Shown: positions 1-64,000 of the stretch, in pieces
Layout of the letters: every line of letters begins with the position of its first letter
Position numbering within the stretch: position 1 is the first letter of the stretch
Source of the DNA: Rhizophagus irregularis
Lineage: Eukaryota > Glomeromycota > Glomeromycetes > Glomerales > Glomeraceae
DNA: 64,000 nt
Assembly: GCF_026210795.1 (NCBI RefSeq)
Contig: NC_089455.1
Span: forward strand, 2,170,001-2,234,000
Direction: 5' to 3'
Program-made: the position numbers and the translations under genes
The notes under the pieces: generated by a model
The model's input: only the letters and a program-made list of their open reading frames with translations
What the model was told of the DNA's origin: nothing
Databases searched by the model: none

Positions 1-1276
1 AAGGTGTATGGACTAAAGGTCCTAAACATCAACTTAATGGTGGAGGACAAATTTGGAAAAATATTCCTAATATAACTGTAGCTTTAAAAGAAATTAAGAG
101 TATCGACTGGAAAAATATTAATAAAATTGAAAATGATTCACAAGAATTGAGTAAAGATAAAAAAGAATTTAATCAATTTTTAGAAGAGGTAAAATTCAAA
201 TTTTGTCGTTCTATTTTATATTACGTTTTATAAATAATATGAATGTTATTGATATAGGTTCAAAATCACCGGAAATTTTTACATAATGATGACAATCATG
301 TGTTACGATGCTTTGGAATTACGAAATCTCCGGGGGATGACATAGAAATCACAAAATGGCTAAAGGATAAAGATTCCCGTCCTAGACCAAACCCGAATTC
401 TTATATTATGGTGATGAAGTGGGCAAATGATGGTAATTTACTTAATTATATTGAAAATAAAGCCCGTGATGAAAAATTCACTTGGTACAGACGTTTGGAA
501 ATATTAGAAGAATTATCAAGTGCTCTTTGCATAATTCATGATAAAAAATTGATTCATAAGGATCTTCATTGTGGTAATATTTTGATGGATGATAAAGATA
601 AATTTCAATTTCCAGCTATAAGTGATCTGGGATTATGTGGAGTTTCTAGTAAAACTTCTGAAATTCCAGTAGGCGTAATTTCTTTTATTGCTCCCGAACA
701 TCTGAATGGAAGTTCAAAGTTTACAACTGCTTCAGATATTTATAGTTTTGGAATTATTATGTGGGTAATTTGCTGTTGCGAATTACCTTATAAAGAATAT
801 AAGCACGATCCACTTGCATTAATTATGAACGTACTTAAAGGTTATCGTCCGGAAATTTCAAAAGATATTCCAAAATCCTACGCAGATCTTATGAAAAGTT
901 GTTGGGAGGATGATTCAAAAAGACGTCCAGAAGCTTCGGAATTAAGAAACAAATTTTCAGAATGGATAAAGAATTATCATTCAAATCATAGTGAATTTTT
1001 AACTGCTGAAAACGGAAGATTAAATAGGATCAAAAATCCTGAATTATTTGATGATGTTTTTGGAAATCAAGTTTATAAAAAAAGTAAAAATCAACCAACC
1101 AATTCGTGTGCAGGTCTTAAAAATAAGATGTCACCATCTAATAGTAAGTTACATTTTGATTTTTTTATATCTATTATTTTTAATTTACATTTTCTAATTT
1201 ATATATTATATTATATTCAGTTTCTGAAGAATTGAGAAAAATTGATTTTGGAAAAATTTTGATCAGTTTAAACTAA
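1..1276 (+). CDS. Protein kinase-like protein (TKL-like), 5' end outside window
   Basis: Spliced, 5'-truncated kinase-like gene. Proposed exons are <1-188, 258-1143 and 1221-1276; all junctions are GT-AG and keep the frame, and the stop is TAA at 1274-1276. Visible kinase landmarks in order: VALKE with the ATP-anchoring Lys in exon 1, catalytic loop HKDLHCGN, DLG in place of DFG, and FIAPEH (APE motif). All catalytic residues are kept, so it may be an active Ser/Thr or Tyr-like kinase; substrate unknown. The GTG at 300 is only an internal codon of exon 2. It is closely similar to the copies at 6,600 and 17,569 and is the best preserved of the three in the part seen. The missing 5' part should hold the CxxC...CxxC module present in the other copies. 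Its upstream neighbour cannot be seen; by analogy an amidase-like gene may lie there. Confidence 0.85.
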
Positions 1277-2289
1277 GTTCAACAAATATATTGTATTTTT
1301 TATACCATTATTAAATATCCTTATTATAATTTTGAATTTTAATCAGTATTTTATGTTAAAATATATATATATAAAAAGGTTACAATTAGTTACCCATAAA
1401 TATAAACTATTTTTTTTAAAAAAAAATTAAAATTTATGTCTAATAATATTAGCAATATCTGAAATTTAGGTTTTAATTTTTAATATACTGTATATATATC
1501 AATTGAAACTAAAAGTTTTAAAAAAAACATTTTTATTATATTTTTAATTTATATTTTTTTATTTTTTTTTTATTTGAAATATTATACAATATTTATTTAA
1601 ATAAAAAATACTTTTTTTTATTTAACCTATTAGTAAATTTTATATAATTATATAATTTTGCCCAAATTTTCAAAAAAAAATGTAAATTATAATCTTAATC
1701 AAAAATGAGATATAATATCAAAAATGTAAGAAAACTTGGTCATTATACTTTATAATATTCAAATAAATAAAATCTATATAAAGTAAAATAAATAATTGAT
1801 AATGTAAAATATAAATTTAAAGGGATGATTTAATCCAGATTATTTAATCCAAAAGGCAAGTTAGCAAAACTCTTGTAAAAAAATAATATAATTTTTTTTA
1901 TTTTTTTTATTTTTTATTTTTTTTTGCAGTGATATTTGTAATTTTATTAAAGTATATATATAAAAGAAATATTACAAAGTAAATATCAATTAACTACTCT
2001 AATATAATAATTAAACTACAAACTACTTATCATATATAGACTTTATAGATAAATATTATTTGCAATTAAATCATCTTAGCCTATTGATTCTATCATTAAA
2101 AATTACAAAAATATATTTATTTATAAATAAATAAATACTATATATAAAAAACATAAAATTTATATTATATAATACTGTATATTTTAAACATATTTTATAT
2201 TATAATAATATACTATTTTTTAATATAATTATATTTAAAAATAATATATTAGAATTTACAAATATATATAAATATAAAGGTTTTTTACT
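1277..2289. other. AT-rich intergenic DNA
   Basis: About 1 kb of A/T runs and short poly-A and poly-T tracts downstream of the first kinase gene. I see no gene, RNA or clear repeat in it. Confidence 0.6.
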
Positions 2290-2515
2290 ATAGAACAGAA
2301 TTTTATCTACTATTAAGATATGCTACCAGTAGAAATTTCACTTTCATGTAAAACTTTACTTTAGAATTTGCTTAAATTCTATTGGTTAATTAACTAAAAA
2401 GAAAAATAAAATTTCCTTTTATAGTAGGATTTTTAAAGAATTTATATGTAAATCTTATCTTAGACTATAAGGTGACCTATCTTAATAATAGGTGGGGTCC
2501 TTATAAAACTTTATA
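2290..2515 (+). repeat. Dispersed repeat family R, copy 1
   Basis: This sequence recurs at about 12,955-13,180 and, in reverse orientation, at about 53,081-53,745. Shared landmarks are CTACTATTAAGATATG near one end, GGTTAATTAACTAAAAAG in the middle, TTTCCTTTTATAGTAGGAT, and a terminal part ending near GGTGGGGTCCTTA. The two ends are weakly inverted with respect to each other (CTACTATTAAGATA against CTATTATTAAGATA), which suggests a non-autonomous TIR element. No target duplication was identified. Confidence 0.6.
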
Positions 2516-2566
2516 TTTAAAAGTAAAATAGTATTTTTTAGTATAAATATTAATAGAGTGAATTTA

Positions 2567-2709
2567 TTTACTGCACCCTGCGTTATAATGCATCCTTCCT
2601 TTTTTGTAAATTGTTTATGTCGATCTTTAGTTTATACACCGCACCCCCCTAAAATGGCAAATGATAAACATAAAAATATATATAAATTTGTAACGCAGGG
2701 TGCGGTAAA
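2567..2709. mobile_element. 143-bp MITE with GC-richer inverted ends, TA target site
   Basis: The ends TTTACTGCACCCTGCGTTA and TAACGCAGGGTGCGGTAAA are inverted with one mismatch and are flanked by TA on both sides, as in Tc1/mariner-type insertions. A 75-codon reading frame over it is an artefact of the repeat. A third GCACCC copy lies inside, at about 2,640. Confidence 0.7.
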
Positions 2710-2711
2710 TA

Positions 2712-3229
2712 CATTATTTCATATTAATATTATAAATTTTAATATTTTTACTGTAATTTCAGTTAAAAAAATTAGGTTTTTATAAAATCAATATAAAGTT
2801 TTATAATAAAAAATATAACTAATTTTTTATTAGTAAAATTACTTTTTTATAACTTAATACTTTTTATAAATAATATAAATTCAATTAAATAAAATACTAA
2901 TACTATTTATAATAAAAATTTAATAAAGAAATAAATAAAAAAAAAGTTTGCTATTTATTACCAATAGTAATTATTATTAATATTATATAATTTTTTAATT
3001 ATTAAATAATTAATATAAAATTTTCTTTTTTAAAGAATGATACAATAAATTTCTTAGGATTTTTTAAGTGGCTCATTAAAAATCTTTTTGCTGTAGTATA
3101 GTTTGCAAAACTTTTTATATAGGCAAAAAATATAAATATAAGCTATTATAATATGAAGAATTTTAGCTATAATTACTTTAATAAAAGATTTACTGATTTG
3201 ACTTAAAAAATTTCAGAAAATTATTAGTA
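2712..3229. other. AT-rich spacer
   Basis: About 0.5 kb of low-complexity A/T sequence. I see no gene or structured repeat. Confidence 0.5.
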
Positions 3230-3647
3230 CAGTCAGATTTCTATGTACTGATATTTTATGTACCTGTACTGATAAATTTTCTATGTTCCATTTTACAATT
3301 AATAAAAAATCTAGTTGTACTAATATTATATATAATTTTATGATATAATATATACTAATACTTTTCTTTACTCATTTATAATTAATATATAGTAAAATAT
3401 ACTAATACTTTAAATTATACTAGTATTAATTTAGACCACTACTATAAATTTGGCTGAAGTTAATGTAAGATTCTATTAAAATTACATGATATTTTAATAT
3501 ATTAGCTATTCAAAGTTTACATAATGCTGACAAGAATTGGATTTTAACCTGCATTATGATTTACTAATGACAGTATATATAATAATAATTTAATATACCA
3601 ATATATTTTCCCTAAAATAACAGTATCAGTACATAAAGGTCTGACTG
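3230..3647. mobile_element. 418-bp non-autonomous Tc1/pogo-like element
   Basis: Terminal inverted repeats begin CAGTCAGA and match on both sides through TATGTACTGATA with a few differences. TA flanks both ends (3228-3229 and 3648-3649). No coding capacity is visible. Confidence 0.65.
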
Positions 3648-3876
3648 TATTATAAAGCTTATTACTTTCGCTTTAATTATTTCCTTTTTTAGAATCCTAT
3701 ATAATGCATTTTTCCATTTTTGATAAGAAATAAGATTGTCTTTTGGATTATGTAATGTTATTTAAATGCTTAAAAAAAAGAAATTTTAGTTGAAATAAAT
3801 AGGATTTTTTATACTAAAAAAATTTAAGTTTTTAAAATAATATTAATACATAATTTAGTATATATATAATCTAAAA

Positions 3877-4032
3877 TATACATGTCACCCAAATTATTTT
3901 GGACTGCCATAATTATAAGTAAAATCCCAAATTCAATTATGGCATCCCAAATTATTTTGGCACTTTACATAGTAAATTACATATAAATCAAATGAATTAT
4001 GGCATCCCAAAATAATTTGGGCAGCATGTATA
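3877..4032. mobile_element. 156-bp hAT-type MITE (TATACATG family), copy 1
   Basis: The element starts TATACATGTCACCC and ends GGGCAGCATGTATA. It is flanked by a perfect 8-bp direct repeat, atctaaaa (3869-3876 and 4033-4040), the size typical of hAT insertions. Internally CCCAAATTATTTTGG is repeated in both orientations. It is nearly identical to the copy at 43,862-44,038. It shares its outer ends with the larger hAT element at 55,164-59,001, which could have mobilised it. Confidence 0.85.
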
Positions 4033-4040
4033 ATCTAAAA

Positions 4041-4349
4041 AACCTTTTTACTATCAAAAAAATCCTGTTAGTGGGTTATACTCTCTTTCTTAATAGCACT
4101 GCTATTTGTACTTTCATCATTTAAATTAACATTTACAGAAAATTCTTATCAACTTATTTAACTTATTTCTAAAAGAATTTTGAGAAGAATTATATAATAT
4201 TATGAAAAATCTTAAACATTTTAATTATTTGCAAGAGTTATTACCTAAAATATAATACTTTTTAACTTATTCTTTAGTATTTGTGGATTATATTTAATTC
4301 CTTGATAGATAACTAAAGTACCAGTAATATACTTCTCTTTTGCATTTAC
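4041..4349. other. AT-rich spacer
   Basis: Short AT-rich stretch between two MITEs. Nothing is recognised in it. Confidence 0.5.
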
Positions 4350-4593
4350 TAAGGTTGCTGGAGAAACTATGGGGTTTTGGCAAGTTGGCGAAATGCTAAA
4401 ATAGCGAAACTTTGCCAAAACTATATGAAAGTCTTATTAAAAGTTGGCGAAACTCTGGAGAAAAGCAAAACCTGACGAAACTTATTATAAATGCTGAAAC
4501 TGCCGAAATCTTGCCAAAACTATAATAAAACTATAGTAAAATCTTGGAGAAACTAATCGTAGAATTTTGGAGAGGTTTAGGCAGGCAACCTTA
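4350..4593 (-). mobile_element. hAT-type MITE (TAAGGTTGC family), copy A
   Basis: Starts TAAGGTTGC and ends GCAACCTTA, with a perfect 8-bp target duplication gcatttac (4342-4349 and 4594-4601). The interior has repeated GGCGAAAC/GCCGAAAC words. Orientation is opposite to copies B, D, E and F. Confidence 0.85.
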
Positions 4594-4601
4594 GCATTTA
4601 C

Positions 4602-5531
4602 TAAGAATTAAAAATTTTTGTAGATAAATAAGTACTTATATTGAAAATTCTATATACTTGTCTTTTTAAATGTTTTTCATTAATGTCTTTTTTAAACCTG
4701 AATTTATGTTAAGGTTGAAGCAGAAGAATATACAACAGACTTCTATGTATTGTGATACTATTGTATTAAAAATATCATAATATGCATATGATTTTTAAAA
4801 TTTTATACCTTATATAAAATTATTATTAAATACACAATTCAAATCAAATGTGTTAAGACAAGAGAATATTAAGCTTCCAAATGCTAACTGAGAATGCTTA
4901 AAGTTAAGGTTAAAAATATTAGATTAAAAGATTATAAAAGAGAATGAACAATTTGGTCTATAATATTATATGGTAAGTATCTGTTTATATAAGTATCATT
5001 ATTGGTTATACTGGAAAATAAATGGCTAAAGATAACAAAAGGTAAATAATTAATTGTATAATGTTCTCAAAAATACCATATCTGACTTTTCAAAATATAT
5101 TCAAACTAACATTTATCAGAAAAAATGTCTATTTTATAACGGGTAAAAATCTTTTAAAAGAATCAAAATTTAGGAAATTATAAAAAGGTCGTTTTTTTAT
5201 AAAATTTTTAATCTTATTGAAAAAAAAAGAATGAGTTCTTTACAAAATGAAAAATTGGCACAGAAAAAAAAAATAAATAAAGAAATTTATTGATAAATAT
5301 CAAGACTTATGATGACTAAGAATGACGAGGAATTAATACTTTAACTACCATTTTAATAAGCAATTATATAACAGTATAGTAGGTTCAACTTTACTACATA
5401 AGTTTATAATAATGTAATATGCCGAAGCATAATAACAATTCTGAGGTAATATAACATTGAAATAAATTTAACATTATTTAGACAGATTACTTAAATGTAG
5501 TTTTCTTGACCAAACTACAAGTAGAAAATAA
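4602..5531. other. AT-rich spacer downstream of amidase 1
   Basis: About 0.9 kb with no gene seen. The last ~110 bp before the amidase stop (ACTTAAATGTAG, CAAACTACAAGTAGA) match the DNA just before 16,229, so the duplicated segment extends past the stop codon. Confidence 0.5.
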
Positions 5532-6224
5532 TTATAAGTTTCTAATTGGAAACTTAGCTCGATAAAATTCTACCCATAAGGAATCACCAGGACCCAAAGT
5601 GCCACTTTGAACATTATAATTAGCAAGAATGCCAACCCTCTCACTTTTCGGTAAAACAGCAGTAGTAATTAAACCATCATCACCAAGAGGTGGTAAAATT
5701 TTTGGTATATTAGGAAAAATTTGACATAAAGCATCACAAACTTTTACTATCATTTCTTTTTGTTCATCAGTAAAATCCAAGTGAGGGTATAGTTTATTTT
5801 TTCCAGGCTCTCTGCTCTTAGTAGATTCTCTATTTCGATCATTTTTAGATTGATCAACGGGATTCTGTAAAAATATCCCAATTGAAGGATTGTTCCATCC
5901 TTTTGCATGATATGCCATTTTTTCTAAATCCAAAATTTGATACACGCTTCCATCCCCATCTATCAATATATGTCCTGAAATTCCTCTTTGGCATAATGTA
6001 CGAAAACAATGTTTTACTGATGCACATACGTCCCAATGTAATACTATACCGTTTATTCCATTTCCACTTGGAACTCCACGAACTCCATAGTTGTCTTCCC
6101 AATGTTCAGCAAATGAATATCCTCTTTGTTCGTCTTTATAATCAATTACGGAAAATGGAACGGTATATGGTACGTCGTTAAAATAAAAAGTACCTTGTTC
6201 TTGTCGTTTTTGTTGTTCTGTCAT
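5532..6224 (-). CDS. N-acetylmuramoyl-L-alanine amidase / PGRP-fold protein, copy 1
   Basis: Single-exon protein of 230 aa with an amidase_2/peptidoglycan-recognition fold. Seen: IVLHWDVCAS (first zinc-ligand His, about residue 63), GHILIDGDGSVYQILD (the family's H...I..DG..YQ strand), YHAKGWNNPSIGIFLQNP, and a C-terminal GPGDSLW. In the family the second zinc His lies in a GH/AH motif before this; here it reads LANYN with Asn at about residue 202, so the zinc site is probably impaired. A longer start at 6242 is possible. I chose 6224 because the same sequence around the start (CATAACTAT) is at the start of the second copy. No signal peptide is evident. It is divergent from the kinase-like gene at 6,600. 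The family cleaves peptidoglycan or binds it; here a binding role, or no enzymatic activity, is inferred. Confidence 0.8.
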   Translation of the reverse strand: MTEQQKRQEQGTFYFNDVPYTVPFSVIDYKDEQRGYSFAEHWEDNYGVRGVPSGNGINGIVLHWDVCASVKHCFRTLCQRGISGHILIDGDGSVYQILDLEKMAYHAKGWNNPSIGIFLQNPVDQSKNDRNRESTKSREPGKNKLYPHLDFTDEQKEMIVKVCDALCQIFPNIPKILPPLGDDGLITTAVLPKSERVGILANYNVQSGTLGPGDSLWVEFYRAKFPIRNL

Positions 6225-6599
6225 AACTATATTGAAAATCATATGTTACAGACTTGGAAATATTTCTCATGCCTATTTATAGATATTGACATATTGTATA
6301 TAAGATATTCAATTTTGTTTTCTAACTTAACATACGGTATACACGTTACACAAGTTATAATCCTTGAAAAATGCCAAGATTGTTATATAATCAAGTATCA
6401 GCCAAAAATGGTAAAGTTAATAATCGCCGGAGTTTCCAATTAATCATATTATCGTATGAAATTGCCTTTTTTGTTCGATACTCCGAATGTATTTCATCCT
6501 CCGGAATTTATCTAAATATATTCAATCATTAGTAAAATCTGCTTAATTAAATTTTATATAAACAAGAAAAAAATAATTTTGAAGAATCGAGTTGTAGAG
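6225..6599. promoter_or_regulatory. Shared divergent intergenic region, amidase 1 / kinase 2
   Basis: A 375-bp region between two head-to-head start codons must hold both promoters. It is AT-rich, with no clear TATA box or named operator. The same gene arrangement recurs at 16,910-17,568, but the intergenic sequence there is clearly different and longer. Confidence 0.4.
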
Positions 6600-8130
6600 A
6601 TGAAGAAAAGTTTATGTTCTTTATTAAGATTAATTTTCAAATCTATTAAAAAAAATAAAGAAACGGGTTCTCCACAATGTAAGGGATCCAATGGAAAAGC
6701 TGAGGAAACAAAAAATACTCATGATAAAAAAAATCAAAATTTAAAGAAGCTCTTTGCGCCTGGAACCTATTCTGAAAAATCGGTTCAAGATAATAAGAAA
6801 AAAATTACTAATAAATATGAAGAGATGATTAAGAACGACAAGAAATTAATTGCAAAGCCTGAAGGTGCATCCATTATTAAACCAATGGAATTAAGATTAA
6901 AGTATGGCATTTGTTTATCATGTCGTAAAGAATTAGATGTTGGAGATTGGTGTAAAGGTTGTGAAGCAAAAAAATTCGAACAAAATTTTAAAAATTGGAC
7001 GAGTGAACATCCAAAAATTGATCAATTGATTCAAGAAAGTCAATTAAACGCAACAAATGGTTTAGATTATTCCGAATGGATTGATTATAGAGAGATCGAG
7101 GGTCTTGAGTATATAACCGAAGGTAGATTGTGTAAAATATTTAAAGGTATATGGACCAAAGGTCCTAAACATCGAATGGATCCGAAAAGCAACAAGTGGA
7201 TTAATGTTCCTAACGTAACTGTCGCTTTGAAGGAAATGGGTAAAGGAATGAATTTGGATCAATTTTTAAGAGAGGTAAATTCTGGTTTATCTTTAACTTC
7301 ATAACACTCATCACTAACGCAATTTCGATATCTAGGTTCAAAACCATCAAAAATTTTTGCGTGATCATGAAAGTCACGTGCTACGATGTTTTGGAATCAC
7401 AAAATCTCCGGGGGATGACATAGAAATCACAAAATGGCTAAAGGATAAGGATTCACGTTATAAACCAAACCCGAATTCTTATATTATGGTCATGGCGTGG
7501 GCAAATGATGGTAATTTACTTAATTATATTGAAAATAAAGCTCATGATGAAAAATTCACTTGGTATAAGCGTTTGGAAATGTTAGAAGTATTATCGGATG
7601 CCCTTGAAAGAATTCATAGTAAAAATATGGTTCATAAGAACCTTCATTGCGGTAATGTTTTGATGGATAATAAAGATATTTTTCAATTTCCAGCTATATG
7701 TGGTCTGGCATTGTGTAATCAAACTGAAATTCCAGTAGGCGTAATTTCTTTTATTGCTCCCGAACATCTGAATGGAAATTTAAAGTTTACAACTGCTTCA
7801 GATATTTATAGTTTTGGAATTATTATGTGGGTAATTTGCTGTTGTAAATTACCTTATAAAGAATATAAGCACGATTCACTTGCAGTAATTATGAACGTAG
7901 TTAACAGTCCAAAAATTTCGAAAGATATCCCAACAACTTACGCAAATCTTATGAAAAGATGTTGGGATGATGATTCAAAAAAACGTCCAAAAGCCTCGGA
8001 ATTAAGAAACATATTTTTAGAATGGAAAAAGCACTATCATTCAAATAATAGTGAATTTTTAATTGCTGAAGAAGCAAGATTAAATAGGATCAAAAATCCT
8101 GATTTATTTGATGATGTTTTAAGTTTATAA
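6600..8130 (+). CDS. Pseudokinase-like protein, copy 2
   Basis: Proposed exons 6600-7274 and 7336-8130 (GT-AG, phase 0) give about 489 aa; the ATG at 6600 matches the homologous start in the third copy. N-terminal basic region, then a putative zinc module CLSC...WCKGC (residues ~105-121), then the kinase-like domain. The ATP-site Lys is present (VALKE, ~211), but the Gly loop is degenerate (EGRLCKIFKG). The catalytic loop reads HKNLHCGN (Asp to Asn, ~327) and the DLG/DFG position reads GLA (Asp to Gly, ~348). Two independent losses of essential Asp mark it as a pseudokinase by sequence. The 3' end also differs: an 8-bp deletion relative to copies 1 and 3 gives an early stop at 8128-8130. Homologous 3' sequence (CAGGTTTTGAAAATAAG at ~8,198) continues downstream, untranslated. 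The open frame is otherwise intact, so a scaffold role is possible. Confidence 0.8.
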
Positions 8131-8602
8131 AAAAGGTAAAAATAAATTATCATACATATTGTATTAATTTTCGTATTAATTTAATTCAATTATATGCAGG
8201 TTTTGAAAATAAGTTGTTACCATCTAATAGTAAGTTACCATTTTGGTTTTTTATATCTATAATTTTTAATTTACATTTTCTAATTTTTATATTTATTCAG
8301 TTTCTAATTGATTTTGTTTTAAATCAAAATAATAAAATGACCAAAAATTTATATTTTAAGATTATTTATTTTTTTAATAATATTATTAAGTAAATTTTAA
8401 ATATTTTTTTTGGAACTTAATCAATTATAATTATTAAAATATCAGTCATTCTATAAGGTATAAAGTAACTAATATATATTCATCAACTGTATTATTATAG
8501 TTTTAACAGTATTTTATTAATTTAAATTATATATACAATATTTTGTTTTACTATTTTTTACTGGTAAAAATAATGATTTATTAAAATTGGTATACAGGTA
8601 TA
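8131..8602. other. Relic 3' exon sequence then AT-rich spacer
   Basis: Positions ~8,198-8,235 resemble the 3' coding end of the other kinase copies (TTACCATCTAATAGTAAGTTACC) but are now out of frame, after the stop. The rest is AT-rich with nothing recognised. Confidence 0.5.
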
Positions 8603-8690
8603 CAGTCAACTCTTCCTATAGTTACATACAGTATTTGGGACAAGCTATATTTGGTAACTATGATGAGTGTGATTATAAGCAATAAAATCA
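8603..8690 (+). repeat. End fragment of a CAGTCAACTCT element
   Basis: Begins TA|CAGTCAACTCTTCCTATAG and continues as a diverged relative of 20,200-20,275 and of the reverse of 52,900-52,972. Only one end is seen here. The TIR style is Tc1/pogo (Tigger)-like. Confidence 0.5.
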
Positions 8691-8942
8691 TATAATCCAA
8701 TCAGTAAATCACAATAATTTTGTTAATATTAAACTCCAATTACTATAAAATTACTACCATTAGATTCCTTCTAATGAAATAATTCTAACAAATTTAAGGT
8801 TATTAAAATCTGATTACTAGAATCTATAATAATTAAAATAAAGTTAAAATATTTAATATTACATAAATTTTACATATATAGAATACTGATTTGATTTTTA
8901 AAATCAAACCATTAAATCTAATTAGTACTAAAACCTGTAGTA

Positions 8943-9136
8943 CAATCAAAGCTCGTTATAGTGAATCTCGTTATAGTGAATATTAAGTAAAATCGTGTTA
9001 TAGTGACCTATTGATTTTTTTCTTTATAATTAATTTCTTTTAATATAGTAAAATTTCTTAATAAATCTCATTATAGTGAAAAAGGGGAAAAAATTACATA
9101 GTGGAACGGAAAGTTCACTATAACAAGCTTTGACTG
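8943..9136. mobile_element. 194-bp Tc1/pogo (Tigger)-like MITE
   Basis: The ends CAATCAAAGCTCGTTATAG and the inverted CAGTCAAAGCTTGTTATAG differ at two places and are flanked by TA (8941-8942 and 9137-9138). The inside repeats CTCGTTATAGTGAA. Confidence 0.75.
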
Positions 9137-9241
9137 TAAATAAAATAAAGTCAAAATATTTAATGTTATATAAACTTTATATATATAGAATGCTAATTTG
9201 GTTTTTAAAATTGGCTTGTTTAATCAATATTAAACTAATTG

Positions 9242-9888
9242 TTATAAATTATTATCATTTAATTCTTTTAATAAGACAAATCCAATGAAATAAAAAATAT
9301 TGAAATCTGATCTTGCTTTTCTTTTTCTTCTCTTGAGAGCAGTTTCATAAATTATGTCCAGATCTTTCATACTTAGAGCATTTGTGACCTGAAGACGATT
9401 TCTTAACAGTATGTTTAACAACAGCATTTACTATAACATTATTAAGTGTCATACCAGCCATACTATCAGTAATATCATTAATAGAATCATAATTATAATC
9501 ATTACCAGGAGTTACATTATTTTTTTCTCTTATTAGATTATTCAAAAAAACGTCTAATAATAAGGTCTTCTCCTCTCTTATTGGCCAATTTTTTACTATT
9601 ATCTAGAGTTTTAGTTGCTCAAGAAATAGTCTTTTGAAAGGATTTAGCTATAGCTACTATAACTTGTAAATTAGCCTTAGTAATATTTTCTTGACTGAAA
9701 GAAAATGCTGATGATTGATTTAATGCTAATTGTTGTAACATCTGAATCTTACTATTTACAATCCTATCAATATCTTCTGTAGTAATATTCTGATGAGAAA
9801 GTATTTTTGGTTTTATCTTAGTAGTTGGCTGGTTATAAATATCCTTGCCTAGAAGCAAATTATTCCTTTTTATTTCAATTTCTTCCAA
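9242..9888 (-). pseudogene. Decayed zinc-knuckle protein, probably transposon-derived
   Basis: Minus-strand coding remains in different frames: an N-terminal part (9619-9888, ~89 aa) rich in Gln/Asn/Ile, and a C-terminal part (9345-9545) with HKCSKYERSGHNL. The latter looks like a CCHC zinc knuckle whose second Cys has become Tyr. A basic tail (KRRKRKARSDF) follows in another frame. Stops and shifts make it non-functional. Zinc knuckles of this sort end MULE-type and other mobile-element proteins in these genomes; the exact parent is not known. Confidence 0.45.
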
Positions 9889-11130
9889 TGTTTCAATTAA
9901 TTTATCATTTAAAGGTCTATTTAAATCCAGTCACTTCATTTCCAACTTATTTTTAAGAGACAAACCACATATACTTTACTAAAAATGCTACTTTTTTTTG
10001 AATTAGTTTTATAATAATTTTGTAATACTTTTATTATATTCCCTAGATATCTCCAAAACAGGTTATAAGTCACACTTTTGGGCAAACTCAACATGGTAAT
10101 CTTATTTTTATTAAATTTATACAAGAATTTAAAATAAACAAGAAAACATGTGAAGTTCTATAATAAACATAACTAAAATAAAAGCCAAACAGTCTCCAAA
10201 AAATACAAAAAAGAGAAAACTAAACTAAAAAGCAATATACACCAAAGTTATAATCATGTCTAAATTATATCTATTGATCCTTCCCTAAAATCTATTTCAA
10301 AATTAGTAAAAGTAACTGTACTAAAAGACCTACTCCCTAAGCAACCTTTTCGTAATCACCACCTTTGCACAACAACTGCTGAATCTTTAAGATTATTAGA
10401 CTGATTAGCCAACGAAGCAAATTTTGTTAGATTGGTCATTAAAAACAGTTTGTTTGGCAAACTCTATATTCCATAATTAGTATGGATGTTCCCATAAATC
10501 TTCACTTAAGAATTTGATATATAGAAAGGTACGTATGCATAGTCTTCGATTTCAGGTCTCAACTAAGAAAAGTATGACTATTGTTAAGGTGATTCTATGA
10601 GTAAAGTTATAATAAAAATAATTTTCCCTATTTAACTATATTACCAATGATAATAAGCCAACTTCACACAGAATATCAGGAACTTTTTAGTATTATGCAA
10701 TCCAACTGATAGGAGAACTTTTTAGTGTCATGCAATCCTAAGAGAACACCTAGTTCATTTCAAACAATTCTCTAAACTGTAATCAACCTTGAATAATATC
10801 ATATGATAGTTCAACATGTGACCAACAAATTCTTGTGCTATAAAAACTGTATCACATAATCTGTCATCCTATTCTTCACCCAAAGATCAACTAAATTAAA
10901 AAAGAAAAAGATCAGCAATTCTATAATGTCGATCAAAATTCTTAGTACTCCTATTTTCCAAAAGAAAACAAGATTGCACAAAAAATTCCAAAAGACAAGA
11001 AAAATAAAACGAAACAAAAAAATAAAGTCATGACGCAAAAAAACCCTAAGATAAAAAATTTGCTAAAATAATACTAAATATCACAAGTCGAAATGCTAAA
11101 AATCGGCAAAAAAAATAGCGCGAAAAGCAG
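9889..11130. other. Spacer with one repeat fragment
   Basis: About 1.2 kb without a convincing gene. Around 10,045-10,090 the words GATATCTCCAAAACAGG and TAAGTCACACTTTTGGGCA match the left part of the hAT-type element at 23,157-23,456, so an end fragment of that family lies here. The rest (10,150-11,100) is less AT-extreme than neighbouring spacers and may be old transposon DNA, but I cannot name it. Confidence 0.45.
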
Positions 11131-11180
11131 TGGCTATTCTTGGCTATTCTTGGCTATTCTTGGCTGTTTTTGGCTATTTG
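11131..11180 (+). repeat. 10-bp tandem repeat (TGGCTATTCT)n
   Basis: Three perfect TGGCTATTCT units followed by diverged TGGCTGTTTT and TGGCTATTTG. Confidence 0.75.
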
Positions 11181-12338
11181 TGAATTAACCTATACTATTT
11201 GTAAATAGTTTATATAAATTTGCGAATAGTTTATGCAATTCTAGCTATTTTTTTTGCCTGTTTTTGGTCATTTGACATGTGTATACATCTCAACTTTATC
11301 ATTTTATATTAGAAACCTTTCTAACTAAAAACCAGGTCTAAACAACTAGTGAGTTCAACACTTTTAAGAATGCTTCTTTCAAAAATAACAGTCTAACTTG
11401 AGAGCCATTTGGCCAGTTAGACTTTAAAGGTGTAGGAACCCAAATGCACTACTTTTCAACCTTTCAGAAAGCTTAGGGAAATATTCTTATGAAATGGCCA
11501 TCTTACATTAAACTTGGTGAATAATACTCAGGAAATTCCAAAGAATTTTACAAAGAGTAGTTGGGAAAACCAGCGACAGGAGTAATATTTCTACCTTCAG
11601 GTCACTTAAGACATTATGCGAATTGTTCTCAGTCATGAAGAACTTCTTGGTTAAACAACCCACTAAGGACAAATGAGAAAAGCACTTCAATAACTTCTGC
11701 TGAAAAAATGAACAAGGGATCAGTAGGAAGAAAGGGCAGTTGACCTCTAAGTTACACTTTTGTTCAATATAACTTGAGCTTGAATTTTATTGATTTTTGT
11801 TGCAAATTACTTTAAAAAATACCAGGTATTTAAAAAAAAACCACAATAATAACTAATACAAGAACAAATAATCTTCTATAAATTACAAATAAAGAAAAAG
11901 CAAAGATTATTATCTTGCCCTTTTTATATAAATAACTACAGCTATCTCTCCTAGTTATATGCTTTCTTTTCAACTTCAGAATAGAAAGCCTTTTGGCCAA
12001 AATTCATCCGCATATTTTTATTGTTTATTTTACTTGTTTAAGTTTTGCTTGCCTTAATTCAGCATCCAATTATAGTTTGGTCAATTTCAAAATGTCTGCC
12101 TGTCATATTTCTTTCATATTGAGTAGCGTAAATAATAACAGTTTTTTTATTCAATAGAATATGAAGTGCATTAACGTTTAATCTTTGGTATTATTTTTTT
12201 AGAAAGATCATATGAAATTTAAAATTCACATTTATATTGATTAATTGAAAAAATCCTTTAATTTGATTATATACGCAGCTTAGCAGACTGCGCCATAAAA
12301 AAAAAATTTATTAACAGTTGAATTTAAAAAAAGTATCA
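11181..12338. other. Spacer, unidentified
   Basis: About 1.1 kb. Reading frames here are short and unsupported. GC content is slightly raised at 11,330-11,760, as in decayed transposon sequence, but no domain is readable. Confidence 0.4.
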
Positions 12339-12399
12339 AAATTAAGCATCACCCCAAACTTTTCACTCAAAATTATTGCAAAAAGGTGATGCTTAATTT
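12339..12399. repeat. Hairpin (15-bp inverted repeat)
   Basis: AAATTAAGCATCACC is followed after a ~31-nt loop by its exact inverse GGTGATGCTTAATTT. Confidence 0.65.
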
Positions 12400-12419
12400 C
12401 AATAAAATACAGTAGGTTA

Positions 12420-12600
12420 TTTAATTAAATTATTTAATTATAATTAAATTATTAACTTTAGATTATTTAGTTATATTTAGAATATTTAGTTATATTTAGA
12501 TTATTTAGTCGTACTTAGATTATTTTATTACTAAATAACTTAATCTAAACCGATTATGACTAAATAATATAATTATATTATTTAGTCATAATTGGCTAAT
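12420..12600. repeat. TTTAGATTATTTAG tandem/inverted cluster
   Basis: Imperfect tandem copies of a ~20-bp unit (ATATTTAGATTATTTAGTT) at 12,455-12,530, then an inverted part ending in the palindrome GACTAAATAATATAATTATATTATTTAGTC-like core at ~12,558-12,588. Confidence 0.5.
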
Positions 12601-12705
12601 ATATAAATAGAACCCTGAATAATACTAATATAACTTACAAGTAAATTTTAAATACTGACGTAAAAATATATTTTATGACATAACTCTGTCAATATTGAAG
12701 CTAGG

Positions 12706-12780
12706 AATTCGATTTTACTATCATTAGAATCCTCTCATCGAGACGAATCTAATGATATAAATTTTATTAAAATCGAATCA
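12706..12780. repeat. Palindromic hairpin repeat (family P), copy 1
   Basis: The centre is CTCTCATCGAGACGA, flanked by TCATTAGAAT and ATCTAATGA and then by inverted CGATTTTA / TAAAATCG. Same design as copies at 20,360, 26,800, 28,791, 33,031, 50,911 and 52,625. Confidence 0.65.
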
Positions 12781-12954
12781 CTGGTTGTGTTAAATACAGG
12801 AGTATGTAGAATAACAAAAATTTGAAAATATTCCTATAATATGCAACTTTTGAAAAATTTTAATACAGTATTGTTCAGGATCCTATATAAATACATAATT
12901 ATTTATACTATACATAATTAGTATAAATATTATTGACTAATCATAAGCAGAACC

Positions 12955-13180
12955 CCACTTATTTATAATAAAGGTTACTGTAGAAAATTGGCACTTTACT
13001 AATAGTTTTTACCTTACTTTTTTCTTAAATTCTATCGGTTAATTAGCTAAAAAGGAAAAAAATCATAACAATGTAACATAAAATTTCCTTTTATGGTAGG
13101 ATCTGCAAAGAATTTTATATATGATTTTTACCTTAGGCCTGGGAGTGACTTATCTTATAAGTAAGCAAAGTCCTTCATAA
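12955..13180 (+). repeat. Dispersed repeat family R, copy 2
   Basis: Matches 2,290-2,515 through ATTCTATCGGTTAATTAGC, TTTCCTTTTATGGTAGGATC and TGACTTATCTTATAAG. It contains a ~20-bp insertion relative to copy 1 (ATCATAACAATGTAACAT). Confidence 0.55.
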
Positions 13181-13250
13181 GCCATATGCTTTTTTTATAC
13201 TGACAAGTTTTTTTTAAAAACCATCAGTTTTACCATTTTTTTCATATTTA

Positions 13251-14172
13251 CAGTTCTTGAAAAAAGTAATCAGAATTACAAAAAGTGCAATAAATAAAAA
13301 TCCAATGATTAAAATTGCTTTAAAATTTCCAAATTTATTGGTAAATGTGTAAATATTATGCATATAAAAGTTCAGCCCTTTATCTCTTTTCCTCGTCTCT
13401 CAATCAATTTTTTAATTGAGAAAAAAAAAATCATTAAAAATTTAAACTATAAAATCCCAAAAATTCTGGTACAGCATTCAAATAGTAGTTTATTAAGGAT
13501 TGGATGATATAAAATAAAGCTTACATAATGTTGATTCTAATAAAAAAAATTTCACACTTTATCATTTGTTGGCTGTTGAAAAATTTGAAATCAAAGTTTA
13601 TTTTCCGTATTGATCGTCAACTGGCCCTAACCCTTAATATTAGTTGAAAGGCAAAATTGGATTTAAAATATAATAATTATAAAGGATTATAATAAAATCT
13701 AATTAATATTAGATAAATAATATTTAATTTATTTGAAAAAATATCAATCCAAATAAGTTTAATGCTTTTAAAATTGAGTTTTATTAATGATTTTTGAGTC
13801 AACTTTAATCTAAATTTACTGAAAAACTGATTAATTAAATGGCAAAAAAAAATTTTAATAAATTAATAAAAGATATTCTTTTATGTTTATAATATTTTAT
13901 TACAAATATACATGCATCTTATTAAATGTTTGAGAACAATATCAAATCTTTATAAAATTTACACTCTGCTTAAATTTTTAATGATATTTTTTTTCAAATT
14001 AAAAAATCAATTGTAAGACAAAGAAATAAGATATAGGACTGAAATTTTATATTTATAATCTTTACACATTTAGCAACAAATCTTCAAAATTTGAAGTTAT
14101 TACTATAATCACTGGTTTTTATTTTTTTTGCATTTTTTGCAATTCTGATTACTTTTTTCGAAAACTGTATAT
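13251..14172. mobile_element. ~0.92-kb element with long terminal inverted repeats
   Basis: The left end reads CAGTTCTTGAAAAAAG then TAATCAGAATTACAAAAAG. The right end is its inverse (CTTTTTTCGAAAACTG preceded by CAATTCTGATTA). Similarity continues inward for about 50 bp. There is no coding capacity and the target duplication was not resolved, so exact ends are uncertain. Confidence 0.55.
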
Positions 14173-14258
14173 ATATAAAAATACTGGAATTATTAGTTTC
14201 AGCATTTTTTTGCATTTTTATATAAAAATGCTTAAGAATTTTTCTAACTATTACCAAA

Positions 14259-14562
14259 GGTGATGATCACTGACAACTGAAATTATCATATCAGCCAATT
14301 TTTGAAATTCCAATCAATCAACCCAGGGTAGTAGCAGATGCAGCATATATTTAGTCGGTAATCTACATATATCTTTATACCAAAAAAGGAAAGGTCTAGA
14401 CCAGTCTATAGGCAAATAAGGTGTGTCAGATGCGTTGATTGATTAGCTTTTCAAAAATCAGCCCATATGTGATGATCGACCAGCATTAAAAAAAAGGTAA
14501 AAATTGATAATTCTGTCCAATGGTGACTGATAATCACCCCAGGGATTTGAAGTAAAAAACAA
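14259..14562. repeat. Foldback-like repeat
   Basis: Outer arms GGTGATGATCACTGAC and (inverted) GGTGATTATCAGTCACC, with inner arms ATTTTTGAAATTCC...AATCAATCAAC and their inverse at ~14,431-14,460. The interior holds the less AT-rich stretch AGGAAAGGTCTAGACC. Ends are approximate. Confidence 0.45.
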
Positions 14563-16228
14563 TACTTAAACTATCAGTTTTAGCATTTTTTTGCATTTTT
14601 ATATAAAAATACTTAAACTATTAATTTTAGAATTTTTTTCATATTTTTATATATTATATGATTAATTACCAATAATATTTATAGTAATTATATTAAATGT
14701 AATTATTTATAAGTATATTTAATTAATTATGAAGATATTAATAATTATAAAATATGTAATTATTTACATATTTTGAATTACAAATTACATTTTTGGTTGA
14801 TGATTTACCAGGCCATATATATCTCATAACATATTATTTATTATAAATTATGTTTAAAATTATGTTTAATAAATATTTTAATAATTATATAAATAAATTT
14901 TTTTATGTTTTTTTATTAACTAATAAATATATTTATAAATTATATAACTAGTAATTCACTATTAATAAATATTAAAATTATATTTATAATTTTTAATTAT
15001 TGATCTTAGTAAATTTTGTTTAATCTATATATTATTTTTTAAATATTTATAATATATTAAAAATAGTTACAAAATAAATTGTTTAGGAGTATAAAAAATT
15101 TTAATGTTAAATAAGTTTGCTTAGTAGTATTAAAAAATAATTTGTTGAAATTTTTATTTAACCTATATATATGATTTAGGATTCTTTAAATACTCTCTGA
15201 AAATAAGTACTTCTAGTTAAAATTATGAAAATTTTGGCTTATATTATACTGTTTCTGGCCAGTATTACAGTTTAAAAAAAGATGTTCATACAATATATAC
15301 TTTTAATACTAGATATTTTTATTTTTCTACTGTTAGTAATTTTTCAATACTGAAGTAAATGAGTGTATTATTTAGCTGTTTATATTTTAAAGATAATATT
15401 AAAGTATTATATATTTTATTTTATTATTTAAAATTTAAATATCATTTTTCGGATATTACTAAAACTCATGAGTAGTGATGGTCACTATAATAAAATACTG
15501 GCCTGCATTACATCATAAATTCAGCACTAGTGACCGTCACCACTGGTAATATTTAGTAATACCCTTATTTTTCAATTTACAAATATTTTTCATTTTGATT
15601 TAAATTGAAAAAATTTTCTAAATTCTGTATATTTATTAATGTTTCATAAATTTTTTATTTATAATAGACTGTTTATAATTTGCTTTCCATGTGAAATCAC
15701 CTAGATGATTTCACCCATATTAAATAAATCACATGCATCCTACAAAATAAAGAAAAAAAAGAAACATTAATACATTTTCTTTAAGTTAGTTTTGAAAAAC
15801 CCTTTCCCAATGATTTATACCACCACAAGAAATAATTCAATTTATGTTATCATTTATATTGATTTTTATTCTATTACAATTTGACTTAAACTACTGGTTG
15901 TTAAGAAATTCAATTAGTGTCAAAATTTTAAAAATATTTCATATTTCATTTAAATTTTTAATATTAATAAAGTATATTATGAATAAAATTTCAGCCGCAT
16001 TGTTAAGATATTCACGTTTTTACCAGTTTCTTACATACTGTAATTTCTAACTTTAATACTATGTGAGTATCTTGTTTATGTAAATATCGAGACTCAGAAT
16101 GACATAGTTTATGATAATGATAATATAACATGCCGAAAATAAAAATAATATAATAACAATTATATAGTGAATAAATTAATTTGACTACTTAAATGTAGAT
16201 TTTTTACTAAACTACAAGTAGATAGTAA
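14563..16228. other. AT-rich spacer
   Basis: Very AT-rich. Apart from the hairpin listed at 15,471, I see no gene; a 68-codon frame at 15,844 is compositional. The last ~70 bp match the DNA after the first amidase gene. Confidence 0.5.
15471..15549. repeat. Short foldback (MITE-like hairpin)
   Basis: AGTAGTGATGGTCACT and its near-inverse AGTGACCGTCACCACT enclose ~40 nt, giving a strong hairpin with two mismatches. Confidence 0.6.
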
Positions 16229-16909
16229 TTATAAGTTTCTAATTGGAAAATTAGCTCGATAAAATTCTACCCATAAGGAATCACCAGGACCCAAAGTGCC
16301 ACTTTGAACATTATAATTAGCAAGAATGCCAACCCTCTCACTTTTTGGTAAAACAGCAGTAGTAATTAAATCATCATCACTAAGAGGAGGCAAGATTTTT
16401 GGTAGATTAGGAAAAATTTTACATAAGACATCACAAACTTTTACTATCATTTCTTTTTGTTCATCAGTAAAATCCAAATGAGGGTGTAATTTATTGTTTC
16501 CAGGCTCTCTACTTTCAGTAATATTTCTATTACGATCATTATTTGGTGGGTCAACGGGGTTCTGTAACATTATACCAATTGAAGTTTGATTCCAACCCTT
16601 TGCATGATATGCCAATTTTGCTAAATCTAATATTTGGTACACGCTTCCATCCCCATCTATCATTATATGTGCCGAAACTCCTCTTTGACATAATACACGA
16701 AAACAATCTCTTGCTGATGCACATACGTCCCAATGTAATACTATGCCATTTACTCCATTTCCACTTGGATCTTCACGAATTCCATAATTATCTTTCCAGC
16801 GCGTAGTAAATGAATATCCTCTTTGTTCATCTTTATAATCAATTACGGAAAATGGAACAGAATGTGGTACGTCGTTAACAAAAAAAGTACCTTGTCGTGC
16901 TTTGTTCAT
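16229..16909 (-). CDS. N-acetylmuramoyl-L-alanine amidase / PGRP-fold protein, copy 2
   Basis: Single exon, 226 aa, start ATG at 16909 in the same sequence context as copy 1. Seen: IVLHWDVCAS (zinc His ~59), AHIMIDGDGSVYQILD, YHAKGWNQTSIGIMLQNPVD and a GPGDSLW C-terminus. As in copy 1, the expected second zinc His is Asn (LANYN, ~198), so the loss predates this duplication or is shared by descent. The first half differs from copy 1 more than the last third, which is almost identical. Divergently paired with the kinase pseudogene at 17,569. Likely cytosolic; no signal peptide or membrane segment is visible. Whether it binds bacterial wall fragments is inference. Confidence 0.8.
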   Translation of the reverse strand: MNKARQGTFFVNDVPHSVPFSVIDYKDEQRGYSFTTRWKDNYGIREDPSGNGVNGIVLHWDVCASARDCFRVLCQRGVSAHIMIDGDGSVYQILDLAKLAYHAKGWNQTSIGIMLQNPVDPPNNDRNRNITESREPGNNKLHPHLDFTDEQKEMIVKVCDVLCKIFPNLPKILPPLSDDDLITTAVLPKSERVGILANYNVQSGTLGPGDSLWVEFYRANFPIRNL

Positions 16910-17568
16910 AACTATTATAGACCCGATGAAAATTTTTTACGGCTATTTAAAAAGTAGTGATGGCTTAATTTCTGTTTTTTAACTTTAAATATATACATTA
17001 TGCCGATCAAATTTTTATATCCTTTTTCTGGTTGATAACAGATAACAATACTTGTTATATAACAAGCGAAAAATTTCTTTTTTTAGGACCATTATAGGCA
17101 AATCGCGATAAAACTGGACCTTCAATGAACCGGGTTTGATGTTATTTCTTCTGAAACAAAGTCTATCATTTTAAAACAATCGCGAATTTATTGGTAAAAT
17201 CGTGATATTTTATATCGGATTTGATTCCATATCAGTTATATCGACCGAAAATAATTAATTTCTACCGGAATTAACGGTTAACATTTTTTTCTTTTTAGTT
17301 TAACCTTTAAATCAAAGTTTAAGTATAGCTTATTTTATTGTAAATCTTGATACTCAGATTCTTACATAATTTTCATATAAGTATAAAAAGATTATTTTTG
17401 ATATATCAATCCGACTTATCTGTGTAATTGACGTTGGTAAGAATTTCTTTATAGAACATGTCTTGTCTAACTTCCGAATTTATTTGGAAAATATATAAAT
17501 TATCTATCTTCTTTTATCAAAATTTATTTACAAATAAAAAATTTTCTTTTAAAAGAATTGTAGAAACA
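16910..17568. promoter_or_regulatory. Divergent intergenic region, amidase 2 / kinase pseudogene
   Basis: 659 bp between the head-to-head genes. No clear box or repeat is seen. Weakly GC-richer blocks at 17,080-17,280 have no counterpart in the shorter region at 6,225-6,599. Confidence 0.35.
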
Positions 17569-19236
17569 ATGAAAAGCCTATTCTCTTTAATAAATCCTAT
17601 TAAAAAAACTAAAGATATACACGATGAAAAAGCCAATGAAATAAAAACTTACCCTAAAAAATCGATTCAAGATAATAAGAAGAAAATTACTAATAGGTAT
17701 CAAGAGATGATTAAGAACGACAAGAAATTAATTGCAAAGCCTGAAGGTACATATTATTAAACCAATGGAATTAAGATTAAAATATGGCAGTTGTTTATCA
17801 TGTTATAGAGTATTAAATGTTGGAGATTGGTGCAAAGTTTGTGAAACCAGAAAATTTGAACAAAATTTTAAAAATTGGACAAGCGGATATCCAAAAATTG
17901 ATCAGTTGATTCGAGAAAGTCAATTAAATGCAATAGATGGTTTAGACTATTTTGAATGGATTGATTATGAGGAAATCATGAATGTTGAGTATATTACCGA
18001 AGGTGCATTTGGTAAAATATTTAAAGGTAAATGGACTAGGGGTCCTAAGCACCAACTTCATAGTGTAAGTCGAGATTGGACAAATGTTCCTGATACAACT
18101 GTAGCTTTAAAAGAAATTAAGAGTATCGACTGGAAAAATATCCCTAGTAAAAGTGAAAACGCTTCACTAGAAATGGGTGAAGATGAAAAAGAATTTAATC
18201 AATTTTTAAATGAGGTAAAAGTTCGAAATTTGTCGTTTCTATTTTATATTACGATTTTATAATAATATTGAATAGGTTCAAAATCACCAAAAATTCTTAC
18301 GTAATGATGAAAATCATGTACTACGATGTTTTGGAATTACGAAATCTCCGGGGGATGATATAGAAATCACAAAATGGCTAAAAGATGAAAGTTCCTGTTC
18401 TAAGAAAAGACCAAAATCGAATTCTTATATTATGGTGATGAAGTGGGCAAATGATCGTGATATACTTAATTATATTGAAAATAAAGTCTATGATGAAAAA
18501 TTCACTTGGTACAGACGCTTGGAAATATTAGAAGAATTATCAGGTGCTCTTGACATAATTCATAGTAAAGATATGGTTCATAAGGATATTCATTGCGGTA
18601 ATATTTTGATGGATGATGAAGATAAATTTCAATTTCCAGCTATAAGTGATCTGGGATTATGTGGAAGTTCTAGTAAAACTTCTGAAATTCCAAAAGGCGT
18701 TTTTTCTTTTATTGCTCCCGAACATCTGAATTGAAGTTCAAAGTTTACAACTGCTTCAGATATTTATAGTTTTGGAATTATTATGTGGGTAATTTGCTGT
18801 TGCGAATTACCTTATAAAGAATTGAAGGTTATCGTCCGGAAATTTCAAAAGATATTCCAAAATCTTACGCAGACCTTATGAAAAGATGTTGGGATGATGA
18901 TTCAAAAAAACGTCCAAAAGCCTCGGAATTAAGAAACTTATTTTTAGAATGGAAAAAGCACTATCATTCAAATAATAGTGAATTTTTAATTGCTGAAAAA
19001 GTAAGGATCAAAAATCCTGATTTATTTGATGATGTTTTTGGAAATCAAGTTTATAAAAAAAGTAAATTCAATTCATATGCAGGTTTTGAAAATGCATCAC
19101 CATCTAATAGTAAGTTATATTTTATTTTTCTTTTTATTGTAATCTATAAATAATCTTTATTTCTAATTGTAATTAATTATTATATTTAGTTTTTGAAGAA
19201 TTTGAAAAAATTGATTTTGGAAAAGTTGAAATTTAA
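17569..19236 (+). pseudogene. Kinase-like pseudogene, copy 3
   Basis: Homologue of the genes at 1 and 6,600, with the same introns (18215-18275; last exon from 19190, TAA at 19234-19236). The catalytic residues are still there (EGAFGKIFKG, VALKE, HKDIHCGN, SDLGLCG, FIAPEH), but three disabling changes are seen: a 2-nt deletion near 17,750 (KPEGTYY then stop), a G-to-T nonsense change making TGA at 18732-18734 (AAT GGA in copy 1), and a 37-nt deletion near 18,822 after TATAAAGAA. The N-terminal CLSC...WCKVC module is readable in the second frame. So the copy with good catalytic motifs is broken, while the open-frame copy 2 has lost its catalytic residues. An upstream ATG at 17458 gives an in-frame N-terminal extension without support. 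Confidence 0.85.
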
Positions 19237-20199
19237 AATTAAGGAATTGGTGGAATTGGCTTATTTATTACATAATATCCATTTATTATATGTCTATATT
19301 CCACCCATCCATGTAATATATATATATATAATTTTACATTATACTTACTGTATATATTATAAGATTTTCAAATACCTCACCCCTAAAATATTATATAATA
19401 ATATCATGGAAAATATATTTATTGATTTTATAATAAAAATTATATTTTTAAAGTTTTAAATCACATTACTGGTATTCAATGCTATAGTATATGTTTTCTC
19501 ATAGATTATAGTTTAAATTAAATACATTATACTAATTAAAATTACTCAGAACTCTCAAAATGACCAGACAAAAGTTTTAATTAGTACTATTTTTTTTGCA
19601 AATATTCTTATAAAATAAAAGAAATTTGAAAAACTTATAAGAATATATTTGAAATATATATTGCAGAATTAAATACTGCAAAGTGAAATATAATTATTAT
19701 ATTACTAATAGAATCAGTTAAATTAATAAATAAAAAATACATAAATCATATTATCATATAATTATAATGCTAACTGTTAAGCATTATAATGTATTTAAAA
19801 TTATTGCTTTTTTACAAATTTATTTACAAATTATTTTAAATTTTTGAGTATAATATGAAATCCAAAACTCAAAATTCTAATAGGCTAAAATCCTAAAACT
19901 TAAAATCCTAAAATCTAAAATTCTGACAGGTTCTAAATCCTAATAGATATAAAATCCTTATTTATGAATATTTTTTTATATATAATTTTTTTTTGATATA
20001 AATATTGGATTTAATAAAAATAAAATTGATAATTCTAATAATAATAGTAATAAAAAAATTAATGTAAAAAATAATTTTAATTATTAGACTACTTCAATAA
20101 ATAGTTTTGTTTAACAAACAAATCAAAATTCTAATACTGATCAAAATTAAAACTTTTGGTTATATAATAAATCAGCAAAAGTTCAGCAGATTTATAATA
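19237..20199. other. AT-rich spacer
   Basis: No gene seen. Around 19,860-19,960 there is a loose run of AAAATCCTAA-like words (simple repeat). Confidence 0.5.
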
Positions 20200-20440
20200 C
20201 AGTCAACTCTTTTTATAGTCACACATTTGAGACAGTTCATAATTGGTGATTATAAAGAGATATGACTATATAAAAAATTTCTTATATAGTATATCATAAT
20301 TCTGGCCAAAAATTAACATAATTTTGGCCAAAATTATACTTAAAACTTTATTGTATCATAACTCCGCCAATATTAATTGTAGAGAGATGATTTTACCGCC
20401 ATTCAATTTGTCTTGATGAGACAGTTCTAATGGTGTAAAT
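20200..20440 (+). repeat. CAGTCAACTCT element part with palindrome P copy 2
   Basis: Begins TA|CAGTCAACTCTTTTTATAG and is homologous over its whole length to the reverse strand of about 52,775-52,972. Its right part holds ACTCCGCCAATATTAATTG and the palindrome family centre TTGTCTTGATGAGACAG flanked by GCCATTCAA / TCTAATGG. The hairpin is therefore an internal part of this Tigger-like element as well as a free repeat. Confidence 0.6.
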
Positions 20441-21393
20441 GAAAAAAGTAGTGATGATAATGATGATGATGATGATGTGGGTAAGACAGAAGATCATAAA
20501 AAACCTGAAGTATTTCAATCAAAGTCAAATTTAGAAATAGTTTCTTAGCTCGTCGACCATCCAGAAATTTTAATATTGGCACTAGAAATGATGTTGCTAT
20601 CTCATCCGTCATTTAGTAAAATTACGGATGTTAGTATTAAATTAACATAATAATATTTATTATATCTAAATCTTTTAAATAATTTATTTTTAATATTTTA
20701 GAATAAAATTCGTCTATGGGACAAAAGTGTCAAGTATCTTTTTTTACATGCGAGAAGTCCACGTGGTGAAGTTTTTGATGAGTTAATAACAAAAATTTTC
20801 AAAATTAAAATACATTCAAATGAAGCGAAAAGCTATCTCGAAAAAACCTGAAAATTTTTTATAGATTTTAGAAATAAGTTTAATCAAATTATTTTAACTT
20901 CTGTAGAAGAATTTAAAGAAATATGAAAAAACAGGTATTTATTTAATTGTTTCGTAGCTAACCAAATAGTAGTGCTGTTTGTATTAATTATTAATTTAAT
21001 TATAGAGCATCTACCGGAAGTTTATCTCAAAAGAAACTTATAAATTATGTTGATGAAGAATTTGTCCAAAAGATTCTAAACTGACAGCTTATAGCTATTA
21101 ATATTTTAGAATTAACAAGAAATGGAGGGTTCAATATCTTAGTTGATTTCGTAAGAGAAACCTTTAAGGTTTTATGGAACAGAAAAAATTTGTCTGCCGT
21201 TAAAGAATTAGATAATATGACCAAAGAATTAACAATACCTTTTAGAAGCAGAAATAAGATCGTTGATTCTTTATTAATAAGTTATTTTATTTATACTGAT
21301 ACTTCATATTCTTTAATCATAGTTATTAATAATAATATAATTATAAATCTTAGCAAACACTCTAATTTTTTTATAAAATTATGCATTTTATAA
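20441..21393 (+). pseudogene. Decayed gene of unknown family
   Basis: Coding-like composition with interrupted frames. One stretch (from ~20,703) reads LWDKSVKYLFLHARSPRGEV and continues past a stop to FRNKFNQIILTSVEEFKEI. A later stretch (21,060-21,330) includes NILVDFVRETFKVLWNRKNL and KELDNMTKELTIPFRSRNKI. The possible intron at ~20,930-21,005 has GT and AG. I do not recognise the family. Stops at several points argue for a dead gene. A GAT-repeat run (poly-Asp on plus, poly-His on minus) sits at 20,456-20,480. Confidence 0.4.
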
Positions 21394-23148
21394 TGATATT
21401 ACATTGAATAAATTTAGTAAATTTTACGAGTAAATGATAATATGAAACATCATTATTCTAAACATTATACCATAATGTTGAGTGATAATAATATAAAATA
21501 AAATGGATATATAAAACTATAAAATGTTTGTCTAAGATATAACATTTTCAAGTTTAAAAAGTAATTATTATTTTGTTAAAAATGGAATGATTATTATGTG
21601 ACGTTTCTTCTTTAGTGTATATGGCCTAAATATTTCTATATATTTGACATTCTTATACAGATTAAAAAGAATACATTTATGTAACATTTGCGTAAAGTAA
21701 GAATTTTAAAGTTTAAGCCAATTCTAACTGGTAATTTACAAAATAACAAACACATTTCTTAAAAAAAAATTCTGAATTAGAATACTTTTCCAGTTTTCAT
21801 CTTTGATTCTGCAAAAAATTGAAAAGTTTAGATAATAATTTAAGAAATATCCACCTATAAAGAGACTAAATAATTATCAGGTTGATTAAGTTCATGTAAT
21901 ACTAAATTTAGTAAATTATCTGATTAAATGATCGCGTATATTATAAGGTTATAAGGCCTATTAATTCCTAAAAAGTTAATTTAACCACTATTTTATTTAA
22001 GACTATTTATTTTATACATTTTTTTTTTAAAAAAAAAACTTTCTTTTTGAAAAATAGAATCTGCCTTCTATACCGTTTGCTGTCATGTATAGTGTGTTAT
22101 AGGAAATAGCGGACTTGTTTGATTGATTATATAGGTATAAGCTTATATTATATAGATGTAAAACTTATATAATCAGTTGATAACACAACGAAAATTCTTT
22201 AATCAAGTGTTAAAATTTAAAATAGGTATGATGGAATATTCTCATATATTATCATGAGTTCTATCTGTTCAAAGTGTCATTTTATATATAATTAAGTAGG
22301 CTTAAGTCGTAAGTAACTTTTTTATAATATTGATTATTGGAGAATTAAGTGGCAAAAATAATTTTTAGTTTATAAGACTTTAACTCCATACCAACTTGTG
22401 TGTGTTTGGTGTATAATTGATTTTCTAACCCTTAGACCTACTTGAGGGTTAGGTAGGTTGCTTTACACTTTTTGTAGCCTACTTTATAATGGATTTTAAG
22501 ACCACGTTTACGCATTTAAAATTTATTAAACAGGTTGTCATTCATCTAAACACATTGCAACGTTGTTGATGAAACTATGGTTGTCTAATAAAAGTTCGCT
22601 TTGCCTGGCAATTTATGGTGGATTTAATAAATCAAATTATAAATAACAATAATTTAGTCATATGAGAATTTCAGGCCAAAGAATAAGGGTGCATTGTGAA
22701 AGTTGAGAATATATTTGTATTTTTTTTTTTAAAGCTGTCATTCTTATGAACTTTTTTATTGTATTTTTAAGTCCAATGATTTTGGTAATGATGAAACTGC
22801 AGTTGTTTATAGGAGTTTTTTACTAAGCTTCTAAGGTGAATTTATGTTTAGTATTTTCAAATATATTTACCTTTTTTACAAGAAAGTCATAATGAGTCTT
22901 CTTAAAACGTACCTGTAATACTTCATCCAACTTGAGCAGTGTCATTGAATCTAAAGCAAGGTATCTGGTTAATCCTCAACTTTGGGTTGATGAATTATGA
23001 TTCTTGAGTATTAAAGCATAATGTTTTGACTTACAATCATTAATTTTTTAGATTCCTATTGTATTTAACTCATGCTTTTAATTTATTGAATTAGTTTATT
23101 ATAGAATTATTGATCTGTTGTATAACATTCAGTTTGAACTAATACATA
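21394..23148. other. Intergenic, nothing recognised
   Basis: About 1.75 kb, slightly less AT-extreme at 22,060-22,700. I found no reading frame with a recognisable domain, no RNA motif and no repeat shared with the rest of the window. Confidence 0.5.
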
Positions 23149-23156
23149 CTTTATTT

Positions 23157-23456
23157 AGGACCCCGGATATCTCCAAAACAGGTCATAAGTCACACTTTCG
23201 GGCAGATTGGCCCATTTTTACTATTTTTTCAAGAAAAATGTTTTTGTAAATATCTCGGCATCCAGTGGTCCAATTTTGATAAACTTTTTTTTAAATTGTA
23301 GAGCTAAATGAGGGCTACAAAATAAAAAAACGTTCATTAAAATTGAATTACTGGATGCTGAGATATTTACAAAAAACGATTTTTTGAGTTTCAGCAAAAA
23401 GGGGTGTTTTTGGCCAAAAGTCCATTATGACCTTTATATTAGATATCCGGGGTCCT
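23157..23456. mobile_element. 300-bp hAT-type MITE with AGGACCCC ends
   Basis: Ends AGGACCCCGGATATCT and, inverted, AGATATCCGGGGTCCT, flanked by a perfect 8-bp duplication ctttattt (23149-23156 and 23457-23464). The interior holds another inverted pair built on TATCTCGGCATCCAGTGGTC and ACTGGATGCTGAGATA, the arms of palindrome family P. A related, shorter element is at 49,299-49,524, and an end fragment is at ~10,045. Confidence 0.85.
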
Positions 23457-23646
23457 CTTTATTTGTATCTAGTAATTAAAATTGTTATTGTAATAAATAA
23501 TAATAACTTTGATCTATTTAAATTAACTTTTAAATTAGGTTACATATTATTAAAATATTATAAAATTGAATTTAATGATATTAATATTTTAAAAGTAATA
23601 ATATCTTTATGATATTTTTTTGATACTAAATTAATAGTATGTTATA

Positions 23647-24458
23647 TAGTGCAGAACCTCTATACTCAACTACTTATGTATAGTAACAATTGATTGATTA
23701 TAAATTTCTAAAAAAAAAATTTTTTATATTAAAGTAAAAAATTTAACTGATAATTTTTATAGATATGATCATTAGCTTTAAAAATTATCGGTTATTTTTT
23801 TTCTAAATTAAATTTTGGCTAAGTTTTAGCTGTTTAAAAATCTGTAATTTAAATATACTGACAAAATTTAGTTAAAATTGAGACTAATCTAATTTTTGCA
23901 TTACAGATTTTTTTTAGCCACATTTAATGTAATATTAATTATTATTTTACTTCAGATTTTTTTTTCAATATGCTAAGAAGAAAAAAAGTTCTAATATTGC
24001 AAAAAAAAAATTAATAAACAAAATTATTTAAGTATAGATTAATTTAATGTTATAAATAATGATATTTAAAAGACAGTTCAGATGATAAATTTATAAACAA
24101 AAGAATTCAAAAATTAAGTAATTTTACTTTAATTTAATCAAAAAATGCATATAATAAAATATAAATCTCATTATCATGTATCTGATTCATCAATCATCAG
24201 TTTATAATGAAATACAATAAACAAATATATTATATAAATTTTTATATCATATAATTAATAAAATCCTAATTTCTGATTGGCTAATATATGTATCACGTGA
24301 TGCTTACATAATCTAAAAAATTGAGACTTTTTTTTTATTTTTTAAATCAATTCCTTTTAACAAATAGAGTTTAATTCTTTTTATAAAATTAAAATTCAAT
24401 CATAGAATCAAATTTTATTTAAATTTTTTTAAGTTCTTATTATAGAGGTTCTGCACCG
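23647..24458. mobile_element. 0.8-kb non-autonomous Tigger/pogo-like element
   Basis: Terminal inverted repeats TAGTGCAGAACCTCTAT and CGGTGCAGAACCTCTAT (inverted right end) with TA on both sides (23645-23646 and 24459-24460). No coding sequence remains. Confidence 0.7.
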
Positions 24459-24460
24459 TA

Positions 24461-25300
24461 ATAGTTGCAATTTTACAACTTTTTAAAAATAATTACATAC
24501 CATATCTTTATTTATACTAGCAAGGCCATTTTATTTTTTTGCCTTAATAATATTCATACTTCTACTTATTTTAATAGAAAAAGTATTTGTTTACCTTTAA
24601 TATGACAGAATAAAGTGATAGATATTTTAGTTTATAGAATTATCTTAGTATTACCAAAAAAAAAAATACTGGTTAGCCAGTATTATATGAAATTATGTAC
24701 TGTCATATAAACAGTATAATAACAATTTTATTTATTTAAAATTAAGTTCTTCAAATAAATATAAATAATGAAAATACTGAGAGAAATGACTGATGTAATA
24801 ATTTTTTTACATGGTTATATAACTGGTACTTTTTCTTTTATAATAATATTAGAATATTAATTAGTTATATAATACTTTTTGTAAAATTTGATTTTGCTGA
24901 TCATTTATCAATTATTTGTTAATTATTTATTCAATCTCATTACATAAAAAAAATACTGTTATCAATGATTTTTTTGCAAAATTTACAAATTAATAAATAG
25001 TTTTAGAATTATAATATATTAATTTTTATTTAAATCAGAATATTATTAAGTAACTTTACTAATGGTACTTTTTATAATTTAATAAAAAATAAGTATTTTT
25101 ATATAAAATAAAAAACTTTATTTATTATTTACATATTATTATAGTTTAATTACATATTATATTAAATTTTATTTTGATTATTTATTTATTATTTATTATT
25201 AATGAATTAATTCTTAAAATAATTTAATAAAAAGTTACCAAAAATTAGCATTATTATCTTATAATAATTGCAAGTATTTATTTAATGATAATTACTTTAT
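24461..25300. other. AT-rich spacer
   Basis: No gene or structured repeat recognised. Confidence 0.5.
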
Positions 25301-25592
25301 TAAGGCTAAAAAAATAAAATTATTCGTTTCTCATAAAAAAAAATTGCTAAATTTGACCCGGCCAATTCGAAAAAAAAATTTATTTTTCAATAAAAATTTA
25401 GCCGATTCCTAGAAGTTAATTGGTTGATTTAATAAATTTTTTGCCAGTGGAAAAAAAAATTATTTTTTTATGATTATGATTGGTCAAAACTAAAATCACA
25501 TGACTAAATAAAATAAATTTTTTTATCTTTTTTTAACATTTACATGATCCGTCTGGTTATGAGAAACGAATAATTTTATTTACTTGGCCTTA
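25301..25592. mobile_element. 292-bp MITE, TTCGTTTCTCATAA inverted ends
   Basis: Left end TAAGGCTAAAAAAATAAAAT then TATTCGTTTCTCATAA. The right end is the inverse (TTATGAGAAACGAATA ... TACTTGGCCTTA), about 35 bp with few mismatches. Internal GGCCAATTCG/CCGATTCC words. The target duplication is not clear. Confidence 0.65.
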
Positions 25593-25918
25593 AAAATTAT
25601 TCTAATTTATTTTAATTATAAATTCTTGAATACTTAAATAATATATTATAAAGTTTTAAATTTTGTCCAAATATCTGTAACTTTATTTAAAACTTCAAAG
25701 TTAAATTAGCAGATGATTAGCATATGATTAATAAATGTTATAATTATTGAATATTTCTGCTTAAAGTTAACTTTGGTATTACATTTTTTTTTATTACAAT
25801 AATTTTATGATATATTTTAGATAAGCTAAACTACTAAAAAAAAATAGTTATATAATTTTTTTGAGCAAATATAGCTTAAGTCCTTAAAAAATCATAATAA
25901 TCAATATTATATAATTAT

Positions 25919-26160
25919 TAAGGTTGCTTGTCTAAACCTCTTCGAAATCCTACGATTAGTTTCATCAAAATTTTACTAGATTTATTATAATTTTGGCAGA
26001 GTTTCAGCAGTTTCGGCATTTATAATAAGTTTCGGTAGTTTCATTTTTCTCCAAAGTTTCGCCAGTTTTTTAATATAACTTTAATATAGTTTTGGCAGAA
26101 TTTTGCTTTTTGGTGAAACGCCATCTTGCCTAAACCTTTAGGTTTCAGCAAGCAACCTTA
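25919..26160 (+). mobile_element. hAT-type MITE (TAAGGTTGC family), copy B
   Basis: TAAGGTTGCTTGTC ... CAAGCAACCTTA with a perfect 8-bp duplication ataattat (25911-25918 and 26161-26168). Confidence 0.85.
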
Positions 26161-26468
26161 ATAATTATAATCAGTAAATGATCAGTAAGATAATATTTAA
26201 TATGTCCATCTTGTTAATGCAAATATATAGGCTGATTCAGCTCATATTACTAATTAAATTTAATAACAAATATAAAATTTGATTAATATGTAATTAAAAT
26301 AAACATTAAATTTATGATAAATTTAAATAATACATAATAATATTAATGATAATTTTATATTTAATCTAATTATTAAAAGTTATATATACTTTTGAAACTG
26401 GATTTTACAATTTTGAAATCTATTAGAAATTACTTTGGAATTAATTTTAAGAGTTTAGGTTTAAGGTA

Positions 26469-26626
26469 CTGTCAGATATTACCTAATATCACTTTAATAA
26501 GAGTTTATTACTTCCCTTCTCCTAAGTAAGATATATTATATTTATAATTCCTTATATAGTATTATATATAATCTAAGATCTTTAGTCACCCCTCCTTCCT
26601 CTAAAATATTAGGTAATATCTGACAG
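26469..26626. mobile_element. 158-bp MITE, TA target site
   Basis: CTGTCAGATATTACCTAATA and its exact inverse form the ends, flanked by TA (26467-26468 and 26627-26628). The right end abuts the foldback element that starts at 26,631. Confidence 0.75.
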
Positions 26627-26630
26627 TATC

Positions 26631-27165
26631 ACAGGTTGAAAAGTGAAAAATCAGGCATCAATCAGTCACCAATCGGCCACCAATCAGGTACCTGATTGGT
26701 GACCGATTGGTGACTGATTGGCATTTTCGCCAAATACCGTCACCAATCAGGCAGTTTGCTAACTTTTGATCCAGTGATCAGAAAAAGATGAAATATAGCT
26801 CATTGGAATCGTCTCAACAAGACGAATCTAATGGTAGTAAAAACGCATTTCTAGGATTAATACTTGATGAGAAATTAAGTAAAATATAAAAATGAAAATG
26901 TATCATTTATATTTTATTTAATTTTTTATTAACTATTAATCCTAGAGATGCGATTTTACTACCATTAGATTTGTCTTGTTGAGACGATTCCAATGAGCTA
27001 TATTTTATCTTTTTCTGATCACTGGATCAAAAGTTAGCAAACTGCCTGATTGGTGACGGTATTTGGCGAAAATGCCAATCAGGCACCAATCAGGCACCAA
27101 TCAGTCACCAACCAGCTACCTGATTGGTGACTGATTGGTGCCTGATTTTTCACTTTTCGACCTGT
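26631..27165. mobile_element. 535-bp foldback element
   Basis: Two inverted arms of about 240 bp (starting ACAGGTTGAAAAGTGAAAAA) around a ~50-bp AT-rich centre, flanked by a 5-bp direct repeat gtatc (26626-26630 and 27166-27170). Each outer arm carries clustered ATCAGTCACCAATC / GATTGGTGACTGATTGG words, many of them CCAAT, and each inner arm carries a palindrome P copy (GAATCGTCTCAACAAGACGA at ~26,807 and its inverse at ~26,965). No coding capacity. Confidence 0.8.
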
Positions 27166-27170
27166 GTATC

Positions 27171-28095
27171 CTTAATGAATAATATATTTAAAATGTTTAA
27201 TAGTGAACCTGTTTAATTCTAAATTACAAATAAAATAATAGAAATAGCTAGAAAATGAAAGTAATATACTTTTTAGTATTTATTTTTTTTGTAAATATAA
27301 AAAAATTCTAAAAAGTTTTTTTATTTATTAGACTTTTTTTAATTGTATTTTTATATATAACTATCTAATCAATTCAAGAATTGAGGTACATTATATATCA
27401 AATAGTTGATTATATACTTCATATTACAATATTATTGCAGTAAGAAATTATTCTTTTATACCAGAACTGACACAAAAATCCTAAAATAATATATTTCGAT
27501 ATCTAATACTAAATGATTATTTTGTTGAACTGAAAAATCAATTAACAAAACTTTCTGATTCCCATTTCTTTAGTTTTAATATTAAAATATTATATAATTC
27601 TTATTTACAAATTGGTTTACAATCTGTAATAAAAGATAATAATAAACATAAAAGACCATTTAAAGAAATTTCTCTATGATTACAATAGAATAAAAGATTA
27701 AATAATTTTAAAAGAGAGGTGTAGAAAACAATTGATGAACTAATTATCAAATATAAGTTAACAAACTTATCTGGAAAACCAATTGTAAATTTATATTATA
27801 TTATAATTATAAATAAAGAAAATCAGACTTATATTAAATTAAATCCAAATAATTTTTTTAGTAACTTAAATAAAACCTAATGCTATTGTACATATTTGTA
27901 ATGAAGCAGTTGTGATTATAAAAAAAATATATATATATATATATACATAAAATCTTTATTTAAATTATTTGTGTAATTATAAAAAAGTTTATTTAATTTT
28001 ATTTTATATATTACAAATAAAATAATAAAGTAAAATATATAATTTTAATAGTATTTGATAATTTGCAGTTTTATTAAAATATTAGTAAGATAGTA
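27171..28095. other. AT-rich DNA with decayed coding-like stretch
   Basis: At ~27,515-27,880, plus strand, a stop-interrupted frame reads NDYFVELKNQLTKLSDSHFF and later FKREV*KTIDELIIKYKLT. It looks like a remnant of a mobile-element gene; family unknown. The rest is AT-rich, including an (AT)n run at ~27,922. Confidence 0.35.
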
Positions 28096-28103
28096 TTTCT
28101 AAA

Positions 28104-28347
28104 TAAGGTTGCTTGCTAAAACCTAGGGGTTTAGGCAAGATGGCATTTTGCCGAAAAGTGAAATTCTGCCAAAACTATATTAATGTTATATTAAAAAACT
28201 GGCAAAACTTTGGAGAAAGGCGAAACTGCCAAAACTTATTATAAATGCCGAAACTGCTGAAACTCTGCCGAAACTATAATAAATCTATAGTAAAATTTTG
28301 ACAAAACTAATCGTAGGATTTTGAAGAGGTTTAGACAAGCAACCTTA
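28104..28347 (-). mobile_element. hAT-type MITE (TAAGGTTGC family), copy C
   Basis: TAAGGTTGCTTGCTAAAACC ... CAAGCAACCTTA with a perfect 8-bp duplication tttctaaa (28096-28103 and 28348-28355). Reverse orientation, like copy A. Confidence 0.85.
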
Positions 28348-28388
28348 TTTCTAAAGATATAATATGTAATTATTTTTAGAAGGTTGTA

Positions 28389-28683
28389 AGGTTGCAACTA
28401 TTACAACATACATACAACACTTTTGTTGTAATTACAACACAATATTATAATTGTTATATAGTACTATAATTACTACTAAGTAGTATTGTAATTATTATAA
28501 TTATTTCCAATTATACAAATATATATTATAATATATTAATTATTTTTTTTTATGATGATATTTATTCTATAAAAACTTATTTTTGTAATTTTTATTTTTC
28601 AAAAAGAAAATTTTTGAACAATCATAAGTGTTGTAATATTACAACACTTTAACTTTAAAAGTAGTAATAGGTTGCAACCCTTA
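28389..28683. repeat. Foldback repeat, GGTTGCAAC ends
   Basis: AAGGTTGCAACTATTACAAC near the left and its inverse (TAGTAATAGGTTGCAACCCTT) near the right. Inner arms are rich in TTGTAATTACAACA / GTTGTAATATTACAACAC. Ends and target duplication are uncertain. Confidence 0.5.
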
Positions 28684-28790
28684 CTATTATAACATAAGGT
28701 AGTAATTATCAATTACAGCATAGCGGACATGCTTATATCACCATGCCGATCATTTTGCTGATCATATATATTTTTCAAACTTCAATAAAC

Positions 28791-28909
28791 AATATCTCGA
28801 AATTCAGTCATCCAATTTTGATAAAGTTGTGCTCATTGGATTCGCCTCATCGAGACGAGTTAAATGGTGGTATTTTCATTAATTTTGGATCACTAGATGC
28901 CAAGATATT
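28791..28909. repeat. Palindrome family P, copy in the 4.5-kb transposon's left end
   Basis: Arms AATATCTCGAAATTCAGTCA and GGATCACTAGATGCCAAGAT (inverted relation), centre ATTCGCCTCATCGAGACGAG. A partner copy at 33,031-33,148 near the other end is more decayed on one arm. Confidence 0.6.
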
Positions 28910-29112
28910 CACGATTTTGTATTTCTATTATGAATTATCACATTATATAAAATCGGCCGATCTGGCTTGGCTACACCGATATACATTCGGCCGGGCTATA
29001 AAAATTGATAAATTTAAGTTTTTTAACGATATAGAATAAAATAATAAACCTTTTTCATTACTAAAATTGATATTTATTAATTTTATATATAAATTTTTAG
29101 TATTTAATTAGG

Positions 29113-29458
29113 AAATTTACTATTTTTAGACTTTAAAACTTTGTACAAAGCCACAGACTTTTAAGCCAACTCTGAAATTTTCATCATATATTTGTTAACC
29201 ATTTAGAAATATATGGTGAAAAAATGGCATCCTAATTCGCTTGAAACCAAAAGTTACCTATATACTATATTTAGTCAATTTTAATAAATTTGCAATTTTT
29301 AGACTTCAAAGTTTTGTACAAAGCCACAGACTTTTAAGCCAACTTTGAAATTTTCATTATATATTTGTTAACCATTTAGAAATATATGGTAAAAAAATGG
29401 CATCCTAATTCGCTTGAAACCAAAACTTACTTATATGTTATATTTAGTCAATTTTAAG
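29113..29458 (+). repeat. Two tandem units of 173 bp
   Basis: Exact period of 173 bp measured at TTTTTAGACTT (29123 and 29296) and at CCACAGACTTTTAAGCC (29151 and 29324). The copies are ~92 per cent alike. Located upstream of the transposon gene; could be its promoter or 5' UTR region. Confidence 0.8.
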
Positions 29459-29695
29459 TAATATATGATTATTTGATTTTAAAACTTTATATATTTTCTA
29501 AAATTTATTTTTGTTTACTATTTTAAAAATATAAGATAAAATTAATTATTTTAAAAGTTTTCTATGTGTTATATTTAATCAGTTTTTTTATAAATAGACA
29601 AAAAAATTGCTTTAGCAAAATTAGAAAATCCAATCCAATTTAAAATAAAAAAACAATATTTTTTTAAATACTTTCATAATTTTTAATTATAAAAA

Positions 29696-32600
29696 ATGGA
29701 TAACACTTCTACTTTTTCAAATATTTGCAATTTTGATTCCATTGAATGTAATGGAAGAATAAAGCCAATCACTTATAACACTAAAATACCAAAATCTACT
29801 GAATTAATTATTTCAGTTGGAATGTATTTATGCCAAATACATTACAATCAATTTATTTTAAATGAAACTAGAAATATTAATTATAATAAGAGTTGTGAGC
29901 ATCCAAAACATGATGAATATAAAAATCAATCAAAAAATACAAAAAAAAATCAAGCAAACTTAATCTTAAAAAGGTTCCAAAAAGATTAATTGAAGTTTTA
30001 GAATTAAATGAATCTTCAGAAATTTGTAGTATGTGTAGAAATAAAACTGATAAAGATTCTGAATATTTACAAAATGAAAAATACAAAGCACCTATTCCAA
30101 TTAAAAAAAACAATTTAAATGATAATGATAATTTACAAGATGAATCAATAGAAACTATACAAGATGAACTAATAGAGGCTATACAAGATGAATTAATAGA
30201 AGTTATACAAAATGAATCAATAGAAGTTATACAAAATGAATCAATAGAAACTAAACAAATAAAAACTTGTCAACATCCAAAACATGATGAATACTTAAAT
30301 CAATCAAAAAATACAAGCGGCAATTTAGTCTTCAAAAAGTTCCAACAAGATTAATTAAAGTATTAGAATTAGATGAACTTGCAATGATTTGCAGTATGTG
30401 TAAAAAAAAAACTGATAAAGATTCTCAATATTTACAAACTGAAGAATATAAAGCACCAATTTCTAGAAAAAATAATAATGACAATATATCAAAAATAGGA
30501 AATCATACTTATTTATTTAGAAAAGATATCTTATATACTGGAGAAGAATTACAACAATTTGAATCAGATTATCAAGAAATTATGACACAATTAAAAATTT
30601 CAAGTGAAATTAAATTAAGTAGTAAAATAATAAAAATGTCTAATATTCTTTATAATAATCAACATAGATTAAATCTTAAACCTATTTATGATCCAATAGC
30701 TTTTAAAACTATGTTAGAAACAGCTGATAAAGATTTAATTGGATTTTTTGATGAATTATATGCTGGAACTAATCCTAATACTAAATCTGAAACAACAAAT
30801 AATAACAACAAAAAAAATTAGTTTCTTTATGTTATTTTTTAGCTAGCATTAATAATAAATATATTAATGGAATTAAAGTTGATATTGGATCATACTTGGA
30901 AACTTCTGGAGCTTCTTCTTCTTCTATTGATACATTGGCAAATATAGGAGTTTCAGTAACAAGAAAAACAGTAAATCGTAAAAAAAATTTTATTTCAAAT
31001 GAACACCAACAAACTGTAGATAATTATTGTTTACAAAATATAGAAAATATGTTTATTCTTAATATAGATGATTACCATAATATTCATAGGCGTAATCAAC
31101 CAACATTGTTACAAACTCACAATATTTATCATTTTGTAACAATATTATTGAATACAAATACTAAAATTCCAAAAATACCATTTTATTCATTAAATAATTT
31201 TTCAATACATAATCCTAAAGGAATTGATTCTGGATTAATTATTAATAACATTAAAAATAATTTTATGAATCAATTAGGTAAAAGTTATTATATGCAAAAA
31301 GAATTATGGAAAAATTTTTTAATTGAAGATTCTTATGAAAATAGAGTTGAACTACTTAATATTCATAATTATGATGGTAGAATTCAAAATTACCATGAAT
31401 TAAGATCAATGTCTAATAGCAAATTAGTAGACTTTATTTTGCATCCTTTACACAGTCTTAAGGATTATATTGAATGTTTAGATTATGTATTTAAAGCATT
31501 TGAAAGATTAGAAAATATTGAAGAAAATTATTTAAATAATTTTATCATTCCTGTAATTGCTGATTGGTACAGGACAAGTAAATATAAGAAGAGCTATAAC
31601 ACTTAGAATTAAGAAAGGCATTAATTCTGGAGTTCCAGAGCAAGTGTTAAATTTAATTCCTATGATAGGTCCACTTCATGTCTCTTTAAACAGCAGAGAA
31701 ATACTATTTCAAACATATCATTTCTTTTTTGAGATGCTATATCATAACTTATTTGGAGATAAAAAAATATTATCTCAAAAACCAAAACAAACAGTAATCA
31801 ATCTTATTTTACATTTAACTTATCATGGATGGAAAAATATTCGTGATATTGTTACAAAAAGATTTGGAAATTTAAAAGATGCAGAATATCAAATGATGAT
31901 AGATTTATTAGATAATTCCATTCCACTTACTTTGGATATATATGCAATACTTTTTAGAAGTGGATTTTTTGAAGGATATTTAGAAAGTACTGTAAAAATT
32001 TGGATATTATTTCAAAGATTGAGAAGACATAATTATAATAAAGCACCACTTATGTTTTTAAGTGATGTATTTTATTGGACTTCAAAAAATCATCCAATAA
32101 TTAATATTTTAAAAAATAATTTACCAATTTTTAATGATTATTTTGTTGAAAATTTTCATAGCTCTTTAAGGCATCAAACAGCAGAATCAAATTCAGAGTT
32201 ACAAATTATACAAAAAGCAAAAATTATTGATGCTGAAAGAAATAATAATCCTTTTAAAAATTCTTTTGTTAATTTGAGAAATCCAGCTAAGTCTCAAATT
32301 AAAGAATTAAAATCTTTAGAAAAAAAGGTTTCATTATTTTTATTCTCAATATTTGATAAGATTCATCAGAATATAGGAAATACAAAACAAATTAATAATG
32401 ATAGATATCCAAAATTTTATCTTCCAAGTTTTGATATTGAAGTGGATGTAAAGTACTTCTTTAGGCTGGAATACGAAAAAATGCAAATGAGATGATAAAT
32501 TTTGTGATGCAAATAATTGTTTATTATCAAATAGTATAGATTTATCTAATGGAATTGTTTTACTTTGTGACACAGTTTTCATAAAGAATGTTTAAGTACT

Positions 32601-32855
32601 TTATATGATGATAAATGTAATTTTTGTTTTGATTATTTATCATCTGGAATTGAGAAAAATATTAAGAGTTTGGATCAAAGATTGTCGACATCATTAAAAG
32701 AAAATGAAATCCCTTTATTTGAAAAGGAAAATAATAATGATGATGAAAATGATGAAGAAGAGAATATTGAAAACATATTAGAAAGAACAGAATGTGATGT
32801 AGAAAATCAATATGATATAATGTATCAACAATGGTTAAATTATAATGATATATAA
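29696..32855 (+). pseudogene. Transposon-encoded protein, frameshifted, with Cys-rich N-terminus and RING-like C-terminus
   Basis: Read as one long gene across several frames. N-terminal half: two tandem copies of a module CxHPKHDEYxNQSKNT ... RLIxVLEL ... ICSMC-K/NKTDKDSxYLQ (29,897-30,100 and 30,272-30,470), linked by five 24-bp repeats. Both modules need the same frame change between NT and RLI. Central part (30,896-32,495): PVIADW then, after what looks like a 1-nt insertion near 31,566, GQVNIRRAITL, then LIPMIGPLHVSLNSRE and YFVENFHSSLRHQTAESNSE, a conserved-looking core. C-terminal part (32,493-32,700): after another shift, a Cys/His set ending FHKECL...CNFC, RING-like, and an acidic tail to the stop at 32855. 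I recall similar proteins as abundant hypothetical proteins in Rhizophagus. A KDZ-type transposase is possible but unproven. Confidence 0.55.
30136..30255 (+). repeat. Five 24-bp in-frame tandem repeats
   Basis: Units of the type CAAGATGAATCAATAGAA + 6 nt, encoding an 8-residue IQ(D/N)E(S/L)IE(V/T) repeat. It separates the two Cys-rich modules. Confidence 0.85.
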
Positions 32856-33030
32856 TTAGTATTAATATAATAATTTTTATTAAATTGCAAAAGTCACTTT
32901 ATTGAAATTTTTTAATAATAAAAATTAATATTTTATTTTGATTAATGAAAATTAATGAATTATAATTGTATAATTACTCCAACTAATAAGATAAATTATA
33001 TAATAAAATAATTAGAAGATTCCGAATGCA

Positions 33031-33148
33031 AATATCTCAAGATATATAACTCCAAATTTTGTAAAATAAAGATGATCGGATTCATCAAGTCCTAAGCTTT
33101 CTAACAAGCTAAAAATCATAAAATTCTGATCACTGGATGCTGAGATAA
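33031..33148. repeat. Palindrome family P, decayed copy in right end of transposon
   Basis: Right arm TGATCACTGGATGCTGAGAT is clear. The left arm (AATATCTCAAGATATA) and the centre (GATCGGATTCATCAAG) are diverged. Confidence 0.45.
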
Positions 33149-33427
33149 CTGAGATTAACTTTAAAAAAAATCTAATATTAAATGTGATATGATAAAATAG
33201 TGATCAACAAATGATCGGCAAATGATCGGCAAAATTGTGATAAAATAGGGATGTCCGCTATGCTATCAATTACATACTACATCTTTAAGTATTTCTATCA
33301 AATTCACTATTTTCTTTATTTAATAATTTAAGTTATTATACTGTTTCTTTATTTTGTTAGCAGAAATTAGAAATCTGCTTAATAGAATAGCTAATTAACA
33401 GAATAACTGGACTATTCGGTGAACTAT

Positions 33428-33705
33428 CACTGGTAAAAAAATGGTCTATCCTACACATATCCTACACATATCTTACATATATCGGGTACTCAAAATGTAG
33501 AAAATCATACACAAATAATACACTATCATACACATATCGGGTACTTATATATATAGTATACCTATCAGGTACCTGATATATGTATGATATATATATTAGT
33601 ACCCGATATGTGTATGATATGTGTATTATTTGTGTATGATTTTCTACATTTTAAGTACCCAATATGTGTAAGATATGTGTAGGATAAATCATTTTTTTAC
33701 CAGTG
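33428..33705. mobile_element. 278-bp near-perfect palindromic foldback element
   Basis: CACTGGTAAAAAAATG at the left and its inverse at the right. Almost every base of the left half has its partner in the right half, meeting at CAGGTACCTG (~33,567). Flanked by TAT on both sides. Short internal words CTACACATATC and CGGGTACT are tandemly repeated. Confidence 0.75.
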
Positions 33706-33708
33706 TAT

Positions 33709-34576
33709 AGATAGGGTGAATAAAACACTATAGTAAAACTCATTAATCGAATCATATATTAATCCCTTTTTTTTATTTTATTATTTTTACTCTGGCTTTT
33801 TTGTTGTTTTACTCCTTTATATTTCTTTTTTTTGTCCTGGGTTTTATGTTGCAATTATAGTAAGTTTCTCAGACGCTTACAGGGCATAGACAGAAAGAGG
33901 GAGACTCTTCTAAAAAAGGACTCCTTCAAGGAGTACTTACTTCCCTAGTCCAGAGTTCCACCTAACAGTATACACATGGTTGCCCTAAGTGATGGATAGA
34001 TGGTTTGATGCTTAATTATATTAGTTTATTTGTTTTAATTATATATCTCAATGTATTCATATTCTAATAAAGTATCCAAATGTGCTGCAACAAAAAAAAA
34101 AATTATACTGTTTCTTTATAAATATCATAAAAAAATTCCATTAAAAGTATAAATATAAATAGATTTATATGAAAATCTGTGTTAATAATAATATTTGTAA
34201 ATAAATTTTTTCATATTTTCTTAAAATTATTCATTTGGTATAAGAGAATTCTTTTAATACTGTATGTACTGTACATTTGTGTATTAATACTTATAATAGT
34301 GCTAAAAAAAATAACTTTAATTGAGGGCTAATGAAAAGGGATACTAATACCGATTATTTCTAACCAGAATTATAAACGAAGAGTTTTAAATCAGTCGAAG
34401 TATAATTTTGGCTGGAATTAAAGACGAATTTCGCACTATTACTGTATTGTAATTTTCAAATTTCGACCTTTATTAAAATACTATCACAATAATAATTGAA
34501 CAGAAAATTTTGAAAAAAAATAAATGAATAAATAAAAAATACATATTTTTAAAATTTTAAATTTATCAAATGCTTT
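33709..34576. other. Spacer with possible non-LTR retroelement tail
   Basis: At ~33,775-34,100 a less AT-rich block (GAGGGAGACTCTTC, GGACTCCTTCAAGGAGTAC) is followed by AATAAAG and a poly-A run at 34,090, like the 3' end of a retroposed transcript. No coding sequence is readable. The remainder to 34,576 is AT-rich 3' flank of amidase 3. Confidence 0.35.
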
Positions 34577-35278
34577 TTAATCTCTAATAATATAGTTAGC
34601 TTTATAAAATTCCACCCATAAAGAATCACCAGGACCATATCTATCACGTTGAGCATTATAATGAGCAAGAATACCAATTCTTTGTTCTATTGGTAAAGTA
34701 GCAGTAGTAATCAAATTGTCTTCACCAAGAGGAGGTAAAATTCTTGGTATACTGGTAAATATTTTACATAAATCATCACAAACTTTTACCACCGTTTCTT
34801 TTTGTTCATCAGTAAAATCCAGATGAGAATATAGTATATTGCTACCGGGTTCTCTACTCTCAACAATGTCTCTATTACGATCATTATTTGGTGGGTCAAC
34901 AGGATTCTGTAACATTATACCAATTGAAGTTTGATTCCAATCTTTTGCATGAAATGCCGATTTTGCTAAATCCAATATTTGATATACAGTTCCATCCCCA
35001 TCTATCATTATATGTGCTGATAATCCTCTTTGACACAACAAACGAAAACAATCTCTTACTGAACCACATACATCCCAATGTAATACTATACAATTTACTT
35101 TTTTGTTGTTTCGAACTCCATAATTAGTTATCAAATTTGCAGAACTTTCGAATGAATATCCTCTTTCATCATGGTCATGATTAATTACGGGAAAAGAAAC
35201 ATAATATTGTTTACCATCAATAAAAAAATAACCTTTAGCATTTTCATCATTTTCATTTAATATTTGTTGTACTTGCAT
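34577..35278 (-). CDS. N-acetylmuramoyl-L-alanine amidase / PGRP-fold protein, copy 3
   Basis: Single exon, 233 aa. Seen: IVLHWDVCGS (zinc His 67), AHIMIDGDGTVYQILD (~88-103), FHAKDWNQTSIGIMLQNPVD, and LAHYNAQRDRYGPGDSLW with His 206 and Asp 218. Unlike copies 1 and 2, it keeps the C-terminal His, so all expected zinc-site positions of the amidase fold are present and hydrolysis of peptidoglycan is plausible. The N-terminus (MQVQQILNENDENAKGYFF) is longer and different. It has no kinase partner; its upstream neighbour is EFM4 on the same strand. No signal peptide is evident. Origin from bacteria by transfer is a possibility I cannot test here. Confidence 0.8.
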   Translation of the reverse strand: MQVQQILNENDENAKGYFFIDGKQYYVSFPVINHDHDERGYSFESSANLITNYGVRNNKKVNCIVLHWDVCGSVRDCFRLLCQRGLSAHIMIDGDGTVYQILDLAKSAFHAKDWNQTSIGIMLQNPVDPPNNDRNRDIVESREPGSNILYSHLDFTDEQKETVVKVCDDLCKIFTSIPRILPPLGEDNLITTATLPIEQRIGILAHYNAQRDRYGPGDSLWVEFYKANYIIRD

Positions 35279-35400
35279 TTTTATAGTTCAAAAGAAAAGT
35301 TATAAATTGGTTTTTTTTGCGAATTAAATTCTCTCTCCTTTGAATTACTGTTTAATATATAAATCGCTTTAATATTTCCTTATTAACACCTTTTTGTAAC

Positions 35401-35601
35401 CTAATTTCCACCAAAGGAATAAATGAAAATTTTACCATTATCATATGCAATAGTGAAAACTGTGACTCCGAAATTTCCTTTTGCGATATTAAATGGTAAT
35501 TCATTTGGAAGTTTGTCCACAAAAAGTTTAATATTATCTTTATAAAAATACTCATCAATACGATCACATAACTTAATGATATTATTTGATGAAAATTTCA
35601 T
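35401..35601 (-). CDS. Small hypothetical ORF between amidase 3 and EFM4
   Basis: 66 codons from ATG 35601, ending ...YDNGKIFIYSFGGN. It has balanced amino-acid use with Cys, Trp-free, and amphipathic-looking segments, unlike random AT-rich frames. I recognise no family. An overlapping frame (35,352-35,567) continues homology-free. It begins 12 bp after the EFM4 stop, on the same strand. It could be a real small gene, a 3' exon of something, or chance. Confidence 0.3.
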   Translation of the reverse strand: MKFSSNNIIKLCDRIDEYFYKDNIKLFVDKLPNELPFNIAKGNFGVTVFTIAYDNGKIFIYSFGGN

Positions 35602-35612
35602 ATTTTAATTAA

Positions 35613-36574
35613 TTAATTAATAATTTTTTTTTTTGGTTTAAAAGCTACAGTTGAAATAGTTTGTCCTTTAACCCCACCAAATGTAAAAGTTGGATATTTT
35701 ATATGATCAAAATAATCAAATTCTAAAAAAAAAAGAAGAAATAAAATAAATAAGAATAAAATAAAGGAAAGATAAAATTTTCTACACTTACCATCACTAA
35801 ATTTGCTAATCAACTCTTCTTTAGTAAAATTACAACTTGTTATTAAGAAATAACCATTTATATTTAATAAAGAATGAACTTTACTTGAATAAATATCCTT
35901 TGGATATTTTCCTTTCCTTTCCCCTTCATTAATTTCATAAGGATAAAGAGTAATAGCATCAAAAGTACCCTTATCCAATATTATATCAAATTTTCTTGAT
36001 CCATTTAACCAGAATTCATTATTTTCTGTAATAGATGAATTAATTAAATCAATAACATAATATGATATTATATCATTAAGATTACGTTGTTTAATGATAT
36101 CTCTTGCTAATTTAATTGCATTTGATGAATAATCTATTCCTATTAAATTTCTGAAATTGTTGGAAGCTAATTCTAGGAGAAGATGACCATTCCCACAACC
36201 TATATCAAGAATTGTGGTGGATGATATGGATCCATTTTTAAGAACCTATTAATATAAAATGTTTTGATGAGACTGAAATCAATAACAAAATGAAATATAA
36301 CATAAAAAGAATTTTTTTTTCAAAGTACCCAATCTACCATTTTTTCTACACTATTCTCTCCAAACCTAAAATAAAATTCAACCTTTTAAATATATTATTT
36401 TTAATTGGAAAAAAAAAAAAAATCCATGATGTCAGAAAAAATAAAATACCAAATTTCTCCGATATCACCATTTTCTTGAAAATTTTTATTCTCACGATCA
36501 TATAATGAATCCCAATATTCTTTTGTGCCAAGTTCGGAAGGTCCATACTCAACGATATTATTTTCTTTTGACAT
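35613..36574 (-). CDS. EFM4: eEF1A lysine N-methyltransferase (METTL10/See1 type)
   Basis: Four exons on the minus strand: 36574-36450, 36365-36329, 36245-35792 and 35722-35613, with GT-AG introns that keep the frame; 241 aa, close to the family's ~235-290. Seven-beta-strand SAM-dependent fold: SELGTKEYWDSLYDRE near the start and NGDIGEIWFGE around residues 36-46 are family hallmarks, SAM-binding ILDIGCGNGH at ~66-75, ILDKGTFDAITL as the post-II motif, GYFLITSCNFTKEEL, and FTFGGVKGQTISTVAFK at the end. The enzyme methylates a lysine of translation elongation factor 1A in the cytosol (established for yeast Efm4 and human METTL10). It is divergent to white collar-1 across 2.1 kb. Nothing looks damaged. 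Confidence 0.92.
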
Positions 36575-38664
36575 GAAAAAAATTTTCTTAAAAAGACTTT
36601 AAAAGTATTTGATGATCGTGATTGTCATATTATAGTCATATGACAAAACTAAAATAATTATAATCTATCCAATTACAGTATACTATTTTCTTTATTACTA
36701 AACAAAAAGACTCGACAAATTAAGCATAATGTTTTTAAACCCTAAACGAATGAAAAATACCCAAATATTTCTCTTTGTTGTTATACCAAATAAGGATTGA
36801 GTTTTTTTTATTATTTAATATAATGTACGATATATTAATTGTTCTCAAAGATTGTCTTTTTAATTTTAATCTAAACATATAAAATAACGGAGTTTTATAT
36901 ATCCAATATAATCGAGGTTAAGATCTATCTAAGATATTACATAATTATCTTATAAATGTTTCAATGCCACTATCAAACTCTGATCATCGATAAAAATCAT
37001 CTCTTCAGTGTTAGCGAAGCAAAGAAATGGGTTTAATCTACCATTTTAATTTAATACCTATAGGTTAGTCAATTCCCTGTAGGATAACCTATAGGTAATG
37101 ATCATCAAAATGGTTACACACTCTAACAACTATAAGATCTGCTGAAATATTTAAGTTAAAATAAGAAAAGTGGGATAGACTGTAGGCGTAATCATTACCA
37201 TTCTAGTTATAACTGTAAGGGTCTTTATTTAAGGGATATAAGATTAGTGGAATATCTTTCTTTAAATAGAATTACGATAATAATATGGAATAACTGACAG
37301 TTCATTTCTAAGTAACGATTCCAAATAATGAAGTAATAAACTATTTCGTCACATGAAATTTTTTATTATCCGATTATGGTAACTTTAAATTAAGATAGAT
37401 GATAATTTAAATCAGTTTCAAAAAATAAAAAAGATACCAACGATTTCATTTTATCAACTAGTTTATTGAATGCGATGTAACGGATGTTTCGAAGTATTGC
37501 CTTAAAAAGAATTTTCTCGATTAGGTAATTATGATCACACATTATGTAATAAAATGAATGTGTTTTTAGTGTTCATATTTATATTGATCAACAATAAACA
37601 AGTTTTTTTCCTCAGGACCGTATTATAAAATCAAAAATTTTTTTGCCGGAATTTTCGAGATAAAGGACCCAACACTCGATATTTAGAAATTTCGGGATCT
37701 CCGAAGAAATGTGAATCTAAATATAAACCAATAATAATTTTAAGTATTTAATTATTAAGTTGCATTATTTTAATAATTAATGTTATAGTAATTATTATGA
37801 TAAAAAATGACGTTTTATAAATAATGAACTTTTCTTAAAAGTTCAATTTTCGGGCGATTGAATGGTTTTTAATTTTCTAAATTTCGTATTCTGAATAACC
37901 GCAGCGAAATTAGGTATTAACTAAACATTTCGGTTGATATACAAGTTGATATACAAGTTTCCTGTTCCTTGTAATCTAATTGAAAGGCAAATTATTCTTC
38001 GGAATGGTTTCTACATAAGGTTTAAATTCTACTTGATATGCAATTAATAATAGAAGATAGGGGTACATATGGTTAACCATGTCAGAGAGCCACGCATTTT
38101 TTTTACTTTAAGTACAAGATAAAAAAAAAACCTTAAAAAATATTTTACCAACCAAAAACAAATTTTTGATTTAACAAAAGGAAATATGGCTGAATAAATA
38201 TAAATAATTCAACGTAACCTTATTTGTATATGATTTAACATACTAACAGGATAATAATCAGCAATATCAAAAAAGTTGGAGATTTTTTATTATTCCAACA
38301 ACAAATAAACTTTTGTTACACATGTGATTTTTGTTATTTTATTCCCATTCATTTATCTGTGTCTTGTGTTCTTTTTTTTTCTCACTCTTTAAAAAAAAAA
38401 TTTTTTTTTTTTTTTTTATTATCTTACCAACTCGTTTTGGTTTTTCACTCGTTTTCTATTATATACCCATCTTTGTATTTTGCACGTGCGTCTTGTAATA
38501 TATTATTGAAATATTTTATTTTTTTGTGCTCAAAGATATATCAACTTACTGACTAAAATAAAAAATAAAAATAAAATAATAAATATTATATATTTGCCAA
38601 CCAATTCTTTAAAGAGTTATTTGAAACGTTTGATCGACTTTAGTCGACTTTATTACAATAAATA
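36575..38664. promoter_or_regulatory. Divergent intergenic region, EFM4 / white collar-1
   Basis: 2.1 kb without a gene. It holds the promoters of both genes, a small palindrome around ACCTATAGGTTA...TAACCTATAGGT at ~37,066-37,095, and a pyrimidine run (~38,370-38,420) shortly before the white collar start. GATCGACTTTAGTCGAC at ~38,632 contains the GATCGA core reported for Neurospora white-collar-complex sites, 30 bp from the ATG; a regulatory role is speculative. Non-coding composition is less AT-extreme than in transposon spacers. Confidence 0.4.
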
Positions 38665-41600
38665 ATGTCTTATCAGGATGAATATTTGGAAGATCTTCTA
38701 GGCACTACTGAAAACTCAACACAACAGGAGGCGGGAAATTTCTTAAGCACTGCTTCTGTTACATTTCCATATAATCCAGCTTTTGCTAATAGTACATTGT
38801 AAGTATCAAGAATCTTTTCTTTTCTGATTTTCTTTTGTTGGTAAACATTATTTATTTGACCTGAAATTGCTCTAAAAAGAAGAACTACACCGGTTGCTGC
38901 AAATCAGGATGATACCCAATTGATTAAACAACAATCAACTGAACCTTCGCCTTACGATATAAGTAACATTCCTTCTTCTATGGATCCTTTATTTAATTTG
39001 AGTAATGTAATGGGAAGTAATGTGGGAAACATTGGATCTGGCAGTGGATCAAGTGGTTCAGCAAGATCTACAAATTTACCTATAATTCCCCCAGTTTTAG
39101 GTCCAATTCGACAACCTCCCGTAACAGGTTGGTAAATTTAAATAGTGCGATTTTTTTTTTTATCAGCTTATAAAACCTCATTTTACTTATCACCTTATGG
39201 TTTAGGAGCTGTAACAACTAACTTCCCAGGATTATATTCTAGTACGGGATTTGATATGCTTGGTGTTTTGGTATGTTATAATAATCAAATTAAAAAAGAT
39301 TTATTTTTATGTTATTTTATGTACTTATTCAATATTAATGGTACATTTATTAGGCTCGTGTTGCTGCAAGGTTTCTTTTTTTTTAGGTAATATGATTTAT
39401 TTATAAATAACCTAACATCTAATTTATAATTTCAATTAAATAGACCAAATCCTCAGATAAATATCGGACCTGTTGATATGAGCTGTTCGTTTTTAGTTGG
39501 TACACAAAGATTTTTTTTTTAACGCGTAATTTCTCTTATTTTTGATTTTTAAATCATAACTTATTTTAATCATCATTTTTTTCAGTTGATGCTCGTGAAT
39601 ATGATTTTCCGATCGTATATGCCAGTCATACGTTCGAAAAGCTGACCGGGTATTCTAATTCGGAAATTATTGGGCGAAATTGCAGGTTTTTGCAAGCTCC
39701 AGATGGACATGTGGCTCTTGGTTCGCGTCGTCGTTATACCGATAACAACGCGGTTTATCATATAAAAAGTCACATGATAGCCGGAAAAGAATGTCAGGCA
39801 TCCATTATTAATTATAGGAAAGGTGGCCAGGTAATTAATTTTAGCTACATTTTTCTTATTTCTTTTAATATATGACTTATTTAACATATTTTGTGTTTTG
39901 TTAGCCATTTATCAATTTAGTAACTGTTATCCCAATAACATGGGATAGTGACGAGGTTGCCTATTTTGTTGGCTTTCAAGTGGTACGTGAATATCTTGAC
40001 GATTAATTAATCATGTTTTAATTTGGCCACACCAATTTTGTAATATTTTATTATGGATAAATGAAACTATTACTTTTTATATATAGTCATTCTTATAATG
40101 TTAATATTCTAATACATTATGTAATACCTTTTTAAATTTAGTATAATCATTGCTATTTTAGTTAATTTAATAATTATGAAAAAACAAAAATCATTAAAGA
40201 TTGTCATTAATATGATTTTTATATGGTAAACTACATTACTTATTTATTTAAAAAAAAAACAAAATTATGTATACATATTTTATTTATTATCCGTTTGATT
40301 TGTATGAGCGTAAGTTATTAATAAGGTTCTAATCCATTAATCAATGTGGTGGTGTGGCCTTATTTGTTGTAATTATTCTTCAGATGTATTAACATTTTCA
40401 ACAATATAATATTTAATATGAAGGATTTAGTCGATCAACCAAACGCTATATTGGAGAAAATGAAGGACGGCACATACGTCGTGAATTATTCTTTAATGAA
40501 CTTATCTCAATATATTCCTCCAAGTGTGGGTTATATAGGTGAATCTAATAATGTTGAAGAATATATTCGAGACTTAAATAGTGCCATGCCATTTCCTGCA
40601 TCACTTGAAGTATTTGATTTAATAGGAGGAAATGCCGATACTGAAGTTAGCAAAAGGCTGTGGTACAAAATGTTATTAGAGCATTCAGATGATTTCATTC
40701 ATGTCCTTTCATTAAAGGGAATATTTCTTTATTGTTCACCAAGTTGTAAGAGAATATTAGAATATGATGTAGAAGAATTATTAGCAAGTGGTCTCTCATC
40801 AATATGTCATCCAAGTGATATTGTGCCAGTTATGAGAGAATTAAAAGAGTCATCAAATGGTGTAGAAGCGGTAAACCTTGTTTATCGTATTAGACGTAAA
40901 CATTCAGGATATATGTGGTTTGAAGCACATGGAAAATTACATTTAGAACAAGGAAAAGGAAGAAAATGTGTGATACTTTCAGCTCGTGAAAGACCTGTTT
41001 ATAAATTACAATGGAAAGATCTCCAAACAATTGGAGGAATAACGGATCAAGAATTCTGGACAAAATTATCAATAGATGGATTATTTTTATATGCATCTTC
41101 TGCATGTCAAAATTTATTAAATTATACATCAGAAGAATTAGTAGGAACTTCAATATATCATTATGTTCGGTCTGACCGCACAACTGATATAACGAGAAGT
41201 TTGACTTCAGCAAAAGATGGAAATACTCATAGCTTAAAACATCACATTCTAAAAAAGAATGGACAATATATGGAAGTTATAACAACTTTTTATCCAGGAG
41301 ATTCTGTTCAAACAGATCAAATACCATCATTCGTTATTTGTCAAACAAAAGAGGTTGCATCTGAACCTTCAAGACGACGTTCTACTTCATTATCGCCTGT
41401 TCAATCTTCACCCACATCATCATCATGTTCTCCTGATGGGGCTTCATCTGGGGGTTCCACACCAACACCATCTATACATTTAAGAAATATTTCAGTTGAA
41501 CATCAACCTACTGATAATATTTTTGAAGAATTGGATACAACAAGGAGTACGAGTTGGCAATATGAGTTGCATCAAATGCGACTAACGAATAAGAAATTAC

Positions 41601-42152
41601 GAGAAGAATTAGAATCTATTAAACATTCAAAGAAGAAAAGAGTAATGTGTCATTTTATTAATTTAATTTGTATTTATTTTATTTTATTGTACCTTTTATA
41701 TATTAATTATTATTTTTTTCTTTCTTTAATAGAAGAAGCGAAGTGCACCTTCCTCAAACAAGGTATGTCATCATTGTCAACGAAAAGACTCGCCCGAATG
41801 GCGGAAAGGGCCCGATGGTCCAAAAACTTTATGTAACGCTTGTGGTTTACGTACGTAAATTTGTAATCATCTATCATCACTCTTAAATTTTCGGAGTGGA
41901 TAAGAAGCAGATGCAACAAAATATTATTGTAAAAAGAATTTTAAATAATTCAAATGGCATCTGCGAGAAAACAATCATGTTTGATGATTATCTCACCTTA
42001 TTCTTTCTAAAAACAAAAAAATAGAAGTATTTATGTTAACTTTATTTTACTTCAATCTCAAAACTGTAGGTTATGCAAAGCAAATGAATGCTCAAGGTGG
42101 TGGGCCACCATCCTCATCTGTTTCACCAAAAATCAAGCCTAACATGGTATAA
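38665..42152 (+). CDS. wc-1: White collar-1 blue-light photoreceptor and GATA transcription factor
   Basis: Proposed exons: 38665-38798, 38880-39127, 39167-39270, 39354-39370, 39444-39499, 39586-39830, 39905-39982, 40424-41641, 41733-41850 and 42070-42152, giving 766 aa with every phase fitting. Domains: LOV with GRNCRFLQ, whose flavin-adduct Cys is at about residue 219; two further PAS domains (~375-440 and ~500-555); a Ser/Thr-rich linker; a short basic coiled stretch (~680-700); and a GATA zinc finger C-x2-C-x18-C-x2-C at 712-737 (CHHC...CNACG). In the family, light drives a Cys-flavin adduct and the complex with WC-2 activates light genes in the nucleus; fungal WC-1 also serves circadian timing. 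It is shorter than Neurospora WC-1 (~1,170 aa), lacking long Gln tracts. The second exon's acceptor (TCTAAAAAG) and the donor at 39,128 are the least certain joins. Confidence 0.92.
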
Positions 42153-43861
42153 AACAAAAATTTTTTAGATATCTTGGGACAGTAAAATAAAAAAAAATTA
42201 AAGCGTTGAAGATAAATATAAATAAATATAAATATATATATAAAAAAAAATAATTTTTTTCCTGATAGGATTTTATACTTTTTTTTAGATGGGTTTATCA
42301 AGAGAATTCTTTTTATTTATTATAAAGTTTTTTTTTTTTGTACAATCAATCAAAATAACCACACTCTGACATAACCTTTTCTTTTTCTTTGTATTATATT
42401 ATACGTTAGCTATTTTTTTACCTTTTTGCTTTTTTATATAATAATTTTTAACGTTTAATTTTTAATAATAATAAACTTTTTTGGTTTATGCAAAATCGAT
42501 GTGCGATAATGTCATAAACTTAATAAACTTAATGCAGTCCAAAGTGCTGTTTTTGTTCAAATGTCTCACCTAGAATATCACGTGATATGTATAATATTCT
42601 GAAGACATTTACGGCAGTAAACAGGTATTTGGTTCAAAATATACATACCTTCCAAATCGCGAAAATGCTCAAATTGTGGTAAGTCTGGCCATAGCAAGAG
42701 TTCTTTTCCGAAATCTAAGAAGGGGAATAAAAAGAAGACGGGGAATATATATATATATTTTTTTTATAGAATAACGCGTGTGCTAACTTTAACTTTACAC
42801 CATTTAGTACTTTCTTAGATTTATAACCCGTAGCATAAACCTTGAAAGGAGCTTATTCAAATCATCATAAGGAAATCCTCAATATCTACTATAGTGCTAT
42901 TTGAAAAGAACATCAAAATGAATGAAAAATATAATGGACTATTTCTAAATGTTAAATTTATAGTTACGCCAACTTTTACGGAGTTTTGTCAATAGATTAA
43001 GGAAAATACCAGATATAAAAACGCGCAAGAGGATTGTTAAAGACAGTGATTATTGCAAAAAATAGGCACCTTTGTTAGCCCCGCGCTAGACTCGCGCGTA
43101 CTACAAAGGTTGCCTTAAAGATGCCATTATTGAATCACAATCAGACGATGCTGGTATTGGAGGACAGGTTAACGAAGAGGAAGAGGAGAATGAAAAAGAA
43201 GAAGGGGGTAAAAGAAGTGAATGAAGAGAGACGACCTAAAAATAGAAACCATGAATTATTATGTGTACTAGAGAATGTTTAATTGTTAAGAAAGAAAAAA
43301 TAAAGGGGTTGAATACTTCAAATTTTGAATTTGGAAGTGACAGAGCTTGGGCCATACTCATAAAAAAAAAAAGTTTTTTATATGAAGAAAAGGTTTTTGG
43401 ATTAAAAATTGAATTAAAAAAATACGTATAATAATACATATAATATATAAAATGATTTGAAAGTATAGAAAAATATGATTATTGGAGATAAAATTCTGTG
43501 ATTTTGACAAATTCCAGTAGAGCTCTTTAATATTGAATAAAAAATATTTAAATGATAGTATTTACCTACATTTGCTACAACATTATGGATATAAAAGCAA
43601 ATGTATTGAATGGCTCATAATAATTGATTTATGTTTTGGATAAGAGCAAGTTATCATTTTAATAATCAATTTATAAAAATAAAATATCATATATTCTTAT
43701 ATTTGTACATTATTGTTCAGTCAAATAAGACCATTTAGTTATTAAGCATATTAAACTAAAATAATTAAAGTGCTAAAATATATTGTTAATGATTTAAAAT
43801 TCAGTTAATATAATTGATATAATTATATTAAACCATTTAGAGAAAACTGAGGAGTAAAAAA
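42153..43861. other. 3' flank and spacer with a zinc-knuckle relic
   Basis: Downstream of white collar-1. At ~42,660-42,730, plus strand, KCSNCGKSGHSKSSFPKS is a CCHC zinc knuckle in which the last Cys is Phe, a relic of a mobile-element gene. At ~43,150-43,220 an acidic, Glu-rich frame (EEEEENEKEEGG) may be from the same relic. Otherwise nothing recognised; a 67-codon minus frame at 43,236 is unsupported. Confidence 0.45.
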
Positions 43862-44038
43862 TATACATGCCACCCAAATTATTTTGGACTGCCGTAATTA
43901 TAAGTAAAATCCCAAATTCAATTATGGCATCCCAAATTATTTTGGCACTTTACATAGTAAATTATATATAAACCGAATGAATTATGACATCCCAAATTAT
44001 AATTATGGCATCCCAAAATAATTTGGGCAGCATGTATA
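43862..44038. mobile_element. 177-bp hAT-type MITE (TATACATG family), copy 2
   Basis: TATACATGCCACCC ... GGGCAGCATGTATA with a perfect 8-bp duplication gtaaaaaa (43854-43861 and 44039-44046). ~90 per cent like the copy at 3,877 but with an extra CCCAAATTATAATTATGG segment. Confidence 0.85.
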
Positions 44039-44046
44039 GTAAAAAA

Positions 44047-45290
44047 TAATAAAATATAAATGAAAACATGTAGAAAAATTATATAAAGCTTATAAAGTGG
44101 TGTAATAAAAGATCAAAAAGTGCTAGAATATGCCAGAATGATGTAAATACTTTATTGGATATTTTATTATTGGATTTTTATTTTAATTAGTAATTTGCCA
44201 AAGTTCTTTAAATATTCCATTTATTGGTTAGATTTTTTGTAATCAGATTATTAAGATTAAAACCAGTAAATTTTTTCAGTTATTTTATATTTTGTTTGAT
44301 GTTATACCAATTAAATTTTTATTAAAGTGGATAGTAAATATAATAAATTTAACAATGCATTTTTTCCCCTCAATTTATAATACAAAAAATTAATTGCTTT
44401 CTTTCATATATTTAAAAATCTAAACTCACCCTTTTTTATGTAATAATAATCCTATATGATTAGAACTTCATATAGTTATTCTCTATAATAGACTAGTAGT
44501 TACAATTCTTAATAAGCATTCATTTTTTCAAACAGATTTTATAATATAAATTTACTTCTTTACAATCACAAATTAATTATAACTATTTAATCTTGATATA
44601 CATATTATTTATTTAATAACTACAACTAAATTTTACTAATTGCAACTCATAATTTGCAATTGCAACTATATGTTTATTATATAATTGTAATTATACAATT
44701 ATTTAAAAACCAGTTGAGATATCAACTTTATTTATATTAATAAAAAAACCCTTTACAATCATCTATAAATTATAATTCTATCTAGCTACTATAATTACCA
44801 TAATTTTTGGCTAAAATTACAAAATTATAATTTTAGATTATAAATCATTTTAACTATCACTATTATTATAACCTCTATCTAAAATTGTTAAAGAAAAAGT
44901 AAAAAATATAAAAGAAAAAACTAAAACTAAAACTAAAATCAAAAATAAAAATATCATATCTGACATACTAGTCCATATAAAATATTTATTATGAGTTTTC
45001 TTTTTTCTTAAAATATAAAAGTATCAAAAATAAGGTTAAGACAGTACTAAGGCATAAAGTCAAAGTCTATTTAAAGATAAATTTAAGATTATTTTTACAG
45101 TTTTAGGTAAATATTTAGCCAAAGGTAATACTATCAAAACCAATAAATTTCTAAAATAGATTTTCCATTTTAAAGTCAGACTAAAAAGGAAAATTAACTT
45201 TTATATCTAATACAAGTTGTTGTGTTTCTGGTAGATTTTAAAAGGTCTATAAGAATATATTCAGTTTAAGACTAGTTCTGAATAAAAATA
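44047..45290. other. AT-rich spacer
   Basis: About 1.2 kb of AT-rich DNA with short repeated TACAACTA/TTGCAACT words at 44,620-44,690. No gene seen. Confidence 0.5.
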
Positions 45291-46232
45291 CAGTCCCCGG
45301 CAAAAAAAATGGCAGTGCGAGTATCATTTGTTATTTTGGATATGAGATCAGAATTTTCCTATTTAAATTAAAACTTGTAAATGCCCAATGGATTTTTAGA
45401 ATACTATTTTAAAAATCAATAAAAAAAATGAAATTTTATTATTGTTTTTACACCTATTTTATTTTCTAAAAAACCAAGAAGTTATAAATTTAATAGAAAT
45501 CAGAGCATAATAATTTGCTATGAATTTTTTTAAAATGCTCAAAATCCTACATAATAATAAATTCCAATTTTTTTTAAAAAAAACCACTTACTTTTAACTG
45601 CCAAATATTATAATTGCATTTTGTTATATCACATTATCACAGAGAAATACTACTAATAATTTTTTGAATTTGGTATGAAAGTTTGAAATAAAAAGTTTAA
45701 ACTTCATTTTCTCATCAACCAAAGCTTGTATTGAAACAAAATTTTAACTATTAGATTTCTTGCAATTATGAGATTTAAATATTGTCTTTTATTATATTAT
45801 TGAGCTTTTATATTGCTTTTAGAAATGATTATCTTTATACAACATAAAAATTCATAATACTCACTATTATATTTGAACTATCACATTACACAGATGCTAC
45901 ACAGTAATTTTGAAACAACCATTCGAACCATATAGTCAAGAGGAATCCAATGGTGGTAAATTTGTTTCAATCTGACCTCTGGATGGCGAGAAAGTTAAGA
46001 AAATATTAAAATATCATAACAAAATAACTCTGGTTAAGAGTGCGAATAGTATGCAATAATAAATTAAAGCATTTATTGACACTGGAAGATGATCATATCA
46101 AATGTTATTTAAATAATAAAATATATGTATTTTCTATTCCTCTTTCAGAAAATAAAAAAATATTTCACATTTTACTATAAATTAAATTCGTGATATCAAA
46201 AAAACTGACCGCCATTCTTTTCGCCAGGGTCT
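45291..46232. mobile_element. 0.94-kb non-autonomous Tc1-like element
   Basis: Ends CAGTCCCCGGCAAAAAAAAT and the inverse of ATTCTTTTCGCCAGGGTCTG, flanked by TA (45289-45290 and 46233-46234). A diverged trace of palindrome P lies inside at ~45,930-45,980 (GAGGAATCCAATGGTGGTAA). No transposase remains. Confidence 0.7.
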
Positions 46233-46626
46233 GTAATTAATTAGATTTCTTTTTAGGTAGTATAATATATATTCTAATTAGAAAAGCTGGGGAAAACAAA
46301 TAAATAATGTTAATTGTAACAGGAAAAAGAAAAAATTCACATTCATATTTATAAATATCTATAAAAGTTTTTTATAAATAATTTTTATAAAAATATTTTG
46401 TTTATAAGATTTTCATATGCTTTTTGATAGCATCATCCAATATTAAGAAAAGTATTAATCCATTAAACTAAGGTGATTATTGTGAAGAAAAGTAATGAAC
46501 TTTTTATTAACCAGTTTGTTTTAAAATCTTTCCATAATTTTTTTATTAAAATTTTACTTAGTTTAATATTTACTTAAGTTGTTTTATATCTTAAAAAATT
46601 CCTTAAATTTGGTTTGCTAGGCGATA
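46233..46626. other. AT-rich spacer
   Basis: Nothing recognised. Confidence 0.5.
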
Positions 46627-47883
46627 TTAAACATGAAACCGAAATTAGGTTAATTTCGACTTCTAAAATAGCCGAAACGGTCGAAATTAATTTTGATTTT
46701 AAGTCATAAAAGTCGAATGATCGTAATGGTTTATAATAGTCATAATGATTTATGAAGGTCGAAACGATTTACAAGGGTCAAATGATTTATGCGGTCAAAA
46801 TAGATTATTTGCGTATTATAGATCTACATATCGACATAATAGAAAATTGATGTAATACGTCATGATTTAGCCCCTTAACTTATTTTCTTTCTGTTAAAAA
46901 ATTTTCTTTCAGCGTATTTTAGTCCAGAATATTTTTGTTTAAAAAATGGGAGATCAGTCAGACTACTTTAATTATCAGGACTATCAAGTATACTTTTTGT
47001 CAAAATGACAAAATACTAATTAAATTTATTTTGACAGACGTAATGTATTTTGACAGACGTAATTAATTCATAGTAATTTTATAATAAATAGTGAATTGGT
47101 CCGTTCACCGAAATATGACGTAATTAATTAGTGGAGAAGTATACTATCAAGAAGATAATCAAGTTGAATACGATTTACTTTCAGATATATTCCTATTGCA
47201 AGGTAAAAAGGTTGGCGGTAGAAAGAAGACTCAGATCTGGGACTATTTTGAAGAATATAAAGAAAAAAACATGGTCATTGTGGATGTATTTGCAAAGCAT
47301 GTAATTGGAAAAAAGCTGTAAAAGCATATGAAATGGTAGATCACCTTAGTTCTTTCACGTTTCTCAGCAAGACGTGGTTGAAGTAAAACAAATTTTTCTT
47401 GAGAAAATAAGAAGAAAAGGTCATCTCTAAAATTAGATCATCTCCTGCCAAGTAATAATGATGAGACCGCAACAAAAAAGGCAAAAATTATCCAAAAAAA
47501 GATAACGTCAATATTTGAAAGTGATAAAATTGAAAAATCTAAGATAATAAGATGTAATCGTGCTCTTACACGATTATTTGTATGTTGCGGAATACCGTTC
47601 AGCGTGATGTCTAATCCGTTCTTTGTTGATTTCGTAAAATGTTTGTGTCCAGCATATGAACTACCCAATCGGGTTACATTTGCTGGTCCTTGGGTGGATC
47701 AAGAATTAACAAATGTATTAGAAATTATTTTAAGTGAGACTCGTTCAACTAAAAATATAACATTAGGTCTCGATGGCTGGTGTGGGCCAAATGGTGAATC
47801 AATATATGCGTTTATCTTAATTTTACGTCGAGGTTAAAGAATATGTACGTTCTACAAGGGATTTTTACCTTTATACGCATACG

Positions 47884-48322
47884 TAGGGATCGGAAAGATT
47901 CGATTAAAATCGAAACTATCGAAAAATCGATAAGAATCGATTTTAAATCGAATCTCGAATAAAAATCGAATCTACTTATTCAAGACAGTTTCATTAATTT
48001 GATTGTAAATTATTATTTGTTCATAATAGTTAATTTTGGCCAAATTCATAATTCCACCCGCGAATCACGTGACAGAATACAAACTTCCTAAAAAGGAAAT
48101 TTTATCTCTTAATAAAATTCAAGTTGATATCGCACAAGGTTGTACAAATTTCCAAAAAAGGAAATTTGTTCGTCGATCACTGTAATTTTTGTAATCACGT
48201 GATATGTGTTTAAACACACCTATTATAAATAGTATAAAAAAAATTGGTATTTGCGAAATGATTAATCGTGATTAATCGATTTTAGAATCGATTCTAATAA
48301 TGGGAATCGATTCCAATCCCTA
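47884..48322. mobile_element. 439-bp hAT-type MITE (TAGGGATCGGAA family), copy 1
   Basis: Starts TAGGGATCGGAAAG and ends TCCAATCCCTA, flanked by 8-bp repeats cgcatacg and cacatacg (47876-47883 and 48323-48330; one mismatch). Contains repeated AAATCGATAAGAATCGATTT-type words near one end, CACGTGA and TCCTAAAAAGGAAAT. Inserted between the two first catalytic Asp blocks of hAT transposase 1. Confidence 0.88.
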
Positions 48323-49298
48323 CACATACGGCTAATTTTATATTAGATGAAATTCTGAAAGTAATCGAGGAAGTTGGTCTAGAAAAATTTTTATCAGTCA
48401 TATCTGACAACGTATCAACAATGGTTGCGGCAAAAAGATTAGTTAACAAAAAATATTCACATATAATGCCCGTAAGATGTATTACGCATCATATTAACCT
48501 TTTAATAAATGATATAATGAAACACGAATTTTCAAAATTAATAATATCATAATGCATGAAGATAGTGAATTATTTTCATAGGTCATACAAAGCTGGAGCT
48601 TTGTTATCTGAAAATATTAAAGATAATCTTATTGAAGGAGGTGGGTTGAAAGGATATTGCAAAACCCGTTGGTCAACAGCCTTTGATTGTCTCATGTCGA
48701 TTTTAAGATGCGAAAGGTCTTTACATAATATTCTTGAAATCCAGCCTGATACGCTTAGTAGTGAGGTTAAAAATTTACTTCGAAATCAGATTTTTTTCCA
48801 GAATGTTGAGGAATTAATTAAAATTATTAAACTGATTAAAGAAGTTTTAACTTCTTTAGAATATAAGATGACTACCCTTTCAGACTGTTTTATTCAGTTA
48901 ATGAAATTTGAAATAATGATTCAAATTCCAAATGTGCTAAATCAAGAATTTCATTCTTATTGTTTGGAAAAATTCAACCTAAGGTGAAGTCAGTTCGATT
49001 TTAAACTATATCTATTAGGTTATTTTTTTTACCCTTCATACAGAGAAAAAGGATTAAAAATTGGTATTTTTCGCCAAATTTGTCATTAGTCGATTGAACT
49101 TTTAATTAATAATATTAGTGGTGGCAAAAATTTGGCTAACAAATTAGTTGGTTAAATGGCCAACTATAAAGATTTCAAAGTACCATCTGAATTTGAATAT
49201 ATCCCTAGAACATTTTCCATAGAGAGTTGGTGGAAAATGATTGAACAGCATGATAATTGGATAAGGGAAATTGCGTTAATAATTAATTCCATTACTCC

Positions 49299-49524
49299 AG
49301 AACCCCGAAAAATACATATGGAAGTTATAAATGATCGGCAAGATTTTGGCCTAAAATAAGCAACTTTTCAGGGTCGGAATTATGATAATGCTGGTCAGTA
49401 TCAAAACGGACAATAAAATTTAGGCCGGCACTATCTAAAAAAGGCAAGATTTTCGATTCATGAAAATTTAGGTTCTTTTTAAACAAACTCAAATGTGACC
49501 TTTTTATGTATTTTTCGGGGTCCT
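49299..49524. mobile_element. 226-bp hAT-type MITE with ACCCCGAAAAATACAT ends
   Basis: AGAACCCCGAAAAATACAT and the inverse ATGTATTTTTCGGGGTCCT are flanked by a perfect 8-bp duplication attactcc (49291-49298 and 49525-49532). Splits the dimerisation domain of hAT transposase 1 exactly after SITP. Outer end AGGACCCC shared with 23,157-23,456. Confidence 0.88.
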
Positions 49525-50004
49525 ATTACTCCTCATAACGTAGGATAATGTGAGAGACTGTTTCTGTATTGGGGTGGATGTACAGTAAACGTCATTCTAG
49601 ATTATCAATTGACTGAATACAATCAATGGCAAAATTACATTTTTATTATGTTAATAATGCCTCAAAAGAAATGAATTATGTATTTTCAAACATTACAGAA
49701 GATGAGTTTTTTCGTATTGAATAAAAGTTTTAATGATATTACCGAATTTTCAGAAGAAGTTGAGGAGCAAGAAGAAGAATTTAATCAACTTGACGAAGAA
49801 GAAGATTTTGATCAAGATAATGAAGAACTTCCTAAAGAAAATAATGAAATAATAATTGATAAGTATTTTGATATAAATGAAGAGTTGCGAAAAGCGCTGA
49901 GAGTAGAAGTTAGAGTAGTTATTGAACAACCAGCAGTATCCGCTTATGATTATGGTGAAAAAGAATTTGATATTAATGAATTATTGGATTCTACATTGAA
50001 TTAA

Positions 50005-50659
50005 TGGTAAATTCATTTTTTTAAATGACATATTTTTAGTATAATCATAATAATATAGTAATATAATAAAGTTAAATATCGATTCAATCTAAAAATTTGC
50101 TGTAACGAATTTTTAATGATATCGTGTTTGAACATCAATGAAGAACAACGTGAAATATATTGATATAAGTAATTAAATTAAATTAAATTATTAAGAATTT
50201 CAATTAGTTATAAGTTTTTTATATTTACGTAAGTGTAAATTTTACATTTTTTACATTATAAAGGAATTAAATTTCAAATTTTCTAACTTCAAATTTCAAA
50301 TTTCAAACTTTCAAATTTTCTAATAAAATCATGCCTCGTCATCAATGTCGCGTAATTAACTATAATACAGTAAGAGTGCTTTAGACCGATGAAGAATGCG
50401 AATACTTAATTGACCAAAGAACAAGCCAAAATAACAAATATTAGAATTTATCAAGTAGGAACAGAATGATGTTTTGGAATACTATAGCGGAAAAGATAAA
50501 TGAGTGTGAAAGAAAATGAAATGGTGAAACATTTTAAGTGATATCATTAAAGAGATCTTAATATAGCTATTTAAGAAAATTAAATTTAAAATTAAATATT
50601 AAAAGATTGATAAAATAATTTATTATTTAATATTATTTATTGACCTTCGTTGTCATACC
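50005..50659. other. 3' untranslated part of hAT element 1
   Basis: No gene recognised. Includes the run CAAATTTCAAATTTCAAAC-like simple repeat at ~50,270-50,320. Confidence 0.45.
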
Positions 50660-50815
50660 CTCGTAATACGTTTTAACTTTTGACTCTCGTAATTAGTTTT
50701 GACTCTCGTAATTAGTTTTGACTCTCGTAATTAGTTTTGACTCTCGTAATTAGTTTTGACCCTCATAATTCGTTTTGACCCTCGTAATCTATTTCAACCT
50801 CGTAATTAATTACGA
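50660..50815 (+). repeat. 19-bp tandem array, subterminal repeat of hAT element 1
   Basis: About eight units of TTTTGACTCTCGTAATTAG, four of them nearly perfect (50,680-50,760), the outer ones diverged. Confidence 0.8.
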
Positions 50816-50910
50816 CTGTCAAAATTCATTTCAGTTTCGTATTTCGACCATGAAATTTTTGCTGACCATTTCGACTTTTGTATTTTTATTTCAGTTTCAT
50901 CTATATTTGT

Positions 50911-51083
50911 GATACTGTGCCGTTTGACGTTTCGCCTATTATCTCGGCATCCAGTGATCATAAAAAGATGATTTAACTACCATTCGACTCGTCGTTATGA
51001 GACGATTCCAACGAGCTATGGTGAATCTTTTTACGATCATTAGATGCTAAGTTATTAAGTGAAATGTCAAATGATGCAGTATC
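50911..51083. repeat. Palindrome family P, 173-bp copy
   Basis: Longest palindrome of the family: outer arms GATACTGTGCCGTTTGAC and inverse GTCAAATGATGCAGTATC, then ATCTCGGCATCCAGTGATCA and its diverged inverse, centre ACTCGTCGTTATGAGACGA. A second copy follows directly at ~51,100 and is split by the SINE-like element. Confidence 0.7.
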
Positions 51084-51156
51084 GCAAAATACAAAATGCC
51101 AATTTTTGACATTTCGCTCAATATCTTGGCATCCAGTGATCGTAAAAAGATAATCC

Positions 51157-51250
51157 AAAGGGTTGATCACCCTTTCTCAGTGGTAAGTGACTGAAACCCT
51201 CATTGAGCCTGAGTATTGTGAGGTCACAGGTTCAATTCCGCCGATCACAG
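51157..51250 (+). other. tRNA-like head of the SINE, unit 1
   Basis: Box A CTCAGTGGTAAGTGA at ~51,176 and box B GGTTCAATTCC at 51,229-51,239, with partly pairing ends (TTGATC near 51,163 and GATCAC near 51,243). Too long in the variable region and poorly pairing to be a working tRNA. Confidence 0.55.
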
Positions 51251-51398
51251 AAATTAAACGAATTTTACTGCGGACGCTACAACCAATAGTGTGAAGGTAC
51301 AGGGATTAGCGTAGTTGAACTGCATCATGGTGAATTAGTATGTACAGTTAGGCCGCACATTTCAACCAAGGGTCATGGTGTCCTTCTAACGTTCCCTA

Positions 51399-51641
51399 TA
51401 AGGTTGTTTGTCTAAACCTCTTCAAAATCCTACGATTAGTTTTGTCAAAATTTTACTATAGATTTATTATAGTTTCGGCAGAGTTTCAGCAGTTTCAGCA
51501 TTTATAATAAGTTTCGGCAGTTTCGCCCTTCTCCAAAGTTTTGCCAGTTTTTTAATATAACTTTAATATAGTTTCAGCAGAATTTCGCTTTTTGGCGAAA
51601 TGCCATCTTGCCTAAACCCTTAGGTTATGCAAGCAACCTTA
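51399..51641 (+). mobile_element. hAT-type MITE (TAAGGTTGC family), copy D
   Basis: TAAGGTTGTTTGTC ... CAAGCAACCTTA flanked by gttcccta and gttcccca (51391-51398 and 51642-51649; one mismatch). Nested in the SINE-like element. Confidence 0.85.
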
Positions 51642-51786
51642 GTTCCCCATGAGGCCATTGGCATGTGCGCAGTCCTGTCCTTGAGGTCACTACTATACCT
51701 TAGGGGGGACTTCCTATCTGGGTGGTCCCATGATACCGCTTGGTTCAGTAATGGCTAGATGGTCGTCCTAGATGGTAAAGCTGAGG

Positions 51787-51890
51787 GTGCAATGTCTTAG
51801 TGGTAGTTTGACCTTTTGTTAAGTCTTAGACCAACCAAGGTGTTTATGCACAGAACAGATAGCATGGTTATGGGGTTCGATTTCCTACTC
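51787..51890 (+). other. tRNA-like unit 2 in the SINE
   Basis: Box-A-like GTCTTAGTGGTAGTTTG (~51,794) and box-B GGTTCGATTTCC (51,873-51,884), ~65 nt apart. May be a second pol III promoter of a dimeric SINE. Confidence 0.45.
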
Positions 51891-52392
51891 TTTGGCCTTG
51901 GCGATGATCCTCGGTGGTTGATACCTCACCATAAGAGTATCCCGACAGATGTCACTCCTCGTCCGAATGGTCACTACAAAGATACCACTTGGGGTAAACA
52001 ACTGTACTATCAGTGCTAGGTAATCGCAAGCTATAGTGGCCTTTGAATGAGACTTGTACCTAAAATCATGGTATGGAAGGGTGCTAGTATGGTTGATGTT
52101 ACCTGTCAAAAGTTCCTCCATGAAAGTATGTGCTTCTTTCCCAAAGGTCGTAAAATAAAATTGAGTACCATTATCATGCAATGGGTATAGGATGAAAGAG
52201 GCGGTGTATTTCTAAAGCTTCAGATCAGCCTTAAAGTAACCCGATGTGATGTTCTGGTGAAGGCTGTTATCAGCAAATTAAGATTCGGTATAATTGGCGT
52301 CTAACGAAGATGATAAGATACTAGCCCAAGAATGCCTGTTAAAAAGAAGTAGAGGGAGGCTTGGCCGTAAACATTAGCAAAGTAGAAAGACG

Positions 52393-52485
52393 ATCTAACC
52401 ACCATTCGTCTTATCATTATGAGACGATCCCAATGAGCTATGGTGCATCTTTTTACAATCATTGGATGCCAAGTTATTACGTAAA
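52393..52485. repeat. Right half of a palindrome P copy split by the SINE
   Basis: Continues the arm that stops at 51,151 (ATATCTTGGCATCCAGTGAT at ~51,121): GATCTAACCACCATTCGTC, TTATGAGACGATCCCAATG, then the inverse arm CATTGGATGCCAAGTTATTA. Confidence 0.7.
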
Positions 52486-52624
52486 ACATAATATTTTTAA
52501 GTTTTAACAATTTCGATATATCGAAACTATTTCAGCATTTCAACAAATCAGAAAGCCAATGTCGAAATGTTGAAATAGTTTTAACAATTTTGACATGCCG
52601 AAACTCCCTAATTTTGACAAGCAA

Positions 52625-52972
52625 CTTTAGTCTCATCAAGACAAATTGAATGGTAATAAGTTCATCTCTCTAAGATCAATATTGGCAGAGTTATTACACA
52701 AAAACCATTAATATTTTTTAATTTTAGATATTAATCTAGTGATTGGATTTTGATGTATTTTATATCATTAAAACTGTCTCATCAAGACGAATTAAATGGC
52801 AGTAAGATCATTTTTTTACAATCAATATTGGCAGAGTTACGATACAATAAAGTTTTAAGTATAATTTTAACTAAAATTATACAAATATAAGAAATTTTTT
52901 ATATAGTCACATCTCTTTATAATCGCCAGATATAGACTGTTCCAAATGTGTAACTATAAAGAGAGTTGACTG
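52625..52972 (-). repeat. CAGTCAACTCT element, reverse copy, with two palindrome-P units
   Basis: The right end at 52,972 (inverted CAGTCAACTCTC, TA beyond) matches 20,200-20,440 read on the other strand. Two successive TCTCATCAAGAC(G/A)AATT centres (~52,633 and ~52,778), each followed by AATCAATATTGGCAGAGTTA. Confidence 0.6.
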
Positions 52973-53080
52973 TATTTTATTAGGGAAGTCATTGGGCAAA
53001 TTATTAGGTAGATCTTGATAGTCACTTAAAATTTTAGTTATATCATTATTTGTAATGGTAATATAATGTTTAGTTCTTAT

Positions 53081-53745
53081 AGGACCCCGCCTACTATTAA
53101 GATAGGTCACTCTGTGGCCTAAGATAAAGTTTACATATAAAACTCTTTAAAGATCCTACTATAAAAGGAAATTTTTTGTTATATTGTTATGATTTTTTTT
53201 TTTTAGTTAATTAACCAATAAATTTTAAGCAAATCCTAAGGTAGGGATCGGAAAAGATTCGATTAAAATCGAAACTATCAAAAATCGATAAGAATAGATT
53301 TTAAATCGAATCTCGAATAAAAATCGAATCTACTTATTGTGGCGCAGTTTCGTTAATTTGACCGTAAATTATTATTTGTTCATAATAGTTAATTTTGGCC
53401 AAATTCATAATTCCGCCCACGAATCACGTGACTGAACACAAACTTCCTAAAAAGGAAATTTTATCTCCCAATAAAATTTAAGTTGCTATCGCACAAGGTT
53501 GTACAAATTTCCAAAAAAAGGAAATTTGTTAGTCGATCACTGTAATTTTGTAATCACGTGATATGTGTTTAAACACACCTATTTTAAATAGTATAAAAAA
53601 AATCGGTATTTGTGAAATGATTAATCGCGATTAATCAATTTCAGAATCGATTCTAATAATGGGAATCGATTCCAATCCCTATCCTAAGGTAAGGTTTCAT
53701 ATGAAAGTGAAATTTCTACCAGTAACATATCTTAGTAGTAGGCAG
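53081..53745 (-). repeat. Dispersed repeat family R, copy 3, interrupted
   Basis: Reverse-strand relative of 2,290-2,515. The left part is 53,081-53,241, the right part from 53,690 (AAGTGAAATTTCTACCAGTA matches copy 1 inverted). Split by the hAT MITE at 53,242. Confidence 0.65.
53242..53681. mobile_element. 440-bp hAT-type MITE (TAGGGATCGGAA family), copy 2
   Basis: TAGGGATCGGAAAAG ... TTCCAATCCCTA with a perfect 8-bp duplication tcctaagg (53234-53241 and 53682-53689). ~93 per cent identical to the copy at 47,884. Confidence 0.9.
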
Positions 53746-54225
53746 GATCTTGTTTTTATATATATTATATATTTCTTATTTTTATAAATTTAGTATATGT
53801 AAGTAAATGTAGTTATATTAAGACAAAATCACATCTATATAAATTAATAAAAAAAAATAAAAATATAACTATTTCAAATTTTACATTATTATCATCATCT
53901 TAATTTATTATTCTAGTATTTACATTTATTTTTAGTTTTTAAAATAAAAATTTAATTAAAAAAAAAGTATTTAATTTTTTGTAATTAATTAAATAAAATA
54001 TTTTATATAAAAAAATTAAATCTAATGGCTTATTATTAGATTTATTTAATTTAATAATATATTTTAAAGATATTGAAATTTATAGTATATTTAAAGAAAA
54101 AAAAAGTGTTATTTATTATAAATTTAAAAGAAAAAAAAATTATAAAAAAAAAGAAAAAATAAATTAAGATTAATATAGCAAAAAGAAGGGTATTTTAAAT
54201 CAGTAATTATTATAACAAATTTGCT
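53746..54225. other. Very AT-rich spacer
   Basis: Poly-A and poly-T runs. No feature seen. Confidence 0.5.
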
Positions 54226-54340
54226 ATTTATAACCGGTGGTAATTTTTACCGGTGGCTGATTCACGTGATAATAATTATTAATTATGCTTCACAAAATAA
54301 TAAAATTATATTATAATTATAAAGACTATTTCTATTTGTA

Positions 54341-54694
54341 CACTAGTGTGCGAAACACGAATCAAGTGTTTATCATACTTTCTGGTGATCTACATAAAAA
54401 TTTCCTTTTTTGGAATTTTGTGTAACGAATTTTCATTTTTACTGAGAATCAAAATTTCCTTTTTTGGGTTATGTAACGTTACTCCAGTATCCAAAAAGGG
54501 AAATTCAGGTAAATTTTGGCTGGAATTATAAATTTGGCCGAAATTATAGGGCGCGACATATAATATGTGACAAATAAGGTTTTTCTTACTGAAAAAATTC
54601 AAGTCCCTAGAATAAATAGTAAAAATGGAAAACTAGAAGGGTGTGACATGGGTGACAAATTAAAGTTACGTGACCCGTGTTTCGCACACTAGTG
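54341..54694. mobile_element. 354-bp TA-flanked MITE with CACTAGTGTGCGAAACACG ends
   Basis: CACTAGTGTGCGAAACACG and its exact inverse at the ends, TA outside (54339-54340 and 54695-54696). The interior has TTTCCTTTTTTGG twice and GGCTGGAATTATAAATTTGG. Confidence 0.8.
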
Positions 54695-55888
54695 TATTTT
54701 AAGAAATTTTCAATTATAAAATGCAATAAAAATAATAAAAATATTAATTAACAATACAATGCTAATACTAATATATCAAGAAAATCACTTTAAATTTAAA
54801 GAAACTTAATTCCCTAATGCTTTAATGATTTGTAATGCTATTCATATTTTTCTTATCAGCCTTGTATTTCTCACAACTTCGAATATTATGTCTCTTATCC
54901 AAACAATAACTACACTTTTTAGACAAAGCATTTTTAGTAGAATTTTCTTCTATTGATGATTTATACCTTTTTGGAGGTTTTCCTTTCAGTCTATGATATT
55001 CTGGATTAGAAATATTGTAATTGTTATTGGTATCCAAATTGGCCAAAGGTATCCAGCTATTTGATTGAGTTTCTATAGATAAATTTTGAGTTTCTTCTAT
55101 ACCAAATCCAGTACTATACTGATATTTTATATTGAATTGTATAAGCATCCCAATAAATTCTGTTATACATGTTGCCGAAACTTTTTTTCAATTTTGGCCG
55201 CATTTCGGCTCCAAGATATAGCTACTTGTAGATATATCAAATATCAATAAATTTTTTTAAACCTCAAATAATTTGGGCCAGATTTGCAGCAACTTTTAGC
55301 AGACTTCAGAAAATTTCGGTAATCTGTAATAATTTCGAATCGGACTTTAAAGTTTTGGCCATATATTAAATATAGGTTGTTCGAAATTCCGGAGCCCTGC
55401 CGAAATTATGTAAGTTGGTCAAAATTCCTCAAAAGTTCTTTCATAGGTTCTTGAATAGGATTAACCTATTTGAAGCCTAATTTCAGCCAGATCTATGAAA
55501 TCAGATGATTTTGCTTTGAAGAGTTTGTCATGTGGGCGAAATCAAAATATTTCATCATGTGACGAAACCGAAATATATTTGGCATTCCATTTTAAATTTC
55601 AAAATTCTGAATATTTCGTCATATGACGAAATTAATAATATAGGTACAATGAAGATCTTTAGATGTTAGATCTAATTTGATCGATTATATAGCAGTTACA
55701 CGAAGAAAAATAAAAAAAACCTCCTGTCCTAAGTTCGTTTACCTTGTCAATAGTTATGTAATGATAAATTAGTAATCACTTTAACACGATCATTTTATTC
55801 ATTTAAGTATTTTAACACAATTCCCCCCCTAAATTTCGTCAGCTATATATTGGTAATGTCGCCATTGTCGCATTATTTGTGTACTCCC

Positions 55889-56132
55889 TAAAGTTGCTTG
55901 TCTAAACCTCTTCAAAATCCTACGATTAGTTTCATCAAAATTTTACTATAGATTTATTATAGTTTCAGCAGAGTTTCAGCAGTTTCGGCATTTATAATAA
56001 GTTTTGGCAGTTTCGCCTTTCTCCAAAGTTTTGCCAGTTTTTTAATATAACTTTAATATAGTTTCGGCAGAATTTTGCTTTTCAGCGAAACGCTATCTTG
56101 TCTAAACCCCTAGGTTTCGGCAAGCAACCTTA
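55889..56132 (+). mobile_element. hAT-type MITE (TAAGGTTGC family), copy E
   Basis: TAAAGTTGCTTGTC ... CAAGCAACCTTA flanked by gtactccc and gtactcct (55881-55888 and 56133-56140; one mismatch). Sits ~50 bp upstream of the transposase start in hAT element 2. Confidence 0.85.
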
Positions 56133-56184
56133 GTACTCCTATTTTAATTTTTTGTATTTTCGCGTTATTGTAATAAAAATTAAA

Positions 56185-58646
56185 ATGAACTCTCAGCAAA
56201 AAGAAAAAAAGCCCAGTGGTCATCCTCAGAATGAAGTGTGGAAGCATTTTGAAAAAAAACCTATCAAGTCTGCCGGTCATTTTTCAGCTAAATGTAATTA
56301 TTGTAAAACTTTTTGGGCTCGTGGTCACCACAACAATTAGAAGAACATTTAACTAATAACTGCAAAGAGTATCCAGAATTAGTCTATGCATTTTATTTGG
56401 GTGTAGTTTCTTCACGAGATTTTGGAAGTGAAGATGCCTCTATTCCTTCACCAGAAAATAATAAAAAAAGAAAAATTCAGGTGGAACAACGAGAGTTAAC
56501 TGATTGGTTCGAGTCTGCCAAAATAATTCCTCAAAAAGAAGCTTCCATCACTCGGGCTCTTGTGTGCACATTTACGTGTTGTAGGATATCATTTTCAATT
56601 ATTGAAACCCCATTTTTTATTGAATTTCTTCATGAAATGAGACCAGGAATTGCTTAGTGGTAGATTTTTAAATCAAGAAACGGCAAGAATTAATAAAAAG
56701 GTTAAGAAAATTATCGAAGATTCTGAGAATCTAACGCTTGGTAAGCTTATTTTTTAAATATATTTTTATTGTTTTAATAATTTATAATTTATTAATTATT
56801 CATTTAATTCTTTAACTCTATAAAGCGATTGATGGATGGACTAGTCTGAGTGGTGCTTCCATTTATAATTACATAATTTTAACACCTGATCGTGAACAAT
56901 ATCTTTACTCCCTTAATGATTATTCAAGTGATCATCATACGGAAGAGTTTCTACCAAGCGAGATTACTAATATTATTGGAAAAATTGGTTCCAAAAAAAT
57001 AATTGCATTAGTTACTGATAATGCTGCAAATTGTGTTAAAGCACGAGAAATAGTTACAAGCCAATTTTCCAATATTATTGATCTTCGATATATCGCACAT
57101 TTTATAAATTTAATAACTAAACAAATAATGGGTATGCTTTAAGAATATTAATATATTATGATTTTTATTTAATTAATTCTTATACCAAGTATTTATTAAT
57201 TTTTTAGGGCATGATATGGCTAAACAAACAATTAAAAGTTGCAATCGAATTATATCATTCTTTAAACGGTCTCATATAGTAGGAAAATTATTGGCTGATG
57301 CTGCTACTACGTTACAAATTGAAGGTGGAGGTCTTAAAACTTATTCTGAAACAAGGTGGACATCTATGTATGAAGCTGCAAATTCAGTTTCACGTTTACG
57401 AATTGCATTAGAACATGTAAGTCTATTTATTTTCAACTTTATCAATTATAATTGCTTAAATTTAAAAATAATTAATAAATATTATATTTACAGGTATTGA
57501 TGAATAATCCTGATGAGATTACAAATAAATCAGTTAAAAAAAGTATTAAAAGCTCAGAATTTTTTGTGAATGTTAACAAGTTAACCAAAGTCCTAAAGCT
57601 CATTAAAACCGCAATCACCTTACTTGAAAGTGCAAGTACAAATCTTGCCGATTGTTTTATTCAATTGATTTTACTAGCGAATGCTATTAAAAAATTACCA
57701 TCTCAAGGAATGGTAGGATTTCATCAACATTGTATCGAGTCATTTAATAAATATTGGGATAAGTTTGATCCAAATATATATATCTTATTGTATTTTTTAC
57801 ATCCTAATTATCAAGGTTAGTAAATTTATTATTTTCAACTGAAGTACTAAACGAATTTTCATTAATTAAATTACTAACAAATTATTTATTAATTTTTTTC
57901 TAATAGGACAAGGATTAAAAACAGAATATTGGAAAATTATAACCACTACTGCAGGTCAAATTTGGCGAAATAATGGTGGTGATAAAAAGTCATGTAACCA
58001 TCTTTTAGCACAAATCTGCAATTATGAGTTGAGACGTAGTCCGTATAATCAAGATTTTGATAACAGTCTTGAAACACCAATAAGGTGGTATTCAATCAAA
58101 AACAAATATGATTATCTTAAAGATTTAGCAATAATGATATTTTCTATTACTCCACATATTGCAAGATGCGAGAGGATTTTTTCTACTTTTGGTTGATTAT
58201 ATGGCAAGAGAAGGCAACGTTTGGATCTTTCAACAATTGAGTCAATGGCAAAAATTCGTTCATATTATTTGTCTAATATGAAAAATGAGCTTACTTCTAC
58301 TAGTCAACAATATACAAATGAAGAATTATACGAAATGATTAATAATTCAACATTTTTACAATTTGAAGAAGAGGATGACGAGGTTGATAATAGGATAAGA
58401 TCACCTACTTTAGAAATTCCTAATCATGAAGTTCGGGTTTTAATTATTGAGAATTATTTTGATTTGAAAGATACAGTAAAAGGGTTAAATAACAATGATA
58501 AAAATTCAGATGATAGTGATGTTGAAAGTGATAGTGATAGCGATGTTGGTAGTGACGTTGATAGTGAGAATTTAAATGATAGTGCTAATAATAATAGTGA
58601 AAATGAAACAGAAAGTGATTATGATGTTGAAGAACTAGTTCAATAA
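56185..58646 (+). pseudogene. hAT-family BED zinc-finger transposase, three lesions
   Basis: Starts ATG at 56185 (MNSQQKEKKPSG). BED finger: CNYCKTFWARG, a 1-nt shift at ~56,323, then LEEHLTNNC. A second shift lies at ~56,650. Introns with GT-AG at ~56,742-56,826, 57,132-57,207, 57,417-57,493 and 57,815-57,906. DDE core: AIDGWTSLSG (~56,828), ALVTDNAANC (~57,012), RYIAHFINLI, and IEGGGLKTYSETRWTSMYEA (~57,322). The dimerisation domain SITPHIARCERIFSTFG is followed by TGA at ~58,196 in place of the usual Trp, then LYGKRRQRLDLSTI. Acidic Asp/Ser C-tail. Few lesions, so it was probably active until fairly recently. Confidence 0.85.
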
Positions 58647-59324
58647 CATTTGTTAGATGACGATTTAATTGGAAATACTTTGTAACTACTAAATAGATAA
58701 TTTTTTTACCACTTTCAAATTGTGTATTTTAATAAAATAGTTTTATATCGATATTGCAAATTGTAATACATTAATAAAATAAATGATTGGTATATAAAAA
58801 TAAAGTAAATGACTAATTTAGTTAGTTTAACATAATTATTATATTTCGTCATTTCGGATATTAAATCAGATTTCGGAAAGGGTTTTGGATTTGGAATAAG
58901 TTTAGGATTTTAGATAAAAATCCGAAATATTTTGGATTATAAAAAACAATTTCGCCCAGCATCATTAGCAAAATAGCCAAAATATTTTGGCAACATGTAT
59001 AAATTCTGTTATAGCACCTTCTGATACTGCGATTTGTACACTTGTTTTTGCTAATGACATTGCAGTACCAAATTGAACCTTTTTATTAACTTTTTCTCTA
59101 ATAGCTGGTATAATAACATTAGTAGGTCTGATTTGTTCAATATATTGCAAAGAAATATTTGCACTAGTTTTCATTTTCTGAGTAATCACAACATTTGTAT
59201 CAGATGAAATTACTTCAAACTAGCAATTATTAATAAATATAATGTGAAATACTGCCTTGTTTGACTAAATAAGAACGCGATACTAATGCTTACATAGTAT
59301 ACCTTTATTTATAATACTCATGCA

Positions 59325-59568
59325 TAAGGTTGCTTGTCTAAACCTCTTCAAAATCTTATGATTAGTTTCGTCAAAATTTTACTATAGCTTTATTATAGTT
59401 TCGGCAGAGTTTCGGCAGTTTCGGCATTTATAATAAGTTTCAACAGTTTCGTCTTTCTCCAAAGTTTTGCCAGTTTTTTAATATAACTTTAATATAGTTT
59501 TGGCAGAATTTCGCTTTTCGGTGAAACGCCATCTTGCCTAAACCTCTAGGTTTCAGCAAGCAACCTTA
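59325..59568 (+). mobile_element. hAT-type MITE (TAAGGTTGC family), copy F
   Basis: TAAGGTTGCTTGTC ... CAAGCAACCTTA flanked by ctcatgca and ctcataca (59317-59324 and 59569-59576; one mismatch). Interrupts the SWIM finger coding sequence of the MULE. Confidence 0.85.
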
Positions 59569-59809
59569 CTCATACAAGTACAAATTAATGATGAATCCTT
59601 AAGAATAACAAGATAATGTGGTGTAGTAGGTGATGAAGAAGTAGTAGCAATATAAGAAATCTCTAATATAAGCTCATGTAATCGAATTTGTGGCAAATCA
59701 TATTCATGCTCAATTATATCACCAAATGTTGAATTAGATTCTGTGACCTGCATAGAAGATTAAAAAAATACAATGAGATTTTTTCGTAACTCTAATCCAA
59801 TTTCTAATC

Positions 59810-59932
59810 CTAAACTCTAATAAACAAACCCTAATAAACCAACCCTAACTAATTAACCCTAACTAACTAACTTTAACCAACTAACCTTAACCTAACTAAC
59901 CCTAACTCTAACTAACCCTAATCCTAATTTTT
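59810..59932. repeat. Telomere-like AACCCTAA tract inside a MULE intron
   Basis: Irregular (T)AACCCTAA(CTAA) units over ~120 bp, mostly 8-12 nt long and not a pure TTAGGG array. Lies within the predicted intron 59748-59976 of the MULE gene. Confidence 0.6.
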
Positions 59933-62053
59933 AACTCCCTTATCGATGCAAAATTAACACATAAAAAATAACTTACTTGATTAATTTCTATTAGAGTTTG
60001 GTATAATAAAAACTATTTCATCTGTGTACGTTGAAGAGACAATGGAATAAGTGATAAATGAGCTTGTAAAATATTATCAATTTCTTTAAATATCGTATTA
60101 AAAGTTGAAGGAAGTCCTACTGATGGGTTTAAACCATAATAGTCTTTAATTCGGATATATTGTAATTCTTTTTTCAATTCACTTTCAACTACTTTTACTA
60201 AATCCTTTAGTAAAGTACCACGATCTAAATGTTTTTTCAGTACACCATTAATAGATTCAACACGTTGTGTTGACTTCGCCCCTGCTGTAAATACTTTTGC
60301 AATGGAATATCTAGCCCAAGAATTACGACTAGGGTAAAGTTTATTTTCAAGATAAGAACGATATGGTTCATATTTTGAAAGTATATCATTAAATCTCAAA
60401 TCAAATTGAGTTTGAGTGTAACTATTTCTCATATGATAAAAATCTCCAATAAAATTTTTGACCATATCACCATGAAGCTTACATCTGGCTTTCTTTTTTA
60501 CATCTCCATAATATGATAAATACATAATAGATGTTGGGTTTGTGGATATACTATTTGAACAGCTGCAATCATTGCTAGATCTCCATTTGTATATAATACT
60601 ATAGGTTGAGTTTGTGTTACTTCAAGTGTGCATCGTAAGATTCAGATATAATCAGATGAGTTTCATATTTAGTTAAAGTCGAGAAGAATTCTTGTTTTAA
60701 AATCACGATCAACACCAACAAATAAACTAAGAGCCATTTCATAATAATTGGTTTTAGCTGTGTTGTCATGAATAACTACATCATGAAATTGTAGCCAGAG
60801 TTTATTATGTTGTTGATTGGTTATCCAAAAGAGACCTGTAAGTTCATTAGACTGACTTTCTAAACGTGAAATGACCACAAAATTGGGATCATTATCATGC
60901 TGTCTTAAAAGATATGAAAATAATGTAGATGCATCGAACTCATCATGAGTTTGTACACCTCGAAATTTGTTAATAGCATTATATAAATTTTTATTACAAA
61001 TACGATGTTGAGAAAATTCTTTAAGAAGGAGATCATATTGTTGATCAGCTATTAATTGACCATTAAGTGTATAGTGTTCAATTTTATCTAAAATTGATTG
61101 TGAAAGACGGAAATTCCTTAGTGCTAATTCTATAGTTTTGGTATCACATTGATGATTATGAATGTTAACAAACTTAGTAAGACGTATTTCTCCTGTTTGC
61201 TTTCCACGATAAAAGCTAACATGTCATGGGCAGCCCATTTTACCAGAAGTACTATCATGATGTAAACTAATATTTTCCACCTTTTTTGGTTTATTAACAC
61301 CAAATTTCCAATATTTAAAAATACGACGCTGAACTATAGATTTATCAATAGTATTAAGGTCTAAACGATATTTACTTACAACAAAACTATGGTGTTTTAC
61401 ATACATGTTAACTCTATCTTGAACCATATTCCAATCATTAAAAGAATCACTAACACGAAATTCTGATGGGTCTGATGAATCAGAATATATATTGTCATCA
61501 TCATTCGCTAGCTCATCATTTTCAGCAGACAATATTTGTTTCTCTGAGTTTTCGTTAACTTTATTAATGTGAGAAATGAGTGGCTCCATTAAATAATGTT
61601 GAATTTCGTCTATATCTAAAAAAAAAAATCCTAATATTAACATTTGAAACATAAAAATAATGGTTAACTTTCTTGGAAATATAACCTACCTTTAGAGAGA
61701 AATGTTGTTTTGTTAAGGTCCTTTCATTTACCGTAAGAAGAAAAAAAAGTCTAATTGTCCTGATTTCTAATTAATAATCAAATTAGTTACACGATCAGTA
61801 TATACACAAATTACATGAACCAGCCACCAGTGAAAATCACCACCAGTTATACATAGTAATTTTCTTATTATAATTGTTTTATTTGCAATATAATTGGAAA
61901 ATATAATCAATTATTACATTTAAAAAATTAAAATAAAATATTATAACTATTAAATATAATAGGTTGATTATAATTATACTAATTATACTTTTATATTATT
62001 ACTAATTACATTATATTGTACTATATTAATTTACTATATATCCTATTTTTTCA

Positions 62054-62878
62054 TTAATTATTTGATTTCTTAACTAATAAATTTGTATAAAAATCTGAAA
62101 TATTCTGAGAAGACCATCCTTTTTTTAAAAGTTGGTATTCAATTATTTCTCTAACTTCTTTTTTACCTTCTTCTCTACCTTCTTCTATAGCAGTTATAAT
62201 TTCATCATTACGATCTAAAATTGCCATCATAGTATTTTCATAATTTTTAACATCTGCTAAATTCCAATTATATATTTCTAGAATTTTATAAGCTGCTTGA
62301 ATTTCATTAGGTGCATTTTTTGGAAGTTCATTTTTATTGCCAGCTTCTTTTAATAAATATATCCAATAATCCTCAGGAGTTTTAAGTTGTTTATTACATT
62401 TATCAAATTTTGGAAGTTCAATAAATGCATATGAAATATTTGGTAAAAAACATTTATTTGTTTTCTCTTCACAATTGGAATAATAGCTAATATATTTAAT
62501 TTCTTTAGGAAAAATTTTATGATTTAAAATAGTTAATAGAATTTTTGGTTTTAGTTCTAAATAATCTACATTTTGAAGTTGATTAGAATAAGTACTATGT
62601 GAAATATAATGCTCCAACCTCTGAATAAATATGCTGAATCTTTTGTTTTGCATTTCAACAATATATCTATATCCACTTTTATCATAGCAAGAAACATTTA
62701 AAATAGATTTTGTAGAATTTTGAGGTAATAATTTAACTTCTTCAATTATATTATTACCTTTTCGTCTTAATATTGAGTTTAAAAAACTTAATAAAAGTGG
62801 TTTATTTTGTTCTATAGCAAAAATCTTTCTGAAAGCTACATCATTATTAGGATTAAAAAAACGTCTATAAACAAACAT
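62054..62878 (-). CDS. Rpn-family PD-(D/E)XK nuclease/putative transposase
   Basis: Intact single-exon protein of 274 aa, start ATG at 62878. Recognisable as a PDDEXK_2 / Rpn-like protein: NPNNDVAFRKIFAIEQNKPL (residues ~9-28), LLSFLNSILRRKG, a core ILNVSCYDKSG...YIVEMQNKR (~59-80), and a C-terminus EGREEGKKEVREIIEYQLLK ending in a short helical tail. The ExQ catalytic pair is present (Glu 75, Gln 77). The position usually filled by Asp in the LDV strand is Asn 61, which may weaken or abolish cleavage. In bacteria the family includes recombination-promoting nucleases. Its presence in a eukaryote with AT-rich local codon use suggests past transfer and adaptation, or long residence; inference only. 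It is just outside the MULE's right end. Codon use does not stand out from its neighbours. Confidence 0.8.
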   Translation of the reverse strand: MFVYRRFFNPNNDVAFRKIFAIEQNKPLLLSFLNSILRRKGNNIIEEVKLLPQNSTKSILNVSCYDKSGYRYIVEMQNKRFSIFIQRLEHYISHSTYSNQLQNVDYLELKPKILLTILNHKIFPKEIKYISYYSNCEEKTNKCFLPNISYAFIELPKFDKCNKQLKTPEDYWIYLLKEAGNKNELPKNAPNEIQAAYKILEIYNWNLADVKNYENTMMAILDRNDEIITAIEEGREEGKKEVREIIEYQLLKKGWSSQNISDFYTNLLVKKSNN

Positions 62879-63509
62879 TAAATTTCTTAATTGATCAAAT
62901 CTTGTTTTACAAATTTTTTGTTTAGTCAGTGGAAGTATTGCTATTTTGAATATTTTGTTTGAGAGAAAGAATTTTGTTAAAGTATTAAAAACAGACGTAC
63001 TGCAGTTTAATGAAAAGATTAAATAAAAAAATAAAAAAAAAAGATGAAAAAAAAATTTACTATTTAATATTTAATAATACCTAAAAAGGAAAGTAATTAT
63101 TATGCATATGATTAAAATATCTTATTTAGGGGTAAGGTAAATATTATTATTAAAGCAATATTAGCTAATATATGTCACAACCTTTATATAATGCTTTATT
63201 ATACACTTATTTTCATATTTATATAACTGGATTAGATCAAATATACTTACTTTTAATAACAATATTTTCAGGATTTTTAAAATTTTTTTATTTATTTACT
63301 TTATAATTTCAGATATAAATGAAGTTTAAATAATGCTTATAAAATAGAATAAAAATAACTACTATATAGTTATTAGAATATTCTTTAAATATATTTAATG
63401 AATCAGTTTTTTATATAGTTGTATTTTATAAAATTTTTCTATATAATCATTATATAAAAAACCCTCTTTTTAATTACAGTATAATAATTATATTTTGGGG
63501 TTTTTATTA
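62879..63509. other. AT-rich spacer
   Basis: Promoter side of the Rpn-like gene, then AT-rich DNA. Nothing else recognised. Confidence 0.5.
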
Positions 63510-64000
63510 GGGATGTTAACAGTTTATGATTGGATGGTTCGAACCGCAGTTTGATCATAGGACCGGTTTCAGTTCAGTTCAAACGTCAAACCAAACCGAG
63601 ACCGAACCGATAAACCCCAGGTTTAGTGAACCGGTTTTAGATCGGTTCGATTAACGGTTACGTGTATCTGCACGCGTAACTTTTTACAATAAAAGAATAA
63701 CGGATTTTACATTCTTACATTTTTTTATATCACCTTGCATTATTACAACTATGTCGGAGTTTTTGAAAACGACGATAATAATTTATCAGATGATTCTTCA
63801 AGATTCGATGACGAAAGAATTATAAATAAGAAATTGTCGGCAGATGTTTGGGAGTTTTTTCAAAAAATTCAAGATGAGGAAAGTTGGTTAATTACAAACT
63901 ATAAGTGTATTTTGTGTGCAAAACTTTATTCACCTGGTAATCCAACATCTACACTTCGACGTCATTTAACTAAAAAACATCCATCACATTATAAAAAACC
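63510..64000 (+). mobile_element. hAT element 3, 5' end, runs out of window
   Basis: Starts TAGGGATGTTAACAG. The subterminal part is dense in GAACCGGTTT/AAACCGG and GGTTCGAACC words, typical of hAT ends. The coding start follows. The right end lies beyond 64,000, so its target duplication cannot be checked. Confidence 0.65.
63751..64000 (+). pseudogene. BED zinc-finger hAT transposase, N-terminal part
   Basis: The frame with the BED domain runs from ~63,759: acidic start (FENDDNNLSDDSSRFDD), ADVWEFFQKIQDE, then CILCAKLYSPG and LRRHLTKKHPSH (the C-x2-C ... H-x5-H of BED). The nearest ATG (63,751) is in another frame, so either a 1-nt shift lies at ~63,757 or translation starts elsewhere. Confidence 0.6.

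Follow-up and report, generated by a model that had tools for sequence, protein, structure and literature searches.

Results

The window (the whole stretch of DNA that was analysed, 64,000 nucleotides long) contains a 4,548-bp element at 28717-33264, which has perfect 14-bp terminal inverted repeats (TIRs) and is flanked by a perfect 9-bp target site duplication (TSD). Its ends, non-coding repeats and gene are listed below.

28708-28716, no strand: left TSD ATCAATTAC, 9/9 match to 33265-33273
28717-28730, + strand: left TIR AGCATAGCGGACAT, perfect inverted match to 33251-33264
28744-28767, + strand: left subterminal iterons, TGCCGATCATTT followed by TGCTGATCATAT, the latter with 2 mismatches; candidate binding sites of the transposase
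28825-28924, + strand: module of about 80-100 bp with a CGTCTC..GAGACG-like near-palindrome (nhmmer)
29108-29453, + strand: tandem duplication of 173 bp within the non-coding 5' region, its copies 92% alike (repeat family D13)
29696-32855, + strand: decayed transposase gene, from a frameshift-aware alignment to the protein of an intact relative, L001
33101-33164, + strand: second, partial copy of the near-palindrome module, near the right end (nhmmer, E 7.7e-6)
33209-33231, - strand: right subterminal iterons, two perfect TGCCGATCATTT, proposed transposase binding sites
33251-33264, - strand: right TIR ATGTCCGCTATGCT, perfect inverted match to 28717-28730
33265-33273, no strand: right TSD ATCAATTAC, paired with the left copy at 28708-28716

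When the whole window was scanned for perfect 14-bp TIRs with a perfect 9-bp TSD, no more than 12 kb apart, this was the single pair returned, and 0/100 dinucleotide shuffles of the window contained any such pair. The preliminary description had claimed a complete, bounded transposon here, and these results bear it out. With a T just before the left repeat and an A just after the right one, the TSD can also be read as the 10-bp TATCAATTAC; an 11-bp TSD, TATCAATTACA, is formally possible too, in which case the TIR is 13 bp. The 9-bp reading is preferred because L001 keeps the terminal A...T within its 14-bp TIR. Both ends are available for two elements, and one of them shows the TSD: the flanks match at 9/9 bases in the window element and at 4/9 in L001.

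An nhmmer model of the near-palindrome module, built from five copies including that at 28825-28924, also found it at other places in the window and at 599-699 of L001, in a search run with no shuffled control. Scans of the window for tRNA genes and Rfam families returned nothing.

The relative L001 (VBAS01000141.1) spans 3,887 bp, has perfect 14-bp TIRs of its own and holds one intronless 920-aa ORF, the only long ORF that it has. The open frame runs to 930 codons, and the 920-aa protein aligns with the window gene from ATG to end, the ATG at 29696 pairing with that of L001; identity is 70.5% (643/912 aligned codons). The TIR of L001, AACAGGGCGGACAT, lies in the same place as AGCATAGCGGACAT in the window element and 14/14 positions are matched in each. 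Three positions differ between the two elements, and each of these is matched at the other end of its own element. At the right end 87 bp are 87% identical, and the iterons near both ends of L001 are the same repeats as the subterminal ones of the window element.

Comparison of the two genes gave a dN/dS of 0.33 over 912 codons and of 0.28 in the core, with changes at the three codon positions of 188/126/268. The low ratios show that the protein was under purifying selection.

L001 was found in a Bacteroidetes metagenome-assembled genome (MAG). Its GC content is 24%, against 37-40% in five other sampled contigs of the same MAG, which disfavours a true bacterial home; L001 is probably misbinned eukaryotic DNA. 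Genomes from the family (147), order (396) and phylum (395) of its assembly were also searched (overlapping draws, with E limits of 1e-3, 1e-5 and 1e-5, respectively), and only that assembly and one further locus, L003, gave a match. The latter (E 9.5e-4) was dropped as a chance match, its ORFs looking ordinarily bacterial by eye, and tblastn of the intact 920-aa protein on it gave nothing better than E 0.3. No relatives were found in the viral contigs scanned, or among phages and plasmids in a protein-level search with the read-through core of the window gene (P0001).

Aligned with the intact protein, the window gene has six frame changes (29939-29943, 30001-30005, 30810-30811, 31568-31571, 32460 and 32569-32570) and one in-frame stop near 32490. 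Introns or programmed frameshifting at the breaks were rejected, as L001 is a single open frame throughout. The motifs PVIADW, GPLHVSLNSRE and YFVENFHSSLRHQ, earlier picked out as a conserved-looking core, are all present but are spread over two frames, the first lying in 30806-31603 and the other two in 31557-32492. The frameshifted state of the gene was absent from that account.

It is unlikely that the frameshifts are assembly errors in a copy that is in fact intact and active. Long A runs do contain or adjoin two of the six breaks (29939-29943 and 30810-30811), all but one of 22 stops fall within the skipped duplicated segment (a count based on the alignment), and the perfect TIRs and TSD would also suit an intact copy. 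However, the breaks at 31568-31571, 32460 and 32569-32570 are away from A runs, the window also has ORFs that are open (three for amidases and one of 487 codons with a PAS domain), and the window copy carries an internal duplication absent from L001. With its gene broken, as we read it, the window copy would depend on the enzyme of an intact copy in order to move.

The encoded protein reads as a set of Cys/His modules followed by a putative DDE-type core and a RING-like end, with the following features in the window copy.

29726-29842, + strand: N-terminal Cys/His module A (C-x6-C ... C-x2-H), seen in the translations and also in L001, putatively metal-binding
29907-30114, + strand: Cys/His module B (CxxH...CxxC), copy 1 (repeat family D10)
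30272-30479, + strand: Cys/His module B, copy 2, an internal duplication (repeat family D10) absent from L001
31067-31072, + strand: proposed first catalytic Asp (NIDDYHNIH; D335 or D336 of L001), identical in 2/2 elements
31562-31564, + strand: proposed second catalytic Asp (PVIADW; D498 of L001), with a frameshift directly after it
32148-32150, + strand: proposed catalytic Glu (DYFVENFHSSLR; E693 of L001)
32491-32630, + strand: RING-like Cys/His cluster, split by the frameshift at 32569-32570

The two copies of module B are 75% alike in the repeat analysis; when compared together with L001 they are 185/241 identical to each other, and 197/248 and 195/242 identical to L001. The duplicated Cys/His module of the preliminary description is therefore real in the window copy, but the module is single in L001. 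The RING-like C-terminus that it reported is likewise present, but it is broken over two frames (32491-32592 and 32571-32852), and Pfam RING families were matched at best at E 0.0013, under the cut-off in every case, both for the window read-through with X and for the intact L001 protein.

A DDE-type core would have D335 or D336, D498 and E693 of the L001 protein as its catalytic residues. The proposed E693 sits inside a 22-residue run identical in 2/2 elements. When the 28 Asp residues of the core were ranked by the strand-like hydrophobic run preceding them, using crude textbook propensities typed from recall, D498 came first, D336 fourth and D335 fifth. Identity at the three positions says little, since it comes from only two sequences that are 72% alike. 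Two AlphaFold models from two-row alignments had mean pLDDT values of 32.7 and 34.8, too low to be of use, and were without the expected RNase H strands.

The element had been said to fit no superfamily that could be named, and the profile searches with the core agree: no match was found to transposase families in Pfam, NCBIfam or PHROGs, and sequence searches of the PDB with the core only gave no match up to E 10. Fragments gave weak Pfam matches to HEPN_RiboL-PSP (E 0.00072; 19.9 bits, cut-off 28.4), RRP7 (E 0.012) and CLASP_N (E 0.1), which were taken as chance because none appears in the read-through core or in the intact protein. The silence of Pfam on the core is weak evidence, since the gene at 60-62 kb of the same window, which we take to be MULE-like, also reaches no cut-off in any of its three fragments (best relevant match the ZSWIM1/3 RNase H-like domain, E = 0.0089).

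Discussion

The matched ends, the TSD and the intact relative make it likely that the element is a copy of a family of class II (TIR) cut-and-paste DNA transposons, probably one of an arbuscular mycorrhizal fungus. The family is left without a superfamily assignment, and a new superfamily is possible; no element of this description was among the matches listed in the literature searches.

The length of the TSD had been used to set the element apart. It does differ from that of hAT elements, usually 8 bp and 5-7 bp in some lineages, and of Zisupton, 8 bp (both from an excerpt of PMC12730594), but 9 bp falls within the ranges that an excerpt of PMC10045372 gives for AcademH (9 or 10 bp) and IS256/MuDR (4-10 bp).

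There is some chance, though a modest one, that the family is part of a broader group of eukaryotic transposases, which Pfam includes only as the uncharacterised DUF6589 (PF20231.3). The order of motifs (an SIDTLANIGLSVS-like block before the core, D-D/N with RRxQ, a second D, G-x-x-H and E) presumably resembles that of DUF6589 proteins. However, DUF6589 was not listed when the intact protein was run through hmmscan up to E 10, and the literature search found no tie of DUF6589 to a transposase or to fungi. A PF20231 search of the L001 assembly also gave no candidate, an uninformative result because the same profile matched 0/14 control genomes.

A divergent Academ lineage near AcademH that is without the helicase is doubtful. 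The 9-bp TSD, seen in one of two copies, would suit it, and AcademH is reported from the fungal groups Basidiomycota, Ascomycota and Mucoromycota by PMC10799480. AcademH, however, encodes a defining helicase, to which no match was found in six reading-frame pieces of the window element or in the intact L001 protein; the comparison covered TSD length and helicase content.

A far-diverged MULE/MuDR element is improbable: it would share the TSD range and a motif with an H that lies between the proposed second D and E, but this motif is GPLH in both elements, with G rather than C or D as its first residue (C/DxxH in MULEs), the C-terminal end here is RING-like and the core is without a Pfam match, no MULE Pfam model matched the window pieces, the read-through or the intact protein up to E 5-10, and hhalign against two of the three MULE-like gene fragments gave probabilities of 0.1% and 0.2% (single sequences, low power).

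Two other groups show partial likeness. hAT transposases have a large spacer between the second D and E, as is proposed here in another eukaryotic TIR element; the TSD differs, being 9 bp here in one copy, and no hAT Pfam model, including that of the C-terminal dimerisation domain, matched up to E 10. KDZ (Kyakuja-Dileera-Zisupton) elements are fungal DNA transposons with cysteine-rich parts, a likeness set against the same 9-bp TSD in one copy, compared with the 8 bp of Zisupton; KDZ Pfam models gave no match to the window read-through or the intact protein up to E 10.

Taking the element as a member of a cut-and-paste family, the following mechanism can be proposed. The intact form encodes one 920-aa protein, and recognition of the 14-bp ends and of the adjoining inner GCCGATCATTT iterons is probably the task of its N-terminal Cys/His modules. 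The central domain (D335/336, D498 and E693) probably has an RNase H-like fold and would excise the element, which would then be joined to target cuts staggered by 9 bp, with host repair giving the 9-bp TSD. Possible roles of the RING-like C-terminus are to keep subunits together or to make contact with proteins of the host.

According to PMC11075540, some two-thirds of transposable elements in Rhizophagus irregularis were unclassified before the curation carried out in that paper itself. With its ends defined and a 920-aa protein intact, the present family offers a probe with which part of the unclassified elements of mycorrhizal fungi may be classified, and the protein family would also allow a further transposase superfamily to be tested for. 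Should the family prove to be a known group, it would still add an intact reference copy.

Ends of the element and an intact relative

The window element, a 4,548-bp transposon (28717-33264) with a decayed transposase gene, had been described with perfect 14-bp terminal inverted repeats (TIRs) and a perfect 9-bp target site duplication (TSD). Both were confirmed: 28717-28730 and 33251-33264 match at 14/14 inverted positions, and the flanking direct repeats ATCAATTAC are identical at 9/9. This was the sole perfect 14 + 9 pair in a scan of the window (pairs up to 12 kb apart), and none occurred in 100 dinucleotide shuffles. With the T just before the left repeat and the A just after the right one, TSDs of 10 and 11 bp are equally exact; the 9-bp reading is preferred because the TIR of the relative below includes the terminal A...T.

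A search of bacterial and archaeal genome contigs (84,980 species) returned a single locus, L001 (VBAS01000141.1, from a Bacteroidetes MAG), whose best segment has 71% identity to the window element. As this 4,276-bp contig is 24% GC, compared with 37-40% in five other sampled contigs of the MAG, it is read as misbinned eukaryotic DNA. Its 3,887-bp element has perfect 14-bp TIRs AACAGGGCGGACAT (120-133 and 3993-4006) and a single 930-codon open frame, which encodes 920 aa when read from its ATG. The target duplication seen at the window element is absent here (4/9 flanking bases agree), which is either evidence against a TSD rule or the sign of a rearranged or misassembled flank. In the left flank (1-119) a repeat of ~25-30 bp, AAATAAAAATCTTACCTGnTACAGCCC, was read by eye twice, the second copy directly abutting the TIR; this pair may bear on the missing duplication.

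The two elements share the inner part of the TIR, GCGGACAT, repeats GCCGATCATTT lying no more than about 60 bp from either end, and 87 bp of right end at 87% identity. With up to 2 mismatches, TGCCGATCATTT has 17 sites in the window against 5.25 expected (maximum 11 among 100 shuffles), four of them at the ends of the window element.

The transposase

In the window copy the coding stretch (29696-32855) shifts between frames. Frameshift-aware alignment to L001 gave 643 identical codons among 912 aligned, six frame changes, one at the edge of a duplicated segment that the alignment skips, and 22 stops; by our own count on the printed alignment, 21 lie inside that segment and one near 32490. The peptide motifs noted in the preliminary description are therefore present but stem from separate frames, not one ORF. 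This broken copy with perfect ends may be a relic that died recently, or it may have been mobilised by the enzyme of an intact copy. The protein itself has evolved under constraint: dN/dS is 0.33 (912 codons; 0.28 for residues 249-780) and changes per codon position are 188/126/268.

The duplication reported for the Cys/His module holds for the window element, whereas L001 has a single copy of the second module. The window copies are identical at 185/241 positions to each other and at 197/248 and 195/242 to L001, and these similar values place the duplication at about the time when the two elements diverged.

Residues of interest (L001 numbering)
C10, C17, C45, H48, then C66, H69, C109, C112: N-terminal Cys/His residues
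D335 or D336, in NIDDYHNIH: candidate first catalytic Asp
D498, in DWPGQ: candidate second catalytic Asp
533: GPLH motif
E693, in VENFHSS: candidate catalytic Glu

The candidate catalytic residues are spaced by 163 and 195. By inspection, the core would run strand-D1, strand, strand, helix, strand-D2, helix, strand-GPLH, helical insert, helix-E, the order of RNase H transposases. A crude propensity count over the 28 core Asp ranked D498 first, D336 fourth and D335 fifth. AlphaFold runs on 550 and 234 residues gave no interpretable fold (mean pLDDT 32.7 and 34.8). The RING-like C-terminus holds a cluster of Cys and His residues; several RING families matched it, all under cut-off (best E 0.0013).

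The Cys/His modules probably bind the TIR and the short repeats just inside it; the core would then cut and insert with a 9-bp stagger, host repair probably making the TSD.

Other contents of the window

The window holds a kinase gene and many dispersed repeats, among other features, and its GC content is low (25.5%). Together these traits, as in the genomes of arbuscular mycorrhizal fungi, suggest such a fungus as the probable host.

Other features
25919-26160; 28104-28347; 23157-23456; 54349-54686: MITE-like elements
55164-59001: 3,838-bp element, TIR TATACATGTTGC, 8-bp TSD AATTCTGT (longer readings possible)
62057-63070 (-): 338-aa ORF, PDDEXK_2, PD-(D/E)XK nuclease family transposase, E 3.1e-33
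5535-6245; 16232-16936; 34580-35287 (all -): N-acetylmuramoyl-L-alanine amidase (Amidase_2) genes
60016-61685 (-): broken MULE-like gene (three ORFs); ZSWIM1-3 RNase H-like matches weakly, E 0.0089
28825-28924; 33101-33164: shared module, within the window element
52758-52863; 52612-52714; 52403-52493; 26797-26894; 12715-12787: shared module
20438-20334; 51017-50935; 26999-26913 (all -): shared module
L001 599-699: shared module

The four MITE-like elements (242-338 bp; perfect TIRs, 11 bp or longer; 8-bp TSDs) came from a looser scan with no shuffled control; two have the end TAAGGTTGCTTG. PDDEXK_2 is a mainly bacterial family, here in a eukaryote-like window. The Amidase_2 genes, single ORFs of 235-237 codons, repeat a peptidoglycan-cutting family within a fungal-looking region and were possibly acquired from bacteria by past transfer.

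The shared module spans ~80-100 bp and contains a near-palindrome resembling CGTCTCATcGAGACGAA; it recurs over different window repeats and also in L001, which comes from another genome. Copies outside the model-building set reach E 3.6e-20 (no shuffled control), and the near-palindrome is followed by TGATCACTGGATG at window 33127, window 50960 and L001 660. It may be a regulatory or silencing signal common to unrelated elements.

Comparison with known transposases

The lack of a known transposase signature in the core was borne out by searches of Pfam, NCBIfam and PHROGs, which gave no transposase match. Fragments matched HEPN_RiboL-PSP (E 0.00072, below cut-off), RRP7 and CLASP_N weakly; neither the core translated across its breaks nor the intact protein did. 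The null Pfam result means little, because the three fragments of the gene at 60016-61685, which we take to be MULE-like, likewise reached no Pfam cut-off (best relevant match E 0.0089). At the C/DxxH site of MULE/MuDR the present elements read GPLH. AcademH is marked by a helicase, and none was found in the window element or L001. The protein may resemble Pfam DUF6589.

R. irregularis has been screened with profiles for 19 named transposase superfamilies, with Transib reported as new there together with new families within known superfamilies; in the accessible parts of that account the present family was not found named (PMC11075540). A new transposase superfamily is a tentative and rather unlikely reading. 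The window element and L001 are a real DNA transposon family, one with an intact relative and a transposase that matched no family in the libraries searched.
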